A stretch of DNA of 64,000 nt from Nisaea sp. (GTDB lineage Bacteria; Pseudomonadota; Alphaproteobacteria; Thalassobaculales; Thalassobaculaceae), in the NCBI RefSeq assembly GCF_017640745.1, contig NZ_JAEPQA010000023.1:1-64000 (forward strand), read 5' to 3'. Positions 1 through 64,000 of the stretch are shown here, in pieces. Position numbers and translations under genes: made by a program. Every line of letters starts with the position of its first letter. The stretch's first letter is position 1. The notes beneath the pieces were generated by a model. It made no database searches. It had not been told where the DNA came from and saw only the letters and a list, made by a program, of their open reading frames with translations.

Positions 1-1054
1 GGCCGAACGCCTCTTTCGGTACCGGCAGCGCCGCCGCGGCGCTTTCCGTCTCCAGGGCGTCGGTTTCGACCCACGGATCGTGGATCAGAAAGCGGCCATT
101 CTCCTCGCCATAGACCAGCACCCAGTGCGGCGTCCGGCTGCCGACCATCTGGTAAAGGCTTACCAATACTATGGCGAAAGCGCCTTCGGCGAGCGCCGCA
201 CTGAGACCGGCATTGTCGAGCGGCGTGATATGGATCGGAATCTCCATCTCCTCCGCCGCCCGCCGATAATCCTCCTGGATCAGGGTCAGGGCCTCCCGGC
301 GGTCCTTCTGCCGGACGCTGTCGACGAAAAGCGGCGGTTCCTCGCTGAGAAAGACCTCGACCGACAGGCCATGACGCGCCAGGGCGACGGCCATGCCGAC
401 AGGTTCGCAGCCGCCATGTCCTGATTGCATGAAGACCGTCGTCGACTCGCGCCAGAGGCGGAACTCCTCAACCCGGTTGAAGACGTAATCCGGATCGAAC
501 GCCTTCAGCGCCATCATCATGCAGGACGGACCGCAGGTGAAATCGGAGGTCTGGGAATAGTAGGACGGCGTCGTCGCCGAGAAAGAGGAGCGTGCAAGCC
601 GCTTCTCGTAGCGCAGCGCATCGGCGTGATCCTCGTAATAGTCGAGATATTTTCCGAACTCGTGATAGCCGAGGCGTTCATACAGCGCGATCGCCCAGGC
701 ATTGTCCGGCCGGACCTCGAGCCGCATGGAAAGACAATCGTGGGAACGGGCGACGTCTTCTCCCGCTTCGAGCAAGGCGGCCGAGATCCCTCTGCCGCGG
801 GCGCCCGGCAGGACGGCGATCGAATAGAGTCTGGCGAGGGCCGTCCCCCGCCGGAACAGGATCAGGATGTAGCCGGCGATGCCGTCGTCCGTTTCCGCGA
901 CCAGGAGCGAACTGTGTCCGTGACGGATGAATTCCCTGAAACTGCGGCGGCTGATCCTGTCGCTCTCGAAACAGGCGGTCTCGATTTCGGTAAGCGCATC
1001 GAGGTCCGTAAGCGCGGCGGCACGAATCAGCGCCTCGCTCGAGGGGGCGGCCAA
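1..1054 (-). CDS. GNAT acetyltransferase fused to C39-like peptidase domain (3' end outside window)
   Basis: The minus-strand reading frame gives an N-terminal GNAT fold with the acetyl-CoA loop (ARLYSIAVLPGARGRG) and the usual ALYERLGY end. It is followed by a papain-like C39-type domain with the Cys in SDFTCGPSCMMM and the His in TPHWVLVYG. GNAT-C39 fusions are known in Proteobacteria; the C39 half resembles the DUF3335 family. The role is probably acetylation or cleavage of a peptide, substrate unknown. The frame is stopped by a TGA near 1111 and has no ATG before the GNAT domain. The TTG at 1054 is the best candidate start, without a convincing ribosome binding site. The stop codon lies beyond base 1, so the protein is incomplete here. 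Confidence 0.8.
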   Translation of the reverse strand, partial: MAAPSSEALIRAAALTDLDALTEIETACFESDRISRRSFREFIRHGHSSLLVAETDDGIAGYILILFRRGTALARLYSIAVLPGARGRGISAALLEAGEDVARSHDCLSMRLEVRPDNAWAIALYERLGYHEFGKYLDYYEDHADALRYEKRLARSSFSATTPSYYSQTSDFTCGPSCMMMALKAFDPDYVFNRVEEFRLWRESTTVFMQSGHGGCEPVGMAVALARHGLSVEVFLSEEPPLFVDSVRQKDRREALTLIQEDYRRAAEEMEIPIHITPLDNAGLSAALAEGAFAIVLVSLYQMVGSRTPHWVLVYGEENGRFLIHDPWVETDALETESAAAALPVPKEAFG

Positions 1055-1333
1055 CGCAGGTTGTGTCCGCTGATTGAGATTTGAAATCGTCGTACTTTCC
1101 GCAGGTTCTGCAATTCACTTCCAGACCGGTGCCCGAACTGCATCCGACCCGACGGCACCGTTGCACTCCGGTCCCCGATTTACAGGCGATTATATACGAT
1201 TACTGACCTAGCAAAGATATCCGAGTTGCGAAAAACGGCCATCGATTTTCTTTCGGCCTCGCCGATAGCGGTGCGCTTGTAAAAGGCCGCTTTTCGGTGG
1301 CAGACTGCGCATCCGATTATGAAGGAACCTCAC

Positions 1334-1948
1334 ATGGACGTAACGTCGTTGCTGGTCTTCGCCCTTGCCCTCGCGCTTGCCGCAGGATCGCCCGGACCGA
1401 GCCTGGCCGCGCTTGTGGCGCAGGTTTTGGCGCGCGGCTGGCGCGCCGTCCTGCCGTTCCTGATGGCGATGTGGCTTGGCGAGCTGATCTGGCTGACCAT
1501 GGCGATCGTCGGCCTGGTCGCGGTCGCAGAGACCTTCCATGCCGCTTTCGTTGCCATCAAGTGGCTCGGTGTCGGTTATCTCGCCTGGCTGGCCTGGAAG
1601 ATGTGGACGGCGCCTGCCGAAACCTCCGGCGCGTCGCTGCCGGAGCCGCGCAGCGGCCTGAAGATGTTCCTCTCCGGTATGGCCGTGACGCTCGGCAATC
1701 CGAAAATCATGGTGTTCTATCTTGCCTTGCTGCCGACGCTGATCGATCTCGGCAATGTCAGCTTCGCCGATTGGGTGAGCATATCCGTAACTCTGCTGGT
1801 CGTGCTCGCCGCAATCGACCTCGCCTATGTCGTGCTGGCCGCCGGGGCGCGGAACCTGATGCGCAGCCCGCGCGCCGTCCGCATCGCGAACCGGACGAGC
1901 GCGACGGCGATGGGCGGGGCGGCGATCGCAATTGCCCTCAGAGACTAG
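1334..1948 (+). CDS. LysE/RhtB family amino-acid exporter
   Basis: A 204-residue hydrophobic protein with about six membrane segments. It has the family signature near the N-terminus (AAGSPGPSLAAL) and the later GNPKIMVFYLALLP segment, typical of LysE/RhtB exporters that expel amino acids or their analogues across the inner membrane. An ATG at 1319 exists, but the AAGGA ribosome binding site at 1322-1326 sits seven bases before the ATG at 1334, so 1334 is chosen. Its TAG stop overlaps the TAG stop of the convergent MFS gene inside one CTAG. The substrate cannot be told from the sequence. Confidence 0.88.
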   Translation: MDVTSLLVFALALALAAGSPGPSLAALVAQVLARGWRAVLPFLMAMWLGELIWLTMAIVGLVAVAETFHAAFVAIKWLGVGYLAWLAWKMWTAPAETSGASLPEPRSGLKMFLSGMAVTLGNPKIMVFYLALLPTLIDLGNVSFADWVSISVTLLVVLAAIDLAYVVLAAGARNLMRSPRAVRIANRTSATAMGGAAIAIALRD

Positions 1949-3213
1949 GCTGCGTCCTTCTTGTCGTCGGATGTGTCCAGCTCGTCCGGGCTGGTCGGGT
2001 CGACCGCGGCGGTGGTCTGCGCCATCCGGACCGCGGCGGTGAACGGAATGTGTTCCTCGGCCGGCGCCGCCGCCCGGACCCGCATCCGGTAAACGCAGAA
2101 AATCGCGGCCACGATGTGGATCGCGGCGGTATAGGCGAACAGATAGCGAATGCCGACCAGATCGATGATGGCAGACGCGATGGTCGGGCCGGCGACAGCG
2201 CCGAGCGCAAAGACCAGCAGCAGACCGCTTGCCGCCTCGACATAGTCGTTCGGATCGGTAATGAAGTCGTTCAGATGCGCGACGCTGAGCGAATAGATCG
2301 GAAATGCGAAGATTCCGAACATGAACCCGAAGACGAAGACTCCGTAAGGGACATGTTCCGCGAGCAGGACCATGCCAAGGCCCGCCGCGGCGGAACCGAG
2401 GCAGGCGGTGATGATCACCAGCCGCCGGTCTATCCGGTCAGAGAGACTGCCTAGCGGCCACTGCCCGATGGCGCCGGCAATCACCACGATGCTCATGAAC
2501 CAGGCGACCGTCGAGACATCGGAGGAATTTGCGGTGGTCAGGGCGTAGACAGGCGCGAGTGACCAGAACGCGCCGTTCGCCAGCCCGACCGCAACGCAGC
2601 CGACCACGCCGACGGGCGAGATCCGGAAGAGCCGTCCGAGCCGGAGCTGGACGACCTCAAGCGGTGCCGGCTGATCGATCCGGGTCAGGGCGATCGGCAC
2701 GGCCGCCACGGAAACCAGGATAGACGCGAGCGCGAAGAGCGGGAAACTCGCGGGATCGGCCGTCATCAGCAGAACCTGCCCGACGGTGATCACGGTCAGG
2801 TTGATGATTGTATAGACAGAGAAGACGAGGCCGCGGTTCTCGTTGGTCGATTTCTCGTTCAGCCAGCTCTCGATCACCATGTAGAGCACCGCGAAGCAGA
2901 ACCCCGTGATCGCCCGCAATACCCACCAGACGACCGGCTCGAGAACGAGCGCGTGGATCAGGACCACCGTCGAGGCCACGGCGACCATCCCCGTAAAGGT
3001 CCGGATGTGGCCGACCACGCGGATGACCCTGGGGCCGTACAGGCATCCGGCCATGAAGCCGAGGAAATAGGCGGAACCCAGGATGCCAATCTCCATGGAA
3101 CCGAAGGATTCCATGCCTGCGCGCACGGGAAGCAGCGTTCCCTGCAGGCCGTTGCCCATGAGCAGGATGGCGATGCTGAGAAGTAGAGGGATGAGGGGAA
3201 TGATCGAAGCCAT
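1945..3213 (-). CDS. MFS transporter (YcaD-like)
   Basis: A 422-residue protein with twelve predicted membrane segments. The first half carries GSAYFLGFMAGCLYGPRVI and the second half GQWPLGSLSDRIDRR, the conserved MFS loops between helices 2-3 and 8-9. Overall it looks like the YcaD-type branch of the major facilitator family. It starts 50 bases downstream of the stop of the M24 hydrolase gene on the same strand, so it probably belongs to the creatinase operon and may carry the substrate or product. That link is inference from position. The C-terminal tail is hydrophilic and acidic. Confidence 0.85.
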   Translation of the reverse strand: MASIIPLIPLLLSIAILLMGNGLQGTLLPVRAGMESFGSMEIGILGSAYFLGFMAGCLYGPRVIRVVGHIRTFTGMVAVASTVVLIHALVLEPVVWWVLRAITGFCFAVLYMVIESWLNEKSTNENRGLVFSVYTIINLTVITVGQVLLMTADPASFPLFALASILVSVAAVPIALTRIDQPAPLEVVQLRLGRLFRISPVGVVGCVAVGLANGAFWSLAPVYALTTANSSDVSTVAWFMSIVVIAGAIGQWPLGSLSDRIDRRLVIITACLGSAAAGLGMVLLAEHVPYGVFVFGFMFGIFAFPIYSLSVAHLNDFITDPNDYVEAASGLLLVFALGAVAGPTIASAIIDLVGIRYLFAYTAAIHIVAAIFCVYRMRVRAAAPAEEHIPFTAAVRMAQTTAAVDPTSPDELDTSDDKKDAA

Positions 3214-3263
3214 GGGGGCCCAATATAGAGAGCGGCCGAACGCGGCTCAAGGCCACCCGGAGC

Positions 3264-4430
3264 TTATCTCACCGGCAAGTCCAGCCCGTGCCGGCTGAGC
3301 ACTTCGCAGCCTGACGGGGTTACGAGAACGGTATTGCCCAGTCCCATCGCGAGGCGCGTTTCGGGATCGCCGACCATGACATGCGGAAAGAAAACCATCC
3401 CCGGCTGCAGCTCCAGCGGGTTGCCTGTGTAAATCATCGGCGGCACGTCCATCCAGGAGGGACGGTAGGTCGCGCCGAGCGAATAGCCGCAGGCGGCAAA
3501 CCGGTGTTCGGCGTGCCCTGCGGCATCAAGCCGGGCGCGGTGGATTTCGTCGACGGAGCCGAGCGCCGCGCCGGGCCGGAAAGCCTCCTGCATCTCCTCG
3601 AGCGTGTCGCGGACCAGCGCATGCAGGTCGCGCTGCGGCGTCGTCGGGCCCCCGATGGAGATGCTGCGCTCGATGCAGCAATTGTAGCGCCGGAAGGTGC
3701 CGGCATATTCGAGGATCAGCAGGTCCTGCGCATCGAGCGGCCGGGGTCCGCCGACGCCGCGTCCGTAGATTGCGCGCGACCCTGAATTCACCAGCGGACC
3801 CGCCGGAGAAACGTCGCCGCCGCCGCGCAGGGTCGTCGTCATGATGGCGGCGGTCACTTCCGCATCGATCACCCCGGCGCGGGTGACCGCCAAGGCGGCA
3901 TCGTAGGCGTCGTCGGCCAGGGCCGAGGCTTTCCGCAGATAGGCGACCTCTGTTTCGGATTTGACCAGCCGGAGGCCCGAAACCACGTCGCTCGCATCGG
4001 TGAGGGTGCAGAACCCGTCCATTGCACGCTGGACCGCCGCATGGTTCTTGCCCGTCAGTCCGTAGGTTTCGAGCTCGATCCCGATACGCCCGCCCGTAAG
4101 GCCTAGGCCGGCGAGGATGTCGCGCAGCTGTCCCGCCGGGTCCGCGTCTTCCGCGTTCAGCCAAACATGGATCTCGTCGACGAGCGAGGTGTCCCGGGCC
4201 TGGGAGACGTCGGGCCGCCGGCAGAGCAGCGTCAGCGGACGTTCCTCCGTGGTCAGCACCAGGCACTGGAAGAACACGTAGCCGCCGCCGTCATAGCCGG
4301 TCAGGTAATAGTGGGTCTCCTGGCCGAAGCAGAGCAGGGCATCGAGGCCCCGCTCCGCCAGCCGCGCGCGGGCCCGGGCGATCCGTGCCCGGTATTCCGT
4401 CTCTTCGAAAGCGAGTGTCTTGGAGTTCAT
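3264..4430 (-). CDS. M24 (creatinase/prolidase fold) hydrolase
   Basis: A 388-residue pita-bread-fold protein with a creatinase N-terminal domain (residues about 15-150) and an M24 catalytic domain. The usual metal-ligand motif of aminopeptidase P is replaced (LEYAGTFRRYNCCIERS has no paired Asp), so like creatinase it may work without metal. The C-terminal part (CGYSLGATYRPSWMD, then a GMVFFPH segment) resembles proteins annotated as Xaa-Pro peptidase or ectoine hydrolase. It overlaps the end of the creatinase gene by four bases (ATGA), which indicates coupled translation. A C-N hydrolase acting on a small guanidino or ectoine-like compound is plausible; the substrate is unknown. Confidence 0.82.
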   Translation of the reverse strand: MNSKTLAFEETEYRARIARARARLAERGLDALLCFGQETHYYLTGYDGGGYVFFQCLVLTTEERPLTLLCRRPDVSQARDTSLVDEIHVWLNAEDADPAGQLRDILAGLGLTGGRIGIELETYGLTGKNHAAVQRAMDGFCTLTDASDVVSGLRLVKSETEVAYLRKASALADDAYDAALAVTRAGVIDAEVTAAIMTTTLRGGGDVSPAGPLVNSGSRAIYGRGVGGPRPLDAQDLLILEYAGTFRRYNCCIERSISIGGPTTPQRDLHALVRDTLEEMQEAFRPGAALGSVDEIHRARLDAAGHAEHRFAACGYSLGATYRPSWMDVPPMIYTGNPLELQPGMVFFPHVMVGDPETRLAMGLGNTVLVTPSGCEVLSRHGLDLPVR

Positions 4431-5647
4431 GCCGCCACGATATTGTGCGCCGGGCCGAACGGGAAGCGGGTGATGTTCTCGGCGCCGTCCCTGCCGATCA
4501 CCAGGATGTCATGCTCGCGGTAACCGCCCGCGCCGGGCGTGCCTTCCGGAACCCAGAGCATCGGCTCCATGGAGACGACCATGCCGGGCTCCAGCACGGT
4601 GTCGATGTCCTCGCGCAGTTCGAGGCCTGCTTCTCGTCCGTAATAGTGCGACAGCACGCCGAAGGAGTGGCCGTAGCCGAAGGAGCGGTAGTCGAGCAGC
4701 CCTTGCTCGTGGAAGAAGCGGTTGATCCCGGCGCAGATCTCGTTGCAGCGCGCGCCCGGCCTGATCAGCGAGATGCCGAGCTCGTGCGCCGCCACGTTCG
4801 CTTCCCAGAGATTCAGCGTCGCCTTGTCCGGCTCGCCGAGGGTGAGGGTGCGCTCGAGCGCGGTGTAATAGCCCGAGATCATCGGGAAGGTGTTGAGACT
4901 GAGCAGGTCGCCGGGTTCGAGTTTCCGCATGGTGACCGGATTGTGCGCGCCGTCGGTATTGAGGCCCGACTGGAACCAGACCCAGGTATCGCGCATCTCG
5001 CTGTCGGGAAAAGTCTCCGCAATGGCCAGTTCCATGGCGTCGCGGCCCGCCATCGCGACGTCGATCTCCCGCGCTCCCGGTCTGATCGCGTCCCGGATCG
5101 CAGCGCCGCCGATATCGGCGATGCGTGCCCCTTCGCGGATCAGGGCGATTTCCTCCGGCGACTTCACCATGCGCTGGCGCATCGCCGCGGGGGCGATGTC
5201 GACGATCTCGGTCACGCCGGCGATTTCCTCCAGCGCATCGTGTGCCTGCAGGGTCAGATGATCGCCCTCGATACCGACCTTCTTGGCCGACCCGACCAGG
5301 TCCTTCACGGCGCGCCAGAAATTATTCCGCTGCCAGTCGGTATAGATGACGTTGTCCTCGACGCTGCGGCGCCAGGGCTGACCGCCGTCGATATTGGCGG
5401 AGACGGTGGTGCATTTGTCGTGGGTCACGACGCAGCCGAACGGGCGGCCGAAGCTGCAATAGAGGAAGCCCGAATAATAGGCGATGTTGTGCATCGAGGT
5501 GAACAGCACGGCCTCCACCCCGAGGCTGTCCATGATCCTGCGAAGGCCGCTCAGCCGGCGGGTGTATTCGCCTGAGGAAAAGGGCAGTGGAGCTTTCTCG
5601 CCGTTGTGACGGGTGAAATGCGTGGGGCGTTCGCCGATCGGCGTCAT
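4427..5647 (-). CDS. Creatinase (creatine amidinohydrolase)
   Basis: From recall of the Pseudomonas enzyme, long blocks match creatinase: YYSGFLYCSFGRPFG, ISANIDGGQPWRR-type (here VSANIDGGQPWRRSV), DTWVWFQSGLNTDGAHNPV, ALERTL, GHSFGVLSHYYGREAGLE and PGAGGYREHDIL. The reaction is creatine plus water to sarcosine plus urea in the cytoplasm. The open frame extends to 5752, but a GGAGGT ribosome binding site precedes the ATG at 5647. That start gives 406 residues, close to the roughly 403 of known creatinases. It is the first gene of a leftward operon with an M24 paralogue and an MFS carrier. No sarcosine oxidase or urease gene is in the window. Confidence 0.92.
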   Translation of the reverse strand: MTPIGERPTHFTRHNGEKAPLPFSSGEYTRRLSGLRRIMDSLGVEAVLFTSMHNIAYYSGFLYCSFGRPFGCVVTHDKCTTVSANIDGGQPWRRSVEDNVIYTDWQRNNFWRAVKDLVGSAKKVGIEGDHLTLQAHDALEEIAGVTEIVDIAPAAMRQRMVKSPEEIALIREGARIADIGGAAIRDAIRPGAREIDVAMAGRDAMELAIAETFPDSEMRDTWVWFQSGLNTDGAHNPVTMRKLEPGDLLSLNTFPMISGYYTALERTLTLGEPDKATLNLWEANVAAHELGISLIRPGARCNEICAGINRFFHEQGLLDYRSFGYGHSFGVLSHYYGREAGLELREDIDTVLEPGMVVSMEPMLWVPEGTPGAGGYREHDILVIGRDGAENITRFPFGPAHNIVAA

Positions 5648-5935
5648 CCTGACCTCCATATCCGAACCGGACGCGTGGAGCGCCCGGAAAATCCATCCGG
5701 GCGTACAGGATGTTGGATCACCCCGCCGTCTTGTGGAGCGGCGAAGACGCATGCCTGAACCACGTCACCGGCGACGCCATCGCCGCGCATGCTGAGGCGA
5801 GGTTAGGGCCGGATTTCGGCTTCAGTCAATCCCGATAAAAGCCATTCTGCCGTCGTCTCCAAATCCAGCGCTTCCCGGAATGACCGGCTCGCGCGTCTAC
5901 CGGTTGCACCCCATGCGACCGGAAGGAGCGTAGCC

Positions 5936-7474
5936 ATGTCTGATGCCGTCATCGATCTGCCGAACAGTGCGGGAAAAATCCTCGAAGGGTCGACCCGGAT
6001 CTCGGATGTCGATCCGAACGAGCCGATCGAGATCAGCCTGCTTCTGAAAGATCCGGAGCCCGGTGCGTCGGGCCGTATCACGCGGACGGAGCTTGCGGCG
6101 GCGCGGCGGAGCGGGACGCGGGAGGCGATTTCGCGGATCGCGGCCTATGCCGGGAGGAACGGATTCACCCTGACGGCCGTCGAACCGGCGAAGCTCCGGG
6201 TCAAGCTCGCCGGACCCGCCTACCGGCACGAGGCGGCCTTCCGGACGCGGCTCGCCCACTTCCATCACGCGCGCGGACGGTATCGCGGGTTTTGGGGGCC
6301 GCTCTATTGCCCGGCCGGTCTCGCGGAACTGCTCGAGGCCATACTCGGGCATGAGACCGCGCCGGTCGGGCGCTCGCATCGTCAGCCGGTGCTCGATGTC
6401 GGCGCGGCGAAGCCGATGCTCGCGAACCAGGTCGCCGCGCTCTACGGCTTTCCGCAGCAATCCGCGGCGGGCCAGACCGTTGCGATCCTCGAGTTCGGCG
6501 GCGGCTATCTGCAGTCGGATATGGCGGCGGCAGCGCGGGCGATGGGCGTTCCTGTGCCGGAGATCCTCGCGCTCTCGGTCGACGGGGCGAGCCAGGATTT
6601 CGCCGGCGGGGCCGGGGCGAGCGGCGAGGTCGCGCTCGACATGCAGGTGGTCGCGGGCGCGGCGCCGGGCGTCCGGCTCGCGGTCTATTTCGCCCCGAAC
6701 GCCGCGCGCAGCTTCGTCGATGCGACGCTGGACGCGTTGCACGACCAGCAGAACGCGGCTTCGGTGATCTCGATCAGCTGGGGCGGCGCCGAGGAAGGCT
6801 GGAGCCAGGCCGGCATGCAGGCGATGAACCGGGCGCTCGCCGATGCGGCGCGGCTCGGGGTCAGTGTCTTCATCTCCTCCGGCGACCTGCTTGCCCCCGA
6901 CGGCGTGGAGGACGGCCGCGCTCATGTGAACTTCCCGGCCTCCAGTCCTTGGGCGACCGGGTGCGGCGGCACCCTGCTGGACGTCTCGGGGAGCGCGGTT
7001 TCCTCGGAGACGGTCTGGAATACCGGCGATGCGGGGACCGGCGGCGGCGTTTCGCGTGTCTGGCCGGCGCCGGACTATCAGGCGAACGCGAACGTGCCGG
7101 TCAATATCGACAGCGGTCAGGCCGGGCGCGGGGTGCCGGACATCGCTGGCGATGCGGACCCGGCGAGCGGGTTCTGGGTCTTCCTCAACGGCAACCCGAC
7201 GCCGGTCGGGGGAGCCAGTGCCGTGGCGCCGCTCTGGGCCGGTTTTACCGCCATGGTGAACGCGGCGCGGGCGGAGCAACAGAAACAGCCGATCGGCTTC
7301 CTCAACCCGCTGCTCTACCGCAATCCGGCGCTGCTGAAACCCGTCATCAGCGGAGACAACAAGCCCGCTGGAACCGATATCGGCTACGACGCGACCTCGG
7401 GTTACTCGGCCACGACGGGGCTCGGCAGCTTCAACAACCCGAACCTGTTCACGGCGCTGGTCGACGCGGACTGA
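5936..7474 (+). CDS. S53 family (sedolisin/kumamolisin-like) serine-carboxyl protease
   Basis: A 512-residue protein with an N-terminal pro-kumamolisin-like activation domain (about 1-145) and a sedolisin catalytic domain. The catalytic residues can be assigned as E231 and D235 (GEVALDMQ), oxyanion D317 (ISSGD) and nucleophile S428 (GGASAVAPL, usually GGTSA). The 4-residue and 82-residue gaps equal those of mature kumamolisin (E78, D82, D164). The C-terminus has the GYDATSGYSATTGLGS region where the family binds calcium. A strong GGAAGGAG site precedes the ATG. No Sec or Tat signal is visible, as in several kumamolisin precursors. Likely an acid-active endopeptidase. Confidence 0.88.
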   Translation: MSDAVIDLPNSAGKILEGSTRISDVDPNEPIEISLLLKDPEPGASGRITRTELAAARRSGTREAISRIAAYAGRNGFTLTAVEPAKLRVKLAGPAYRHEAAFRTRLAHFHHARGRYRGFWGPLYCPAGLAELLEAILGHETAPVGRSHRQPVLDVGAAKPMLANQVAALYGFPQQSAAGQTVAILEFGGGYLQSDMAAAARAMGVPVPEILALSVDGASQDFAGGAGASGEVALDMQVVAGAAPGVRLAVYFAPNAARSFVDATLDALHDQQNAASVISISWGGAEEGWSQAGMQAMNRALADAARLGVSVFISSGDLLAPDGVEDGRAHVNFPASSPWATGCGGTLLDVSGSAVSSETVWNTGDAGTGGGVSRVWPAPDYQANANVPVNIDSGQAGRGVPDIAGDADPASGFWVFLNGNPTPVGGASAVAPLWAGFTAMVNAARAEQQKQPIGFLNPLLYRNPALLKPVISGDNKPAGTDIGYDATSGYSATTGLGSFNNPNLFTALVDAD

Positions 7475-7540
7475 CGGCGGCATCCATTAGCCTGGAGGGA
7501 AATCCTCCGCACGCGATCAGATTCCGCTTGCGCGGCCTTT

Positions 7541-7572
7541 TAAACGCATATCAATATAACAATTAGCGTTTA
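7541..7572. promoter_or_regulatory. Inverted repeat upstream of the GntR gene, possible operator
   Basis: TAAACGC at 7541-7547 is matched by its exact reverse complement GCGTTTA at 7566-7572. The 18-base spacer is AT-rich in an otherwise GC-rich region. It ends beside the TAGGAG ribosome binding site of the GntR/UTRA gene, a common place for an autoregulatory operator. That it is bound by the adjacent regulator is inference. Confidence 0.45.
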
Positions 7573-7581
7573 GGAGTTTTT

Positions 7582-8403
7582 ATGGCCGACCGGGTTGTCA
7601 GTGCTGGGATCGATGGGGTGAGCGGGGCGCTTCGCATGCCGCTCTATCACCAGATTTTCCTGATCCTGCGCCAGCAGATCACCGACGGCCTGCATGAATA
7701 CGACGCGCTGATCCCGGGCGAGCAGGAGCTTGCGGAGACCTACGATGTCTCGCGCATCACCGCGAAACGGGCGCTCGACGAACTGGCGGCCGAAGGTCTC
7801 GTCGTACGCGAGCGCGGACGCGGCACGCGGGTGCGCTACCGGCCGAAGGCGCGGGCCTTCCAGTCCTCCATGGACGGGCTGCTCGAGAACCTGATCGCCA
7901 TGGGGCTCGAGACCAAGGTGAAGCTGATCTCCTTCGGCTATGTTCCGGCGAACGAGGAGGTGGCGGCAGCGCTGTCTTGTCCGATCGGCCAGGAAGTGCA
8001 GCGCTCCGTCCGGATGCGCAGCGTCGAGGGCAAGCCCTTTTCCTTTCTCACAACCTATGTCCCGGCGGATATCGGACGGCGTTACGACGCCTCTGACCTC
8101 GCCAACAAGCCGCTGCTTTCGCTTCTGGAGCGGAGCGGCGTGCAGGTCGACGCGGCGAGCCAGGCGATTTCCGCCACGCTCGCGGATCCGGGAGTTGCCG
8201 GACATCTCGGCATCTCGGCCGGATCGGCGCTGCTCAAGATCAACCGGATCGTGAAGGACCGGGAGGGGCGTCCGGTCGAATACATCACCGCGCTCTACCG
8301 GCCCGACCAGTACCAGTATCGCATGGTGCTCTCGCGGGTGCAGGGAGAGACCCACAATACCTGGACTCCCAGCCAGGACGCGGCAACGACCGCAAAAGAC
8401 TGA
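7582..8403 (+). CDS. GntR family transcriptional regulator, HutC/UTRA type
   Basis: A 273-residue protein with a GntR winged helix-turn-helix (about residues 18-90: MPLYHQIFLILRQQI, LIPGEQELAETYDVSRITAK, GLVVRERGRGTRV) and a UTRA ligand-binding domain (about 105-250). UTRA proteins usually repress a neighbouring catabolic operon and release DNA when the substrate or an intermediate binds. It lies 24 bases ahead of the binding-protein gene of the transporter/catabolic operon and is its obvious candidate regulator. A TAGGAG site precedes the ATG. An inverted repeat just upstream may be its operator. The effector is unknown. Confidence 0.9.
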   Translation: MADRVVSAGIDGVSGALRMPLYHQIFLILRQQITDGLHEYDALIPGEQELAETYDVSRITAKRALDELAAEGLVVRERGRGTRVRYRPKARAFQSSMDGLLENLIAMGLETKVKLISFGYVPANEEVAAALSCPIGQEVQRSVRMRSVEGKPFSFLTTYVPADIGRRYDASDLANKPLLSLLERSGVQVDAASQAISATLADPGVAGHLGISAGSALLKINRIVKDREGRPVEYITALYRPDQYQYRMVLSRVQGETHNTWTPSQDAATTAKD

Positions 8404-8427
8404 GCCAACCGAACAGGGGAAAAGGCA

Positions 8428-9669
8428 ATGACAAAGACCAAGACTTTCAATCAGTTCTCCCGCCGCCAGGTGCTGGCCGGCGTGGCTGCCGGTGGCGCCG
8501 TTGCTGCGGCCGGCACGCTCGGCATGCCGCATATCGCGCGCGCCGCCGATCCGGTGAAGATCGGCGTGGTCCATCCGGTGACCGGTTTCCTGCAGTTCTC
8601 CGGCACCCAATGCCGCTTCGGCGCGGTCGCCGCGATTGACGAGGTCAACGCGGCCGGCGGCCTCAAGGCGCTCGGCGGTGCCAAGATCGAAGCCGTGCTG
8701 GGCGATGCCCAGTCCAAGGCCGAGATCGGTGCGGCCGAGGTCGAGAAATTCAATGAGGCGGGCGTCTCCGCCGTGGTCGGCGCCTATGCATCCGGCATCT
8801 GCCTCGCCACCACGCAGACCGCCGCGAAATACGGCATCCCGCATGTCGTCGATGTCGGCGTGAGCGACCAGATCGTCTCCCGCGGTCTGGAGAACACCTT
8901 CCGCTTCGGTCCGGGCTTCGGCACCATCACCAAGGAAGGCGTCGATCACCTGATCGCCATCAACAAGGAAGCCGGCAGCCCGGTGAAGTCCGTGGTCATC
9001 GTGCATGAGAACACGACGCCCTTCGGCAGCGGCATGGCCGGCCTGCTCGAGAAGAACCTGACCCCGGCCGGTTTCGAGGTGAAGGAGATCCTCCCGCACC
9101 CGACGGGTAACAAGGACTTCAACAACATCGCGCTGAAGATCAAGGAGCTGAACCCGGATCTGGTGATCCCGTCGCACTATTACGGCGACGGCGTGCTGTT
9201 CCTGCGCACCCTGCAGCGCCAGCGCGTGCAGCCGAAGGCGATCTATTCGGTGCTGGGCGGCGCGTCCTCGCAGTACCGTCTCGTGAACGAGTTCCCGGAT
9301 GCCGCCGAATACGTGATGGACTGCAATCACTGGTTCGATCCGCGCAAGGACGCCGCGCTCGCCCTGCGCAAGAAGACCGAGGCGGCGGGTCTCTCCTATT
9401 CCTACGAAGTGTTCCTCGCCTATGAGGCGGTGATGTTCGCCGTCGACGCGATCGAGCGTGCTGGCTCCGCCGACCGCGCCAAGATCATCGAGGCGATGGC
9501 GTCCAGCACCTGGGACGGCCACTTCATGCCCTACGGTCCGACCAAGATGGTCAACGGCCAGAACGAGGGCGCGCAGGCGATGGTCATGCAGGTCCTCGGC
9601 AAGGAGATCGAGGTCGTCGCCCCGAAAGAGTTCGCGACCAAGGCCCCGGTGTTTCCGCGCCCGGCCTGA
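8428..9669 (+). CDS. Branched-chain-amino-acid-type ABC transporter substrate-binding protein, Tat-exported
   Basis: A 413-residue periplasmic ligand-binding protein of the LivJ/type I fold. The N-terminus carries a twin-arginine signal (SRRQVLAGVA, R12-R13) ending near ARA-AD at residue 39, so the protein is exported folded. The mature part starts PVKIGVVHPVTGFLQFSGTQ, the usual first strand and ligand loop. It captures the substrate for the LivHMGF membrane complex encoded just downstream. A strong hairpin separates it from livH, which would allow higher expression of the binding protein than of the membrane parts. Family members bind amino acids, amides, urea or aromatic acids; the ligand here is unknown. 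Confidence 0.92.
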   Translation: MTKTKTFNQFSRRQVLAGVAAGGAVAAAGTLGMPHIARAADPVKIGVVHPVTGFLQFSGTQCRFGAVAAIDEVNAAGGLKALGGAKIEAVLGDAQSKAEIGAAEVEKFNEAGVSAVVGAYASGICLATTQTAAKYGIPHVVDVGVSDQIVSRGLENTFRFGPGFGTITKEGVDHLIAINKEAGSPVKSVVIVHENTTPFGSGMAGLLEKNLTPAGFEVKEILPHPTGNKDFNNIALKIKELNPDLVIPSHYYGDGVLFLRTLQRQRVQPKAIYSVLGGASSQYRLVNEFPDAAEYVMDCNHWFDPRKDAALALRKKTEAAGLSYSYEVFLAYEAVMFAVDAIERAGSADRAKIIEAMASSTWDGHFMPYGPTKMVNGQNEGAQAMVMQVLGKEIEVVAPKEFATKAPVFPRPA

Positions 9670-9685
9670 GACTGGCTCTGAACCG

Positions 9686-9715
9686 CGGCGGGGACGGCTG
9701 GGGCCGTCCCCGCCG
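9686..9715 (+). terminator. Intra-operon stem-loop between binding protein and permease genes
   Basis: A perfect 12-bp stem (CGGCGGGGACGG with CCGTCCCCGCCG) closes a 6-base loop and is followed by TTCCTT. The short T-run suggests partial termination or mRNA 3'-end protection rather than a full stop, since livH follows within 31 bases on the same strand. Confidence 0.7.
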
Positions 9716-9745
9716 TTCCTTGCGGCCTGAACGCGACTGACTTCG

Positions 9746-10645
9746 ATGGATTTTCTCGGTATCAGCCTGCCGTCCTATTCCTTTGACACGGTCTTCGGCT
9801 CCGCCATCAGCGGCGTTTTTCTCGGTGCGATCTATGCTCTTGTCGCGCTCGGTCTGACGCTGATCTACGGCGTCCTCCACATCATCAATTTCGCCCATGG
9901 CAGCCTCCTGATGCTGGCCATGTACGCGGTCTTCTTTCTCTGGAGCGGGCTCGGGGTCGATCCCTATCTCGCCATGCTGATCGTGGTTCCGGGAGGTTTC
10001 TGCTTCGGCTATCTCCTGCAGCGCAGCGTGATCGGCCGGGCGAGCCACGGACGCGACGAGATCATCCTGCTCGCCACCCTCGGGGTTTCCATTGCGCTCG
10101 AGAATTTCGCGCTCTTCGCCTTCTCCGCCAATGAGCGAAACGTCCAGGTGCCATACGATTTCGATGGCATCGATCTCGGCTTCGTCTATGTCGTCTGGCC
10201 GCAGGTCGCGGCGCTCGCGGGATCGCTGCTGATCACCGCAGCGCTCTGGGCCTTCATGAAATTCACCGATACCGGCAAGGCGATCCGCGCCGTCGCGAAG
10301 GAGCGACAGGGCGCGCGCCTGATGGGTATCAATGTCGAGCATATCTTCGCCGTCAGCTTCGGCATCGGCACCGCCTGCGTCGCCGCGGCGGCGAGCCTGC
10401 TGGCGCCGACCTATGCCGTCTTCCCGCAGGTCGGCTATCTCTTCGTTCTGATCGCCTTCACCGTCGTCGTGCTCGGCGGCATGGGCAGTTTTGTCGGGGC
10501 GCTGGTCGGCGGGCTGATCATCGGCGTGACCGAGCAGATCGGCCGGCTCTATCTCGGCGAAAGCCTCGGCCTGATCACCATCTCGGCGATCTTCATTCTT
10601 ATCCTTCTCTTCCGGCCGACCGGCCTCTTCGGACAGCGGCTATGA
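9746..10645 (+). CDS. ABC transporter permease, LivH type
   Basis: A 299-residue inner-membrane permease with about eight membrane segments. It has the LivH signature GAIYALVALGLTLIYGVLHI followed by INFAHG near residues 27-52, and the cytoplasmic EAA-like loop GKAIRAVAKERQGARLMGIN that contacts the ATPases. It pairs with LivM to form the transport channel for the substrate delivered by the upstream Tat-exported binding protein. The stop overlaps the livM start (ATGA), so the two permease subunits are translationally coupled. Ligand class is not readable from the permease. Confidence 0.93.
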   Translation: MDFLGISLPSYSFDTVFGSAISGVFLGAIYALVALGLTLIYGVLHIINFAHGSLLMLAMYAVFFLWSGLGVDPYLAMLIVVPGGFCFGYLLQRSVIGRASHGRDEIILLATLGVSIALENFALFAFSANERNVQVPYDFDGIDLGFVYVVWPQVAALAGSLLITAALWAFMKFTDTGKAIRAVAKERQGARLMGINVEHIFAVSFGIGTACVAAAASLLAPTYAVFPQVGYLFVLIAFTVVVLGGMGSFVGALVGGLIIGVTEQIGRLYLGESLGLITISAIFILILLFRPTGLFGQRL

Positions 10646-11670
10646 TCGACGTCAGGACACAGCGGATCGGCTGGGCGATCCTGATCGCGGCCCTGCTGGC
10701 GGCCCCCTTTGCCATCAGCTCCGGGCGTTGGATGGAGTTCATCGAGCTGACGCTCTTCGCCGCTCTCCTCGGACAGGGCTGGAACATCCTCGGCGGCTAT
10801 GGCGGGCAATATTCCTTCGGCCACGCGCTGTTCTTCGGGACCGCGGCTTACATACAAGCGCTGCTGCAGTTCAAGCTCGGCTGGAGCCCGTGGGTCACGC
10901 TCTGGTTCGCCATCGCGGGCGCGGTCGCGGTCGGCGCCTTCGTCGGGTTCCTGAGCTTCCGCTACGGCCTGCGCGGATCCTATTTCGCGCTGGTGACGCT
11001 GGCCTTCGCGGAGGCCTTCCACGTACTCGCCCGCTCCCTCGTCTCGGTGACCGGGGGCGGAAGCGGCATCCAGCTTTCGCTGAACCAGGATCCGGAAATG
11101 GCGATCGCCAGCTTCCAGTTCACCTTCGCCGGCCCGTTCCTGGCCGAGGCCGGCTATTACTACGTGATCCTGTTTTGCCTGCTGATCGGCTTCGCCGTGA
11201 CCGGATGGCTCAATCATTCCCGCTTCGGCGCCCAGCTGCAGGCGGTGCGCGAGGACGAGGATGCGGCCGAGGCGCTCGGCATCAACGCCTTCCGGGTGAA
11301 GATGCGGGCGATCTGCCTTTCCGCCGCGGTGACTTCGCTCGCCGGGATCTATTACGTTCAGAAATTCCTCTTCGTGGATCCGGGCATAGCGTACGGGCCG
11401 GGCAAGTCGGTTGAGGCGCTGTTCGCTGCAATCATCGGCGGTCTCGGCACGGTGATCGGGCCGCTGCTCGGCTCCGCCTTCATCCATATCGTCGGCGAGT
11501 TCGCCAAGGAGACCATCGGCGCCATGCTCGGCGACCGGCCGGGCGTCGACCTTATCCTCTTCGGCATCATCCTTGTGCTGATCCTCGCCTACATGCCGCG
11601 CGGCCTCGTGGGCCTCGCAGAAGTAATCTGGAAACGCCTTTCTGCGAGGAAGGAGGCCGGCGATGCTTGA
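10642..11670 (+). CDS. ABC transporter permease, LivM type
   Basis: A 342-residue permease with the LivM features: an N-terminal extra helix, GQGWNILGGYGGQYSFGHAL near residue 50, and the ATPase-docking loop REDEDAAEALGINAFRVK around residue 213. It is the second half of the inner-membrane channel with LivH. It overlaps livH by four bases and livG by eight bases (ATGCTTGA), so the cistrons are tightly coupled. The C-terminus ends in a short basic cytoplasmic tail. Confidence 0.93.
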   Translation: MIDVRTQRIGWAILIAALLAAPFAISSGRWMEFIELTLFAALLGQGWNILGGYGGQYSFGHALFFGTAAYIQALLQFKLGWSPWVTLWFAIAGAVAVGAFVGFLSFRYGLRGSYFALVTLAFAEAFHVLARSLVSVTGGGSGIQLSLNQDPEMAIASFQFTFAGPFLAEAGYYYVILFCLLIGFAVTGWLNHSRFGAQLQAVREDEDAAEALGINAFRVKMRAICLSAAVTSLAGIYYVQKFLFVDPGIAYGPGKSVEALFAAIIGGLGTVIGPLLGSAFIHIVGEFAKETIGAMLGDRPGVDLILFGIILVLILAYMPRGLVGLAEVIWKRLSARKEAGDA

Positions 11671-12409
11671 GGTCTCCTCCCTTACCAAGCGGTTCGGCGG
11701 CCTCGTCGCGGTCAACGGCGCCAGCCTGCATGTCGAGAAAGGCGAGATCGTCTCCCTGATCGGCCCGAACGGCGCGGGCAAGACCACGCTGTTTGCGTCC
11801 ATAGCCGGCTTCCTGAAGCCGAACGGTGGAAAGGTGACGCTGGACGGCCAGGACATCACCGGGCGCCAGCCGCACGAGATCTGCCTGCGCGGCATGGTGC
11901 GGACCTTCCAGGTGGTGAAGCCTTTCGCCGGGCTGACCGTGCGGGAGAACATCGCCGTCGGCGCGCACACCCGGATCGCGAACCGGACCGAGGCTCTCGA
12001 ACTTGCCGCGCAGGTCGCGGAGCGGGTCGGTATGGGCCGGCGGCTCGACCAGTCCGCGGGCGATCTGACGGTCGCCGGGCGCAAGCGTCTCGAGCTGGCG
12101 CGGGCGCTCGCGACCCAGCCGAAGCTGCTGCTCCTCGACGAGGTCATGGCGGGCCTGAACGCGACCGAGATCCTCGAGATCGTCGAGATCATCCAGGGCA
12201 TTCGCGAGAGCGGCGTCACAATTCTCCTGATCGAGCATGTCATGCAGGCCGTGATGAAGCTCTCCGACCGTGCCTATGTGCTGAATTACGGCGAGATCAT
12301 CGCCGAGGGCAGTCCGGCCGAGATCGCGCACGATCCGGACGTGATCGAGGCCTATCTCGGCCACGGCGCAGCGGAACGTATGAAAGCCGCGGGAGGCGCC
12401 GATGCTTGA
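11663..12409 (+). CDS. ABC transporter ATP-binding protein, LivG type
   Basis: A 248-residue ATPase with Walker [12 protein letters not shown] near residues 36-46, a Walker B LLLLDEVMAGLN and the H-loop IEHVMQAV. The signature is atypical (SAGDLTVAGRKRLELARAL rather than LSGGQ), which is common in LivG proteins. It drives transport through LivHM together with LivF. The reading frame starts inside the end of livM (8-base overlap). Nothing in it is truncated. Confidence 0.93.
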   Translation: MLEVSSLTKRFGGLVAVNGASLHVEKGEIVSLIGPNGAGKTTLFASIAGFLKPNGGKVTLDGQDITGRQPHEICLRGMVRTFQVVKPFAGLTVRENIAVGAHTRIANRTEALELAAQVAERVGMGRRLDQSAGDLTVAGRKRLELARALATQPKLLLLDEVMAGLNATEILEIVEIIQGIRESGVTILLIEHVMQAVMKLSDRAYVLNYGEIIAEGSPAEIAHDPDVIEAYLGHGAAERMKAAGGADA

Positions 12410-13103
12410 GGTCAAGGACCTCCGCGCCGGCTACGGCCACGCCAAGGTGCTGCACGGCGTCTCGCTCAAGGTGGGCGAGGGTGAGCTCGTCGCTCTGCTG
12501 GGCAGCAACGGTGCCGGCAAGTCGACGCTGAACAACAATGTCTCCGGCATCTTCAAGCCGTTCGGCGGCAGCATCCGCTTCGACGGGATCGAGATTTCCG
12601 GTGCCTCGCCGGAGGAGATCGTCGACCGCGGCCTGATCCAGGTGCCGGAAGGGCGCCGGGTCTTTCCGAATATGACGGTCAGGGAGAATCTCGAGCTCGG
12701 CTCCTACCGCCGGGCGAAGCCGAACCGTGCGCGCAATATCGAGCATGTTGTCGAGACCTTCCCGCGCCTGAAGGAACGCTTCGGTCAATATGCCGGAACG
12801 CTTTCCGGCGGCGAGCAGCAGATGCTGGCGATCGGCCGCGGCCTGATGGCGGAGCCGCGCCTGCTGATCCTCGACGAGCCCTCTCTCGGCCTTTCGCCGC
12901 TGCTGGTCGAGGAGATGTTCACGCTGATCCAGAAGCTGCGCTCGCAAGGGCTCGCGGTCTTCCTGGTCGAGCAGAACGTCGTGCAGTCGCTGGAAATCGC
13001 CGACCGTGCCTATGTGATGGAAAACGGCCTGATCACGGTTGAGGGCGCGGCACGCGATCTGATGAACGACGAGGAGCTGCGCCGCTCCTATCTGGGGATG
13101 TAA
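12402..13103 (+). CDS. ABC transporter ATP-binding protein, LivF type
   Basis: A 233-residue ATPase with Walker A GSNGAGKST near residues 34-42, signature LSGGEQQMLAIGRGLM, Walker B LLILDEPSLGLSPLL and the switch region FLVEQNVVQ. It is the second ATPase of the Liv complex. It begins with the same ATGCTTGAGGT junction as livG and overlaps that gene by eight bases. The dehydratase large-subunit gene follows only three bases after its stop, so transport and catabolic genes are one transcription unit. Confidence 0.93.
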   Translation: MLEVKDLRAGYGHAKVLHGVSLKVGEGELVALLGSNGAGKSTLNNNVSGIFKPFGGSIRFDGIEISGASPEEIVDRGLIQVPEGRRVFPNMTVRENLELGSYRRAKPNRARNIEHVVETFPRLKERFGQYAGTLSGGEQQMLAIGRGLMAEPRLLILDEPSLGLSPLLVEEMFTLIQKLRSQGLAVFLVEQNVVQSLEIADRAYVMENGLITVEGAARDLMNDEELRRSYLGM

Positions 13104-13106
13104 CCG

Positions 13107-14384
13107 ATGGGTATGACGCTCGCGGAAAAGATCATCGCCCGCGCCGCCGGGCAGGACACCGTCCGGGCAGGGGAGATCGTCACCTGCCGGGTCGATCTCG
13201 CCATGATCCACGACAGCGGCGGGCCGCGCCGCGTGAAGCCAGTGCTGGAACGGCTCGGGGTCAAGGTCTGGGACAATCGCAAGGTCGTGGTCATTTCCGA
13301 CCATTACGTCCCCGCGGTCGACCAGCAGAGCGCGGCGATCCTGAAGCTCACCCGCGAGTGGGTGAAGGACCAGGAGATCGAGAGCTTCTACGACCAGCAG
13401 GGCATCTGCCATGTCGTGCTGCCGGAGCGCGGGCACCTGAAACCGGGCATGTTCGTGGTCGGCGGCGACAGCCATTCGCCGACCGGCGGCGCCTTCGGCT
13501 GCTACATGTTCGGCGTCGGCGCGACGGACATGGCGGGCGTTCTGGTGACCGGCGAGACCTGGATCCGGGTGCCGGAAACCATCCGCATCGACTGGACCGG
13601 CAGCCTGCCGCACGGCTCGTCCGCCAAGGACATGATGCTCAAGCTTTGCGCCACCCTCGGCATGGATGGTGGCGACTATCAGGCGGTGGAATATACGGGC
13701 GGCACCATCGCCGGCCTCTCCATGACCGAACGCATGACAATGTCGAACATGGCCGCCGAACTCGGCGCGCAGGCGGGGCTGATCGCTGCGGACGATACGA
13801 CCACGGATTACATCCGCGCCGCCGGGGCCGACCCGGAGGAGGGCACGGTCCTGAAGGGCGACGATGACGCAGCTTACCGCGTCGTCCACAGGTTCGACGC
13901 CTCCGCGCTCGGCCCGCAGGTCGCGGCGCCGGACAGTCCGGCCAATTCGGGACCGGTCGAGGAGGCGGACGAGACGGCGATCGACCAGTGCTATATCGGC
14001 GCCTGCACCGGCGCGAAGCTGGAGGATCTACGGATGGCGGCGGAAGTGCTCGGCGGCCGGAAGGTCGCCAGTTCGACGCGCCTGCTGATCGCCCCGGCCT
14101 CGACTCGCGTCACGGCGGCTGCGGCTGCAGACGGGACGCTGGCGAAACTGACCGAGGCAGGCGCGATCCTGATGCCGTCCGGCTGCGGCGCCTGCGCGGG
14201 CTACGGGGCGGGCGTGCTGGCGGAGGGCGAGACCTGCATGGCCTCCACGGCGCGCAACTTCAAGGGCCGCATGGGTGCGCGTTCCTCCAAGGTCTGGCTG
14301 GGCTCGCCCTATACGGTGGCGGCGACCGCCGTTACCGGACGTGTCGCCGATCCGCGGCCTTTCCTCGCGGAGAACGGCCGATGA
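13107..14384 (+). CDS. Aconitase-superfamily dehydratase, large (Fe-S) subunit, LeuC-like
   Basis: A 425-residue protein of the 3-isopropylmalate/homoaconitate/dimethylmalate dehydratase family. The three 4Fe-4S cysteines are C300 (YIGACTGAK), C360 and C363 (PSGCGACAGYGAG). The substrate loop is VGGDSHSPTGGAFGCY, where true LeuC has GDSHTATHGAFG, so the His of THG is missing. With the small subunit encoded next it should reversibly dehydrate or isomerise a 2-hydroxy diacid. Its place beside a C-C lyase and away from leucine genes argues for catabolism (for example an alkylmalate) rather than leucine synthesis. The substrate is unproven. Confidence 0.88.
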   Translation: MGMTLAEKIIARAAGQDTVRAGEIVTCRVDLAMIHDSGGPRRVKPVLERLGVKVWDNRKVVVISDHYVPAVDQQSAAILKLTREWVKDQEIESFYDQQGICHVVLPERGHLKPGMFVVGGDSHSPTGGAFGCYMFGVGATDMAGVLVTGETWIRVPETIRIDWTGSLPHGSSAKDMMLKLCATLGMDGGDYQAVEYTGGTIAGLSMTERMTMSNMAAELGAQAGLIAADDTTTDYIRAAGADPEEGTVLKGDDDAAYRVVHRFDASALGPQVAAPDSPANSGPVEEADETAIDQCYIGACTGAKLEDLRMAAEVLGGRKVASSTRLLIAPASTRVTAAAAADGTLAKLTEAGAILMPSGCGACAGYGAGVLAEGETCMASTARNFKGRMGARSSKVWLGSPYTVAATAVTGRVADPRPFLAENGR

Positions 14385-14866
14385 GCCGGGTCTGGAAATG
14401 CGGCGACAATGTCGATACCGACCTGCTCGCGCCTGGCGCCTACATGAAGGGCCCGATCGAGGATCTGGCGGCGCATTGTCTCGAAGCCATCGATCTCGAT
14501 TTCGCCAAGCAGGTGCGGCCGGGTGACGTCATCGTCGCGGGGCGCAATTTCGGCATCGGCTCCAGCCGCGAGCAGGCGGCGGAGGTGCTGGTCCGGCTCG
14601 GCGTGAAGGCGGTGATCGCCAAGAGCTTCGGCGGGATCTTCTACCGCAACGCCTTCAATCTCGGCCTGCTGGCGCTGGTCGCCGACGCGGAGACGGAGGT
14701 CGAGGCAGGGCACGAACTCGAGCTCGACCCGGCCTCCGGCACCATCACCAACATGAGTACCGGCGCGCAGATCGCCGCCGAACCCGTTCCCGAGCACCTC
14801 CGCCGCATCGTCGCGGCGGGCGGGCTCGTTCCCTATCTCGAGCAACGACTGGAGAAGCGCTCATGA
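14381..14866 (+). CDS. Aconitase-superfamily dehydratase, small (swivel) subunit, LeuD-like
   Basis: A 161-residue swivel domain protein. It has the family opening KCGDNVDTDLLAPGAYMK and the core AGRNFGIGSSREQAAEVL, then IAKSFGGIFYRNAFN, which lines the active site with the large subunit. The frame is open upstream, but the ATG at 14381 overlaps the stop of the large-subunit gene (ATGA) and matches the family N-terminus, so that start is used. Length is typical of archaeal-type LeuD, HacB and DmdB proteins. Its stop overlaps the next gene, again by four bases. Confidence 0.9.
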   Translation: MSRVWKCGDNVDTDLLAPGAYMKGPIEDLAAHCLEAIDLDFAKQVRPGDVIVAGRNFGIGSSREQAAEVLVRLGVKAVIAKSFGGIFYRNAFNLGLLALVADAETEVEAGHELELDPASGTITNMSTGAQIAAEPVPEHLRRIVAAGGLVPYLEQRLEKRS

Positions 14867-15741
14867 CGCCGTCAAGCGTCCTGAAACAACGACTGAAGCA
14901 GCCCGATATCCTCGTGGCGCCCGGCGTGTTCGACGCCTTCAGCGCCATGGCGGCGGCGAAGGCCGGCTTCGAGGCGCTCTACGTTTCCGGCGCCTCGATC
15001 GCCTATACACGCCTCGGCCGCCCGGATATCGGCCTCTTCGGGCTGGAAGAGGTCGCCGACGTGGTCTCGCACATCTCCGAGCGCGTCGATCTGCCGCTCG
15101 TCGTCGATGCGGACACCGGCTTCGGCAATGCATTGAACGTGCAGCGCACCGTGCGCCTGCTGGAGCGCTCCGGTGCCGCCGGGATCCAGATCGAGGATCA
15201 GGCGATGCCGAAGCGCTGCGGCCATCTCGATGGCAAGGCTCTGGTCTCCAAGTCGGAAATGGCAGGCAAGATCCGCGCGGCCGTAGACGCCCGGCGGGAC
15301 GAGGCGACCCAGATCGTCGCCCGCACCGACGCGATCGGCGTCGAGGGTTTCGAGGCGGCGCTGGAGCGGGCCGAGGCCTACAGGGACGCCGGCGCCGACG
15401 TGCTCTTCGTCGAGGCGCCGCGGGACGAGGCGGAGATCGCCGAGGTGGTGAAGCGGTTCGGCGCGGACATTCCGCTGCTCGCGAACATGGTCGAGGGCGG
15501 CAAGACCCCGGCGATGACGGCCGAGGAACTGCAGGCGGCCGGCTTCGACATCGTGATCTTCCCGGGCGGCCTGATGCGCGCGCTCGCAGTCACCATCACC
15601 GAATATTTCCAGAGTCTGCATGCCAACGGCTCGACCAAGCCGTTCCAGGACCGAATGCTCGATTTCCGCGAGCTGAACGAGCTGCTGGGCACGCCGGGCA
15701 TCCTCGAGGCGGGCCGGAAATATGACGGGGAGAACGCGTGA
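14863..15741 (+). CDS. Isocitrate lyase/PEP mutase superfamily C-C lyase
   Basis: A 292-residue TIM-barrel enzyme with the Mg site VVDADTGFGN (D82, D84), IQIEDQ (E111) and the lyase motif KRCGH at 117-121 holding the catalytic Cys119. This motif separates lyases (methylisocitrate, dimethylmalate, oxaloacetate hydrolase-like) from PEP mutase. The expected reaction is retro-Claisen-type cleavage of a 2-hydroxy diacid to a 2-oxo acid such as pyruvate or glyoxylate plus a carboxylate. It directly follows a LeuCD-type dehydratase, the same pairing as dimethylmaleate hydratase plus dimethylmalate lyase in anaerobic nicotinate breakdown. The true substrate is unknown. Confidence 0.88.
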   Translation: MTPSSVLKQRLKQPDILVAPGVFDAFSAMAAAKAGFEALYVSGASIAYTRLGRPDIGLFGLEEVADVVSHISERVDLPLVVDADTGFGNALNVQRTVRLLERSGAAGIQIEDQAMPKRCGHLDGKALVSKSEMAGKIRAAVDARRDEATQIVARTDAIGVEGFEAALERAEAYRDAGADVLFVEAPRDEAEIAEVVKRFGADIPLLANMVEGGKTPAMTAEELQAAGFDIVIFPGGLMRALAVTITEYFQSLHANGSTKPFQDRMLDFRELNELLGTPGILEAGRKYDGENA

Positions 15742-17474
15742 TGGCCGACCTCGATCCGGTCACGCTCGCGGTCCTCAAGGGCCGTCTGGAGCAGATCGCC
15801 GACGAGATGGACGCGACTCTCTTCCGCAGCGCCTTCAACCCGATCATCGCCGAGGCGCATGACGCCTCGCACGGCCTCTACCACGCGACCACTGGCGAGA
15901 CGCTGGTGCAGGGCAAGTCCGGCCTGCCGATCTTCGTCGGCGCCATGTCATTCGCGGTGAAGGCGGTGATCGACAAGTTCGGCGCCGAGGGGATCTCCGA
16001 AGGCGACGTCTTCATCTTCAACGATCCCTATGAGGGCGGCACGCACCTTTCCGACTTCAAGCTGGTGCAGCCCTTCTACCGCGACGGCGAGCTCTTCTGC
16101 TTCCTTGCCTCGGTCGGGCACTGGCACGATGTCGGCGGCAATGTGCCGGGCAACTACAATCCGGTCGCGACCGAGAGCTTCCAGGAGGGAATGATGATCC
16201 CGCCGGTGAAGCTCTTCTCCAAGGGCGAGATGCGCACCGACGTGGTCGATATCCTGAAGGCCAATTCCCGCCTGCCGGGCAGTCTCTACGGTGACCTGAA
16301 TGGTCAGATCAACGCGCTCCGGCTCGGCAACGAGCGGCTGCACGCGCTGCTCGACGAGTACGGCGCCGGTACCGTTGCGGGCGCCATGACCGAACTGCGC
16401 GACCGCGCGGGCCAGCTCATGCGCAGCCTGATCAAGGACATGCCTGACGGGCGCTATTCGGCCGACGATTTCCTCGACAATGACGGCATCCACGACGAAC
16501 CGCTTCGCATCGCGCTCGACATCGTCATAGAGGGCGAGAAGATGGTGCTGGACTTCTCCCGCACCTCGCCCGCCTGCGACGGGCCGGTGAACATCTCCCG
16601 CTCGACCGCGATCGCTTCCTGCTACGTGGCGCTGAAGCATGTCTTCAAGGACGTGCCGGCCAATGCGGGCGTGCTGGCGCCGATCGAGTTCGTCATTCCG
16701 GAAGGCAGTCTGCTCAGCGTCTCCGCGCCGAAGCCGGTCGGGGGGTACACGGAGACGATCCTCCGGATCATCGACACGGTCTTCGTCGCGCTCAGCACGG
16801 CGGCGCCGGAGCGGGTTAACGGCTGTGCCTACGGCACGATCAATGCGCTCTCGCTCGCGGGACACCGCAAGGACGGACGCCGCTGGGTCATGTTCTCCTT
16901 CTTCGGCGGCGGCCATGGCGGCAATCCGAAGGGCGACGGACTAAACCACGGCAACGCGCCGATCTCGACCGCGACGATCCCGCCGATGGAGATCCTGGAA
17001 GCGGCCTATCCGGTGCGCTTCACACAGTGGGCGCTCAGGCCCGACAGCGGCGGCGCGGGACGGCATCGCGGCGGCCTCGGCGCGGTCTACGAGATCGAGC
17101 TTCTGGAGGAGAAGGCGGACGTCTTCCTCTTCGGCGAGCGCGGCCGCTTCGCGCCGAAGGGCGTGGTCGGCGGCGGCTCCGCGGCGCTGAACAAATTCAC
17201 CTACGAACAGGCGGACGGCGACCATGTCCCGCCGATGGCCTCCAAGATGGTCGGCATCAAGCTCAAGAAGGGCCAGAAGGTGCGGCTGGAGACACCGGGC
17301 GGCGGCGGCTATGGCGACGTACTTGAACGCGATCCGGCCGCGGTCGCCGAGGACGTGCGCCTCGGCTATGTCAGCGCCGAGGCCGCCAAAGAGACCTATC
17401 GCACCATCATCGCGGCCGACGGTTCCGTCGATGCCGCCGCTACCGAAATCCTGCGCGCGGAGTCTGCGCAATGA
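15741..17474 (+). CDS. hyuB: Hydantoinase/oxoprolinase subunit B (HyuB)
   Basis: A 577-residue protein of the hydantoinase B family: DPVTLAVLKGRLEQIADEMD at the N-terminus, IFNDPYEGGTHLSDFKL, GHWHDVGGNVPGN, and near the C-terminus GRFAPKGVVGGG and LETPGGGGYGD. With HyuA it forms ATP-dependent ring-opening enzymes (N-methylhydantoinase, 5-oxoprolinase, caprolactamase) or, in diverged forms, ketone carboxylases. A GTG at 15738 is also in frame; the ATG at 15741 (TGATG overlap with the lyase stop) is preferred. Family members are metal-dependent, and the several His and Asp residues in the motifs above fit that. The substrate is not assignable from the sequence. Confidence 0.9.
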   Translation: MADLDPVTLAVLKGRLEQIADEMDATLFRSAFNPIIAEAHDASHGLYHATTGETLVQGKSGLPIFVGAMSFAVKAVIDKFGAEGISEGDVFIFNDPYEGGTHLSDFKLVQPFYRDGELFCFLASVGHWHDVGGNVPGNYNPVATESFQEGMMIPPVKLFSKGEMRTDVVDILKANSRLPGSLYGDLNGQINALRLGNERLHALLDEYGAGTVAGAMTELRDRAGQLMRSLIKDMPDGRYSADDFLDNDGIHDEPLRIALDIVIEGEKMVLDFSRTSPACDGPVNISRSTAIASCYVALKHVFKDVPANAGVLAPIEFVIPEGSLLSVSAPKPVGGYTETILRIIDTVFVALSTAAPERVNGCAYGTINALSLAGHRKDGRRWVMFSFFGGGHGGNPKGDGLNHGNAPISTATIPPMEILEAAYPVRFTQWALRPDSGGAGRHRGGLGAVYEIELLEEKADVFLFGERGRFAPKGVVGGGSAALNKFTYEQADGDHVPPMASKMVGIKLKKGQKVRLETPGGGGYGDVLERDPAAVAEDVRLGYVSAEAAKETYRTIIAADGSVDAAATEILRAESAQ

Positions 17475-19540
17475 ATGACCTGAGCCGGAAGACCGTCGTC
17501 GGAGTGGATGTCGGCGGGACTTTCACCGATCTCTTCTTCCTCGACGAGGCGGCGGGCACCTGCGGCGTCGCCAAGGTACCCTCGACCAAGCCGGACCAGT
17601 CGCAAGGCATCCGCGGCGGGATCGCTGAAGGCGGCGTCGAGCTCGGCGCCATCGGAACCATCGTGCACGGCACCACCGTCGGCACCAACGCGCTGCTGGA
17701 GCGCAACGGCGCCCGCACCGGGGTGATCACCACGACCGGCTTCCGCGACGTGCTGGAGATGCGCCGGCGTGACCGGCCGCAGACCTGGGGCCTCTGGGGC
17801 AGCTTCGATCCGGTCGTCCCGCGCGACCTCCGTCTCGAGGTGGACGAGCGGGTGCTGGCGGACGGCTCCGTCCATACGCCGGTCGATCCGGAAGCGGTGA
17901 AGGCGGCGGCGAGGACCCTGCTGGAGCGCGGCGCCGAGTCCGTCTGCGTCTTCTTCGTCAATGCCTATGCCAACGATGCGAACGAGAAGATCGCGCTGGA
18001 AGCGGTGAAGCAGGTCTGGCCGAACCCGCATGTGACCGCCTCCAGCGTCATCCTGCCGGAGATCCGCGAGTTCGAGCGCGGCTCGACCGCCTCCCTCAAC
18101 GCCTATCTGCAGCCGCCGGTCGGCAACTATCTCGAGCGACTGGAGAACGGCCTCCGCGAGGGCGGTTTCGGCGGTCAGGTCCTGATCGTGCAGTCGAATG
18201 GCGGCGTCATGTCGGCCGAGGTCGCGCGCGCCCTGCCGGTACGCACCGCGCTCTCCGGCCCGGCGGCGGGCGTCATCGCCGGCGCCTATATCGCCGCGGC
18301 GGCGGGCGAGCCGAACATCATCACCTGCGACATGGGCGGCACCAGCTTCGACGTCTCGCTCGTGGCGGACGGGGAGAATGCGCTCAGCGCCCAGACCTCG
18401 ATCGATTTCGGCATGGTGGTCCGCACCCCGATGATCGAGATCACCACCATCGGCGCCGGCGGCGGCTCCATCGCCTCGGTCGACCGCGGCGGGCTGCTGC
18501 AGGTCGGGCCGGAAAGCGCGGGCTCCGATCCGGGGCCGGTCTGCTACGGGCTCGGCAACAAACGGCCGACCGTGACCGACGCGAATGTGGTCATGGGGCG
18601 GATCAACGCGGCCCGTCCGATCGGCGGCAAGCTTGCCCGGCTCGACGTCGAGGCGGCGAAGGAGGCGATCCGCGTGCATGTCGCCGACCCGCTCGGCATC
18701 GAGGTGATGGAGGCGGCGGAGGCCATCGTCCGCGTCGCCAACGCCAAGATGGCGGGCGCGATCCGTCTCGTCTCGATCGAGCGTGGACACGATCCGAAGA
18801 GCTTCACGGCGATGCCGTTCGGTGGCGGCGGTGCGCTCCATACCGGCGCGCTGATCAAGGAGGTCGGCCTCGCCCGGGCGCTGGTTCCCCGGTATCCGGG
18901 CGTTACCAGCGCGCTCGGCTGCGTCATCGCCGACATGCGGCACGACCGGGTGCAGACCCTGAACACCCTCCTCGACGCGCTCGACGTCGCGGCCCTCAAC
19001 AAGGCGGTCGACGAGATCGTCGCTGAGGCCGAGGGCCTGCTCTCGGGCGCCAACGTGGTCTTTGAGGGCGTCGAGCGCATGGTCGAGTTCGACATGCTCT
19101 ATCTCGGCCAGACCCACACCGTTTCCGTCCCTGTTCCGGATGCGATGACCGGCGGCTCCGCCGCGCTCGATGTGGCGAAAATCCGTGCGGCCTTTGAGGC
19201 TGCCTACAGGTCCGCCTTCGGCAGCCTGTTGGAAGGAATTGGCATCCGGGTGATGAACCTCCGCGTCGCCGTCATCGGCAAGCGGCCGAAATTCGATCTC
19301 GCCCTGCTGGCGCCTGCCGCGGGCGGATCGGTCGAAGCCTCGCGCACCGGCGAACGGAAGATCTGGTTCGACGGTCAGTGGTGGGACAGCCCGGTCTACG
19401 ACCGGCTCTCGCTGCCGGTCGGGGCCGAGGTCCCGGGCCCGGCGGTTCTCGAGCAGGCGGACACGACGATCCTCGTCGATCCGGACCTGAAGGGCACGGT
19501 CGACAGCTACGGCAATTTCGTGATCGCGAGGAAAGGCTGA
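17471..19540 (+). CDS. hyuA: Hydantoinase/oxoprolinase subunit A (HyuA), ATP-binding
   Basis: A 689-residue protein of the hydantoinase A family with the ASKHA-type phosphate loop GVDVGGTFTDLFF near residue 11, GTTVGTNALLERNGARTG, SGPAAGVIAGAY and CDMGGTSFDVSL for nucleotide binding, and the C-terminal FGGGGALH and YLGQTHTV-type segments. It phosphorylates the carbonyl of a lactam, imide or hydantoin with ATP, after which HyuB completes hydrolysis. It overlaps hyuB by four bases. The order hyuB then hyuA is the reverse of several known clusters. Carboxylase activity of the acetone carboxylase kind is less likely because no gamma subunit is present. Confidence 0.9.
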   Translation: MNDLSRKTVVGVDVGGTFTDLFFLDEAAGTCGVAKVPSTKPDQSQGIRGGIAEGGVELGAIGTIVHGTTVGTNALLERNGARTGVITTTGFRDVLEMRRRDRPQTWGLWGSFDPVVPRDLRLEVDERVLADGSVHTPVDPEAVKAAARTLLERGAESVCVFFVNAYANDANEKIALEAVKQVWPNPHVTASSVILPEIREFERGSTASLNAYLQPPVGNYLERLENGLREGGFGGQVLIVQSNGGVMSAEVARALPVRTALSGPAAGVIAGAYIAAAAGEPNIITCDMGGTSFDVSLVADGENALSAQTSIDFGMVVRTPMIEITTIGAGGGSIASVDRGGLLQVGPESAGSDPGPVCYGLGNKRPTVTDANVVMGRINAARPIGGKLARLDVEAAKEAIRVHVADPLGIEVMEAAEAIVRVANAKMAGAIRLVSIERGHDPKSFTAMPFGGGGALHTGALIKEVGLARALVPRYPGVTSALGCVIADMRHDRVQTLNTLLDALDVAALNKAVDEIVAEAEGLLSGANVVFEGVERMVEFDMLYLGQTHTVSVPVPDAMTGGSAALDVAKIRAAFEAAYRSAFGSLLEGIGIRVMNLRVAVIGKRPKFDLALLAPAAGGSVEASRTGERKIWFDGQWWDSPVYDRLSLPVGAEVPGPAVLEQADTTILVDPDLKGTVDSYGNFVIARKG

Positions 19541-20148
19541 TGGCGAACCAATTCGATCCGGCGACCACGGCGTTGCTGCTGGTCGACATGCAGAACGACT
19601 TCCTGCATCCCGAGGGCGCCTATGCCCGCGGCGGCGCCAAGGCGGCGGAGATCGCCGCCCTGCCGGCGAAACTGAAGCCGGTGGCGGACGCGATGCGGGC
19701 AGCAGGCGGCTGGATCGTCTCGACCCATTTCACCCTGGTGCCGGGCAAGGGCGGCGAGCCCTTCATCTCGCCGCACCTGAAGCAGCTCCGGCCGTTTCTT
19801 GCCAAAGGAGACTTCGCCCCCGGCAGTTTCGGGCAGGACCTGATCGATGAGCTGGCGCCGGCCGACATCAAGGTCGAGAAGGTCGCCTTCTCCGCCTTCT
19901 ACATGAGCCGGCTCGAATGGGTGCTGAACCGCGCTGGCATCGAGCATCTCGTGGTCGGCGGGATCGTCACCAACGGCGGCGTCGCCTCGACGGTGCGCGA
20001 CGCGCATGTGCGCGACTTCCACGTCACCGTGCTCTCGGACGGTTGTGCGGCGTTCTCACCCGAAGTGCACGAGACCAACATCGCCGCGCTGAAAAGCGTG
20101 GCCGGTATCGCGAGCTGCGCGGATGTGATCGCCAGGCTCGGACGATGA
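19540..20148 (+). CDS. Isochorismatase-fold hydrolase lacking the catalytic cysteine
   Basis: A 202-residue protein of the isochorismatase/nicotinamidase superfamily. D16 (LLVDMQNDF) and K114 (VEKVAFSAF) of the triad are present. At the nucleophile position the motif reads GIVTNGGVASTVRDA, so residue 147 is Gly where amidases have Cys (TNVCVEST); the codons were checked and read GGC GGC. Isochorismatases such as EntB and PhzD also lack this Cys, so a non-covalent hydrolysis is possible, but ordinary amidase or N-carbamoylsarcosine amidohydrolase chemistry is not expected. The ATG overlaps the hyuA stop (TGATG). The role in the pathway is unknown. Confidence 0.85.
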   Translation: MANQFDPATTALLLVDMQNDFLHPEGAYARGGAKAAEIAALPAKLKPVADAMRAAGGWIVSTHFTLVPGKGGEPFISPHLKQLRPFLAKGDFAPGSFGQDLIDELAPADIKVEKVAFSAFYMSRLEWVLNRAGIEHLVVGGIVTNGGVASTVRDAHVRDFHVTVLSDGCAAFSPEVHETNIAALKSVAGIASCADVIARLGR

Positions 20149-21527
20149 GCCGGGTCGAGAGCACATCGGGCATCGACTTTCCGGACCGCGTCGGCATTGT
20201 CATTGTCGGCGCAGGGGCCTGCGGTCTGACCGCGGCGCTTGCCGCGCATGACGCGGGCGGCGATGTTCTGGTCCTGGAACGGGACGAGAGCCCGTCCGGC
20301 TCGACCTCCATGTCCTCCGGATTCATCCCGGCGGCGGCGACGCGCTGGCAGACGGCGAAGGGCGTCGAGGACAGTCCGGAGCTCTTCCTCGCCGATATCC
20401 AGAAGAAATCCCACGACCGCTCCGACCGGGTCGTCGCGGAACGGGCTGCAGAGACGGCGGGCGCGGCGCTCGAATGGCTGGCGGACAAGCACGGGCTGGT
20501 CTTCGAACTGCTCGACGGCTTCCTCTATCCGGGCCACAGCAAGCACCGCATGCACGCTGTGCCGGAACGCACCGGCGAGGCGCTGGAAGCGCGGCTGCTG
20601 GCGGCGGTCGAGGCGGCGGAGATCCCGGTCATGACCGGGGCGCGGGTGACCACGCTCTATGCCGATGCCGACGGGCGGATCGCCGGTGTCGAGATCGCGC
20701 GGCCGGACAGCGGGACGGAACGCATCGGCTGCAGCGCCCTGATTCTCGCCTGCAACGGATATGGCGGAAACACGTCTATGGTGGCCGAGCACATCCCGTC
20801 GATGGCGGAGGCGGAATATCACGGCCATGTCGGTAACCAGGGCGACGCGGTTCTCTGGGGCGAGGCGCTCGGTGCCGCCACGCGCGACCTGACCGCCTGC
20901 CAGGGCCACGGCTCGCTCGCCATGCCGCACCGGATCCTGATCACCTGGGCGCTGATGATGGAAGGCGGCATCCAGGTGAACCGCAACGGCGCGCGGTTCG
21001 CCAACGAACATCAGGGCTACAGCGAGCAGGCTGTCGACGTGCTGAAGCAGCCGGACGCCGTCGCCTTCGACATCTACGATGCGGGCCTGCACAAGCTCGG
21101 CCTCGAGTTCCCGGATTACCGGGACGCGGTTGAGGCCGGCGCGGTCAAACAAGGCGATAGCGTCGAGGCGCTGGCGACCGCGATCGGCGTTCCGGCGGCG
21201 AATCTCGCCGCCGCCATCGCCGAGACGGCGGGCGAGGGGATCGACCGCTTCGGCCGCGATCTCTCGAAGACCCGCGCCCTCGAGGCGCCGTTCTATGCGG
21301 TCCGCGTCACCGGCGCGCTCTTCCACACCCAGGGCGGCCTCGCGGTCGATGGAGAGGCGCGCGTGCTCCGGCCGGACGGCAGTGCCTTCCCGAACCTCTT
21401 CGCGGCGGGCGGTGCCGCCGTCGGGGTCTCCGGTCCGGAGATCTCAGGCTACCTCTCCGGCAATGGCCTCCTGACGGCCGTCTCCTTCGGGCGCATCGCG
21501 GGAATGGCCGCCGCATCTGGCGGATAG
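20145..21527 (+). CDS. FAD-dependent oxidoreductase, fumarate reductase/tricarballylate dehydrogenase-like flavoprotein
   Basis: A 460-residue flavoprotein of the FAD_binding_2 family: dinucleotide fold IVIVGAGACGLTAALAA near residue 18, the second FAD contact VLVLERDESPSGSTSMSSG, ALILACNGYGGN, and a C-terminal NLFAAGGAAVGVSG with GNGLLTAVSFGRIAG closing the FAD site. Relatives oxidise or reduce a C-C bond next to a carbonyl or carboxylate (fumarate reductase, tricarballylate dehydrogenase, 3-ketosteroid dehydrogenases). In this operon a dehydrogenation of a substituted succinate feeding the aconitase-type hydratase would fit; this is inference. The start overlaps the previous stop (ATGA). 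It is the last gene of the run and is followed by a hairpin. Confidence 0.87.
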   Translation: MSRVESTSGIDFPDRVGIVIVGAGACGLTAALAAHDAGGDVLVLERDESPSGSTSMSSGFIPAAATRWQTAKGVEDSPELFLADIQKKSHDRSDRVVAERAAETAGAALEWLADKHGLVFELLDGFLYPGHSKHRMHAVPERTGEALEARLLAAVEAAEIPVMTGARVTTLYADADGRIAGVEIARPDSGTERIGCSALILACNGYGGNTSMVAEHIPSMAEAEYHGHVGNQGDAVLWGEALGAATRDLTACQGHGSLAMPHRILITWALMMEGGIQVNRNGARFANEHQGYSEQAVDVLKQPDAVAFDIYDAGLHKLGLEFPDYRDAVEAGAVKQGDSVEALATAIGVPAANLAAAIAETAGEGIDRFGRDLSKTRALEAPFYAVRVTGALFHTQGGLAVDGEARVLRPDGSAFPNLFAAGGAAVGVSGPEISGYLSGNGLLTAVSFGRIAGMAAASGG

Positions 21528-21540
21528 GCCGGCATTGACA

Positions 21541-21572
21541 GAAGAGGGCGGGCCGGTAACGGTCCCGTCTTC
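21541..21572 (+). terminator. Imperfect hairpin after the catabolic operon
   Basis: GAAGA pairs with TCTTC and CGGG with CCCG around a GTAA-centred loop, with small bulges, followed by CCGATTT. It lies just after the flavoprotein stop. The stem is imperfect and the T-run weak, so the call is tentative. Confidence 0.4.
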
Positions 21573-21601
21573 CCGATTTCTGCCAAAGCACAGTGCATCC
21601 C

Positions 21602-22783
21602 ATGACAGACCGTTCCGATGTCCCGTCTGACGAGTCCGGCCATCCGCCCACTGGGATGCATGCCGGCCGCGGGGCATTGCTGCGCTGGTTCGTCTCTTCC
21701 GCGACCCTGAACGTGCCGCAGGCAGCAAGCCCAGTCGCCTTCGCGCTGCTGACTCTCAGCCTCACCGGCGACGCCAGCGGGGGCGCTGCTCTGATCCTTG
21801 TCATGACGGTTGCCCAGGTGCTCGGCGCGGTTCCGATCACGCGCATGGGCCGGACCCTGCCCGCGGCGCGCTACCTGCAGATCCTGATTGCGATACGGAC
21901 GCTGGCGCTGGTGCTGATGGCCATGCTTGCCGTCTCCGGCATTCCCTTCGCCTGGCTGTTCGTCTGCGCAGCCGTCGCGGGTTCTGTGAATGGCGCGGCG
22001 TTCGGGTATCTCCGCTCCATTCTCAACAGCCTGACCACGACATCCGGACTCCCGCGGGCGCTCGGGATCGCGGCGACCCTCGGCGAGGTCACCTTCGTCC
22101 TGTCGCCGGTGATCGCGTCCGGACTCGGCAGCATCTCGCCGGTCTTCGCCATCCTGGCGCTCGCGGCGCTCGGCGCTGTGCCGGTCGTGCTGGTCCCGCA
22201 TGTCGCGTCGGTGCATGGCGAGAAGGTGCAGCCGGCCAAGACCTCGGTGCTGACCCCGGCAGTTGCCCTCTGGCTGCTCTGCGCGACGGTGGGCGGTGCG
22301 GTTGTCGCCGCGATCGAGATCGGTGCCGTCGCCCTCGCGCTCGCGTTCGGCAACGAGCCGGCGCTGGCAATCATGTTCACGGTGCCGCTCTGTATCGCTT
22401 CGATCTCCGGCGGCATCTGGGTCAGCGTCTTCAACCGCAGCCTCTCCCGGCCGGCTGTGGTGATCCTGCTGATGATGATGGCTGCGGGCGCGACGCTTGC
22501 CGCATCCGGACTGTCGCTGGCGACGACGATTGCCGGGGCTGTCGTGATCGGCTCTGTCATCGCGCCGCTCGGAACCTATTATTCCCTCACCCTCGACACG
22601 CTGGTCCCGCCGGAGAAGCGGGCGGAAGTCTTCGCGCTTCTGCGGACCGGGAACGCGGTCGGGGTCATCTTCGCGAGCTCGGTTCTGACCGCATTCTCCA
22701 TCACGGCGGCGCTCGGCGCCGTTGCGGCGGCGATGTTCGCCACGGCGCTTCTGGTCGCGGCCGCCTCGCTGCCGAGGCGCTGA
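21602..22783 (+). CDS. MFS transporter
   Basis: A 393-residue hydrophobic protein with about twelve membrane segments, with a positive loop after the second helix (TRMGRTLPAARYL) and a central hydrophilic loop near residue 200 (ASVHGEKVQPAKTS). This is consistent with the major facilitator superfamily, but no subgroup signature is clear. A GTG at 21593 is also in frame; neither start has a good ribosome binding site, so the ATG at 21602 is provisional. It stands 74 bases after the flavoprotein gene behind a hairpin, so it may or may not belong to the catabolic operon. It could export a product or analogue. Confidence 0.75.
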   Translation: MTDRSDVPSDESGHPPTGMHAGRGALLRWFVSSATLNVPQAASPVAFALLTLSLTGDASGGAALILVMTVAQVLGAVPITRMGRTLPAARYLQILIAIRTLALVLMAMLAVSGIPFAWLFVCAAVAGSVNGAAFGYLRSILNSLTTTSGLPRALGIAATLGEVTFVLSPVIASGLGSISPVFAILALAALGAVPVVLVPHVASVHGEKVQPAKTSVLTPAVALWLLCATVGGAVVAAIEIGAVALALAFGNEPALAIMFTVPLCIASISGGIWVSVFNRSLSRPAVVILLMMMAAGATLAASGLSLATTIAGAVVIGSVIAPLGTYYSLTLDTLVPPEKRAEVFALLRTGNAVGVIFASSVLTAFSITAALGAVAAAMFATALLVAAASLPRR

Positions 22784-22928
22784 GGCGGCCGGTCATGCAA
22801 AGCAGAGAGCGAAGAAAGCCGGGGCATGCCGGAAACGGGAGACTGCCCGGCGCCAGCATCCGGTTGCGGCAGCAGCGCAAAACCGCTAGGACAAGTCGCT
22901 TTTTTGCCTTCAGAGCCGGAGAGACCGC

Positions 22929-24089
22929 GTGTCGCATCCTGACAGTGAGAGCGAACTGACCAGACGCGCCCTGCTGCCCGCGGGATTGCGCGACGTGCTG
23001 CCGCTTGACGCGGCGCACGAGGCGGAGGTGATCCGGGCCCTGCTCGCGCAGTTCGCCGCGCATGGCTACGACCTCGTGAAGCCGCCGCTGGTCGAGTTCG
23101 AGACCTCGCTGTTCGCGGGACCGGGCGCGGCCATGAGCAACAGTACCTTCCGCCTTATGGACCCCGTCTCGCAGAAGATGATGGGGGTGCGCGCCGACAT
23201 GACGGTGCAGATCGCCCGCATCGCCACCACCCGTCTGCGAGACGAGCCGCGTCCCCTCCGTCTTTGCTACGCCGGCGAGGTCCTGCGGGTCTCCGCCAAT
23301 CAGCTCAATCCGGAGCGCGAACTGGTCCAGGTCGGCGCGGAACTGCTTGGCGGCGACAGTGTCGCGGCGGATGTCGAACCGATCCTGCTGGCGGTCGAGG
23401 CGTTGCGCGCCATCGGCGTCGGGAACCTTTCGGTCGACCTGACGGCGCCCCGGGTGATCCCGGTGCTGCTCGAAGAGGCGAACCTTCCGGCCGATACCCT
23501 GCGCGCGCTGCGCACGGCGATCGACCGCAAGCACGCGGCGGAGGTAAGCCGCCTTGCCGGACCGCTGGCGCCGGTCCTGAAGCAGCTGATGGACGCGACC
23601 GATTCCTGGCGGGAGGCGTTGGGCGATCTGAAGAACGTCACGCTCCCGGATGCCGCTCGGGCCGCGATCGAGCGGGTCGGTGCGATCGCGGAGAGCATAG
23701 CCGCGGTCGAGCCGGATCTCGCGATGACGATCGATCCGGTCGAGAATCGCGGTTTCGAATACTACACCGGCTACGGTTTCAGCATTTTCTCCCGCGGCGT
23801 GCGTGGCGAGCTCGGACGCGGTGGCCGCTATCGGGTGGATGGCGGTGAGGGACTGCGTTCCGCCGGCTTCACGCTCTACATGGAATCCGTGATGCGCGCG
23901 CTGCCGGAACCGGCACGCCCGGAACGGCTCTACCTGCCGTTCGGGACCTCCCCGGAGACGGCACGCGAACTGCGCGCCGACGGCTGGATCACCATTGCAG
24001 GATTGGACAAGGAAGGCGATCCGGCGCTAGAAGCGTCGCGCCTCCATTGCACCCATCTGCTGAAGAACGGAGCGCCGGTCGCGCTCTGA
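22929..24089 (+). CDS. hisZ: ATP phosphoribosyltransferase regulatory subunit HisZ
   Basis: A 386-residue class II aminoacyl-tRNA-synthetase-like protein. It opens with [20 protein letters not shown] and carries motif 2 [15 protein letters not shown] and the late [14 protein letters not shown]-type segment, as in HisZ rather than true HisRS (no C-terminal anticodon domain). HisZ activates the short-form HisG in histidine synthesis. The GTG at 22929 is used as start: it has a CCGGAGAG site upstream and gives the family length. hisG is not in the window. purA follows after 49 bases, a frequent alphaproteobacterial pairing. Confidence 0.93.
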
Positions 24090-24138
24090 ACCCGGGCCGC
24101 CGACCTGCGGCCGGAACCTGAGAAAGACGAGACAGACC

Positions 24139-25431
24139 ATGAGAAACGTCACCGTGATCGGCGCCCAGTGGGGCGACGAAGGCAAGGGGAAGATCGTCGA
24201 CTGGCTCTCGGAGCGCGCCGACGTGATCGTGCGCTTCCAGGGCGGCCACAATGCGGGCCATACGCTGGTCATCGGCAATCAGACCTACAAGCTGAGCCTG
24301 CTGCCGTCGGGTGTGGTGCGCGACGGCAAGCTCTCGGTGATCGGCAACGGCGTCGTGATCGATCCCTGGGCGCTGGCGAGCGAGATCGAGACGCTCGGCA
24401 AGGCCGGCGTGAAGATCTCCACCGACAGCCTCGTGATTGCGGACAACGCCTCGCTCATCCTGCCGGTGCACCGCCGGATCGACCAGGCCCGCGAAGCGGT
24501 CAAGGGTGAGGGCAAGATCGGCACCACCGGCCGTGGCATCGGCCCGGCCTACGAGGACAAGGTCGCCCGACGCGCTGTCAAAGTCTCCGATCTCGCCGAT
24601 CCGGAATGCCTCGCCGTGCGGGTGCGCGAACTGATCGCGCATCACAACATCTTCCTGAAGGGCGCCGGTGAGGACCTCGTCGACCCGGAGGAGACGCTGG
24701 CGCAGCTGGCCGAGATCTCCAGGACGGTGCTGCCGTTCGTGCGACCGGTCTGGCGCGAGCTTCAGGCCGCGGTTGCAAACGACAAGCGGATCCTCTTCGA
24801 GGGCGCGCAGGGCGTGATGCTCGACGTCGACCACGGCACCTATCCGTTCGTCACCTCCTCCAACACCGTAGCCGGACAGGCCGCGGCGGGTTCCGGGCTC
24901 GGCCCGCGGGATGTCGGCTACGTGCTCGGTCTGGTGAAGGCCTACACCACGCGCGTCGGCTCCGGCCCGTTCCCGACCGAACTCAATGACGAGAACGGCC
25001 AGCGGCTCGGCGAGCGCGGACGCGAGTTCGGCACCGTCACCGGACGCAAGCGGCGCTGCGGCTGGTTCGACGCGGTGATGGTCCGCCAGGCGCTGAAAGT
25101 GTCCGGCGTCGACGGCATCGCACTGACCAAGCTCGACGTGCTGGACGGCTTCGAAGAGCTGAAGATCTGCGTCGGCTATGAGCTGAACGGCGAGCGGATC
25201 GACTATTTCCCGGCGGGCGCGGGTCCGCAGGCCGCCGTGACCCCGATCTACGAAACCGTCGAGGGCTGGTCCGAAAGCACTTTCGGGGCCCGGTCATGGG
25301 CCGATCTTCCGGCCAACGCGGTGAAATACATTCGTTATCTCGAGGAACTGATCGAAACGCCGGTCGCCTTGCTGTCGACCAGTCCGGAGCGCGAGGACAC
25401 CATTCTGGTGCATGACCCGTTCCGCGGTTAG
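24139..25431 (+). CDS. purA: Adenylosuccinate synthetase
   Basis: A 430-residue enzyme of full length that joins IMP and aspartate with GTP to form adenylosuccinate, the first committed step to AMP. Visible signatures are the GTP loop [11 protein letters not shown] (residues 8-18), [10 protein letters not shown], the IMP-binding [14 protein letters not shown], and [21 protein letters not shown] read as consecutive short blocks around residue 225. The C-terminus has [11 protein letters not shown] and TSPEREDTI, also conserved. Nothing is unusual. It is probably cotranscribed with hisZ. Confidence 0.97.
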
Positions 25432-25529
25432 GCCTCATAGAAGACTGTAGTTTCGGCGGGTAAACCCCTTCGTCTGCTGCTTTTTCTTGCATTCTCGGCG
25501 AAAGCTTGGGAAACCGGAGGAGCTCTTGG

Positions 25530-25547
25530 ATGAAGGGACCTGCCTAA
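25530..25547 (+). other. Five-codon mini-cistron before the pseudokinase gene
   Basis: A GGAGGAG site at 25516-25522 precedes ATG AAG GGA CCT GCC TAA, whose stop ends one base before the ATG at 25549. It could couple translation of the next gene. GAAGGGA inside it may equally be the real ribosome binding site of that gene, so this is tentative. Confidence 0.3.
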
Positions 25548-25548
25548 A

Positions 25549-27549
25549 ATGGCGGATGTGGTCTCAGTCAACGACCGGTTCGATATCGATCCCGGTCAAC
25601 CCTTGCCCGACTATGATTCGCCGACGGCGAAGGCATATGCGTGCCGTGACGCCACCAGCAAATCCGATTTCTTGGCCCTGGTCTGCGAGCCGAAATACCC
25701 GCTCAGGGTCGAGGCGATCAATGCCCTGAAGGGCTTTCCGAACCACAGCCTGATGCGCGTTCAGGATCATGGCGTCGTCAACTGGACCCTGACCGGCCGG
25801 AGGATGCCGGTCCTTGTCGTGGACCGTCCGCGCGGCGGGCGGGTCTTCAAGTCCGAGGACGACACGATCGAGCCCTTTACGGACGAACAGCTGACCCGTG
25901 GCTTCCTGACGCCACTGGTCGCGACCCTGCGCGAGATGTCCCAGCGCGGCGTGACCCATCGCAACATCCGTCCCGACAATCTGTTCTACAGCGATCCCAA
26001 CCGCCGCTCCGTGATGCTCGGAGAATGCATCAGCTGTCCCGCGGGGCTTTTCCAGCCGGACAAGTACGAGAGTCTCGAAAACGCGATGGCGGACCGCACC
26101 GCGCGGGGTGACGGCAGCGTGCTCGACGATCTCTTCTCGGTCGGAGCCACCGTGCTCAGTCTCGTGACCGGCAGGATGCTGCCGGAGGATCCGGACCCGC
26201 AGCGCGCGATCTTCGACCGTATCAATCTCGGGTCCTATGCCTGCCTCGTCGGGGGCACCCGGCTGCAGATGAACATGGTCGAGCTGCTCCGCGGCCTCCT
26301 GACCGACGAGCCGCGCGAGCGCTGGACGATCCGCGATATCGAACTCTGGCTCGGCGGGCGCCGGCTGACTCCGAAGCAGGTCAAGCTGCCGCAGAAAGCT
26401 GCGCGTCCGCTCATGGTCGGGGGCGGTTCGTACGAGAATGTGCGGGCGGTCGCGCATGCGATCGGGCGGAACTGGAACACGGCGGCCGAACTGGTCAGGG
26501 GACAGGATTTCGACAACTGGCTCAGGCGTTCGCTCGGCAACGAGAATGTCGTCGAGGCGGTCAACAAGGTCACCGGTGGGGCGAATGGTATCCAGAGCGC
26601 TCCGAAGGAAGAGGACGCGCGCCTGATCACCCGGGTCGCGATCGGCCTCGATCCGGCCGCGCCGATGCGGCACAAGGGATTTTCCACCCATATCGATGGC
26701 GTCGGCCCGACGCTGGCACTCAATTTCAACGACGATGCCACCCGGCAGAAGGTGGCGGCCTTCATCGGCAGCCGCTCCGTCGGCCCCTGGATGTCGGTGC
26801 AGACCCGTTCGAAACAGGATCTGCTCGGGCTGTTCTCCAAGTTCGACAAACTGCCGACGCTGCTCAACAGTACCGGCCCCGGTTACGGGATCGAGCGGGT
26901 GCTCTACGAGCTGAACGAAGACATCCACTGCATGAGCTCGATGATCGAGCACCTCTACGTCACCGATCCGGAAGAGGTGATCCCGGCTCTGGAAGCCGTG
27001 GCGCAGCAAAGCCGTCGTCCGCCGATCCCGATGGACCGCCATCTGGCGGCCTTTCTCGGCGCCAGGTCGCCCGATATCGACGATCGCCTGTTGCGGCCGC
27101 TCGGCAATGCCTCGGACAATCGCCCGGCGATCGACGCGCTCAACGTGCTGCGCCTGCTCGCGCGGATCCAGACTCTCTCTCGCAACGGTCCAATGCCGGG
27201 ACTGAGCCATTGGTTCGTCGAGCTGATGAAGCCGGCGGTCAACGCCTTTCACAATCTGAAGGCCCGGGCAGCTGTCGAGAACAGTGTGATGAAGGCTTCG
27301 GATTCGGGGCAGCTCGGGGAAATCCTGAAGATCTTCGACGATCAGCGCGCGCAGCAGCGGGACCAGCAGGGATACCAGCGCGCGCAGCAGGAATTCACCC
27401 AGTGCGCGGTCCAGATCGCGCAGATGAATCTCGATCTGCAGAACAAGGACAGTCTGGCGGCGGAAGTCGGCGAGCAGGCCGCCGCCGTGGTCTCGGGCGT
27501 GGTCGGCAGCGTCGGAACCACCGCTATCGTAATCCTTTATTTGGTATAA
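25549..27549 (+). CDS. Protein-kinase-like protein (degenerate), C-terminal membrane anchor
   Basis: A 666-residue protein. Residues about 20-270 follow a protein-kinase outline: the catalytic-loop motif reads THRNIRPDNLFY (137-147), with Asn139 where kinases have the catalytic Asp. The DFG position reads MLGE (156-159). Subdomain IX is DDLFSVGATVLSLVTG, and PRERWTIRDIE (255-265) resembles the end of the C-lobe. No clear glycine loop is seen. It is therefore likely a pseudokinase or very divergent kinase. The middle part is unassigned; residues about 610-640 are Gln/Arg-rich and may form a coiled coil, and the last 25 residues are a membrane segment. A small membrane protein gene follows on the same strand. 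Confidence 0.78.
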   Translation: MADVVSVNDRFDIDPGQPLPDYDSPTAKAYACRDATSKSDFLALVCEPKYPLRVEAINALKGFPNHSLMRVQDHGVVNWTLTGRRMPVLVVDRPRGGRVFKSEDDTIEPFTDEQLTRGFLTPLVATLREMSQRGVTHRNIRPDNLFYSDPNRRSVMLGECISCPAGLFQPDKYESLENAMADRTARGDGSVLDDLFSVGATVLSLVTGRMLPEDPDPQRAIFDRINLGSYACLVGGTRLQMNMVELLRGLLTDEPRERWTIRDIELWLGGRRLTPKQVKLPQKAARPLMVGGGSYENVRAVAHAIGRNWNTAAELVRGQDFDNWLRRSLGNENVVEAVNKVTGGANGIQSAPKEEDARLITRVAIGLDPAAPMRHKGFSTHIDGVGPTLALNFNDDATRQKVAAFIGSRSVGPWMSVQTRSKQDLLGLFSKFDKLPTLLNSTGPGYGIERVLYELNEDIHCMSSMIEHLYVTDPEEVIPALEAVAQQSRRPPIPMDRHLAAFLGARSPDIDDRLLRPLGNASDNRPAIDALNVLRLLARIQTLSRNGPMPGLSHWFVELMKPAVNAFHNLKARAAVENSVMKASDSGQLGEILKIFDDQRAQQRDQQGYQRAQQEFTQCAVQIAQMNLDLQNKDSLAAEVGEQAAAVVSGVVGSVGTTAIVILYLV

Positions 27550-27612
27550 ACTCGCGGATCGGATGTTTGCGGCGGCGGTTTCCGTCGGCATTGGGATGTA
27601 TCGGGACGGGCG

Positions 27613-28113
27613 ATGGCAGCAAGTTCGGCAAATGCCGCTTCGATGAAGGTGATCGTTTTTACGATCGTCGGCGGGCTGATGCTGTTCACCCTGCCGACCG
27701 TGCTCCTGCTCGGGATCGTCATGATGCCGACCTTCGCCGCCATGGCGATCGACCGGCGGCGGGAGAAATACACCACGCTCTGTGTCGGCTGCATGAATTT
27801 CGTCGGCGTGCTGCCCTTTGTCGCCCAGCTCTGGACGGAAGGGCATTCCTACGAGCGCGCCTTCGCCATCATGGCCGACCCGTTCGCCTGGCTCACCATG
27901 CTGGGGGCGGCTGGCCTTGGCTGGTGCATCTACCTGATCGCGCCGGGGATCGTCTCGATGGGAATCGCGATGCGGATCGAGCAGCGCATCAGCCGACTAC
28001 GCCGGCGCCAGCGCGAACTGGTCGAGGAATGGGGCCCCGGTGTGGCGGGGGCGCTCGATGATCCCGAAAAGAGAGAAGCCAAGGCCGCCGAGGACGCCAA
28101 GCAGGGTGGCTAG
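27613..28113 (+). CDS. Small integral membrane protein, unknown function
   Basis: A 166-residue protein with three or four predicted membrane segments (about 13-40, 58-75, 95-120) and a highly charged C-terminal tail (QRISRLRRRQRELVEEWG, then an acidic/basic end), probably helical and cytoplasmic. No family is recognised. It follows the membrane-anchored kinase-like gene by 63 bases in the same direction, so the two may form a membrane complex; this is positional inference. The convergent rpoH stop is only 26 bases away, with no obvious terminator between. Confidence 0.72.
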   Translation: MAASSANAASMKVIVFTIVGGLMLFTLPTVLLLGIVMMPTFAAMAIDRRREKYTTLCVGCMNFVGVLPFVAQLWTEGHSYERAFAIMADPFAWLTMLGAAGLGWCIYLIAPGIVSMGIAMRIEQRISRLRRRQRELVEEWGPGVAGALDDPEKREAKAAEDAKQGG

Positions 28114-28139
28114 CTGAACGTCCCGGCGGGGTGGTTTGC

Positions 28140-29027
28140 TCAGGCGGTCTCGAGCCGCTGTTCGATGGCGGCGTTCTTCATCGCTTTCTGCAGTTTTTCG
28201 AAGGCGCGAACCTCGATCTGACGCACCCGTTCGCGGCTGATGCCGTATTCCTGGCTCAGATCCTCGAGGGTGGTCGGATTGTCGAGCAGGCGGCGCTCGG
28301 TCAGGATGTGGCGTTCGCGTTCGTTGAGCGCCTCCATGCCGACTGCGAGCAGCTTGCGGCGTTGCTGCAGTTCCTCGCTCTCGGCCAGAACGTCTTCCTG
28401 GCTTTCGTTCTCGTCGACCAGCCAGTCCTGCCATTCGCCTTCGCCCTCGACGCGGAGCGGGGCATTCAGGGAATGGTCCGGGGCGGAAAGCCGCCGGTTC
28501 ATGTTGATGACGTCCTGTTCCGGCACTTCCAGCTTCGTCGCGATTGCCGTCACCCGTTCCGGAGAGAGGTCGCCTTCCTCGATCGCCTGCATCTGGCCCT
28601 TGAGCTTGCGCAGGTTGAAGAACAGCTTCTTCTGCGCCGCCGTGGTGCCGATTTTCACCAGCGACCAGGAGTGCAGGATGTATTCCTGAATCGCGGCGCG
28701 GATCCACCACATCGCATAGGTGGCGAGGCGGAAACCGCGCTCCGGATCGAAGCGCTTCACCGCCTGCATCATGCCGACATTGCCTTCGGAAATCAGTTCG
28801 GCGACGGGGAGACCGTAGCCGCGATAGCCCATGGCGATTTTCGCGACGAGGCGCAGATGGCTGGTGACCAGCTTGTGGGCGGCCTCGGAATCGTCATGCT
28901 CCCGCCAGCGCTTGGCGAGCATGTATTCCTCTTCCGGCTTCAGCATCGGAAACTTGCGGATTTCCTGCAGATAGCGGGTGAGGTTGCCTTCAGCAGTAAG
29001 CGTCGGAAGTTGTGTCGCCTGTGCCAT
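28140..29027 (-). CDS. rpoH: RNA polymerase sigma-32 factor (heat shock)
   Basis: A 295-residue sigma factor. Region 1.2/2 has PMLKPEEEYMLAKRWREHDD and ELISEGNVGMMQAVKRFDPE, region 2.4 has FRLATYAMWWIRAAIQEYIL, the RpoH box is AAQKKLFFNLRKLK, and region 4.2 has LSQEYGISRERVRQIEVRAF. It directs RNA polymerase to heat-shock promoters. The frame is open to 29123, but the ATG at 29027 is preceded by AAGGGGA and gives the normal length. It lies downstream of rluD on the same strand, separated by 166 bases that probably hold its promoter. Alphaproteobacteria often have further rpoH copies; none is here. Confidence 0.95.
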   Translation of the reverse strand: MAQATQLPTLTAEGNLTRYLQEIRKFPMLKPEEEYMLAKRWREHDDSEAAHKLVTSHLRLVAKIAMGYRGYGLPVAELISEGNVGMMQAVKRFDPERGFRLATYAMWWIRAAIQEYILHSWSLVKIGTTAAQKKLFFNLRKLKGQMQAIEEGDLSPERVTAIATKLEVPEQDVINMNRRLSAPDHSLNAPLRVEGEGEWQDWLVDENESQEDVLAESEELQQRRKLLAVGMEALNERERHILTERRLLDNPTTLEDLSQEYGISRERVRQIEVRAFEKLQKAMKNAAIEQRLETA

Positions 29028-29193
29028 GTGATCCCCTTCGTCACGTGTCCGGCGGCTTCGTCCTTCGTCCGCCGGTTTCGGGGAAACGCGCCCAAGCGCC
29101 CTTTGTTCCCCCGTCCGGTACACTATGTAGTGTTCTTCTGTGGCGATTTTAAGGCCTTGTTAAGGGTCAATTGGTCGCCACAGGAAAACAATC

Positions 29194-30186
29194 TTATTCG
29201 CCAGACTGCCGGAGACCCGCGAGCAGCGCCTCCATATCGTCCGGCAGGGCGCTTTCGAAGCGCAACTGTTCCTTCGTGACCGGATGTTCGAAACCGATGA
29301 CCGCCGCGTGCAGGGCCTGCCGGCGGAAAGCTTTCACTGCCTCCGGGTCGCCTGCCTTGTGGCCGCGTCCGTAGAGCGGGTCGCCGATCAGCGGATGGCC
29401 GATATGGGACATGTGGACGCGAATCTGGTGCGTCCGTCCGGTTTCCAGCCTGCACTCGACCAGAGCTGCACGGGTACCGAAGCGTTCGATGATCTTGTAG
29501 TGCGTCACCGCCGGCTTGCCGTTCGACGTTACCGCCATCTTCTTGCGGTTGCGCTGGCTGCGCCCGATGGCGCCCTCGATCCGGTCCTTCGATTTCGACG
29601 GCACGCCTCGGGTGACCGCGCGGTAGAGCCGCTCGATCGTGTGCGCGGCGAACTGTACGACCAGGCCGTGATGCGCCTCGTCGCTCTTGGCGACGACCAT
29701 CAGGCCGCTGGTGTCCTTGTCGATACGGTGCACGATCCCAGGCCGCTTGACCCCGCCGATGCCGGAGAGCGAGCCGCCGCAATGGGCCAGCAGAGCGTTG
29801 ACCAGCGTGCCCTCGCTGCTGCCGGGCGCCGGATGCACAACCATGCCCGCCGGTTTGTCGACGACGATCAGGTCCTTGTCCTCGTAGACCACGGTGAGCG
29901 CAATGGCCTCCGGTTCCGGGTCCGCAGGCTCTGGCGGCGGCACATGAATGCGGTAGGTCCGCCCGGGTTTGACCGCTTCCGAGGGGTCGGTTATCGTCGC
30001 CCCTCCGGCGCTGACGCGGCCGTCCAGGATGAGATTTTTCAACCGACTCCGGGACAGTTTCGGCACATCGGGCATCTCCACGAGACGCCCGGCGAGCCAG
30101 CGGTCGATGCGGTCGGTCGTCTCGTCGCTCTGCCCGGCCTCGCCGGAGGCGATCTCTATCTGAAGTGTCTCTGAAGCAGGATCCAT
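29194..30186 (-). CDS. rluD: 23S rRNA pseudouridine synthase, RluD type
   Basis: A 330-residue enzyme with an N-terminal S4 domain (about 20-80: RIDRWLAGRL, SRSRLKNLILDGRV) and the RluA/RluD catalytic domain. The catalytic Asp is D156 in GIVHRIDKDTSGLMVV, followed by RLYRAVTRGVP, LETGRTHQIRVHM and GHPLIGDPLYG. It converts uridines of large-subunit rRNA to pseudouridine. Its ATG (30186-30184) overlaps by two bases the ATG of the divergent gene at 30185, so its promoter must lie inside that gene. No strong ribosome binding site is seen. The rluD-rpoH order is common in alphaproteobacteria. Confidence 0.93.
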   Translation of the reverse strand: MDPASETLQIEIASGEAGQSDETTDRIDRWLAGRLVEMPDVPKLSRSRLKNLILDGRVSAGGATITDPSEAVKPGRTYRIHVPPPEPADPEPEAIALTVVYEDKDLIVVDKPAGMVVHPAPGSSEGTLVNALLAHCGGSLSGIGGVKRPGIVHRIDKDTSGLMVVAKSDEAHHGLVVQFAAHTIERLYRAVTRGVPSKSKDRIEGAIGRSQRNRKKMAVTSNGKPAVTHYKIIERFGTRAALVECRLETGRTHQIRVHMSHIGHPLIGDPLYGRGHKAGDPEAVKAFRRQALHAAVIGFEHPVTKEQLRFESALPDDMEALLAGLRQSGE

Positions 30187-30595
30187 GGCCGCGAAGCTAC
30201 CCGATAGCGATCAGAATCAGAAGCCGGCAGAACCCTCCTGGCTGCTGCCCGCCAAAATTGCCGTTGTCGTGATGGGAATCATGATCTTCGCTGGCCTCGG
30301 CGTGATCGCCTATACCATCGCCACGCGCCTCGCCGGAAGCGGCGGAACGGAGACGGCCGACGTACCCGCCGCGGTCTCCCCGTCGCCTGCCTCCAGCCGT
30401 CAGGCGGTCGCCGCCCCCTTCGGTACGGTGCAGATAGAGATCCCGCAGGGCAGCCGGCTCGGCGCGGCGGAGTTCGACAGCGGCCGGATGATTCTGCAGA
30501 TGAACATGCCCAACCGGAAAATCCGTCTTCTGGTATTCGATCTGGCCACCGGGAAACAACTCGGTACGTTCGAGCTGGCCCCGCCTGCGAACTGA
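30185..30595 (+). CDS. Membrane-anchored small protein (DUF6476-like)
   Basis: A 136-residue protein with a single membrane segment (about 23-48: KIAVVVMGIMIFAGLGVIAY), a Pro/Ala/Ser linker and a C-terminal domain of about 55 residues probably exposed to the periplasm (VQIEIPQGSRLG, GRMILQM, IRLLVFDLATGKQLG). That domain is clearly homologous to the small protein encoded next. The function is unknown; the arrangement next to rluD recalls DUF6476 proteins of alphaproteobacteria. The start overlaps that of rluD on the other strand. A weak CAGGA site precedes the ATG. Confidence 0.75.
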   Translation: MAAKLPDSDQNQKPAEPSWLLPAKIAVVVMGIMIFAGLGVIAYTIATRLAGSGGTETADVPAAVSPSPASSRQAVAAPFGTVQIEIPQGSRLGAAEFDSGRMILQMNMPNRKIRLLVFDLATGKQLGTFELAPPAN

Positions 30596-30614
30596 TCAAA
30601 TTGAGGAACGCCCC

Positions 30615-30809
30615 ATGAGCAAATGGAACTCGGAGACGCTGCGCGTTGTGATTCCCGACGGCGCGACGCTCGGCCCCGCGCAGTATCACGACGGCAAGAT
30701 GATCCTGCAGGTGACCGGTCCCGAAGACCTGATCCGCCTGATCGTGGTCGATCTTGCGACGGGCGATCCTCTCGGCAGCGTCGCCCTCATTCCGGAAAGC
30801 AAGGCATGA
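30615..30809 (+). CDS. 64-residue soluble paralogue of the preceding protein's C-terminal domain
   Basis: This small protein (LRVVIPDGATLG, GKMILQV, IRLIVVDLATGDPLG) aligns without gaps to the last 55 residues of the preceding protein, with 26 identities by hand count, but has no membrane segment. A TGAGGAACG site lies before the ATG. Its stop overlaps the start of the threonine aldolase gene (ATGA), so it is cotranslated with that gene. The function is unknown. It appears to be a tandem duplication in which one copy lost its anchor. Confidence 0.78.
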   Translation: MSKWNSETLRVVIPDGATLGPAQYHDGKMILQVTGPEDLIRLIVVDLATGDPLGSVALIPESKA

Positions 30810-31888
30810 GTACGAATTCCAACGCCTGGAAGGTCAATTTCGCCAGCGACAATGTCGGCGGTGCGGCGCCCGAGATCCTTGCGGCGCTTGGCGAGGCCGC
30901 GTCCGGCTTTGCCATGCCCTACGGCAATGACGACCTGACGGAGAAGTTCCGCCGGATGGCGGCGGAGACCTTCGAAACCGAGCTCGCGGCCTATCCGGTC
31001 GCGACCGGCACGGCGGCCAATTCCATTGCCCTCTCCACGCTCTCGCCGCCCTACGGCGTGATCTATTGCCACGAGGGCGCGCATATCGAGGAGGACGAGT
31101 GCGCGGCGCCGGAATTCTATATCGGCGGCGGCAAGCTGACCGTGCTCGGCGGGGCCGACGGCAAGTTTACCGCCGAGGCGCTCGCAACGAAGCTCGGCGA
31201 TCCGAGCGCGGCCTCAGGCGTGCACCACGCCCAACCGGCGGCGGTCAGCATCACCCAGCTCACGGAGAAGGGCACGGCCTACTCGCTCGACGAGATCAGG
31301 GCCATCGCGGACGTCGCCCACGCCCACGGGCTGAAGCTGCACATGGACGGCGCCCGCTTCGCCAACGCGGTGAACGCGCTCGGTTGCTCGCCGGCGGAAG
31401 CGACCTGGAAATCCGGGGTCGATGTGCTTTCCTTCGGCGCGACCAAGAACGGCGCCTTCGCGGCCGAGGCGGTGATCTTCTTCGATCCCGCGCTGGCGGG
31501 GGATGTCGAGTTCCGGCGCAAGCGCGGCGGGCATCTCTTCTCCAAGATGCGGTTCCTCTCGGCCCAGCTCTGCGCCTATCTCGAGAACGGCAACTGGCTG
31601 CGCTACGCGGCGAACGCCAACCGCGCGGCGAAGGTTCTGGCCGACGGCCTTTCCGGACTGCCGGGCGTCGAACTGCTGCATCCCGTGGACGGCAACGAGA
31701 TTTTCGCCCGCATTTCCGCCTCCGTGCATCAGGCGCTGCGTGCTGCAGGCTGCCAGTACTACGCCTTCGGCGAGGCGCCGGACGGCTCGGTCGGCATCCG
31801 CCTCGTCACCGCCTTCAATACGGGTGATGCGGAGACCGGACATTTCCTCGACGCGGCCAGGGCCGGCGCGAAGGGAGCGGCGGCATGA
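30806..31888 (+). CDS. Low-specificity threonine aldolase family (PLP) enzyme
   Basis: A 360-residue fold-type I PLP enzyme. Visible are SDNVGGAAPEIL at the N-terminus, CHEGAHIEEDEC around residues 88-99 where the ring-stacking His lies, HMDGARFANAV (Asp181 to the pyridine nitrogen) and the Schiff-base lysine K214 in SFGATKNGA. It cleaves L-threonine or another beta-hydroxy amino acid to glycine and an aldehyde. Upstream sequence in the same frame is open, but the ATG at 30806 gives the family N-terminus and overlaps the previous stop. It overlaps the CoA-transferase gene by four bases. The true physiological substrate may be another beta-hydroxy amino acid. Confidence 0.9.
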   Translation: MSTNSNAWKVNFASDNVGGAAPEILAALGEAASGFAMPYGNDDLTEKFRRMAAETFETELAAYPVATGTAANSIALSTLSPPYGVIYCHEGAHIEEDECAAPEFYIGGGKLTVLGGADGKFTAEALATKLGDPSAASGVHHAQPAAVSITQLTEKGTAYSLDEIRAIADVAHAHGLKLHMDGARFANAVNALGCSPAEATWKSGVDVLSFGATKNGAFAAEAVIFFDPALAGDVEFRRKRGGHLFSKMRFLSAQLCAYLENGNWLRYAANANRAAKVLADGLSGLPGVELLHPVDGNEIFARISASVHQALRAAGCQYYAFGEAPDGSVGIRLVTAFNTGDAETGHFLDAARAGAKGAAA

Positions 31889-33126
31889 GCAAGGCCCAGG
31901 CAAGGCCGGGCCGCTACCCGGCGAACGACTACCAGACAGGCGCGAAGCTGCCGCTCGACGGCGTCCGGGTGCTCGACCTTTCCCGCCTCGTCGCGGGCAA
32001 TATGGTCACCCACGTGCTTGCCGATTACGGCGCCGAAGTGATCAAGCTGGAGCGTCCGGGCTTCGGCGACGATCTGCGCAACTGGCGCACCGAGGGCGTC
32101 GCTACCCACTGGAAGGTGTTCTGCCGCAACAAGAAGAGCGTCACCCTCGATCTCCGCAAGGAGGAAGGCAAGGCGCTGTTCCTGCAGCTGGTGGAGACCG
32201 CCGACGCGGTGGTCGAGAATTTCAAGCCGGGCACGCTGGAGGAATGGGGGCTCGGGCCGGATGTCCTGCAGGCCCGCAATCCGAAACTGACGCTGGTCCG
32301 CGTCTCCGGCTGGGGCCAGACCGGGCCCTGGAAGCACAAGCCAGGCTTCGGTTCGTTGGTCGAGGCGATGAGCGGCTTCGCGGCCCTCAACGGGTTCGGC
32401 GACCGGCCGCCGGTGCTGCCGCCGCTGGCCCTCGCCGACATGATCGCCGGGCTCTACGGCGCCTTCGCCGTGATGGTCGCGCTGCGAAATGTCGAGGTCT
32501 CGGGCGGGAAGGGGCAGAGCATCGATCTCTCTCTCTTCGAGCCGATCCACGCCATTCTCGGCCCGGAGGCGGCGAACTATGCCCTCTCCGGCAAGGTGCC
32601 GCCGCGCACCGGCAGCCGTTCCAACCTTACCTCGCCGCGCAATACCTACCGCTGCAAGGATGGCAAATACGTCGCGCTCTCGGGCTCGATACAGGCGATG
32701 GCCGAGCGGCTCTTCCGGACCATAGGCCGGCCTGACCTGATCGACGATCCGCGCTTCAAGACGAACTCGGACCGGGTGAAGAACAACGACATCCTCGATC
32801 CGATCGTCGCCGAGTATATGGCCGAACGGACCCAGGCGGAGTGTCTGGAGATCTTCGAGAAGGCCGGCGTCACGGTCGGTCCGGTCGCCGACGTCGCGCA
32901 GCTCGCGGACGACGACTACATGGAGGGCCGCGGCGTGGTCGAGGCCTTCCCGGACCCGGATATCGGCACCCTGCCGATGCATGCGGTGATCCCGCGGCTT
33001 TCCGACACGCCGGGCGCGGTGCGCAGCCCGGCGCCGGAACTGGGTGAGCACAATGCGGAAATCTGGGGCGGGCTCGGCATCGACGCGGCCGAGCAGGCAC
33101 GTCTCGTGAAAGAGGGAGTGATCTGA
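31885..33126 (+). CDS. CaiB/BaiF family III CoA-transferase
   Basis: A 413-residue family III CoA-transferase with LDGVRVLDLSRLVAGNM and YGAEVIKLERPGFGDDLR at the N-terminus, VRVSGWGQTGPW, then LALADMIAGLYGAFAVMVAL with the conserved Asp that carries the acyl group, and IDLSLFEPI. It moves CoA between carboxylic acids through an enzyme-bound anhydride. The directly following CitE-type lyase suggests it activates a hydroxy or branched diacid (such as citramalate or malate) for C-C cleavage. It overlaps both neighbours (ATGA and TGATG), so the three genes are one translational unit. Confidence 0.9.
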   Translation: MSKAQARPGRYPANDYQTGAKLPLDGVRVLDLSRLVAGNMVTHVLADYGAEVIKLERPGFGDDLRNWRTEGVATHWKVFCRNKKSVTLDLRKEEGKALFLQLVETADAVVENFKPGTLEEWGLGPDVLQARNPKLTLVRVSGWGQTGPWKHKPGFGSLVEAMSGFAALNGFGDRPPVLPPLALADMIAGLYGAFAVMVALRNVEVSGGKGQSIDLSLFEPIHAILGPEAANYALSGKVPPRTGSRSNLTSPRNTYRCKDGKYVALSGSIQAMAERLFRTIGRPDLIDDPRFKTNSDRVKNNDILDPIVAEYMAERTQAECLEIFEKAGVTVGPVADVAQLADDDYMEGRGVVEAFPDPDIGTLPMHAVIPRLSDTPGAVRSPAPELGEHNAEIWGGLGIDAAEQARLVKEGVI

Positions 33127-34010
33127 TGGCCGGTAACCTCCCACTCTGGCGTTCGCTGCTCTATGTACCGGTGACCAATGAGCGATTCGTCGAGAAGGCG
33201 GCCGCGCGCGGCGCCGACGCGATCAAGCTCGATCTCGAGGACAGCATCCCACCGGCCGAGAAACCGGCTGCCCGGAAGGCGCTGCGCGACGCGGCGCAGG
33301 TAATCTCCAATGCCGGCACCGAAGTGCTGGTGCGGATCAACCGCCCCTGGCGCCTCGCCGTGCAGGATCTGGAGGCCGCTGTCTGGCCGGAGGTCTCCGG
33401 TCTCTGCCTGCCGAAACTGGAAAGCGCCGATCATTTGGCCTTCCTCGACGAGACCGTGGAAGAGCTGGAGCGCGAGCGAGGCCTTGAGCCCGGCTCCATT
33501 TGCTTCATGGGTCTGATCGAGACCCCGCGCGGCCTCAACAACGTGCGGGAGATCGCCAAGGCGAGCCCGCGTCTGAAGGGCCTTTCGCTCGGCCAGGAGG
33601 ATTATTCCGCCGCCCTCGGCATGCCGAGCCTCGGGCCGGGAGACCTCACCGAGGACATGCGCCTTGTCCAGCGCGCCGCCCGCGAGGCCGGCATCCTGCC
33701 GCTCGGTTTCGCCGGCTCGATCGCCGAGATCACCGACATGGAGGCGTTCCGCGCCAGCGCCGAACGCGCCCGCGCCCTCGGCATGGAGGGCGCCTCCTGC
33801 GTCCATCCGGCCCAGGTTCCGATCCTGAACGCGGTCTTCTCCCCGACGGAGGAAGAAGTCGAGACGGCGGAGGCGATGGTCGCGGCCTACGACGCGGCGA
33901 TGGCCGACGGTCTCGGCGCGGTCAGCTTCCGCGGCAAGATGATCGACGTGCCCGTCGTGGAGCGGGCGCGAAGGGCTCTGGTGCTGCGGGATCGGATCGC
34001 GGGGCGGTAA
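33126..34010 (+). CDS. CitE/HpcH family CoA-ester lyase
   Basis: A 294-residue TIM-barrel protein of the citrate lyase beta-subunit-like family: RSLLYVPVTNERFVEKAA, DAIKLDLEDSIPPAEK, a metal-binding Glu in GLIETPRGLNN and Asp in LSLGQEDYSAALG, and CVHPAQVPILNAVFSP near the C-terminus. No alpha or gamma citrate-lyase subunits are nearby, so it is a stand-alone CoA-ester lyase (malyl-CoA, citramalyl-CoA or similar) releasing acetyl-CoA plus a 2-oxo acid. It is translated right after the CoA-transferase. The repeat/GIY-YIG unit begins nine bases after its stop. Confidence 0.9.
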   Translation: MAGNLPLWRSLLYVPVTNERFVEKAAARGADAIKLDLEDSIPPAEKPAARKALRDAAQVISNAGTEVLVRINRPWRLAVQDLEAAVWPEVSGLCLPKLESADHLAFLDETVEELERERGLEPGSICFMGLIETPRGLNNVREIAKASPRLKGLSLGQEDYSAALGMPSLGPGDLTEDMRLVQRAAREAGILPLGFAGSIAEITDMEAFRASAERARALGMEGASCVHPAQVPILNAVFSPTEEEVETAEAMVAAYDAAMADGLGAVSFRGKMIDVPVVERARRALVLRDRIAGR

Positions 34011-34018
34011 CAAGAGTC

Positions 34019-34105
34019 CGTCATCCCGGACTTGATCCGGGACCTTTCGATAAGAGATCTCGCCATTTTCTGCGGAAGGTCCCGGCTCTTCGGCCGGGAT
34101 GACGA
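34019..34105 (+). repeat. 87-bp palindromic element, left copy
   Basis: The unit contains two hairpins: CCCGGA-CTTGA-TCCGGG near the left end and CCCGGC-TCTTCG-GCCGGG near the right end, with ends CGTCATC and GATGACG that also pair. Its reverse complement recurs at 34463-34549. The outer 32 bases (34019-34050) are an exact inverted match to 34518-34549. It lies directly downstream of the CitE-type gene. Confidence 0.85.
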
Positions 34106-34125
34106 TGGTGGGGAGGCCTGGCTCG

Positions 34126-34410
34126 CTAGAAGAGCTCCCCGAACCGGTCGCGCCAATCCGGATTATGCCGTTCGATCAATTCGAATTTCCACTGCCGCCG
34201 CCAGCGCTTCACCTGATGCTCGCGCCTTATGGCGCTTTCCATAGTCTCATGGGGCTCGAAATAGACCAGGTTATTGACGTTGTAGCATTTGGTGAAGCCG
34301 GCAATTGCTCCGCTCTTGTGCTGCGCTATGCGCGTTCTGAGATCGGAAGTAACTCCGGTGTAGAGAACGCCCTGACGCTTGCTGGCGAGGATGTAGACAA
34401 ACGGCTGCAT
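34126..34410 (-). CDS. Small GIY-YIG endonuclease domain protein
   Basis: A 94-residue protein that is just one GIY-YIG nuclease domain: VYILASKRQGVLYTGVTSDL (Y6 and Y17 of the motif, YTG instead of YIG), R25/R27 with H31 in LRTRIAQH, and the metal-binding Glu64 in AIRREHQVKRW. It resembles the short stand-alone UPF0213/YhbQ-like members. An AGGAGG site precedes the ATG at 34410; the longer open frame to 34536 would only translate the repeat. The gene is enclosed by two inverted copies of an 87-bp palindromic element, which suggests a mobile unit. Activity is unknown. Confidence 0.88.
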   Translation of the reverse strand: MQPFVYILASKRQGVLYTGVTSDLRTRIAQHKSGAIAGFTKCYNVNNLVYFEPHETMESAIRREHQVKRWRRQWKFELIERHNPDWRDRFGELF

Positions 34411-34462
34411 AACCTCCTGATGGGCGGCGCAGGCAGTTTTTCTTTCCCAAAATAAAAAACAG

Positions 34463-34549
34463 TCGTCATCCCGGCCAACGCGCCGGGACCTTGTGCGGAA
34501 AAGGGCGTAGCACGTCGTCGAAAGGTCCCGGATCAAGTCCGGGATGACG
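34463..34549 (-). repeat. 87-bp palindromic element, right copy (inverted)
   Basis: This is the reverse-complement copy of the element at 34019-34105. The outer 32 bases are identical to it; the inner hairpin differs in the loop (AACGC) and a few bases. Together the copies bracket the GIY-YIG gene. It starts just upstream of that gene's ribosome binding site and likely contains or borders its promoter. Confidence 0.85.
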
Positions 34550-34578
34550 AACTTCCTTGGATGGATGAAGAAGGCGCT

Positions 34579-34941
34579 TTACCGCCCCAGTAACTGCCCG
34601 ATCAGGTCGTAGACCATGTAGGAGATTTCGCTCTCGAGCGGCAGAGACAGCATCCCCATGGCGCCGTACCCGAGCAGCCAGGGCATCAGGTAGAAGCGGA
34701 TCATGAAGAAGAACCAGGCGACATAGAGCGGGTGCAGCCAGGGCAGCAGGAAGCCCGGCGTCACCGGCGCGAAGAGGCGGAGCAGCGGGTTCGTCACGCG
34801 GACGAAGAAGCGCATGAAGAAGAAGTTCGAATCCTCCGGCAGGAAGATCGACATCGCGAAGCGGCCAAAGAGGGTCCACATCACCGTGCCGAGCAGGTAG
34901 TCGATCACCAGGACCCAGAGGGGAAAGGCGCTTGCATCCAT
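34579..34941 (-). CDS. Small membrane protein, YggT-like
   Basis: A 120-residue protein with about three hydrophobic segments (8-32, 64-85, 87-100) and a central MRFFVRVTNPLLRLFAPVTP stretch. The latter recalls the RxxNPLLR-type motif of YggT-family membrane proteins, though the match is loose. The function is unknown. It lies downstream of the symporter operon on the same strand but beyond its strong terminator, so it is probably transcribed separately. Confidence 0.7.
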   Translation of the reverse strand: MDASAFPLWVLVIDYLLGTVMWTLFGRFAMSIFLPEDSNFFFMRFFVRVTNPLLRLFAPVTPGFLLPWLHPLYVAWFFFMIRFYLMPWLLGYGAMGMLSLPLESEISYMVYDLIGQLLGR

Positions 34942-34985
34942 CGGGGCGTATCCTCCCGCCGCTTATTCTTTTGATTGGGCATAAA

Positions 34986-35019
34986 AAATCCGGGACGAAG
35001 CTTGGCCCGTCCCGGATTT
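34986..35019 (-). terminator. Strong intrinsic terminator of the symporter operon
   Basis: On the minus strand a perfect 12-bp stem (AAATCCGGGACG with CGTCCCGGATTT) and a 10-base loop are followed by TTTTTTAT. It stands 57 bases after the symporter stop codon. Confidence 0.88.
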
Positions 35020-35075
35020 CTCTTCAAGCCTGTCCGGGACGGATATGACGCCGTCCCGGGTGTGAGAGGTTTGTC

Positions 35076-36890
35076 CTAGTGAGTCGCGTCGAGGACCGTG
35101 CCGCCGCGCGGCGTGCGGACCGCGTCGACCATCCGCTGGGTTTCCTCGTCCGGCTCTTCGGTCATCAGGCTGACCACGATCATCAGCACCAGGCTGACCG
35201 GCATGCCGATCACGCCGAAGCGCAGGTGGTCGATGCCGAACCAGGGCGTGCCGCCGGCGAAATAGACGTAATAGAGATACGCCGATCCCGCGACGAACCC
35301 GCCGACCATGCCGGCAATCGCGCCCTCACGGTTGGCCCGCTTCCACCAGATGCCGAGCACCAGCGGGAAGAACAGGCCGGAGCAGGCGAAGTCGAACGCC
35401 CAGGCCACCGCACCGAGGATCGATGTCAGTTTCAGGCTGGCGACGAACGCGCCCGCCGCACCAACACCGAGGAGTAGGATCCGGGCCACGACGAGCCGGG
35501 TCTTGGTCTCCGCCTTCGGGTCGATGATCTTGTAGTACAGATCGTGGCTGAGGGCGTTGGCGATGGCGAGCAGCAGCCCGTCCGCCGTCGACATGGCCGC
35601 AGCCATACCGCCTGCCGCCACCAGGCCCGAGATCACATAGGGCAGACCGGCGATTTCAGGCGTGGCCAGCACGACGATGTCGGCCCGCATGAAGAGCTCG
35701 TTGATCTGCAGGATCCCGTCCCCGTTGGAGTCGGACACCTTCAGGAAGTCGACAGCCGCCCATTTCTGGATCCATTGGAGCGCGTTCACATCGGCGATGG
35801 ACTTGCCGATGATTCCGGTCGCCAGATTCGGATCGAGCAGCGAGAGCTTGGTGAAGGTCGCCAGTGCGGGCGCCGTGAAGTAGAGCAGGAAGATGAAGAG
35901 GATCGACCAGCCCACCGAGATCCGCGCGGAGCGCACGGACGGCGTCGTGAAGTAGCGCATGAGGACGTGAGGCAGCGAGGCCGTGCCGCACATCATGCAG
36001 AGCACCAGCGTGGCGAATTTCCATTTCGCCATCAGGGTATCGCCCGGCGCGTTGATCGGATTGACCAGAGCCGCCAGACCGCCGAAGGTTTCGGTCGGCT
36101 TCAGCGCGCCGACCTGATGCAGGGCTTCGAGTTCCTGCACGCGATGGACGGCATCACCGTAGGCGAGCTGCGGGATCAGGCCGAAGCCGCTCTTGTTCGA
36201 CATCCAGACGACCGGGACGATGTAGGCGATGATGAGGACGATGTACTGGGCCACCTGGGTCCAGGTCACCGCCCGCATGCCGCCGAGCATCGAGCAGACG
36301 AGAATGCCGGCAAGGCCGAACCAGACACCGACCTCGAACGGGATCTGCAGCGCCCGGGCCGCGACCGTACCGGTGGCATTGATCTGCGCCGTCACGTAGG
36401 TGAAGGACGCGACCACCAGGACGATCACCGCGCAGAGACGGGCGAAGTTGCCGCCGTAACGCGTGCCGATGAAGTCCGGCACCGTGTAGCAGCCGAACTT
36501 GCGGAGATACGGCGCCATCAGCGAGGCGACGAGCACGTAGCCGCCGGTCCAGCCGACCAGGAAGGCCATGTAGCCGTAGCCGCCGAAATAGATGCCGCCC
36601 GCCATGGCAACGAAGGAGGCGCCGGACATCCAGTCCGCCGCGGTCGCCATGCCGTTGTAGAGCGCCGGGACCTGCCGGCCGGCGACATAGTACTGGTCCG
36701 TCGCCATGGTGCGCGAGAGCACGCCGATCAGGGCGTAGATCGCGATGGTGAAGCCGACGAACAGGTAACCGATCGTGTCGGGACTGACACCGGCCTGTTC
36801 GAGAATGGCCATCAGGATAATGAAGAGGAGGAATCCGCCTGTATAGAGGCCGTAGATCTTCCCCAGATTCTGGATGAAATCACCCTTCAT
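35076..36890 (-). CDS. Sodium:solute symporter (acetate-permease-like) with an EF-hand loop
   Basis: A 604-residue transporter of the SSS family with about thirteen membrane segments. Signature parts include YYVAGRQVPALYNGMATAAD, GASFVAMAGGIYFGGYGYM, TRYGGNFARLCAV and AAGGMAAAMSTADGLLLAIAN. It probably carries a short carboxylate with sodium. A soluble loop contains DSNGDGILQINE (387-398), which matches the calcium EF-hand pattern at positions 1, 3, 5, 9 and 12. It follows the DUF4212 small-subunit gene by 12 bases and ends before a strong terminator. The divergent CBS-DUF294 gene is a frequent neighbour of this type of transporter. Confidence 0.93.
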   Translation of the reverse strand: MKGDFIQNLGKIYGLYTGGFLLFIILMAILEQAGVSPDTIGYLFVGFTIAIYALIGVLSRTMATDQYYVAGRQVPALYNGMATAADWMSGASFVAMAGGIYFGGYGYMAFLVGWTGGYVLVASLMAPYLRKFGCYTVPDFIGTRYGGNFARLCAVIVLVVASFTYVTAQINATGTVAARALQIPFEVGVWFGLAGILVCSMLGGMRAVTWTQVAQYIVLIIAYIVPVVWMSNKSGFGLIPQLAYGDAVHRVQELEALHQVGALKPTETFGGLAALVNPINAPGDTLMAKWKFATLVLCMMCGTASLPHVLMRYFTTPSVRSARISVGWSILFIFLLYFTAPALATFTKLSLLDPNLATGIIGKSIADVNALQWIQKWAAVDFLKVSDSNGDGILQINELFMRADIVVLATPEIAGLPYVISGLVAAGGMAAAMSTADGLLLAIANALSHDLYYKIIDPKAETKTRLVVARILLLGVGAAGAFVASLKLTSILGAVAWAFDFACSGLFFPLVLGIWWKRANREGAIAGMVGGFVAGSAYLYYVYFAGGTPWFGIDHLRFGVIGMPVSLVLMIVVSLMTEEPDEETQRMVDAVRTPRGGTVLDATH

Positions 36891-36902
36891 GTCGGATCTC
36901 CT

Positions 36903-37178
36903 CTACTCGTCCTCGTTTTCGTCTTCAGCGACGCCGAATTCCTCGTCGATCTTGTTCTGGGCGCGTGCGAACCAGAAGATGATGACGACGAAGGCAAACA
37001 GGGAGCCCTGTCCGGCCATGTAGAAGCCGAGCGGGAATCCGAGGAAGGTGATCGAGTTGAGCTGCGGCGCGAACCAGTGCACGCCGAAGGCGAAGATGAA
37101 CCAGATGATCAGTGTGATTATTGTGAGGTTCTTGGTGCGCTGCCAATGAGCCTCATGAGTGGAGTCGGCTTCCGCCAT
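36903..37178 (-). CDS. DUF4212 sodium/solute symporter small subunit
   Basis: A 91-residue protein with two membrane segments (about 18-36 and 47-68), the family's opening WQRTKNLTIITLIIWFIFAF and the conserved FPLGFYMAGQGSLFAFVVII. The tail is strongly acidic (EFGVAEDENEDE). It is the small subunit that accompanies acetate-permease-like symporters. It is the first gene of the leftward pair; an AAGGGGGG-type site precedes the ATG. Confidence 0.93.
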   Translation of the reverse strand: MAEADSTHEAHWQRTKNLTIITLIIWFIFAFGVHWFAPQLNSITFLGFPLGFYMAGQGSLFAFVVIIFWFARAQNKIDEEFGVAEDENEDE

Positions 37179-37200
37179 CTTGGTACCCCCCTTTCATGTC

Positions 37201-37268
37201 ACCGTCATTCACTGACGGTTTTTTGTGTATCGCGTGTACCACGCAATATTCTTAGTCTATGACGGTTT
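37201..37268. promoter_or_regulatory. Divergent intergenic control region with hairpin and repeated motif
   Basis: ACCGTCA-TTCAC-TGACGGT followed by six T bases (37201-37224) forms a terminator-like hairpin on the plus strand; read on the minus strand it lies in the 5' leader of the DUF4212 gene. TGACGGTTT recurs at 37260-37268, and GCGTG-TAC-CACGC at 37232-37244 is a short palindrome. The region separates the symporter operon from the divergent genes. Confidence 0.4.
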
Positions 37269-37338
37269 AGTCGAATCAGCTACAGCTTTGTGAAGGTCTT
37301 GAATTTACTGTAGTTCGTGTGAAACTCGGAAAGTTGTT

Positions 37339-37995
37339 ATGTTTCATGGCGTTTTGAGGGAGTTTTGGCGGAAGGCGAGACTGTTTATGCCGTTCTCGAC
37401 CCGCTGGAATGAGAAGCCGCTCGACGATGTCGAATCGGCATGTGGGTTTGTGAGTACACGGGCCGCTTTTGTCGCCCAGACCACGCTCTACGGCTATGTC
37501 CGGACCCGCGCGGGGACGCGCTATACACAGCTTTTCGACGACGATCTTTTCGCCCAATCCCTGAATATCGCGAAGTGGCAACTGTTCCTCGCCTGCGCGG
37601 CCGATCTCGCGGCATATGTCGCGGCGAGGTGCCGCGAGCGGCTTGACAAGGACAGCGAACAGGAACTTGCGCTCTTGTTTCTCGGGTCGGCACTCGCGGA
37701 GTATGAGGAACCCGCCCGGACGGTTCCGGACTGGGCGGAGGCGGTCCAGCGGGCGGAGTCGCGATTGCGGCTGGTCAGGCCGGATCCGGAAGATCCGGTT
37801 GCGGCGTTCAGGGGCAGTGAGGATGCGCTGATCCATTGGGCGCCGATCGCCGACGAACTGAAGATCCATGACGAGGGGATCGTGCGGAACTCCATCCGCT
37901 TCAAGTGGAAGGATATCCGGACCCAGCTGGAGTCCTCGCTGAAAGCCGACGCGGTCGCGGAGGATTTCGTCGCCGTTCGGCCGGCCGCCGAGTAG
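37339..37995 (+). CDS. Conserved hypothetical protein beside the symporter operon
   Basis: A 218-residue soluble, mainly helical protein without signal peptide. No family motif is recognised; a stretch with LFLACAADLAAYVAARC near residue 83 looks like a buried helix. An internal ATG at 37387 would give a shorter product, but the first ATG is kept. Its stop is five bases before the DnaQ-like gene, so it is in an operon with that gene and the CBS-DUF294 gene. This suggests a role in controlling the divergent symporter; that is inference. Confidence 0.7.
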   Translation: MFHGVLREFWRKARLFMPFSTRWNEKPLDDVESACGFVSTRAAFVAQTTLYGYVRTRAGTRYTQLFDDDLFAQSLNIAKWQLFLACAADLAAYVAARCRERLDKDSEQELALLFLGSALAEYEEPARTVPDWAEAVQRAESRLRLVRPDPEDPVAAFRGSEDALIHWAPIADELKIHDEGIVRNSIRFKWKDIRTQLESSLKADAVAEDFVAVRPAAE

Positions 37996-37999
37996 AGCT

Positions 38000-39382
38000 G
38001 TGGCACCCGCGCGGAACAGGGACGACTCGCCGCTCCGCCGCGCGATCGTCATGCGCTACCGGACCCGCCGTACCCATGCGGTGCTGCTCTCGGCGATCCC
38101 GGCGATCCTCGCCGTCGCGCTTGCCGTCTTCGCCGTCCGTCATGTCCTGCTCGCCGATGAGCCTGACTGGTCGCTGCTTGTCTTGCCGGTCATCGGTACC
38201 GCGGCGGCGGGCCTGCTCACCTACGCGGTCTATGGCATCATCGCGGCGCATATCGGCGATCTCGACAGGATGAAGGAGGATCTCGACCTCGCGGCCAGTA
38301 CGGGCCGGTTGCCGGCAAGATGGCGGCAATTCACCGGCGGGCCGGGGGAGATCGCGGGGTTGTCGCAGACGATCGAACGGGCGTTTATCCGCCGCCAGCG
38401 GCACGATTCCGAAGGCGCCTGGATCGCCGGCGTCCTCGCGGGCATCCCGGCGGCGGTAATCGTCTTCACCGGCACCGGTCTCGTCGCGCTCTCGAATGCC
38501 GCCGCCCGGAGGCGCCTTGGCGAATTCGGCACCGCGCCGGGACACAGCATCTTCTCCATCGTTGACCATGGATTGCTGGGGGCAGCGCTCCGGCGCGCGC
38601 GTGAAAGCAGGCGCCCGGTCGAATTCGCTCTGACCGATACCGAGGGCAAGACCGTCGAAGCGCAGGTCGCGGGGCTGGCGGAAGGCGGAGTGGTGTCTTT
38701 CCTGGCCCCCGTCGAGGAGGTCCTGCCCGAACAGACGGCGATGGATCTCAGCCTTGGCAGCGCCGCGCCGGAGCCGGCTCCGTTCCTCGGTTCGACCCCG
38801 CTCGGTGACGTGCCGATCGTCAGCCTCGATCTTGAGACGACGGGGCTGGAAGCCGCGCGCGACCGGATCGTCTCCATCGGAGCGGTCCGGGTTCAGGACG
38901 GTCATGTCTTCACCGGCGCCTGCCTCGATCTTCTGGTCAAACCCGGGATTCCCATCCCGGAACGGTCTTTCCGCGTGCACGGGATCGGCGACGAACTGGT
39001 CGCCGGCGCGCCGCCGCTGCCGGAACTCTGGGAACAGCTGGCCCGGTTCTGCGAAGGCTGCGTCATCGTCGGCCATCAGATCGGGTTCGATCTGGCAGTG
39101 CTCGCCGCGGAGGCAAAGCGTCACAAGCTGCCGCCGATCAGCGCGCCGGCCCTGGATACGATGGCGCTGTTCAAGCAACTCGCTCCGGACGGGGGGATCG
39201 GGCTCGACAGCGCCGCGGCAGCCATGGGGCTGAGCATCTTCGGCCGTCACACCGCGCTGGGCGACGCGATCGTTACCGCGGAACTGTTCAATGCGATGGT
39301 GCCGGAGCTGCGCGAGCGCGGCATCTCCGATTACGGCTCCGCCCTGGATGTGGCGGCGCCGCGCCCATGGGGCCGGGAATAG
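38000..39382 (+). CDS. Membrane-anchored PAS-linked DnaQ-type 3'-5' exonuclease
   Basis: A 460-residue protein: two membrane helices (about 27-48 and 58-82), a HAMP-like linker, a PAS-like domain (about 142-235, AGIPAAVIVFTGTG) and a DEDDh exonuclease domain from about 270. Exo I is SLDLETTGLE (D277, E279), Exo II is GHQIGFDLAV (D364) and Exo III is RHTALGDA (H417, D422), so the nuclease looks intact. The GTG at 38000 starts five bases after the previous stop; the ATG at 38051 is an alternative. A nuclease tied to the membrane next to a symporter is odd, and a signalling or nucleotide-processing role is possible. Confidence 0.85.
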   Translation: MAPARNRDDSPLRRAIVMRYRTRRTHAVLLSAIPAILAVALAVFAVRHVLLADEPDWSLLVLPVIGTAAAGLLTYAVYGIIAAHIGDLDRMKEDLDLAASTGRLPARWRQFTGGPGEIAGLSQTIERAFIRRQRHDSEGAWIAGVLAGIPAAVIVFTGTGLVALSNAAARRRLGEFGTAPGHSIFSIVDHGLLGAALRRARESRRPVEFALTDTEGKTVEAQVAGLAEGGVVSFLAPVEEVLPEQTAMDLSLGSAAPEPAPFLGSTPLGDVPIVSLDLETTGLEAARDRIVSIGAVRVQDGHVFTGACLDLLVKPGIPIPERSFRVHGIGDELVAGAPPLPELWEQLARFCEGCVIVGHQIGFDLAVLAAEAKRHKLPPISAPALDTMALFKQLAPDGGIGLDSAAAAMGLSIFGRHTALGDAIVTAELFNAMVPELRERGISDYGSALDVAAPRPWGRE

Positions 39383-39401
39383 GGCTGTCGGGGAGAGAGT
39401 G

Positions 39402-40847
39402 ATGGAAGAGGGTGCCGCGTTCGACAGTTATCCCTACCGCCACAGTCTCAGCGACGTGGTGGCCTGGGAGCCGCTGGACATCGGGCCGGAGGCGAGTCTC
39501 GAGGAGGCCGCGGCGGCGATGGCGGCACGCGATGTGGGCTCGATCCTGGTGCGGGAGGCTTCCGGCGTCCATGCGGGGATTGTCACGGAGCGCGACATCG
39601 TCCGCCATATCGCGGCCGGAGGGAGTGCCGGCGCGGCGGTCGGGTCCGTCATGTCATCGCCCGTCCAGTCGCTCCCAGCCGATTCCCTCGTCTACAAGGC
39701 CATGGGGCGGATGGAGCGGCTCGGCATCCGCCATCTCGCGGTGACCGATCCCGACGGGCGGATTGTCGGCGTGATCTCGCTCCGGACCATCCTGAAGACC
39801 CGCAATACTGCCGCCTTCGCGCTTGGTGACGCGATCGAGGCAGCGCCGGATGCGGTGGCCATTGCGGCTGCCCGGGCGTGCCTGCCGGACCTGGTGCGGG
39901 CCCTGATGCAGGACGGCGGCCGGGGCACGACCGTCGCCGGCGCGATCAGCGCGGCGATGCGGGATTCGACGGAGCGGGCGGGATTGCTGGCGCTCGCCTC
40001 GATGGAACGGGACGGTTTGGGACCGCCGCCCGCGCCTTACATCCTGCTGGTGCTCGGCAGCGGCGGGCGCGGCGAAAGCCTGCTCTCCCCGGACCAGGAC
40101 AATGCCGTGATCTACGACGGGACGGAGACGGACGACAGCTGGTTCGCGGAATGGGGAAAGCGGCTCACGGATATCCTCGATACCGCCGGTGTGCCCTATT
40201 GCAACGGCGGCGTGATGGCGTCGAACCCGCTCTGGCGGGGAACGCCGGCAAGCTGGCGCGAGCGGGTCGCCGGCTGGATCCGCAGCGGGCGCGGCGAGAG
40301 CATCATGAATGTCGATATCTTCTTCGATTTTGCTCCAGTGCTCGGCGACGTGGCGCTTGCGGCGTCGCTGCGCCGCGACGCGATCGGCGCGGTCGCGAAG
40401 CAGACCGTGTTCCTCGGCAATCTCGTGCAGCATATCGGAGGGTTTCGCCCTCCGCTCGCCTGGGACGCTTTCGGTCTGCTCAGCGGCTTTCAGCTCAAGG
40501 ACGGTCGGGTGGATCTCAAGATCGGCGGGACCCTGCCGCTGGTCTCCGCCGCCCGCGTGCTGGCGCTGCGCCATGGAATCGAGGCCACCTCCACGACCGA
40601 ACGCTTGCGGCTCCTGAAGGAAAAAGGCGTTCTGTCGCCGGGCGATGCCGCGGCAGCGGCAGAGGCGCTGGAAGCGATTATGTCCATTGTCCTGCGGCAG
40701 CAGCTGGCCGATCTCGAGGCCGGGAAGCCGCCGTCGTCGAAGATCGACCCCGCCCTCCTGGATCGCCGGGAGCGGCGCAGATTGCGCGCCCACCTTGAGG
40801 TGATCGATCTGCTGCAGCCGATGGTTCAGGGCGCGATCAGCGGCTAG
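39402..40847 (+). CDS. CBS-domain DUF294 nucleotidyltransferase-like protein
   Basis: A 481-residue protein with two CBS domains (about 20-140: [41 protein letters not shown] as separate blocks), then a DUF294 nucleotidyltransferase-like domain. The latter has [20 protein letters not shown] (GS…DxD pattern of GlnD-type enzymes) and a helical C-terminal part. CBS domains bind adenosine nucleotides, so it may sense energy state and modify or regulate a partner. It follows the DnaQ-like gene with a GGGAGAG site. Such proteins commonly lie beside acetate-type symporters, as here. Confidence 0.9.
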
Positions 40848-40917
40848 TTGCCGCCGCCGCCGCACTTGTCTAAAACTGCGCCCTCTGACGTCTTTCATTC
40901 TCGACAGGAGCGGCCCC

Positions 40918-42600
<1,683 letters not shown>

Positions 42601-42623
42601 GCGGAGCGCGGTCCCGAAACATG

Positions 42624-42651
42624 AAACGCCGGCCTTTTGGCCGGCGTTTTT
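42624..42651 (+). terminator. Intrinsic terminator after ettA
   Basis: An 11-bp perfect stem (AAACGCCGGCC with GGCCGGCGTTT), TTTT loop, and a run of five T bases beginning inside the stem end. In the other direction it would also serve the convergent mlaC transcript. Confidence 0.9.
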
Positions 42652-42685
42652 GTTTGGGCAATGCGGATGTTGCCGGGGGTAGGGA

Positions 42686-43309
42686 TCAGGCGCGTTTGCG
42701 CAGGTTCTCCAGGATCTCTTCCATCTTGACCAGCAGTGAGTCGATCTTCCCGCCATTGCTGTCGATGACGGCGGAATACTCGTTGCGCTGGGTGATGCCC
42801 ATGCTGATGCCTTCGATCACGACATCGACGATCTTGAAATTGCCGTTGTCCTCGATCAGGCGCCAGTCGACGAGCACACTGCTCTCCGGGTTGGCGGGAT
42901 CGACGATCTTGCTCTTCACCATGGTGAAGCGGTCGGCCTCTGTGTTCCCGGTGACCTCGAAGGTCTGCCCAGAATACTCGTCGAACTGATTCGTGTAGGT
43001 GAAGACGACGCTCTCTTCGAACAGCTTCAGATAGGTTTCCCGCTGATCGGGACTGGCGCGGCGCCAGTGCTTGCCGAGCACAAACTGCCCGATCCAGGCC
43101 ATATCGAAATTCGCCTGCAGCAGTTTGCGGAATTCTTCGCGCCGGGCGTCACCGACCAGATCCTTGTTCGTAACCATGCTGAGGGCGGTCTCTCCCAGCT
43201 TGGCGACGAACTTCTCCGCATTCTCGCCCTTGCTGTCGGCGAGGGCGGGATACGTCGCAAGCGAGACGCAGACCAAAAGGCCGAAGATGGCGCGCTGCAG
43301 AACGGTCAT
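42686..43309 (-). CDS. mlaC: MlaC-family periplasmic phospholipid-binding protein
   Basis: A 207-residue protein with a signal peptide (cleavage near ALA-D at residue 25) and the MlaC/Ttg2D fold: NFDMAWIGQFVLGKHWRRAS and LFEESVVFTYTNQFDEY, then VDWRLIEDNGNFKIVDVVIEG read as short blocks with GISMGITQRNEYSAVI. It ferries phospholipids between the outer-membrane MlaA complex and the inner-membrane MlaFEDB transporter. It follows mlaA on the same strand after 14 bases. The inner-membrane mla genes are not in the window. Confidence 0.93.
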   Translation of the reverse strand: MTVLQRAIFGLLVCVSLATYPALADSKGENAEKFVAKLGETALSMVTNKDLVGDARREEFRKLLQANFDMAWIGQFVLGKHWRRASPDQRETYLKLFEESVVFTYTNQFDEYSGQTFEVTGNTEADRFTMVKSKIVDPANPESSVLVDWRLIEDNGNFKIVDVVIEGISMGITQRNEYSAVIDSNGGKIDSLLVKMEEILENLRKRA

Positions 43310-43323
43310 CGAGATGCCTCAGG

Positions 43324-44145
43324 CTAGTTCGTGTTCGCCGGAAGCTCGCCGGTCACGGAACGCGGGCGATCGGACGGTTCGAACTTCTCGAATTCCTGGC
43401 TGCCATCGGCGGCCTGCACGCCTTTTGGCGGCTGCCCGTTGCTGATCTCCGCATCGCGGCGCTGCAGGTAGATCGACCGAACACGCGCATAGTAATCGAC
43501 AGACGAGGCTCTCAGATCGTTGATCGAGTCGTAGTTGCGGGCCCGGAAATCGACCGCTTCGCCCGTGCCGCGCGCGATGGTGATCGCGTTGCGGGCCCCG
43601 GGGCCGGAGACGATGTAGGTAAGGGGATCGAAGAACCTGTCGACGACCCTGCCAACCAGATCGCGACCGTTAGACGGGCCGAGGATCGGAATGACGAGGT
43701 AGGGACCTCCCGCGACACCATGCACGCCAAGTGTCTGGCCGAAGTCTTCGTCGCGATAACCCCAGCCGAGCCCGTTGCCCCAGTCGATCAGGCCGGCGGT
43801 CACGCCGTTGACGAAGAACTGGCGTGTCGCGTTGCCGGCGTTGTCCGTATCGCCCTGCAACAGGCTGTTCGCAATCACGACCGGTGAGCGCAGCCAGAGA
43901 AGGAAATTCCGGACCATGTCCTGGATCGGATCCGGCACGGCGGTCTTGTAAACGAATGCGGTCGGCCGCAGGACCATCGTGTCTACGGCGTCGTTCATCG
44001 CGAAAAACACACGGTTGACCGGCTCGATGGGGTCGTAAATCTGCGGACCCTCAGCCGCGTCCTGCGGAGCGGAGGCGCAACCCGCGAGCAAAAACAGCAC
44101 GAGAAAAACGCCGGCTGCCCGATGCATCCGAGACAAAAATGTCAT
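43324..44145 (-). CDS. mlaA: MlaA (VacJ) outer-membrane lipoprotein
   Basis: A 273-residue lipoprotein: signal peptide with lipobox LLAGC (Cys23), then the VacJ core DPIEPVNRVFFAMNDAVDT, NFLLWLRSPVVIANSLLQGD, DEDFGQTLGVHGV and GGPYLVIPILGPSNGRDLVG. It removes misplaced phospholipids from the outer leaflet of the outer membrane and passes them to MlaC, encoded next. The C-terminal 50 residues are hydrophilic and variable. The roughly 230 bases upstream of its start contain no other supported gene and presumably its promoter. Confidence 0.94.
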   Translation of the reverse strand: MTFLSRMHRAAGVFLVLFLLAGCASAPQDAAEGPQIYDPIEPVNRVFFAMNDAVDTMVLRPTAFVYKTAVPDPIQDMVRNFLLWLRSPVVIANSLLQGDTDNAGNATRQFFVNGVTAGLIDWGNGLGWGYRDEDFGQTLGVHGVAGGPYLVIPILGPSNGRDLVGRVVDRFFDPLTYIVSGPGARNAITIARGTGEAVDFRARNYDSINDLRASSVDYYARVRSIYLQRRDAEISNGQPPKGVQAADGSQEFEKFEPSDRPRSVTGELPANTN

Positions 44146-44371
44146 TTTCCCAACCCGTTACCTGTGCATCCCAGCGGACGCCCGCCCCTGCTTCCGAAGT
44201 TCGCAACCCTATTCACAGACATGGGGTTGCCAACCTCGGTGTCTTCAGCCGCGAGGATTAGCTGGTACCATAGAGGTTTAAGCAAGGCCAGAGCCCCGCA
44301 ATTTATCCACGATTTGTTAGCGCACTGATGTTGCAAAAATATCGCGCTCCGGCGTGCCATGGTCCACCTGT

Positions 44372-46123
44372 CTATCTGATGCGGCGCGCCAGCGCGAAAG
44401 CGCGGCGGTTCCATTCGATCGTGCCGACGGCCTTGTAGAGGCGCCCGGCCTGGATCGTGAAGGCGGCGGCGGTGGCATTGTCGATATTGATCGAGAGCAG
44501 GCCGATCATGAGCAAAGCGTCGGCCTCGCTGATATGGTCGGCCGCCTGACGGAACAGGCCCCGTGCCTCGGCATAGGCCTGCTGCGCCTGCGACAGGCGC
44601 CCTAGTTGCGATTCGAGATCCCCGATGGCGCGGAGCGCCGCTCCCTCGAGGGCCATCTCGTTCAGGCCCCGATACATCGTGCGCGCCTGAGCGAAGGTTA
44701 CCCGGGCCCGGTCCGGCATCTCCATCAGCAGGTCGATCTGGCCCATGTCCATCAGGGTTTGCGCCGCATCCCGGGTGCCGCCGGCATTCCGGTAGTGGTT
44801 CTGGGCTTCCTTCATCACCTCGCGGGCGCCGCGATTGTTTCCCTTCTGCATTTCGACGCGCCCCTTGCCCTTGAGGGCGTCGGCGAGAATCGGAAGCTTG
44901 TCGCCGCCTTTGGAGAGCTGGATGGCGCGCTCGAAATTGACCCGCGCGTCTTCCAGGCGCCCGGCCATGCGCTCCATTTCGCCGAGCCCGATCACGAAGC
45001 GCGCTTCCAGGCTGTCATCCTTCGACTCGGCGAGCAGGGTCCGCGCGACGGTACCCTGGGAGCGGGCGAAATCGAACCGGATCGGGGCCCGCCTCAGGTC
45101 GCCGCGGCCGGCCATCAGCGTGCTGTTGCCGACTCGTCTGGCGGCGTCGCGAAACCGGTCGGCGGCTTCGAGGGCGGTCGCCTGGGCGTTCGGAGCCCTT
45201 TCCAGGCGGCGCAGGATGTCCGTCATGGCGAGCCGGGTCATCGCCTCGCCGATGAAGTCGCCGGTGCGGCGGTAGAGCGTCAGGGCGCGTTCGAGGCGGT
45301 TCTGTGCTTCCGCCGTCTTTCGCGTCTGCCGGTCGATTTCCGCCCGGCAATAGAGCGCGTGCGCTTCTCCGCTGCGGTCGCCGACCTGGCTGAACAGGAA
45401 ATGCGCGTGCTCGAAAGCGCCGGCCGCTTCGTCCGACTTGGTGAGCTGCATCGCCGCTTCGGCGAGCCCGAGGGTCGCGTTCGCTTCGCCGAAGCGGAAA
45501 TTCTCGTCGGCGAACAGACGTCCGGCCTCGGCAAAGGCTTCCCTGGCGCCGTCGAAACTCTTCCGCTCGACCAGAAGATAGCCCTGCTGAAGCAAGGCGT
45601 TTGCCATGCTGGAGCGGAGTTTGGAGGTGTTTGCCGCGTTATAGGCGGATTCGTAGTTTCGCGCCGCGTCGTCCGGGTGACCGCGCGCACGCTCGAGCTT
45701 GCCGAGGCTCAAGAGGCAATCGACGATGCCCTCATTGTCCTTGGCTTCCTTGAACAGGTCGCGCGCTTCCTGAAAGTTGTCCTTGGCCTCCGAGAACAGT
45801 CCGTGCAGGCGGAACCCTTCTCCCTGGGCCCACAGCCGCCCGGCCATCGCTCCGGGGCCAGTGCTGAGCGTTCCGCCCGAGCGCATCGCTTGGACGCCGC
45901 CGCCGCGCTGGATATCTCGCGAGACAACCCAGTCGGCGATCAGACCGCAGAAGCCGAACACACCGATTGTGACCGCCACCAGGTGCTGGTAGTTGGGCGC
46001 CTTGCCGAGGGTGAAGAAGTAACTTGCGGTCACAGCGATCGAAGTCAGCGCGACAATCGTCAGGCGTCTTTGCCAGATGCCGAGCCGGCCCCGGCGTTTC
46101 GCTCGTGTGATCGCAGAACGCAA
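44372..46123 (-). CDS. TPR-repeat protein with N-terminal membrane helices
   Basis: A 583-residue protein: a basic N-terminus, two membrane segments (about 20-40 and 48-66), then more than ten TPR-like helical repeats (for example FSEAKDNFQEARDLFKEA, GHPDDAARNYESAYNAA, GRLEDARVNFERAIQLS, GRLSQAQQAYAEARGLF). The repeats should form a superhelical scaffold on one face of the inner membrane. No enzymatic domain is visible, and the binding partner is unknown. It stands alone between mlaA and a BASS transporter on the same strand, with about 100 bases before it that show no clear promoter. Confidence 0.8.
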   Translation of the reverse strand: MRSAITRAKRRGRLGIWQRRLTIVALTSIAVTASYFFTLGKAPNYQHLVAVTIGVFGFCGLIADWVVSRDIQRGGGVQAMRSGGTLSTGPGAMAGRLWAQGEGFRLHGLFSEAKDNFQEARDLFKEAKDNEGIVDCLLSLGKLERARGHPDDAARNYESAYNAANTSKLRSSMANALLQQGYLLVERKSFDGAREAFAEAGRLFADENFRFGEANATLGLAEAAMQLTKSDEAAGAFEHAHFLFSQVGDRSGEAHALYCRAEIDRQTRKTAEAQNRLERALTLYRRTGDFIGEAMTRLAMTDILRRLERAPNAQATALEAADRFRDAARRVGNSTLMAGRGDLRRAPIRFDFARSQGTVARTLLAESKDDSLEARFVIGLGEMERMAGRLEDARVNFERAIQLSKGGDKLPILADALKGKGRVEMQKGNNRGAREVMKEAQNHYRNAGGTRDAAQTLMDMGQIDLLMEMPDRARVTFAQARTMYRGLNEMALEGAALRAIGDLESQLGRLSQAQQAYAEARGLFRQAADHISEADALLMIGLLSINIDNATAAAFTIQAGRLYKAVGTIEWNRRAFALARRIR

Positions 46124-46225
46124 AAGCGGTTTCCCTTCCGCTGCCCCAAAACGGGAGTTGGACAGATGGCACGTAATCTAATTCAGATTCTATGCCATTC
46201 CGTTAACAACGGGCGCTCAGCCTGT

Positions 46226-47206
46226 TCACAAATGCGTCTTTCCCGCCTGAGTTGCGAGTATTCTTCCGGAAAAATACCGGTAAATCGGCTTCTGCAGCGC
46301 CGGAAGAATGTAAATGGGAAACTGGACGACGGCGAAAAAAAGAAACGCCTCCGGCCCGAGCGCCGGTCCGGCCGCGGCCATGAACAGCGCCATGTTGCGA
46401 TTCCCCGAACAGAGGGCGACGGAAAGTTGATTCTGTCTCCCGGTCCAGAAGAAAAGCAGCCCGCCTGCGACTTGCAGCGCGATGCTCGCGGCGAAGGCGG
46501 CAGCTGTGTAAAGCAGGACCGTCCCGGGGTCCCTTTCCAGCCAGTCCCGTACCCCATCCATCACGGAGACGGCGAAGATCAGCATCAGAAGCACCGCAAC
46601 TCCGTCGATGATGGCCGATTTCTCGCGCAGGAAGGTGGGGCCGAGCTTGCGCCGCAGTACCGTCGCGGCGATGGCGCAGCCGGCGATCATCAGGGCAAGC
46701 CTCAAGGTCAGGGCGCCGGCGCCGAGATCGACCTCGATTCCGATCAGCCAGAACAACAGGCCCGGAAGGATGAAGGGGAAGGCAAAGGTACAGATGACCA
46801 TCAGGAACAGCGCGGCGGCCGCATCGAGCCCGATGATCAGCGCGATGACCGGAACCGTGACCAGCGGCGGGCTGCCGCTCCAGATCAGAAGCGGAACCGC
46901 GAGATCCGAAGGGACTTCGAGCCAGGTGAGCACGAGATAGAATAGGCAGGGCGTCGCCACCAGCAGCCACGCGATGGCCACCAGGTGGGTTCCGAAGCGC
47001 CGGCTGGTCTGACCGAGCGAGGACGCGTCGGTCCGGGTCATCGCCAGTGTCAGCATGACGATCACTGTGGGCGCGAGCAGCGGTTTCGCGACCGCAGCCA
47101 GTTCCGGCAGAGCGAGCCCGATGAAGACTCCGAGGGCCATGACAAGCGCTGCGCGCCGTCCGAGATATTGCAGCAGCCTCACCTGGATCCGCTCCTTTTG
47201 CGTCAT
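46226..47206 (-). CDS. Bile acid:sodium symporter (BASS) family transporter
   Basis: A 326-residue protein with about nine or ten membrane segments. SGSPPLVTVPVIALIIGLDA and, in the second half, ALCSGNRNMALFMAAAGPALG correspond to the two crossover segments typical of BASS transporters, the latter with the GNRN variant of the conserved motif. It likely moves an organic anion with sodium; the substrate is unknown. It is divergent from the thioesterase gene with only 23 bases between start codons, so promoters of both must overlap coding sequence. Confidence 0.85.
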   Translation of the reverse strand: MTQKERIQVRLLQYLGRRAALVMALGVFIGLALPELAAVAKPLLAPTVIVMLTLAMTRTDASSLGQTSRRFGTHLVAIAWLLVATPCLFYLVLTWLEVPSDLAVPLLIWSGSPPLVTVPVIALIIGLDAAAALFLMVICTFAFPFILPGLLFWLIGIEVDLGAGALTLRLALMIAGCAIAATVLRRKLGPTFLREKSAIIDGVAVLLMLIFAVSVMDGVRDWLERDPGTVLLYTAAAFAASIALQVAGGLLFFWTGRQNQLSVALCSGNRNMALFMAAAGPALGPEAFLFFAVVQFPIYILPALQKPIYRYFSGRILATQAGKTHL

Positions 47207-47229
47207 GGCAGGACGGCAGAATTGCCGGT

Positions 47230-47733
47230 ATGGTCGGCTTTATGGAACCGGCTGATTCGAATAAGTGTTTCGCCTCCGGCGAACTGACCGTCCCCACCGA
47301 GTGGACCGACTATAACGGGCATATGAACGTGGGCTACTACGTCGTTGCCTTCGATAAGGCGACCGACGTCGTTCTGGACCATCTGGGCATCGGGGAATCC
47401 TACAGGCGGGCCGAAGAGGCGTCCGTTTTCGTTCTGGAGGCGCATGTCACCTATGACCGCGAGGTGCATCCGGGTGACCGCTTGCGCTTCACGACGCAGT
47501 TTCTCGATCACGATTCGAAACGCGTGCACCTGTTCCACCGGATGTATCATGCCGGGGAAGGCTATCTCGCCGCGACCAATGAACTGATGATCATGCACAT
47601 GGACCTCACGACGCGCCGTCCGGCGCCGTTTCTGGCTTCCGCGCTGTCGCGGATTGCCGAACTGCACGATCTCCATAAAACGCTGCCGCGACCGGATGCC
47701 GCCGGACACGCGATCGGCATCCGGCGACGGTGA
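47230..47733 (+). CDS. Hotdog-fold acyl-CoA thioesterase
   Basis: A 167-residue protein with the 4HBT hotdog signature TEWTDYNGHMNVGYYVVAFD, where the Asp/Asn pair lies on the active helix, and the strand VLEAHVTYDREVHPGDRLRF. It hydrolyses an acyl-CoA; some relatives act on betainyl- or dehydrocarnitine-CoA. A second in-frame ATG at 47242 is possible, and neither has a clear ribosome binding site. The chloride transporter gene follows four bases after the stop, so they are cotranscribed without an obvious functional link. Confidence 0.87.
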   Translation: MVGFMEPADSNKCFASGELTVPTEWTDYNGHMNVGYYVVAFDKATDVVLDHLGIGESYRRAEEASVFVLEAHVTYDREVHPGDRLRFTTQFLDHDSKRVHLFHRMYHAGEGYLAATNELMIMHMDLTTRRPAPFLASALSRIAELHDLHKTLPRPDAAGHAIGIRRR

Positions 47734-47737
47734 AGAA

Positions 47738-49531
47738 ATGTCCGACGGCTTTCCGGTGAAGTGGATTTCCAAGGGACGTGAACGGGCGCTCCATGCGCTT
47801 CGGAACGAGCAGGTGCTGCTGTCCGGACTGGCCGTCGTCATCGGCGTGGCGGCGGCCTTTTCCGCCGTCCTGTTCCGGGAACTGATCGGCCTTATCCAGA
47901 CGGGCTTTTTGGGTTTCGAGCACGAGCGGGTGGCGTCGGGAGTTGCCGGTCTCGCCTGGTGGCACGTGCTGCTTGCGCCGGCCGCCGGCGGGCTGCTGAT
48001 CGGATTGTTCCTGCGGTACCTCATGCCCGGCGGCCGGCCCCAGGGCGTGGCCGATGTGATCGAGGCGAACGCGCTGCGGGCTGGGCGCGTCTCCGGCCGG
48101 GTCGGTCTCGGGGCGGCCTTCGTCAGCGCGGCCTCCATCGGCGCAGGCGCCTCTGTCGGGCGGGAAGGGCCCGCGGTGCATCTCGGGGCCACGATCGCAA
48201 GCTGGATCGGGCGCCGCTTCCGGCTCAACCGCTCGCAGTCCCGCACCCTGCTCGGCTGCGGCGTCGCGGCGGCGGTCGCGGCATCGTTCAACGCGCCGGT
48301 GGCCGGGGTCTTCTTCGCCCTGGAGGTTGTCATCGGGCATTACGCGCTGACCGCCTTCGCCCCGATTGTCATCGCCTCGGTGGCCGGCACGGTGGTGTCG
48401 CGGACCTATTTCGGCGACGTGCCCGCTTTTGTCGTGCCCCCGCACGAGATCGCGTCCTTCTTCGAGTTCGGAGCCTTTGCCCTGCTCGGCATCACCTCCG
48501 CCGTCGCCGCGGTTACCTTCATGCGGGTGTTCCGGTTCTCGCAGAAAGTGGCCGACTCCACCCGGCTGCCGCTGTGGATCCGGCCGGCCGTGGGCGGGCT
48601 TGTCATCGGTGGCATTGCAGTCTTCTACCCAGAAATTCTGGGTGTCGGCTACGAGGCCATGGATAACGCGCTGAACGAGAACTATGCGCTGCTCATGCTG
48701 GTCACTCTGGCCCTGCTCAAGATCGTCGCGACCGGTATCTCCTTCGGTTTCGGTTTCGGCGGCGGCGTCTTCAGTCCGAGCCTGTTCATCGGCGCCATGG
48801 TCGGGGGCGCCTTCGGAATTATTGCGTCGATCCCGAACCCGGATCTCTCTTCCGGGCACGGCGCCTACACCCTGGTCGGGATGGGAGCTGTTTCGGGGGC
48901 GGTCCTCGGGGCGCCGATCTCGACCATGCTCATCATCGTGGAGCTGACGGGCGATTACCGGCTGACGATCGCCGTCATGGTGGCCGTGGTGATCGCGTCG
49001 CTGCTGACCCGGACCCTGCACGGACCGTCGCTGTTCCACGATCAGCTCGCGGCGCGCGGCATCACCGTGCGCGGCAGTCACGACGTCGCCGTGCTGAGCG
49101 GTATCACCGTGAGAGACCTGATGCGGGACGACCAGGCCTCGATCCGCAACGATGCGTCACTCGAGGAGGTCAGGAAGGCCCTGCTCAGCGCGGCCGGAGG
49201 CGTGATCTACGTGACCGACGAAAAAGGCCGGCTGCAAGGCAGCGCAACCTTGGCCAATCTCGGAAAACATGCGTTCGGAACCGGTACGGAGGCGGAATTC
49301 AAGCTCGACGATGTCCTTGACCGGTCGCGTCCGATTCTCGCCGCGGGAGACGAATTGGGGTCGGTTTTGGACCGGTTCGGTTCGGGAGGCGACGGGCAGC
49401 TTCCGGTCGTCCGCGAGCCTGCATGGCCGGTTCTTGTCGGACGGCTCGACGAGGCCGATGTCATGCGCGCGTACAATCAGGCACTGGAACGCCTGCGCGA
49501 CGAGGAACATGGGGAAAGCCGGGGGCGTTGA
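47738..49531 (+). CDS. CLC-family chloride channel/transporter with CBS domains
   Basis: A 597-residue protein with the CLC membrane core and a C-terminal CBS pair (from about residue 455). The gating glutamate is E143 in GASVGREGPAVHLG. The E. coli internal proton glutamate (E203) aligns here with V197 in FALEVVIGHY, a feature of CLC channels, and the GSGIP chloride motif is replaced by PQGVADV. It may therefore conduct chloride passively. The reading frame is open far upstream, but the ATG at 47738, four bases after the thioesterase stop, gives a sensible N-terminus. Substrate selectivity is inferred only. Confidence 0.9.
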   Translation: MSDGFPVKWISKGRERALHALRNEQVLLSGLAVVIGVAAAFSAVLFRELIGLIQTGFLGFEHERVASGVAGLAWWHVLLAPAAGGLLIGLFLRYLMPGGRPQGVADVIEANALRAGRVSGRVGLGAAFVSAASIGAGASVGREGPAVHLGATIASWIGRRFRLNRSQSRTLLGCGVAAAVAASFNAPVAGVFFALEVVIGHYALTAFAPIVIASVAGTVVSRTYFGDVPAFVVPPHEIASFFEFGAFALLGITSAVAAVTFMRVFRFSQKVADSTRLPLWIRPAVGGLVIGGIAVFYPEILGVGYEAMDNALNENYALLMLVTLALLKIVATGISFGFGFGGGVFSPSLFIGAMVGGAFGIIASIPNPDLSSGHGAYTLVGMGAVSGAVLGAPISTMLIIVELTGDYRLTIAVMVAVVIASLLTRTLHGPSLFHDQLAARGITVRGSHDVAVLSGITVRDLMRDDQASIRNDASLEEVRKALLSAAGGVIYVTDEKGRLQGSATLANLGKHAFGTGTEAEFKLDDVLDRSRPILAAGDELGSVLDRFGSGGDGQLPVVREPAWPVLVGRLDEADVMRAYNQALERLRDEEHGESRGR

Positions 49532-49873
49532 GCGGGACTTGTTCGCCAAAAGACGACGGGGTGCTTCCATTCACCCGTTGGGGACAAGTGATGGATTGGC
49601 ACCCCGTCTACCGTTTGTCGCGACCATTTGGGACCGGCTCTTGAAAGGTGCGACAACGGATCCGAAACCGTACTAACGCTTGACCCGATCCATCTGTGAT
49701 ATAGCTAGCGCAAGACGCGCCTTCGGCAATGGGACCGGGTATTCGTTCTTGGTGGTTTTTTCAAAATGTCTGAGGACCACCTCGATTTAAATGAACTGTA
49801 AGCCCTAATTTACTAAAACTTTGTTAAAGGGCGAGGCATTTGGCAAGCTCTTTCGGATCGTGCGCTGGATTGA
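49532..49873 (+). other. Intergenic region upstream of uvrD
   Basis: These 342 bases hold no supported gene. A TTGACC hexamer at 49680 lacks a good -10 partner at normal spacing, and no alphaproteobacterial SOS box (GTTC-N7-GTTC) was found. The second half is AT-rich compared with the flanks and presumably contains the uvrD promoter. Confidence 0.5.
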
Positions 49874-52183
49874 ATGACTGATCTGTTTTTTGAAAGTGAA
49901 CCTGAACAGCCGCTTTCGGGCGGTGCCGAGACCGAGCCCTACTTCGACGGGCTGAACACGCCACAGGCAGAGGCGGTACGGTCTCTGGACGGTCCGGTTC
50001 TGGTGCTGGCCGGCGCCGGAACGGGCAAGACCCGCGTGCTGACGACGCGGCTCGCTCATCTGATTTCGACCGGCACGGCGCGGCCCTGGAACGTGCTTGC
50101 TGTCACTTTCACGAACAAGGCGGCGCGGGAGATGCGCGAGCGCGTGGCTGCCGTCATCGGCCCGATGGCGGAGCAGGTCTGGCTCGGCACCTTTCATGCC
50201 CTCGGCGCCAAGATCCTGCGGCGTCATGCGGAGCTCGTCGGGCTGCGGCCCGACTTCACCATCCTCGATGCGGACGATCAGCAACGGCTGCTGAAACAGA
50301 TCCTGCAGGCGTCGAACATCGACGACAAGAAATGGCCGGCGCGCGCCATGATGGGGGTGATCCAGCGCTGGAAGGATCGCGGACTGACACCCGACAAGAT
50401 CGGGCGCGATGAGGCCGGCGATCTTGCCGGTGGGCGGCTTGTCGAGATCTACCGGCAATACCAGGAGAGGCTTAAGATCCTGAACGCGGTGGATTTCGGT
50501 GATCTGCTGTTGCTGGTCGTCGACATCTTCCAGAGCCATCCCGATGTGCTCTCGCGATACCACGATCAGTTCACCCACATTCTTGTCGATGAATATCAGG
50601 ACACGAACGTCGTCCAGTATCTCTGGCTTCGGCTGCTGGCGCAGAGGAACCGGAATATCTGCTGCGTCGGTGACGACGATCAGTCGATCTATGGCTGGCG
50701 CGGTGCCGAGGTCGGCAACATCCTGAAATTCGAGAAGGATTTTCCCGGCGCCCGGATCGTCAGGCTGGAGCAGAATTACCGCTCCACCTCCCGCATCCTC
50801 GCGGCGGCTTCCGGTCTGATCGCCCACAATGAGGGGCGGCTCGGCAAGACGCTCTGGACCGAGGGTTCGGACGGCGAGAAGCTGGAGGTCCGCGGGCTCT
50901 GGGACGGCGAGTCCGAGGCCCGCTATGTCGGCGAGGAAATCGAGGCGCTGCAGCGCAAGGGCGCGAAACTCTCCGAGATTGCGGTGCTGGTGCGCGCCGG
51001 ATTCCAGACCCGTGAGTTTGAGGAACGCTTCCTCACCATCGGTCTGCCCTACCGGGTTGTCGGCGGCGCACGGTTCTACGAGCGGATGGAGATCCGCGAT
51101 GCTCTCGCCTATCTCCGGGTGATCAATCAGCGTGACGACGATCTCGCCTTCGAGCGGATCGTCAACAAGCCGAAGCGGGGGATCGGCGACAGCACCATGC
51201 AGGCGGTGCATCACCTCGCCCGGAACGAAGGTACGTCGCTCTACCGCGCGGCCGCGCGCATCGTCGAGACCGACGAGTTGAAACCGGCGGCGAAGCGCAA
51301 GCTCGCCGAGGTGATCGAGAATTTCGAGCGCTGGCGCTCTCTCGTCGAGGTCGAGGACCACAGCGACCTCGCCCGTATCGTGCTGGACGAGTCCGGCTAT
51401 ACCGAGATGTGGCAGAAGGACAAGTCGCCGGAGGCGCCCGGACGGTTGGAGAACCTCAAGGAACTCTGCGGTGCGATGGAGGAGTTCGAGAACCTCGCCG
51501 GCTTCCTCGAACATATCAGCCTGGTCATGGAAAACGCGGAAAGCGCTGATCAGGAGCAGGTCAGCATCATGACCCTGCATGCCGCCAAGGGCCTCGAATT
51601 CAACGACGTCTTCCTGCCCGGCTGGGAGGACGGCATGTTTCCGAACCAGCGGGCGCTGGACGAGAACGGCGCCGCCGGGCTCGAAGAGGAACGGCGGCTG
51701 GCCTATGTCGGGCTGACGCGGGCGCGCAAGCGCGTACATATCAGCTTCGCCGCGAACCGCCGCGTGCATGGCATGTGGCAGAGCTCTGTTCCGTCGCGCT
51801 TTGTCGAGGAATTGCCGGACGAGCATGTCGAGATTTCCAGCGAGACCGGGTTCCAGGGCTCGCGCTATGGCGGATATGGCGCCGCGTCCGGCGCTGCGGA
51901 TCTCTGGGGAGACGGGGGTTTCGGCTATGGCTCGGCCCAGTCGGGACGCGGTCCCGGCTATGGCCGGCGAAGGGGCGAGAGCCGTGCCGGGCCGCCTCTT
52001 CTGGAAGGCAAGGGCTATGTCGTCGACCGGTCCTCGCCGTCGGGCTTCTCGGTCGGGGAACGGGTCTTCCACCAGAAATTCGGCATGGGCACCGTTTCCT
52101 CCATCGATGGGGACAAGCTGCAGATTGCCTTCGACAAGGCAGGCAGCAAGAAAGTCGTCGCGAGCTTTGTGAGCAAACCATGA
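49874..52183 (+). CDS. UvrD/PcrA-type superfamily 1 DNA helicase
   Basis: A 769-residue helicase of the UvrD/PcrA/Rep group: N-terminal LNTPQAEAVRSLDGPVLVLA, Walker A GAGTGKTRVL (47-56), motif II ILVDEYQDTN, motif III GDDDQSIYGWRGA, motif IV VRLEQNYRSTSRIL, motif V TLHAAKGLEF and motif VI EEERRLAYVGLTRARK. The C-terminus ends with a PcrA/UvrD-type domain (VGERVFHQKFGMGTV, then IAFDKAGSKKVVASF). It unwinds DNA 3' to 5' in excision and mismatch repair and dismantles protein-DNA complexes. Its stop overlaps the prmA start (ATGA). Confidence 0.94.
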   Translation: MTDLFFESEPEQPLSGGAETEPYFDGLNTPQAEAVRSLDGPVLVLAGAGTGKTRVLTTRLAHLISTGTARPWNVLAVTFTNKAAREMRERVAAVIGPMAEQVWLGTFHALGAKILRRHAELVGLRPDFTILDADDQQRLLKQILQASNIDDKKWPARAMMGVIQRWKDRGLTPDKIGRDEAGDLAGGRLVEIYRQYQERLKILNAVDFGDLLLLVVDIFQSHPDVLSRYHDQFTHILVDEYQDTNVVQYLWLRLLAQRNRNICCVGDDDQSIYGWRGAEVGNILKFEKDFPGARIVRLEQNYRSTSRILAAASGLIAHNEGRLGKTLWTEGSDGEKLEVRGLWDGESEARYVGEEIEALQRKGAKLSEIAVLVRAGFQTREFEERFLTIGLPYRVVGGARFYERMEIRDALAYLRVINQRDDDLAFERIVNKPKRGIGDSTMQAVHHLARNEGTSLYRAAARIVETDELKPAAKRKLAEVIENFERWRSLVEVEDHSDLARIVLDESGYTEMWQKDKSPEAPGRLENLKELCGAMEEFENLAGFLEHISLVMENAESADQEQVSIMTLHAAKGLEFNDVFLPGWEDGMFPNQRALDENGAAGLEEERRLAYVGLTRARKRVHISFAANRRVHGMWQSSVPSRFVEELPDEHVEISSETGFQGSRYGGYGAASGAADLWGDGGFGYGSAQSGRGPGYGRRRGESRAGPPLLEGKGYVVDRSSPSGFSVGERVFHQKFGMGTVSSIDGDKLQIAFDKAGSKKVVASFVSKP

Positions 52184-53067
52184 AACCAATCTGGCAGGTC
52201 TCGCTGGAGACCTCCGCGGAGGCGGCGCTGCCGCTTTCCGACGTCCTCGAGCCGTTCGTCGAGGCGATTTCCGTATTCGAGGAAGAGGATCGCGGGATCT
52301 GGGTCCTCAAGGGCGTGACGACCGAGGAGCCGGACCGGGGCGCGATCGTTGCCGCGCTTTCGGTCGCGGCCGCGGTCGAGGGGTGTGCCTTGCCCGAGGT
52401 GGAGGTCGCCCTGTTGCCGGAGACCGACTGGATCCGGCTCAACCGGGAATCCTTCCCCGCGATGCAGTTCGGACGCTTCCTGGTGCATGGCTCGCATCTC
52501 CGTGGGAAGACGCCGAAGGCGGTTCTCGCGATCGAAGTGGATGCGGCGCAGGCCTTCGGCTCCGGCTCGCACGGAACGACCGAAGGCTGTCTGCGCGCGA
52601 TCGGCATGCTGGCGCATCGGATACGGCCGCGGAACGTGCTCGATATGGGCTGCGGATCGGGAATTCTCAGCATGGCGGCGGCGAAGATCTGGCCCGACGC
52701 CCGCGTGCGCGCCGTGGATATCGATCCGGTGTCGGTGACGACGACGCGCGAGAATGCCGTCGCGAACGGTGTCGCCGCGCGGGTGCGTGCCGACGCCGGA
52801 AACGGCTATGACGTTCTGGCGCGGGAGCCGGCGGGCTCCTACGATCTCATTCTTTCCAACATCCTTGCCCGTCCGTTGTGCCGGATGGCGCCGGACCTGG
52901 CGCATCAGCTCAAGCCGGGCGGCATGGCGGTGCTGTCGGGATTGCTCTTCCATCAGACTGCCGCGGTCGTTGCGGCGCACCGGAGCCAGGGGCTCCGCTT
53001 GGTGCGCAAATGGCGCTACGGCGACTGGATGACGCTGCTGCTGGAAAAGAAAACCGGCACGGTCTGA
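52180..53067 (+). CDS. prmA: Ribosomal protein L11 methyltransferase PrmA
   Basis: A 295-residue class I SAM methyltransferase with an N-terminal substrate-binding domain and the SAM motif VLDMGCGSGILSMAAAK near residue 153. Before it is the PrmA hallmark DAAQAFGSGSHGTTEGCL, and after it the SNILARPLCRMAP loop. It methylates ribosomal protein L11. Longer frames exist upstream, but the ATG at 52180 overlaps the helicase stop and gives the family length. A 13-bp hairpin follows between it and the convergent DUF1127 gene. Confidence 0.93.
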   Translation: MKPIWQVSLETSAEAALPLSDVLEPFVEAISVFEEEDRGIWVLKGVTTEEPDRGAIVAALSVAAAVEGCALPEVEVALLPETDWIRLNRESFPAMQFGRFLVHGSHLRGKTPKAVLAIEVDAAQAFGSGSHGTTEGCLRAIGMLAHRIRPRNVLDMGCGSGILSMAAAKIWPDARVRAVDIDPVSVTTTRENAVANGVAARVRADAGNGYDVLAREPAGSYDLILSNILARPLCRMAPDLAHQLKPGGMAVLSGLLFHQTAAVVAAHRSQGLRLVRKWRYGDWMTLLLEKKTGTV

Positions 53068-53106
53068 GGACCGCGCCGGCAGGGACGCATCTACTTAGGG
53101 GAAAAT

Positions 53107-53143
53107 CGGCGGTTCCGGATGGGAGGAAGGTCCGGAACCGCCG
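53107..53143. terminator. Bidirectional hairpin between prmA and DUF1127 gene
   Basis: A perfect 13-bp stem (CGGCGGTTCCGGA with TCCGGAACCGCCG) around an 11-base loop. In the minus direction it is followed by ATTTTC; in the plus direction no long T-run is present, so it fits the DUF1127 transcript better. Confidence 0.75.
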
Positions 53144-53182
53144 GTATTCGAGCTTGGAAAGCCTCCTTTGGGGAGGGGGATA

Positions 53183-53623
53183 TCAGGCGGCTTCCCGGTG
53201 CTCGTCGGTATTCGCGGCTTCGACGGTAACGACCGCCGGAGCTTCGGCGACGGCGGCCATCGGAGCGATGATCGTCTTCGCGGCGACCGGCTCGGTCGTG
53301 GACGCGGCCAGCTTGCGGGCGACATGGGCGATATCGCTGCGATAGAGGCCGATATCCGCCAGCATGCGGTCGTCGAGGTCGTTCAGTTCCGCCATCGTAC
53401 GGGAGACCCGGAGGCGGTTGATCAGGTTCGAGAACATGGTTTTCACTCCGTTCACAAGAAGGGTGCCGATGTAGCGGTTCCATTCCTCGCGGATGTGCAT
53501 CTCGGCGGAATAGAGGCTGTGATTGCGGATCACTGTGTTGTCCGGATCGCTGACCCGGGCAACAAAGGGGCCCGCTTCAATCACGCGCAGGTTATCGGCG
53601 CGGCTCAGTTTGTAGTAGTTCAT
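53183..53623 (-). CDS. DUF1127 (YjiS-like) protein
   Basis: A 146-residue protein. The middle (VSRTMAELNDLDDRMLADIG, then LYRSDIAHVAR) is the DUF1127 motif, an Arg-rich segment seen in small RNA-interacting or stress proteins of Proteobacteria. The N-terminal half is hydrophilic and the C-terminus Ala/Val-rich. The frame is open to 53683, but the ATG at 53623 has a GAGG-containing site upstream. Long DUF1127 proteins like this are less studied than the roughly 50-residue ones, and the function is unknown. Confidence 0.85.
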   Translation of the reverse strand: MNYYKLSRADNLRVIEAGPFVARVSDPDNTVIRNHSLYSAEMHIREEWNRYIGTLLVNGVKTMFSNLINRLRVSRTMAELNDLDDRMLADIGLYRSDIAHVARKLAASTTEPVAAKTIIAPMAAVAEAPAVVTVEAANTDEHREAA

Positions 53624-53719
53624 GATCTTCGCCTCGTAAGGCTCTGTTGTTCGATGACTGGAATATAGATCCTCGCTTGACATGCGAGGAGCGATGTGTT
53701 TGCAGCGCAGTTATGCGTT

Positions 53720-53733
53720 TTGCGCATGCGCAA
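53720..53733. promoter_or_regulatory. Perfect 14-bp palindrome, candidate operator
   Basis: TTGCGCATGCGCAA is its own reverse complement. It lies in the divergent promoter region between the DUF1127 and aminopeptidase P genes, in a local stretch that also holds TTATGCG and TATGCGC half-like sequences. The binding protein is unknown. Confidence 0.45.
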
Positions 53734-53869
53734 GAGCAATTGCTATGCGCTGACTTAATCGCTCGTTAATATTTCTTGCCTGTCGTTCGGGTTTCGCTCC
53801 CTTGTTCCCATTCGCTCCGCTGCCTAATCTGACGGCGATCGATGATTTTGAAGAAAGCGGGGGGATCGC

Positions 53870-55687
53870 ATGTCCGAAACGGGCGGCGCCGCGGAACGGC
53901 TGGCAGCATTGAGGGCGGCCCTGGCGGCGGCAGGGGTCGACGGCATGATCGTGCCGCGGGCCGACGAGCACCAGAGCGAATACCTGCCCGCCTCGGCGGA
54001 ACGTGTCGCCTGGCTCACCGGCTTTACGGGATCCGCCGGAACCGCAGTCGTGCTGCCGGAGACGGCGGCCGTGTTTACCGACGGCCGCTACACCCTGCAA
54101 ATCCGGGATCAGGTTGATGGCGCGCTTTATGAGCGCCTGAACAGCGCTGACAAGACGCCCGCCGACTGGATCGGGGAGCATCTTCAGAGCGGCAAACGGT
54201 TCGGAGTTGACCCGTGGCTGCATACGGACCGCCAGCTCGAACGCTTGCGCAAGGCGGTGGAAAAGGCGGGCGCTGAGCTGAAGCTGCTGGAAAGCAACCC
54301 GATCGATGCGATCTGGAGTGACCGGCCGGAGCCCCCGGCCGAACCGATGAAACCGCACCCGACGGCCTATGCTGGCAGGAGTTCGGAGGAAAAACGCACG
54401 GAAATCGGCGCGCTTCTCGCCGGGGCAAAAGTCGATGCCTTGCTGGTCACCTCTGCGGAATCCATCGCCTGGCTCCTCAATGTCCGCGGCGACGACGTGC
54501 GGAACACACCGCTCTGTCTCTGTTTCGCGGTGTTATCCGCCGACGGAACGGCGGAACTCTTTGTCGACCCGCGCAAGATCGGCGACGAGGTCCGTGCCCA
54601 TCTCGGCAATGCGGTCACGATCCGGGGGCGGGAGGAACTCGGGGCGGCTCTCGATGCGATCGCCGCCGCAGGCAAGGTCCTGAGGATCGATCCGGAGAGT
54701 GCGCCGGCCTGGCCGATGGAGCGGATCCGGACCGCGGGCGGCAAGCTGGATACGGAAGCCGATCCGATCATTGCCGCGAAAGCGGTGAAGAACGATGTCG
54801 AGCTGATCGGCGTACGGGCTGCGCATTTCCGCGATGGCCTCGCCTATGCGCGTTTCCTCTGCTGGTTCGCGGCGCGGGCGCATCAGGGCGGGCTCGACGA
54901 GATGACGCTGGTCGAGCGGCTGCACGGCTTCCGGGCGGAACACGAGATGTTCCGCGGGCCGAGCTTCGACACCATTTCGGGGGCCGGCCCCAACGGCGCG
55001 ATCGTGCATTACCGGGTAACGGAGGAGAGCAATCGCGATCTCAATCCGGGGGAACTGTATCTGGTCGATTCCGGTGCGCAATATCTCGACGGCACGACGG
55101 ACATTACCCGCACCCTGTCAACCGGTGTGGTCGGCGACGAGGAACAGCGCTGCTTCACCCTGGTGCTGAAAGGCATGATCGCGCTCTCCGAAGCGGTGTT
55201 CCCGGCGGGGACGACCGGCGGCCAGCTCGACGTGCTGGCGCGCCGTCATCTCTGGGCGGCCGGGCTCGACTACGATCACGGCACCGGGCATGGCGTCGGT
55301 GCCTATCTCGGCGTGCACGAGGGGCCGCAACGGATATCGAAGTCCGGTGGCGGCGCCGAACTGAAACCCGGCATGATCATCTCCAACGAACCCGGATACT
55401 ACCGGGCCGGCGCTTTCGGTATCCGGATCGAGAATCTGGTGGTCGTGGAGGAGCGCGAGGTTGCCGGGGCGGAGCGGCCGATGCTCGGGTTCGAAACCCT
55501 GACGCAGGCACCGATCGACCGGGCGCTGATCGATCTCTCGCTGCTTGATCGTCACGAGATCGCCTGGCTCGACGCCTATCATGCACGGGTGCGCGACACG
55601 CTTGGTCCGGAACTCGATCCGGAGACCGCAGCCTGGCTGGTCGACGCGACCGCGCCGCTGGCGGACAAGGAACAGGCGCAGGCATAA
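53870..55687 (+). CDS. Xaa-Pro aminopeptidase (aminopeptidase P, M24B)
   Basis: A 605-residue three-domain aminopeptidase P of the long eukaryote-like form: two creatinase N-terminal domains (about 8-140 and 165-300) and an M24 catalytic domain. The five metal ligands can be placed as D400 (YLVDSGAQY), D411 (TTDITRT), H474 (GTGHGVGAYL), E507 (SNEPGYY) and E521 (IRIENLVV), so unlike the two creatinase-fold proteins at 3264-5647 this is a true metallopeptidase. It removes the N-terminal residue before proline in peptides. The enoyl-CoA hydratase gene follows after 21 bases. Confidence 0.94.
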   Translation: MSETGGAAERLAALRAALAAAGVDGMIVPRADEHQSEYLPASAERVAWLTGFTGSAGTAVVLPETAAVFTDGRYTLQIRDQVDGALYERLNSADKTPADWIGEHLQSGKRFGVDPWLHTDRQLERLRKAVEKAGAELKLLESNPIDAIWSDRPEPPAEPMKPHPTAYAGRSSEEKRTEIGALLAGAKVDALLVTSAESIAWLLNVRGDDVRNTPLCLCFAVLSADGTAELFVDPRKIGDEVRAHLGNAVTIRGREELGAALDAIAAAGKVLRIDPESAPAWPMERIRTAGGKLDTEADPIIAAKAVKNDVELIGVRAAHFRDGLAYARFLCWFAARAHQGGLDEMTLVERLHGFRAEHEMFRGPSFDTISGAGPNGAIVHYRVTEESNRDLNPGELYLVDSGAQYLDGTTDITRTLSTGVVGDEEQRCFTLVLKGMIALSEAVFPAGTTGGQLDVLARRHLWAAGLDYDHGTGHGVGAYLGVHEGPQRISKSGGGAELKPGMIISNEPGYYRAGAFGIRIENLVVVEEREVAGAERPMLGFETLTQAPIDRALIDLSLLDRHEIAWLDAYHARVRDTLGPELDPETAAWLVDATAPLADKEQAQA

Positions 55688-55708
55688 AGGGGCAGAGGGG
55701 GGACAGAG

Positions 55709-56497
55709 ATGGCTTACGAAACGATTCTGTACGATGCGACAGACGGCGTTGCGCGGATCACGCTGAACCGCCCGGAAGCGGGGCACGCGGTCAATCTCGC
55801 GCTGGCTCACGAGTTGCTCGAGGCCGCGATCAACGCGAGCGAGGATCCGGATGTGCGCGCCGTCATTCTCGATGCCAGCGGCACGGTTTTCGGCTTCGGT
55901 GGCGATCTGAAATACTTTGAATCGCAGAGCGACCGGATCGGAGCCTGCCTGAAGGAAACCACCGCCTATTTCCACGCTGCCGTCTCCCGGCTGCACCGGT
56001 TGAACTCGCCGGTGGTCGTCGCCGTTCAGGGCATGGCGGCGGGGGCGGGCTTCAGCCTGTCGCTGATCGGCGATATCGTGCTGGCGGCGAAATCGGCTCA
56101 GTTCAAGATGGCCTATACCGCCGCAGGTCTCTCGCCGGACGGCAGCTCCAGTTATTTCCTGCCCCGAGTCGTCGGCATGCGGCGGGCGATGGAGCTGATG
56201 CTGACGAACCGCACCCTGAGCGCCGAGGAGGCGCAGGACTGGGGCATCGTCACCCGCGTGGTCGAGGATGACGATCTCGCAGACGAGGCGACCAAGCTTG
56301 CGCAGAAGTTCGCGAGCGGTCCGACCCGTGCCTATGGCGGCGTGAAACGGCTGCTCGCCTCCAGTTTCCAGCAATCGGTGGAAGCGCAGATGGAGGACGA
56401 GACCCGGACCATCGCGGAGCTCGCCCAGACCGAGGACGGTCGCGAGGGCCTCGACGCCTTCCTCAACAAGCGGAAGCCGAACTTCAAGGGGCGCTGA
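55709..56497 (+). CDS. Enoyl-CoA hydratase/isomerase family protein
   Basis: A 262-residue crotonase-fold protein: ARITLNRPEAGHAVNLAL, the oxyanion-hole segments FGFGGDLKYFES and QGMAAGAGFSLSLIGDIVLA, and AAGLSPDGSSSYFLPRVVG. The latter contains the Asp seen in isomerase-type members such as PaaG. One of the two hydratase glutamates is therefore likely absent and isomerase activity is possible. It could serve fatty- or aromatic-acid oxidation. A GGGGGG-rich stretch lies before the ATG. Confidence 0.88.
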   Translation: MAYETILYDATDGVARITLNRPEAGHAVNLALAHELLEAAINASEDPDVRAVILDASGTVFGFGGDLKYFESQSDRIGACLKETTAYFHAAVSRLHRLNSPVVVAVQGMAAGAGFSLSLIGDIVLAAKSAQFKMAYTAAGLSPDGSSSYFLPRVVGMRRAMELMLTNRTLSAEEAQDWGIVTRVVEDDDLADEATKLAQKFASGPTRAYGGVKRLLASSFQQSVEAQMEDETRTIAELAQTEDGREGLDAFLNKRKPNFKGR

Positions 56498-56564
56498 GCG
56501 GCCGGGGCGTCATCGGCGCGCCATTCCTGTTCGTGCTTGTGGGCATTTGTAGAGACCAGACCCC

Positions 56565-56897
56565 ATGAAACTACCCGACAATCCTTTTACCGTCGTCGAT
56601 TGGGCCACGATCGAGGCGACGGAACATCCGGGCGAAACGGGGAAGGCCCTGTGGCGCACGCTTGCCATGGGCGACATCCGTATCCGCCAGGTCGAATACA
56701 CGCCGGGCTACCTGGCCGATCACTGGTGCGATCGGGGCCATATCCTCTATGTGCTGGAGGGCGAGCTTGAAACCGAACTGCGTGACGGGCGGCGTTTCGT
56801 TCTGAAGCCCGGCATGAGTTATCAGGTATCCGATTTCGGGGACCCCGCTCACCGTTCATCGACCCGGACCGGCGCCAAGCTCTTCATCGTCGACTAA
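56565..56897 (+). CDS. Cupin protein of the DHCW-motif type
   Basis: A 110-residue single cupin domain. DHWCDRGHILYVLEGELETE contains the DHxC and GHILYVLEG elements typical of the small proteins annotated as DHCW-motif cupins (the order here is DHWC), followed by FVLKPGMSYQVSDFGDPAHR. The His residues suggest a metal site, but no reaction is known for the family. It follows the enoyl-CoA hydratase gene by 67 bases and precedes a shared hairpin. Confidence 0.85.
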   Translation: MKLPDNPFTVVDWATIEATEHPGETGKALWRTLAMGDIRIRQVEYTPGYLADHWCDRGHILYVLEGELETELRDGRRFVLKPGMSYQVSDFGDPAHRSSTRTGAKLFIVD

Positions 56898-56960
56898 TCC
56901 GACGGCACACGTTCCTGCGGCCTCGCTGCAGAGCTGAAGCGCCGACCTGCCGCGCGTAAA

Positions 56961-56990
56961 AAAACGGGCTCCGTTTCCGGAACCCGTTTT
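56961..56990. terminator. Bidirectional terminator between cupin gene and 27-codon ORF
   Basis: A stem AAAACGGG-C-TCCG with CGGA-A-CCCGTTTT, one mismatch, closes a very short loop. The minus direction ends in a run of seven T bases and the plus direction in four, so it fits the end of both convergent genes. Confidence 0.75.
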
Positions 56991-57024
56991 CAGGGGAGGG
57001 GAGTTGTAAGGCTTTCGTTCGGGC

Positions 57025-57108
57025 TCATCCGGCAACGATGGCGAGAACCAGCGTGAGAACGCCGATCGCGGCCATGTGGGACAAACCGACATAGTGGAAA
57101 CTCGTCAT
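57025..57108 (-). CDS. 27-residue single-span membrane peptide
   Basis: A GAGGAGG ribosome binding site six bases upstream precedes ATG and 27 codons: a short polar head (MTSFHYVGLSHM) and one hydrophobic helix (AAIGVLTLVLAIVAG), then TGA. The product would be a small inner-membrane peptide like those that tune larger membrane complexes. An FNR-like box lies about 107 bases upstream and a terminator follows 34 bases downstream, so the gene has complete expression signals. No homologue is recognised. Confidence 0.65.
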   Translation of the reverse strand: MTSFHYVGLSHMAAIGVLTLVLAIVAG

Positions 57109-57214
57109 CGCAACCTCCTCGGGGGTAAGAGGCACTGAGCCCGTCGCTCGTTCGCCGTTGCTGATCCCCAAATAGGCGATCTACTGCAAAGCGAGTAATC
57201 GAGAAATCTCAGGG

Positions 57215-57228
57215 TTGATATGCGTCAA
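57215..57228 (-). promoter_or_regulatory. FNR/FixK-like binding site
   Basis: TTGAC-GCAT-ATCAA on the minus strand differs from the FNR/FixK consensus TTGAT-N4-ATCAA by one base. It lies upstream of the 27-codon membrane peptide gene in an AT-rich pocket. No good -10 element was recognised at the class II distance, so function is likely but unproven. Confidence 0.5.
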
Positions 57229-57296
57229 TTACATAGCAGGTGGGCTTGTCGTCCCGACGGGGAATAGCATGGCCTCGTTCGGCATCTGCCCTTAGT

Positions 57297-57380
57297 TGTC
57301 GCCCCGGTGGAGGCCGGGCCCCAGCGATGTCGCTCGAGTTTCTGCGATCCCCTGGGTCCCGGCCCGCGCCGGGATAACGA
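57297..57380. repeat. Diverged palindromic intergenic element
   Basis: The ends (GTCGCCCCGG…CCGGGCCCCAG and CTGGGTCCCGG…CCGGGATAACGA) pair with each other and share the GGTCCCGG-Nx-CCGGGATxACGA layout of the elements around the GIY-YIG gene, but the sequence is clearly diverged. It lies just after ligA in the minus direction. Confidence 0.6.
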
Positions 57381-57389
57381 GAAGAGGGC

Positions 57390-61153
<3,764 letters not shown>

Positions 61154-61159
61154 GTTACG

Positions 61160-61993
61160 TCAGAATACCCAGAGGCCGAGACCGAGAAGGCCGTCGCCGT
61201 CACCGCCGCCGCGGCTGCTGCCGGTGGTCACCAGCGCGTAGCTGTCCTGGTACCATTCGCTGCCCGGATAGTTGTGCCCGAGCACCGCAGCGGTCCGCTG
61301 GGCCTGTTCGTGCAGGCCAAGGGCGGTATAGGCCTCGGTCAGGCGATGCAGTGCTTCGGGCACCTGGTCGGTGGTGTCGTAATCCTCGACCACCTTCTTG
61401 AAGCGGTTGATGGCGGCGAGATACTTGCCCTGGCGCAGGTAGAAGCGGCCGATCTCCATCTCCTTGCCGGCAAGGTGGTTCCGGGTGAGGTCGATCTTCA
61501 GCAGGGCATCACGGGAATATTTGCTCTCCGGAAAGCGCTGGACCAGTTCGTCCAGGGTCTCCATCGCGTTGCGCGTCAGTTTCTGGTCGCGTCCGACATC
61601 GACGATCTGCTCGTAGTAGCAGAGCCCCTTCAGGTAATAGGCATAGTCGACATTCTGGTTACTTGGATTGAGCTGTATGAAGCGGTCGAGCGCACTGATC
61701 GCGTCGTCGTACTTGTTGCTCTGGTAGAGCGAGTAGGCGGCCATCAGCTGGGCCTGGGTGGCCCAGACGGAATAGGGATGCTGGCGCTCCACCTCGTCGA
61801 ACAGCGGTGCGGCTTTCTTGTAGTCGCCGTCGAGCGCAGTATCGACCGCCTCGTTATAGAGCTCCTCGACCGGGCGCTCGACATATTCGAGCTTCTCCTC
61901 GTCGGAGCTGCAGGCCACGAGGGCAAGGGCGCAGGCTAGCAGTGCAAGGTTCTTCAGCCGCAGCGGACCCAGACCTCCATAGGCGAACTTCAT
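61160..61993 (-). CDS. bamD: Outer membrane assembly lipoprotein BamD
   Basis: A 277-residue lipoprotein: signal peptide with lipobox LVAC (Cys28), then TPR-like helices (YNEAVDTALDGDYKKAAPLF, SVWATQAQLMAAYSLYQSNK, NPSNQNVDYAYYLKGLCYYE, QGKYLAAINRFKKVVEDY). BamD is the essential lipoprotein partner of BamA in inserting beta-barrel proteins into the outer membrane. The C-terminal tail is Gly-rich (SSRGGGDGDGLLGLG). It follows lpxC on the minus strand with about 120 bases between. Confidence 0.94.
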   Translation of the reverse strand: MKFAYGGLGPLRLKNLALLACALALVACSSDEEKLEYVERPVEELYNEAVDTALDGDYKKAAPLFDEVERQHPYSVWATQAQLMAAYSLYQSNKYDDAISALDRFIQLNPSNQNVDYAYYLKGLCYYEQIVDVGRDQKLTRNAMETLDELVQRFPESKYSRDALLKIDLTRNHLAGKEMEIGRFYLRQGKYLAAINRFKKVVEDYDTTDQVPEALHRLTEAYTALGLHEQAQRTAAVLGHNYPGSEWYQDSYALVTTGSSRGGGDGDGLLGLGLWVF

Positions 61994-62114
61994 CGGATTT
62001 CCCCGGACATGTGTCCTTAGAAAATACGGTCCCGGGGCGCTGCAGCCAAGGGGCTAGCTTCCGGCCGACGCGGGTCGGCGAGAACGCTCCGTCCTGAGTG
62101 ATCGGATAGAGGAA

Positions 62115-63029
62115 TTAAGCGGTCGCGGCAAGCAGCGGATGGTCGTGATCGGCAGCCGCCATCTCTGGCGTCATCTCGACCAGCTCCCAGGCGCTTTCGT
62201 CCGCGAACAGCTCCCGGAGCAGCTTGTTGTTGAACAGATGCCCGGACTTGGAGGCGTCGACACGGCCGAGAATCGGCGCGCCGGCGAGATAGAGATCGCC
62301 GACGCAATCGAGGATCTTGTGGCGCACGAACTCGTCCTTGAAGCGCAGTCCGCCCTCGTTGAGGATCCGGTCGCCGTCGACGATCACCACATTGTCGAGA
62401 TTGCCGCCACGGCCGAGGCCCGCGGCCCGCAGCCGGTCGATATCCTGCATGAAGCCGAAGGTGCGCGCGCCGCTGATCTGCTCGTTGAAGGTGCCGTTGA
62501 CCAGTTTCACGTCGAGCTGCTTCTCGGTGATGGCCGCGCTGTCGAACTCGATCTCGAAATTGACGGAGAAATGATCGTCCGGGCTGAGCGCGATATGCCG
62601 CTTGTCATCCGAGGCGGACACGGGCTTCAGGACCCGGATCGCCTTGCGCGGCGCGGGAAGCTTGCGCACCCCGGCACATTCGATCAGCAGGACGAAGGGC
62701 TCGGAGGAGCCGTCCATGATCGGCACTTCCGGGCCGTCGATCTCGATCAGCGCATTGTCGATGCGGCAGCCGGCGAGCGCCGCCATCAGATGCTCGACGG
62801 TGGAGACGGTCACGCCGTCCGGGTTCTGCAGCCGGGTGCACATGGTCGCATCGTGGACCATGTCCCAGCGCGCCGGGACCAGCGGATCCTTGCCGGAGAC
62901 ATCGGTACGCTTGAAGACGATGCCGTGATCGGCATCCGCGGGGTGCAGCGTCATCACGCAGTCGACACCGCCATGCAACCCGACACCCGTGCAGGATATG
63001 CTCGTCTTCAAGGTCTGTTGCGAAATCAC
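62115..63029 (-). CDS. lpxC: UDP-3-O-acyl-N-acetylglucosamine deacetylase LpxC
   Basis: A 304-residue zinc amidase for the committed step of lipid A synthesis. It starts QQTLKTSISCTGVGLHGG, has the zinc His80 in TVSTVEHLMAAL, the IDGPEVPIMDGSS loop, the insert with ARTFGFMQDIDRLRAAGLG, GGNLDNVVIVDGDRILNEGG, and the second zinc motif FVRHKILDCVGDL. The outer membrane therefore carries lipopolysaccharide. Between it and ftsZ lie two hairpins. ftsZ-lpxC adjacency is the standard end of the division gene cluster. Confidence 0.97.
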   Translation of the reverse strand: MISQQTLKTSISCTGVGLHGGVDCVMTLHPADADHGIVFKRTDVSGKDPLVPARWDMVHDATMCTRLQNPDGVTVSTVEHLMAALAGCRIDNALIEIDGPEVPIMDGSSEPFVLLIECAGVRKLPAPRKAIRVLKPVSASDDKRHIALSPDDHFSVNFEIEFDSAAITEKQLDVKLVNGTFNEQISGARTFGFMQDIDRLRAAGLGRGGNLDNVVIVDGDRILNEGGLRFKDEFVRHKILDCVGDLYLAGAPILGRVDASKSGHLFNNKLLRELFADESAWELVEMTPEMAAADHDHPLLAATA

Positions 63030-63111
63030 TTAACGATGCTCCTGCTGCAACCGCCTGATTTGCCCGCGTTTTCCCGGCAAATTCTGAACGGAGTTGCTCT
63101 AGATAATGAAA

Positions 63112-63143
63112 GCCCCAGAAGATGTATCAATATCTCCCGGGGC
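63112..63143 (-). terminator. Terminator-like hairpin between ftsZ and lpxC
   Basis: On the minus strand GCCCC-G-GGAGAT pairs with ATCTTC-T-GGGGC (one wobble, one internal mismatch) around an 8-base loop and is followed by TTTCATT. It should reduce read-through from ftsZ into lpxC. Confidence 0.6.
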
Positions 63144-63170
63144 TCTCAAATCACTCTTTGTAACTGAATA

Positions 63171-63202
63171 TTACGCCGTAAGCATTTGATGTAACGGCGT
63201 AA
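63171..63202 (-). other. Stem-loop just after the ftsZ stop
   Basis: A 9-bp perfect stem (TTACGCCGT with ACGGCGTAA) with a 14-base loop lies eight bases after the ftsZ stop on the minus strand. The T-run is absent, so it may protect the mRNA 3' end or act with the next hairpin. Confidence 0.5.
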
Positions 63203-63210
63203 AATCCAGG

Positions 63211-64000
63211 TTAGTTAGCCTGCCTGCGAAGGAAGGCCGGAATGTCCAGAAGGTCGTCGTCCTGACGGGACGGTGCGACCCTTTCCGACTGTTCCAGAGC
63301 GCCGAGACGGGCCTGCTTCGGTTCCGCTGCGTTGACGTCGACGAAACGCTGCGGGCGGGCTTCCGGGGCCGGCTCGGACGGCTTCTTGCTGCCGATCCCT
63401 GTCATCCGGGTGAACAGGCTCGGGGTCTTCTCCGCGGCGCTCTCGCGCCCGCCGGCATTGACCATCGCCGCTGCCTGGAACGGATCCGGCTCGCCGCCGG
63501 CGGCCTTGGTTTCCGGCATCGCCGGCGGCGGGGCGATGAAGCTGTCCCCGGCCTTCGGTGCGGCCGGCTCTTCTTCCGTCTTCATGCTCTTCGCGGCATC
63601 GGCCTTGGTCTGGGCTTCGAGCGCGGCCTCGTCGAGATCCATCTCGCCGATCACGAGGGTGTTGCCGGCGACGTGGACGGTCTCGGTCGTGGCCGAGATC
63701 GCCGGGATGTCGGCGGCCGGAGCGGTCGGCATGGAGGTGGCGGAGGCAACCGCAGCGGCTGGGGCTGCTTCGGCGGCCGGCTTCGGCATCGGAGATGCCT
63801 TCGCCTTGGTCGGAACGACGGTCAGCGGCGGGCGCTTGGCGGCCATGCCCTCGGCGGCGATGCCGGTGGCGACCACGGAGACCCGCATGGTGCCTTCCAT
63901 CTTCTCGTCGAAGGTCGAGCCGAAGATGATGTTGGCTTCCGGATCGACTTCCTCGCGGATGCGGTTGGCGGCCTCGTCGACCTCGAACAGGGTCATGTCC
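63211..64000 (-). CDS. ftsZ: Cell division protein FtsZ, C-terminal part (5' end outside window)
   Basis: The last 262 or so residues of FtsZ are present. The end of the GTPase C-domain is seen ([43 protein letters not shown]), then a long Ala/Pro-rich intrinsically disordered linker, and the conserved C-terminal peptide [14 protein letters not shown] that binds FtsA and other partners. The linker of about 170 residues is long, as in many alphaproteobacteria. The GTP-binding half lies beyond base 64000. FtsZ forms the division ring at midcell. Confidence 0.96.

Follow-up and report, generated by a model that had tools for sequence, protein, structure and literature searches.

A GIY-YIG nuclease gene recurrently enclosed by CGTC-tagged REP dimers as a candidate mobiliser of the repeats

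The window analysed here is a stretch of 64,000 nucleotides from Nisaea sp. (contig NZ_JAEPQA010000023.1, assembly GCF_017640745.1), in which a unit of 531 bp sits between two convergent genes, a gene of the HpcH/HpaI aldolase family on the left (33126-34010, + strand) and, on the right, a small gene whose YGGT match is below the threshold (34579-34941, - strand). The features of the unit are collected in Table 1. An initial annotation made from the sequence had described a single gene for a 94-residue GIY-YIG nuclease between two inverted 87-bp elements, and this gene was confirmed by a match to PF01541 (E 1.4e-17). The exact 32-bp terminal inverted repeat of the unit was found as described (34019-34050 and 34518-34549) and forms part of outer inverted arms of 36 nt that are 97% complementary (34015-34050 and 34518-34553), while the inner arms of 45 nt are 84% complementary (34061-34105 and 34463-34507). 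Each flanking element consists of two REP hairpins arranged as a head-to-head dimer, which agrees with the two hairpins per inverted element seen earlier; the REP pattern gave four matches in the window and none in any of 100 shuffles. For each dimer as single-stranded DNA the folding also gives a single long hairpin (z -6.0 and -5.2), and the same CTTGA-loop REP is outermost at both ends of the unit with its tag pointing outward. To call the two elements near-identical was too strong, because the dimers of 86-87 bp agree at only 71 of 87 positions (82%). The ribosome binding site had been described as strong, and AGGAGG is indeed a strong Shine-Dalgarno match, but its distance of 2 nt from the ATG is shorter than usual. 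G+C-rich inverted repeats were also noticed by eye in the gap that separates the small YGGT-like gene from the next ORF (34980-35070), and these gave no match to the CGTC-REP pattern.

Table 1. Features of the unit and their coordinates in the window.
Feature	Position	Strand	Basis
Whole unit: REP dimer, GIY-YIG gene, inverted REP dimer	34019..34549	.	Inverted arms; missing from the orthologous site in 4/4 congeners
Left CGTC-REP head-to-head dimer (REPIN-like)	34019..34105	+	Inverted arms, REP matches, ssDNA folding
Left outer REP, CGTC tag outward, CTTGA-type loop	34019..34044	+	REP pattern match
Left inner REP of the left dimer, tag facing the gene	34078..34104	-	REP pattern match
94-aa Slx1-like GIY-YIG nuclease gene	34126..34410	-	ORF, Pfam, structure model, fold matches
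Shine-Dalgarno-like AGGAGG, 2 nt upstream of the ATG	34413..34418	-	Read directly
Right CGTC-REP dimer, inverted against the left dimer	34464..34549	-	Inverted arms, REP matches, ssDNA folding
Right inner REP	34464..34490	+	REP pattern match
Right outer REP, sequence equal to the left outer REP, tag outward	34524..34549	-	REP pattern match

PF01541 was the sole Pfam match of the 94-aa protein at E 0.001, and NCBIfam gave no family at the same threshold. In an alignment of 125 proteins the catalytic residues Tyr, Tyr, Arg, His and Glu (Y2, Y13, R23, H27 and E60) are retained at 97-100%, and a C-terminal signature K-W-R-W-K ... N-P-W-D is common to these proteins. An Asn at position 79 is conserved at 99% in the same set and may or may not equal the C-terminal Asn that the Slx1 group lacks according to a table in PMC1564403. 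The structure model of the protein (pLDDT 94; of the 80 loci of the collection introduced below, 57 entered the structure alignment) matches Slx1 (7cq3) over 93 residues with 3.0 A and a Z of 7.3, which is middling by the tool's own scale. It also matches the folds of UPF0213, UvrC and I-TevI, Slx1 and UPF0213 being the nearest, and on the sequence level UPF0213 (1zg2) is matched with E 1.7e-7. Slx1 acts on branched DNA, as the titles of the structure entries say, and this fits a hairpin or cruciform substrate for the 94-aa enzyme. With Slx1, the non-eukaryotic Slx1-like GIY-YIG group described in the available part of PMC1564403 and UPF0213 (1zg2) the protein shares the GIY-YIG fold over 94 aa and the catalytic residues, but unlike Slx1 it has no RING domain; in the same available part of PMC1564403 the term "palindrom" gave 0 matches and no "repeat" passage deals with REPs. 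A GIY-YIG enzyme tied to a mobile element is likewise found in GIY-YIG homing endonucleases and Penelope-like retroelements, from which the window's protein differs in that its 94 aa include neither a NUMOD domain nor a reverse transcriptase, that no intron is involved and that its gene is flanked by its own putative substrate. The gene of the unit is free-standing and located in intergenic sites, and its phage relatives are distant (below 60% identity in 15/15 records).

Judged by their sequence, the repeats of the window fit the superfamily of CGTC-tagged REPs that Di Nocera et al. described in 2013 (PMC3733652), which according to the accessible parts of that paper is characterised by a CGTC or TGTC tag, a stem of 8-9 bp starting with AT, a loop of 4-5 nt, mostly CCA tails and an arrangement in head-to-head dimers, occurs mainly in Alphaproteobacteria and is reported there without a dedicated transposase. 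The window shares the tag, which is unpaired in all four matches, the AT-starting stem, the short loop and the head-to-head dimers, the loop being CTTGA in the outer REPs and longer in the inner ones. In contrast to the usual CCA its four REPs, which read GGGACCTT, end with the tail CTT, and in contrast to the repeats of PMC3733652, where no transposase gene is reported, they enclose a GIY-YIG gene. The initial annotation had proposed to count the copies of the element, and in the window's own genome we found 29 matches to the first 25 nt of the left outer REP with up to 3 mismatches (control 0) and 93 matches to the general CGTC-REP pattern (reversed control 0). This dispersal in many copies and the bare head-to-head dimers at orthologous sites described below are as in CGTC-tagged REPs.

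In order to compare the surroundings of the gene, loci were collected by protein similarity alone, namely the best 80 of at least 573 matches in a scan of GTDB contigs and 30 from 41 genomes. Of these 110 loci 106 were usable, as two were cut by contig ends (L048, L053) and two had a flank of less than 200 nt (L099, L112); two loci identical over 3279 bp (L036 and L064) were both kept and the window itself (L034) is included. To score the flanks, the 300 nt to the left of each gene were matched in inverted orientation and without gaps to the 300 nt to its right, and the best match had to score at least 18. This was reached at 67/106 GIY-YIG loci compared with 2/929 shifted positions in the same loci, 13/527 other ORFs in the same loci (short ORFs 3/168) and 0/30 loci of uvrC, a gene that also encodes a GIY-YIG domain (3 of the 30 matches, L220-L222, end inside the gene, one flank there being coding). 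Chance or a general abundance of REPs as the cause of the flanks is therefore ruled out by shifted positions, neighbouring genes and uvrC. A separate sample of the class gave inverted flanks in 13/21 loci (21 of 24 further loci were usable), so that the REP/RAYT-like layout recognised in the initial annotation recurs in both collections with repeats that fit CGTC REPs; 39 of the 106 loci stay below the threshold.

A motif of the GTCAT/ATGAC type, as in CGTCATTCCCGCGAAAGCGGGAATCCAG, is present in 62 of the 67 matches that reached the threshold. Close to the gene, at up to 100 nt, this motif was counted 153 times in 216 locus-bins of 100 nt, compared with 75 times in the 5245 bins that lie beyond 1 kb. 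A hairpin search that imposed the AT start, partly imposed the tag and set no condition for the tail found a CCA tail in 150 of 174 flank hairpins; with the tag partly imposed 111 of the 174 carry CGTC and 52 TGTC, and with the AT start imposed 154 have loops of 4 or 5 nt. The density of hairpins is 2.28 per kb in the flanks versus 0.07 per kb at a distance of at least 600 nt. Strict REP hairpins occur on both sides in 53 of 127 loci, on one side in 23 and on neither in 51. Where both sides have them, the tag nearest to the gene faces away from it on the left in 42/53 and on the right in 44/53 loci, and both outermost tags face outward in only 33/53. Judged by the record titles, Pseudomonadota, Nitrospirota, Myxococcota, Planctomycetota and Cyanobacteriota are represented among the 73 loci that have a REP hairpin on one or both sides, but single phylum labels need caution because many loci come from MAGs. 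Two plasmid-labelled records of 4.9 and 2.2 Mb (NZ_AP026896.1 and NZ_CP119140.1) are probably mislabelled chromosomes. In a record of Neisseria gonorrhoeae the gene lies among CGTC-1-type repeats and the nearest tags point inward; these repeats correspond to dRS3 of Neisseria, which together with some repeats of Rickettsia is assigned to the CGTC REPs in the part of PMC3733652 at hand.

On the level of whole genomes the gene was found at E 1e-12 in 98 of 290 genomes of the class, with up to 10 matches in one of them (G120), and at least one hit of the CGTC-REP pattern in 80 of the 290, the number of hits being as high as 330 in the genome G282. With at least 5 REP hits required, both were present in 27 genomes, REPs only in 11, the gene only in 71, a count probably inflated because the REP pattern is narrow, and neither in 181, which corresponds to an association with a Fisher p of 5.6e-7 that is not corrected for phylogeny. 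Ten of the 11 REP-only genomes have a single GIY-YIG match each, located in a uvrC-sized frame and in no case standalone, and the eleventh (G224) has a GIY-YIG frame of 106 aa. A strict rule that a REP-rich genome must hold the gene thus fails in 10 of 11 genomes and REPs can therefore exist without it, just as REPs are described to occur without RAYTs in the sections seen of PMC3733652. In the congener G002 no relative was found at E 1e-8, although this genome has 12 REPs of the same type as those in the window, and the window's own genome has only 2 genes of the window's kind against its 93 pattern hits. The initial annotation had named an element that is ubiquitous and independent of the gene as the outcome that would speak against its reading, and this does not apply in the form given: REPs do outnumber the gene and occur in some genomes without it, but most gene loci have flanking repeats.

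Repeat and protein distances are correlated (Mantel rho 0.50, 0/999 permutations as high), while across phyla the co-variation is not significant (rho 0.13, 45/499 permutations); L036 was dropped for the Mantel test and the protein tree. On this tree the loop class requires 13 changes compared with a shuffled mean of 17.8 (0/300 as low), which is a phylogenetic signal only.

Site occupancy is polymorphic in the five Nisaea genomes compared, the window's genome (G000) and four congeners (G001-G004), of which G003 has a stretch of 3279 bp that is identical in Nisaea nitritireducens. The window's unit is present in one of the five, and at its site (site C) the gene is absent from all four congeners, so that simple vertical fixation at the window locus is ruled out. 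A nuclease gene fixed at this locus without flanking elements, the second outcome that the initial annotation had named against itself, is contradicted by the same absence and by the flanks of most loci. At site C, G003 and G002 have REP dimers but no gene, G001 has a different stretch of ~0.9 kb without a REP between hpcH and the small downstream gene (L146), and G004 has one palindrome of 29 nt, each half of which equals the outer half of one end of the unit. From its sequence this palindrome could have arisen by a deletion between the 7-nt repeats TCCCGGA of two outer REPs; it is no proof of a unit loss, because such a deletion is possible from a unit as well as from a bare dimer. Site A carries units in G004 and G001 and bare dimers of another REP type in G000, G003 and G002. 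Site B has units in G000 and G001, which are collinear between these two, a bare dimer of another REP type in G004 and another gene without a REP in G002, G003 being left out of the count. Altogether 7 of the 9 resolved gene-free sites hold a REP or a REP dimer and 2 hold none, compared with an expectation of a few per cent of gaps as estimated from 93 hits and ~4,000 genes; we give no p-value because the sites share ancestry. In G004 and G001 the whole unit at site A has opposite orientations relative to its flanks, for which ordinary recombination between the long inverted ends could be an alternative cause, and a bare dimer of G002 equals the reverse complement of the G003 dimer at 85/86 nt, compared with 67/88 columns in the same orientation.

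Outside the genus, Azospirillum lipoferum 4B (L240) has a unit (REP dimer, gene, REP dimer) in the gap of ~0.6 kb between sufB and sufC. This gap is shorter and contains neither the gene nor a GTCAT/ATGAC motif in all six relatives compared out of 11 other Azospirillum records listed, the annotated gap being 55-129 nt in four of them. The gap of Shinella sp. PSBB067 (L250) holds a relative with 48% identity and another REP type on both sides, and the presence of units in the same gap of distant genera may be either coincidence or target preference. Nisaea and Azospirillum thus show what the initial annotation had suggested to look for, namely full units in different places and sites that lack the gene; no target-site duplication was seen at the compared sites (A-C and sufB-sufC). 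Upstream of a full unit, Sinorhizobium meliloti Ak57 has another one that is shortened (L241:2167-2340): it matches the full unit over 45 nt at its start and 130 nt at its end, lacks ~210 nt of the interior and keeps only the C-terminal end of the gene. Such a MITE-like derivative by internal deletion is a possible route from a unit to a bare REP pair. At the site of the Ak57 unit Sinorhizobium sp. K101 has REP-like sequences and lacks the gene.

We suggest that the unit is the CGTC-REP counterpart of a REPtron, in which the nuclease would process CGTC-REP hairpins and thereby drive the spread of REP dimers and of its own unit, and give this reading a probability of about 0.6. By analogy to RAYTs and GTAG-tagged hairpins the nuclease would most likely recognise CGTC/TGTC-tagged hairpins or cruciforms and may cut at or near the tag; host repair by annealing, template switching or recombination with another REP copy might then restore, invert, delete or copy the repeat or the unit. 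The unit with its gene would be the autonomous form of low copy number, and the REP dimers would be small derivatives that are not autonomous. To our knowledge GIY-YIG enzymes hydrolyse DNA, and we know of no strand-transfer chemistry for them. This point, the loci below the threshold, the ten REP-rich genomes without a standalone GIY-YIG gene, the co-variation across phyla that is not significant and the lack of target-site duplications at the compared sites speak against the model. The template for this model is the cleavage of the GTAG motif in single-stranded REPs by RAYTs, as cited in the part of PMC3733652 available. Both systems have a single nuclease gene between REPs or REP dimers, a low copy number of this gene, many bare REP dimers and REP families without the gene. 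In contrast, the enzyme here is a GIY-YIG hydrolase and not an HUH/Y1 tyrosine transposase, the two being unrelated, the tag is CGTC and not GTAG, and a covalent intermediate would not be expected for a GIY-YIG enzyme.

The excess of REPs over genes in the window's genome and their presence in genomes without the gene would also follow if another enzyme or plain recombination spread the CGTC REPs and the GIY-YIG gene was trapped between dimers and rides along with them, and insertion of IS elements into REPs is the topic of PMC1525189, as far as that record goes. Against such a passenger speaks that one family is enclosed repeatedly, as seen from the comparison with other genes and uvrC, and that IS200-type genes are never flanked by CGTC units according to the portion of PMC3733652 consulted, so we consider it unlikely. 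The REPs at 7 of the 9 gene-free congener sites would also fit a homing-type selfish gene, the nuclease cutting REP-occupied sites and the unit being copied in by repair with no part in the spread of bare REPs; also the resident REP type at sites A and B differs from that of the unit, which would fit the replacement of a dimer already present there. The sufB-sufC site, which is free of CGTC REPs in the 6/6 Azospirillum relatives compared, and the two gene-free Nisaea sites without a REP argue against homing, which is to us quite improbable.

Very improbable is a domesticated host nuclease without mobility, meaning a repair or cruciform-resolving enzyme kept near REPs that act as transcript regulators or terminators or as a housekeeping substrate. 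The predicted Slx1-like fold, the collinear unit of site B and the frequent location of CGTC and GTAG REPs next to gene 3' ends, as described in the passages available of PMC3733652, would suit such an enzyme. The repeats are however present on both sides, the gene is patchily distributed in the class with up to 10 matches in one genome, its positions change in Nisaea and Azospirillum, and some gene copies contain stops.

The RAYT-like mobiliser, as already proposed in the initial annotation, is thus the best reading so far, and the GIY-YIG enzyme is the leading candidate for spreading CGTC REPs because the package of gene and repeats recurs in distant bacteria at changing positions. Rather tentatively, with somewhat less than even odds, we go further and propose a new autonomous bacterial mobile element of ~0.5 kb, whose 94-residue GIY-YIG nuclease would, without a transposase, cut CGTC-REP hairpins, use host repair to move itself and both generate and spread the dimers that occur in many bacterial genomes, and would thus be the missing mobiliser. 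Among the literature matches listed, with bioRxiv and most subscription journals outside the search, we found no link between GIY-YIG genes and REPs.

The new point is that the flanking repeats are CGTC REPs, a superfamily that was described in 2013 as seemingly without a dedicated enzyme, as far as the accessible text of PMC3733652 goes, and the gene is therefore a candidate for this missing enzyme. A recurrent and specific GIY-YIG partner offers a testable answer to the question of the origin and spread of CGTC REPs. If the reading is true, the REP life style would have evolved with two unrelated nucleases, and a function would be suggested for widespread small GIY-YIG genes, of which at least 573 relatives were found in the GTDB contig scan.
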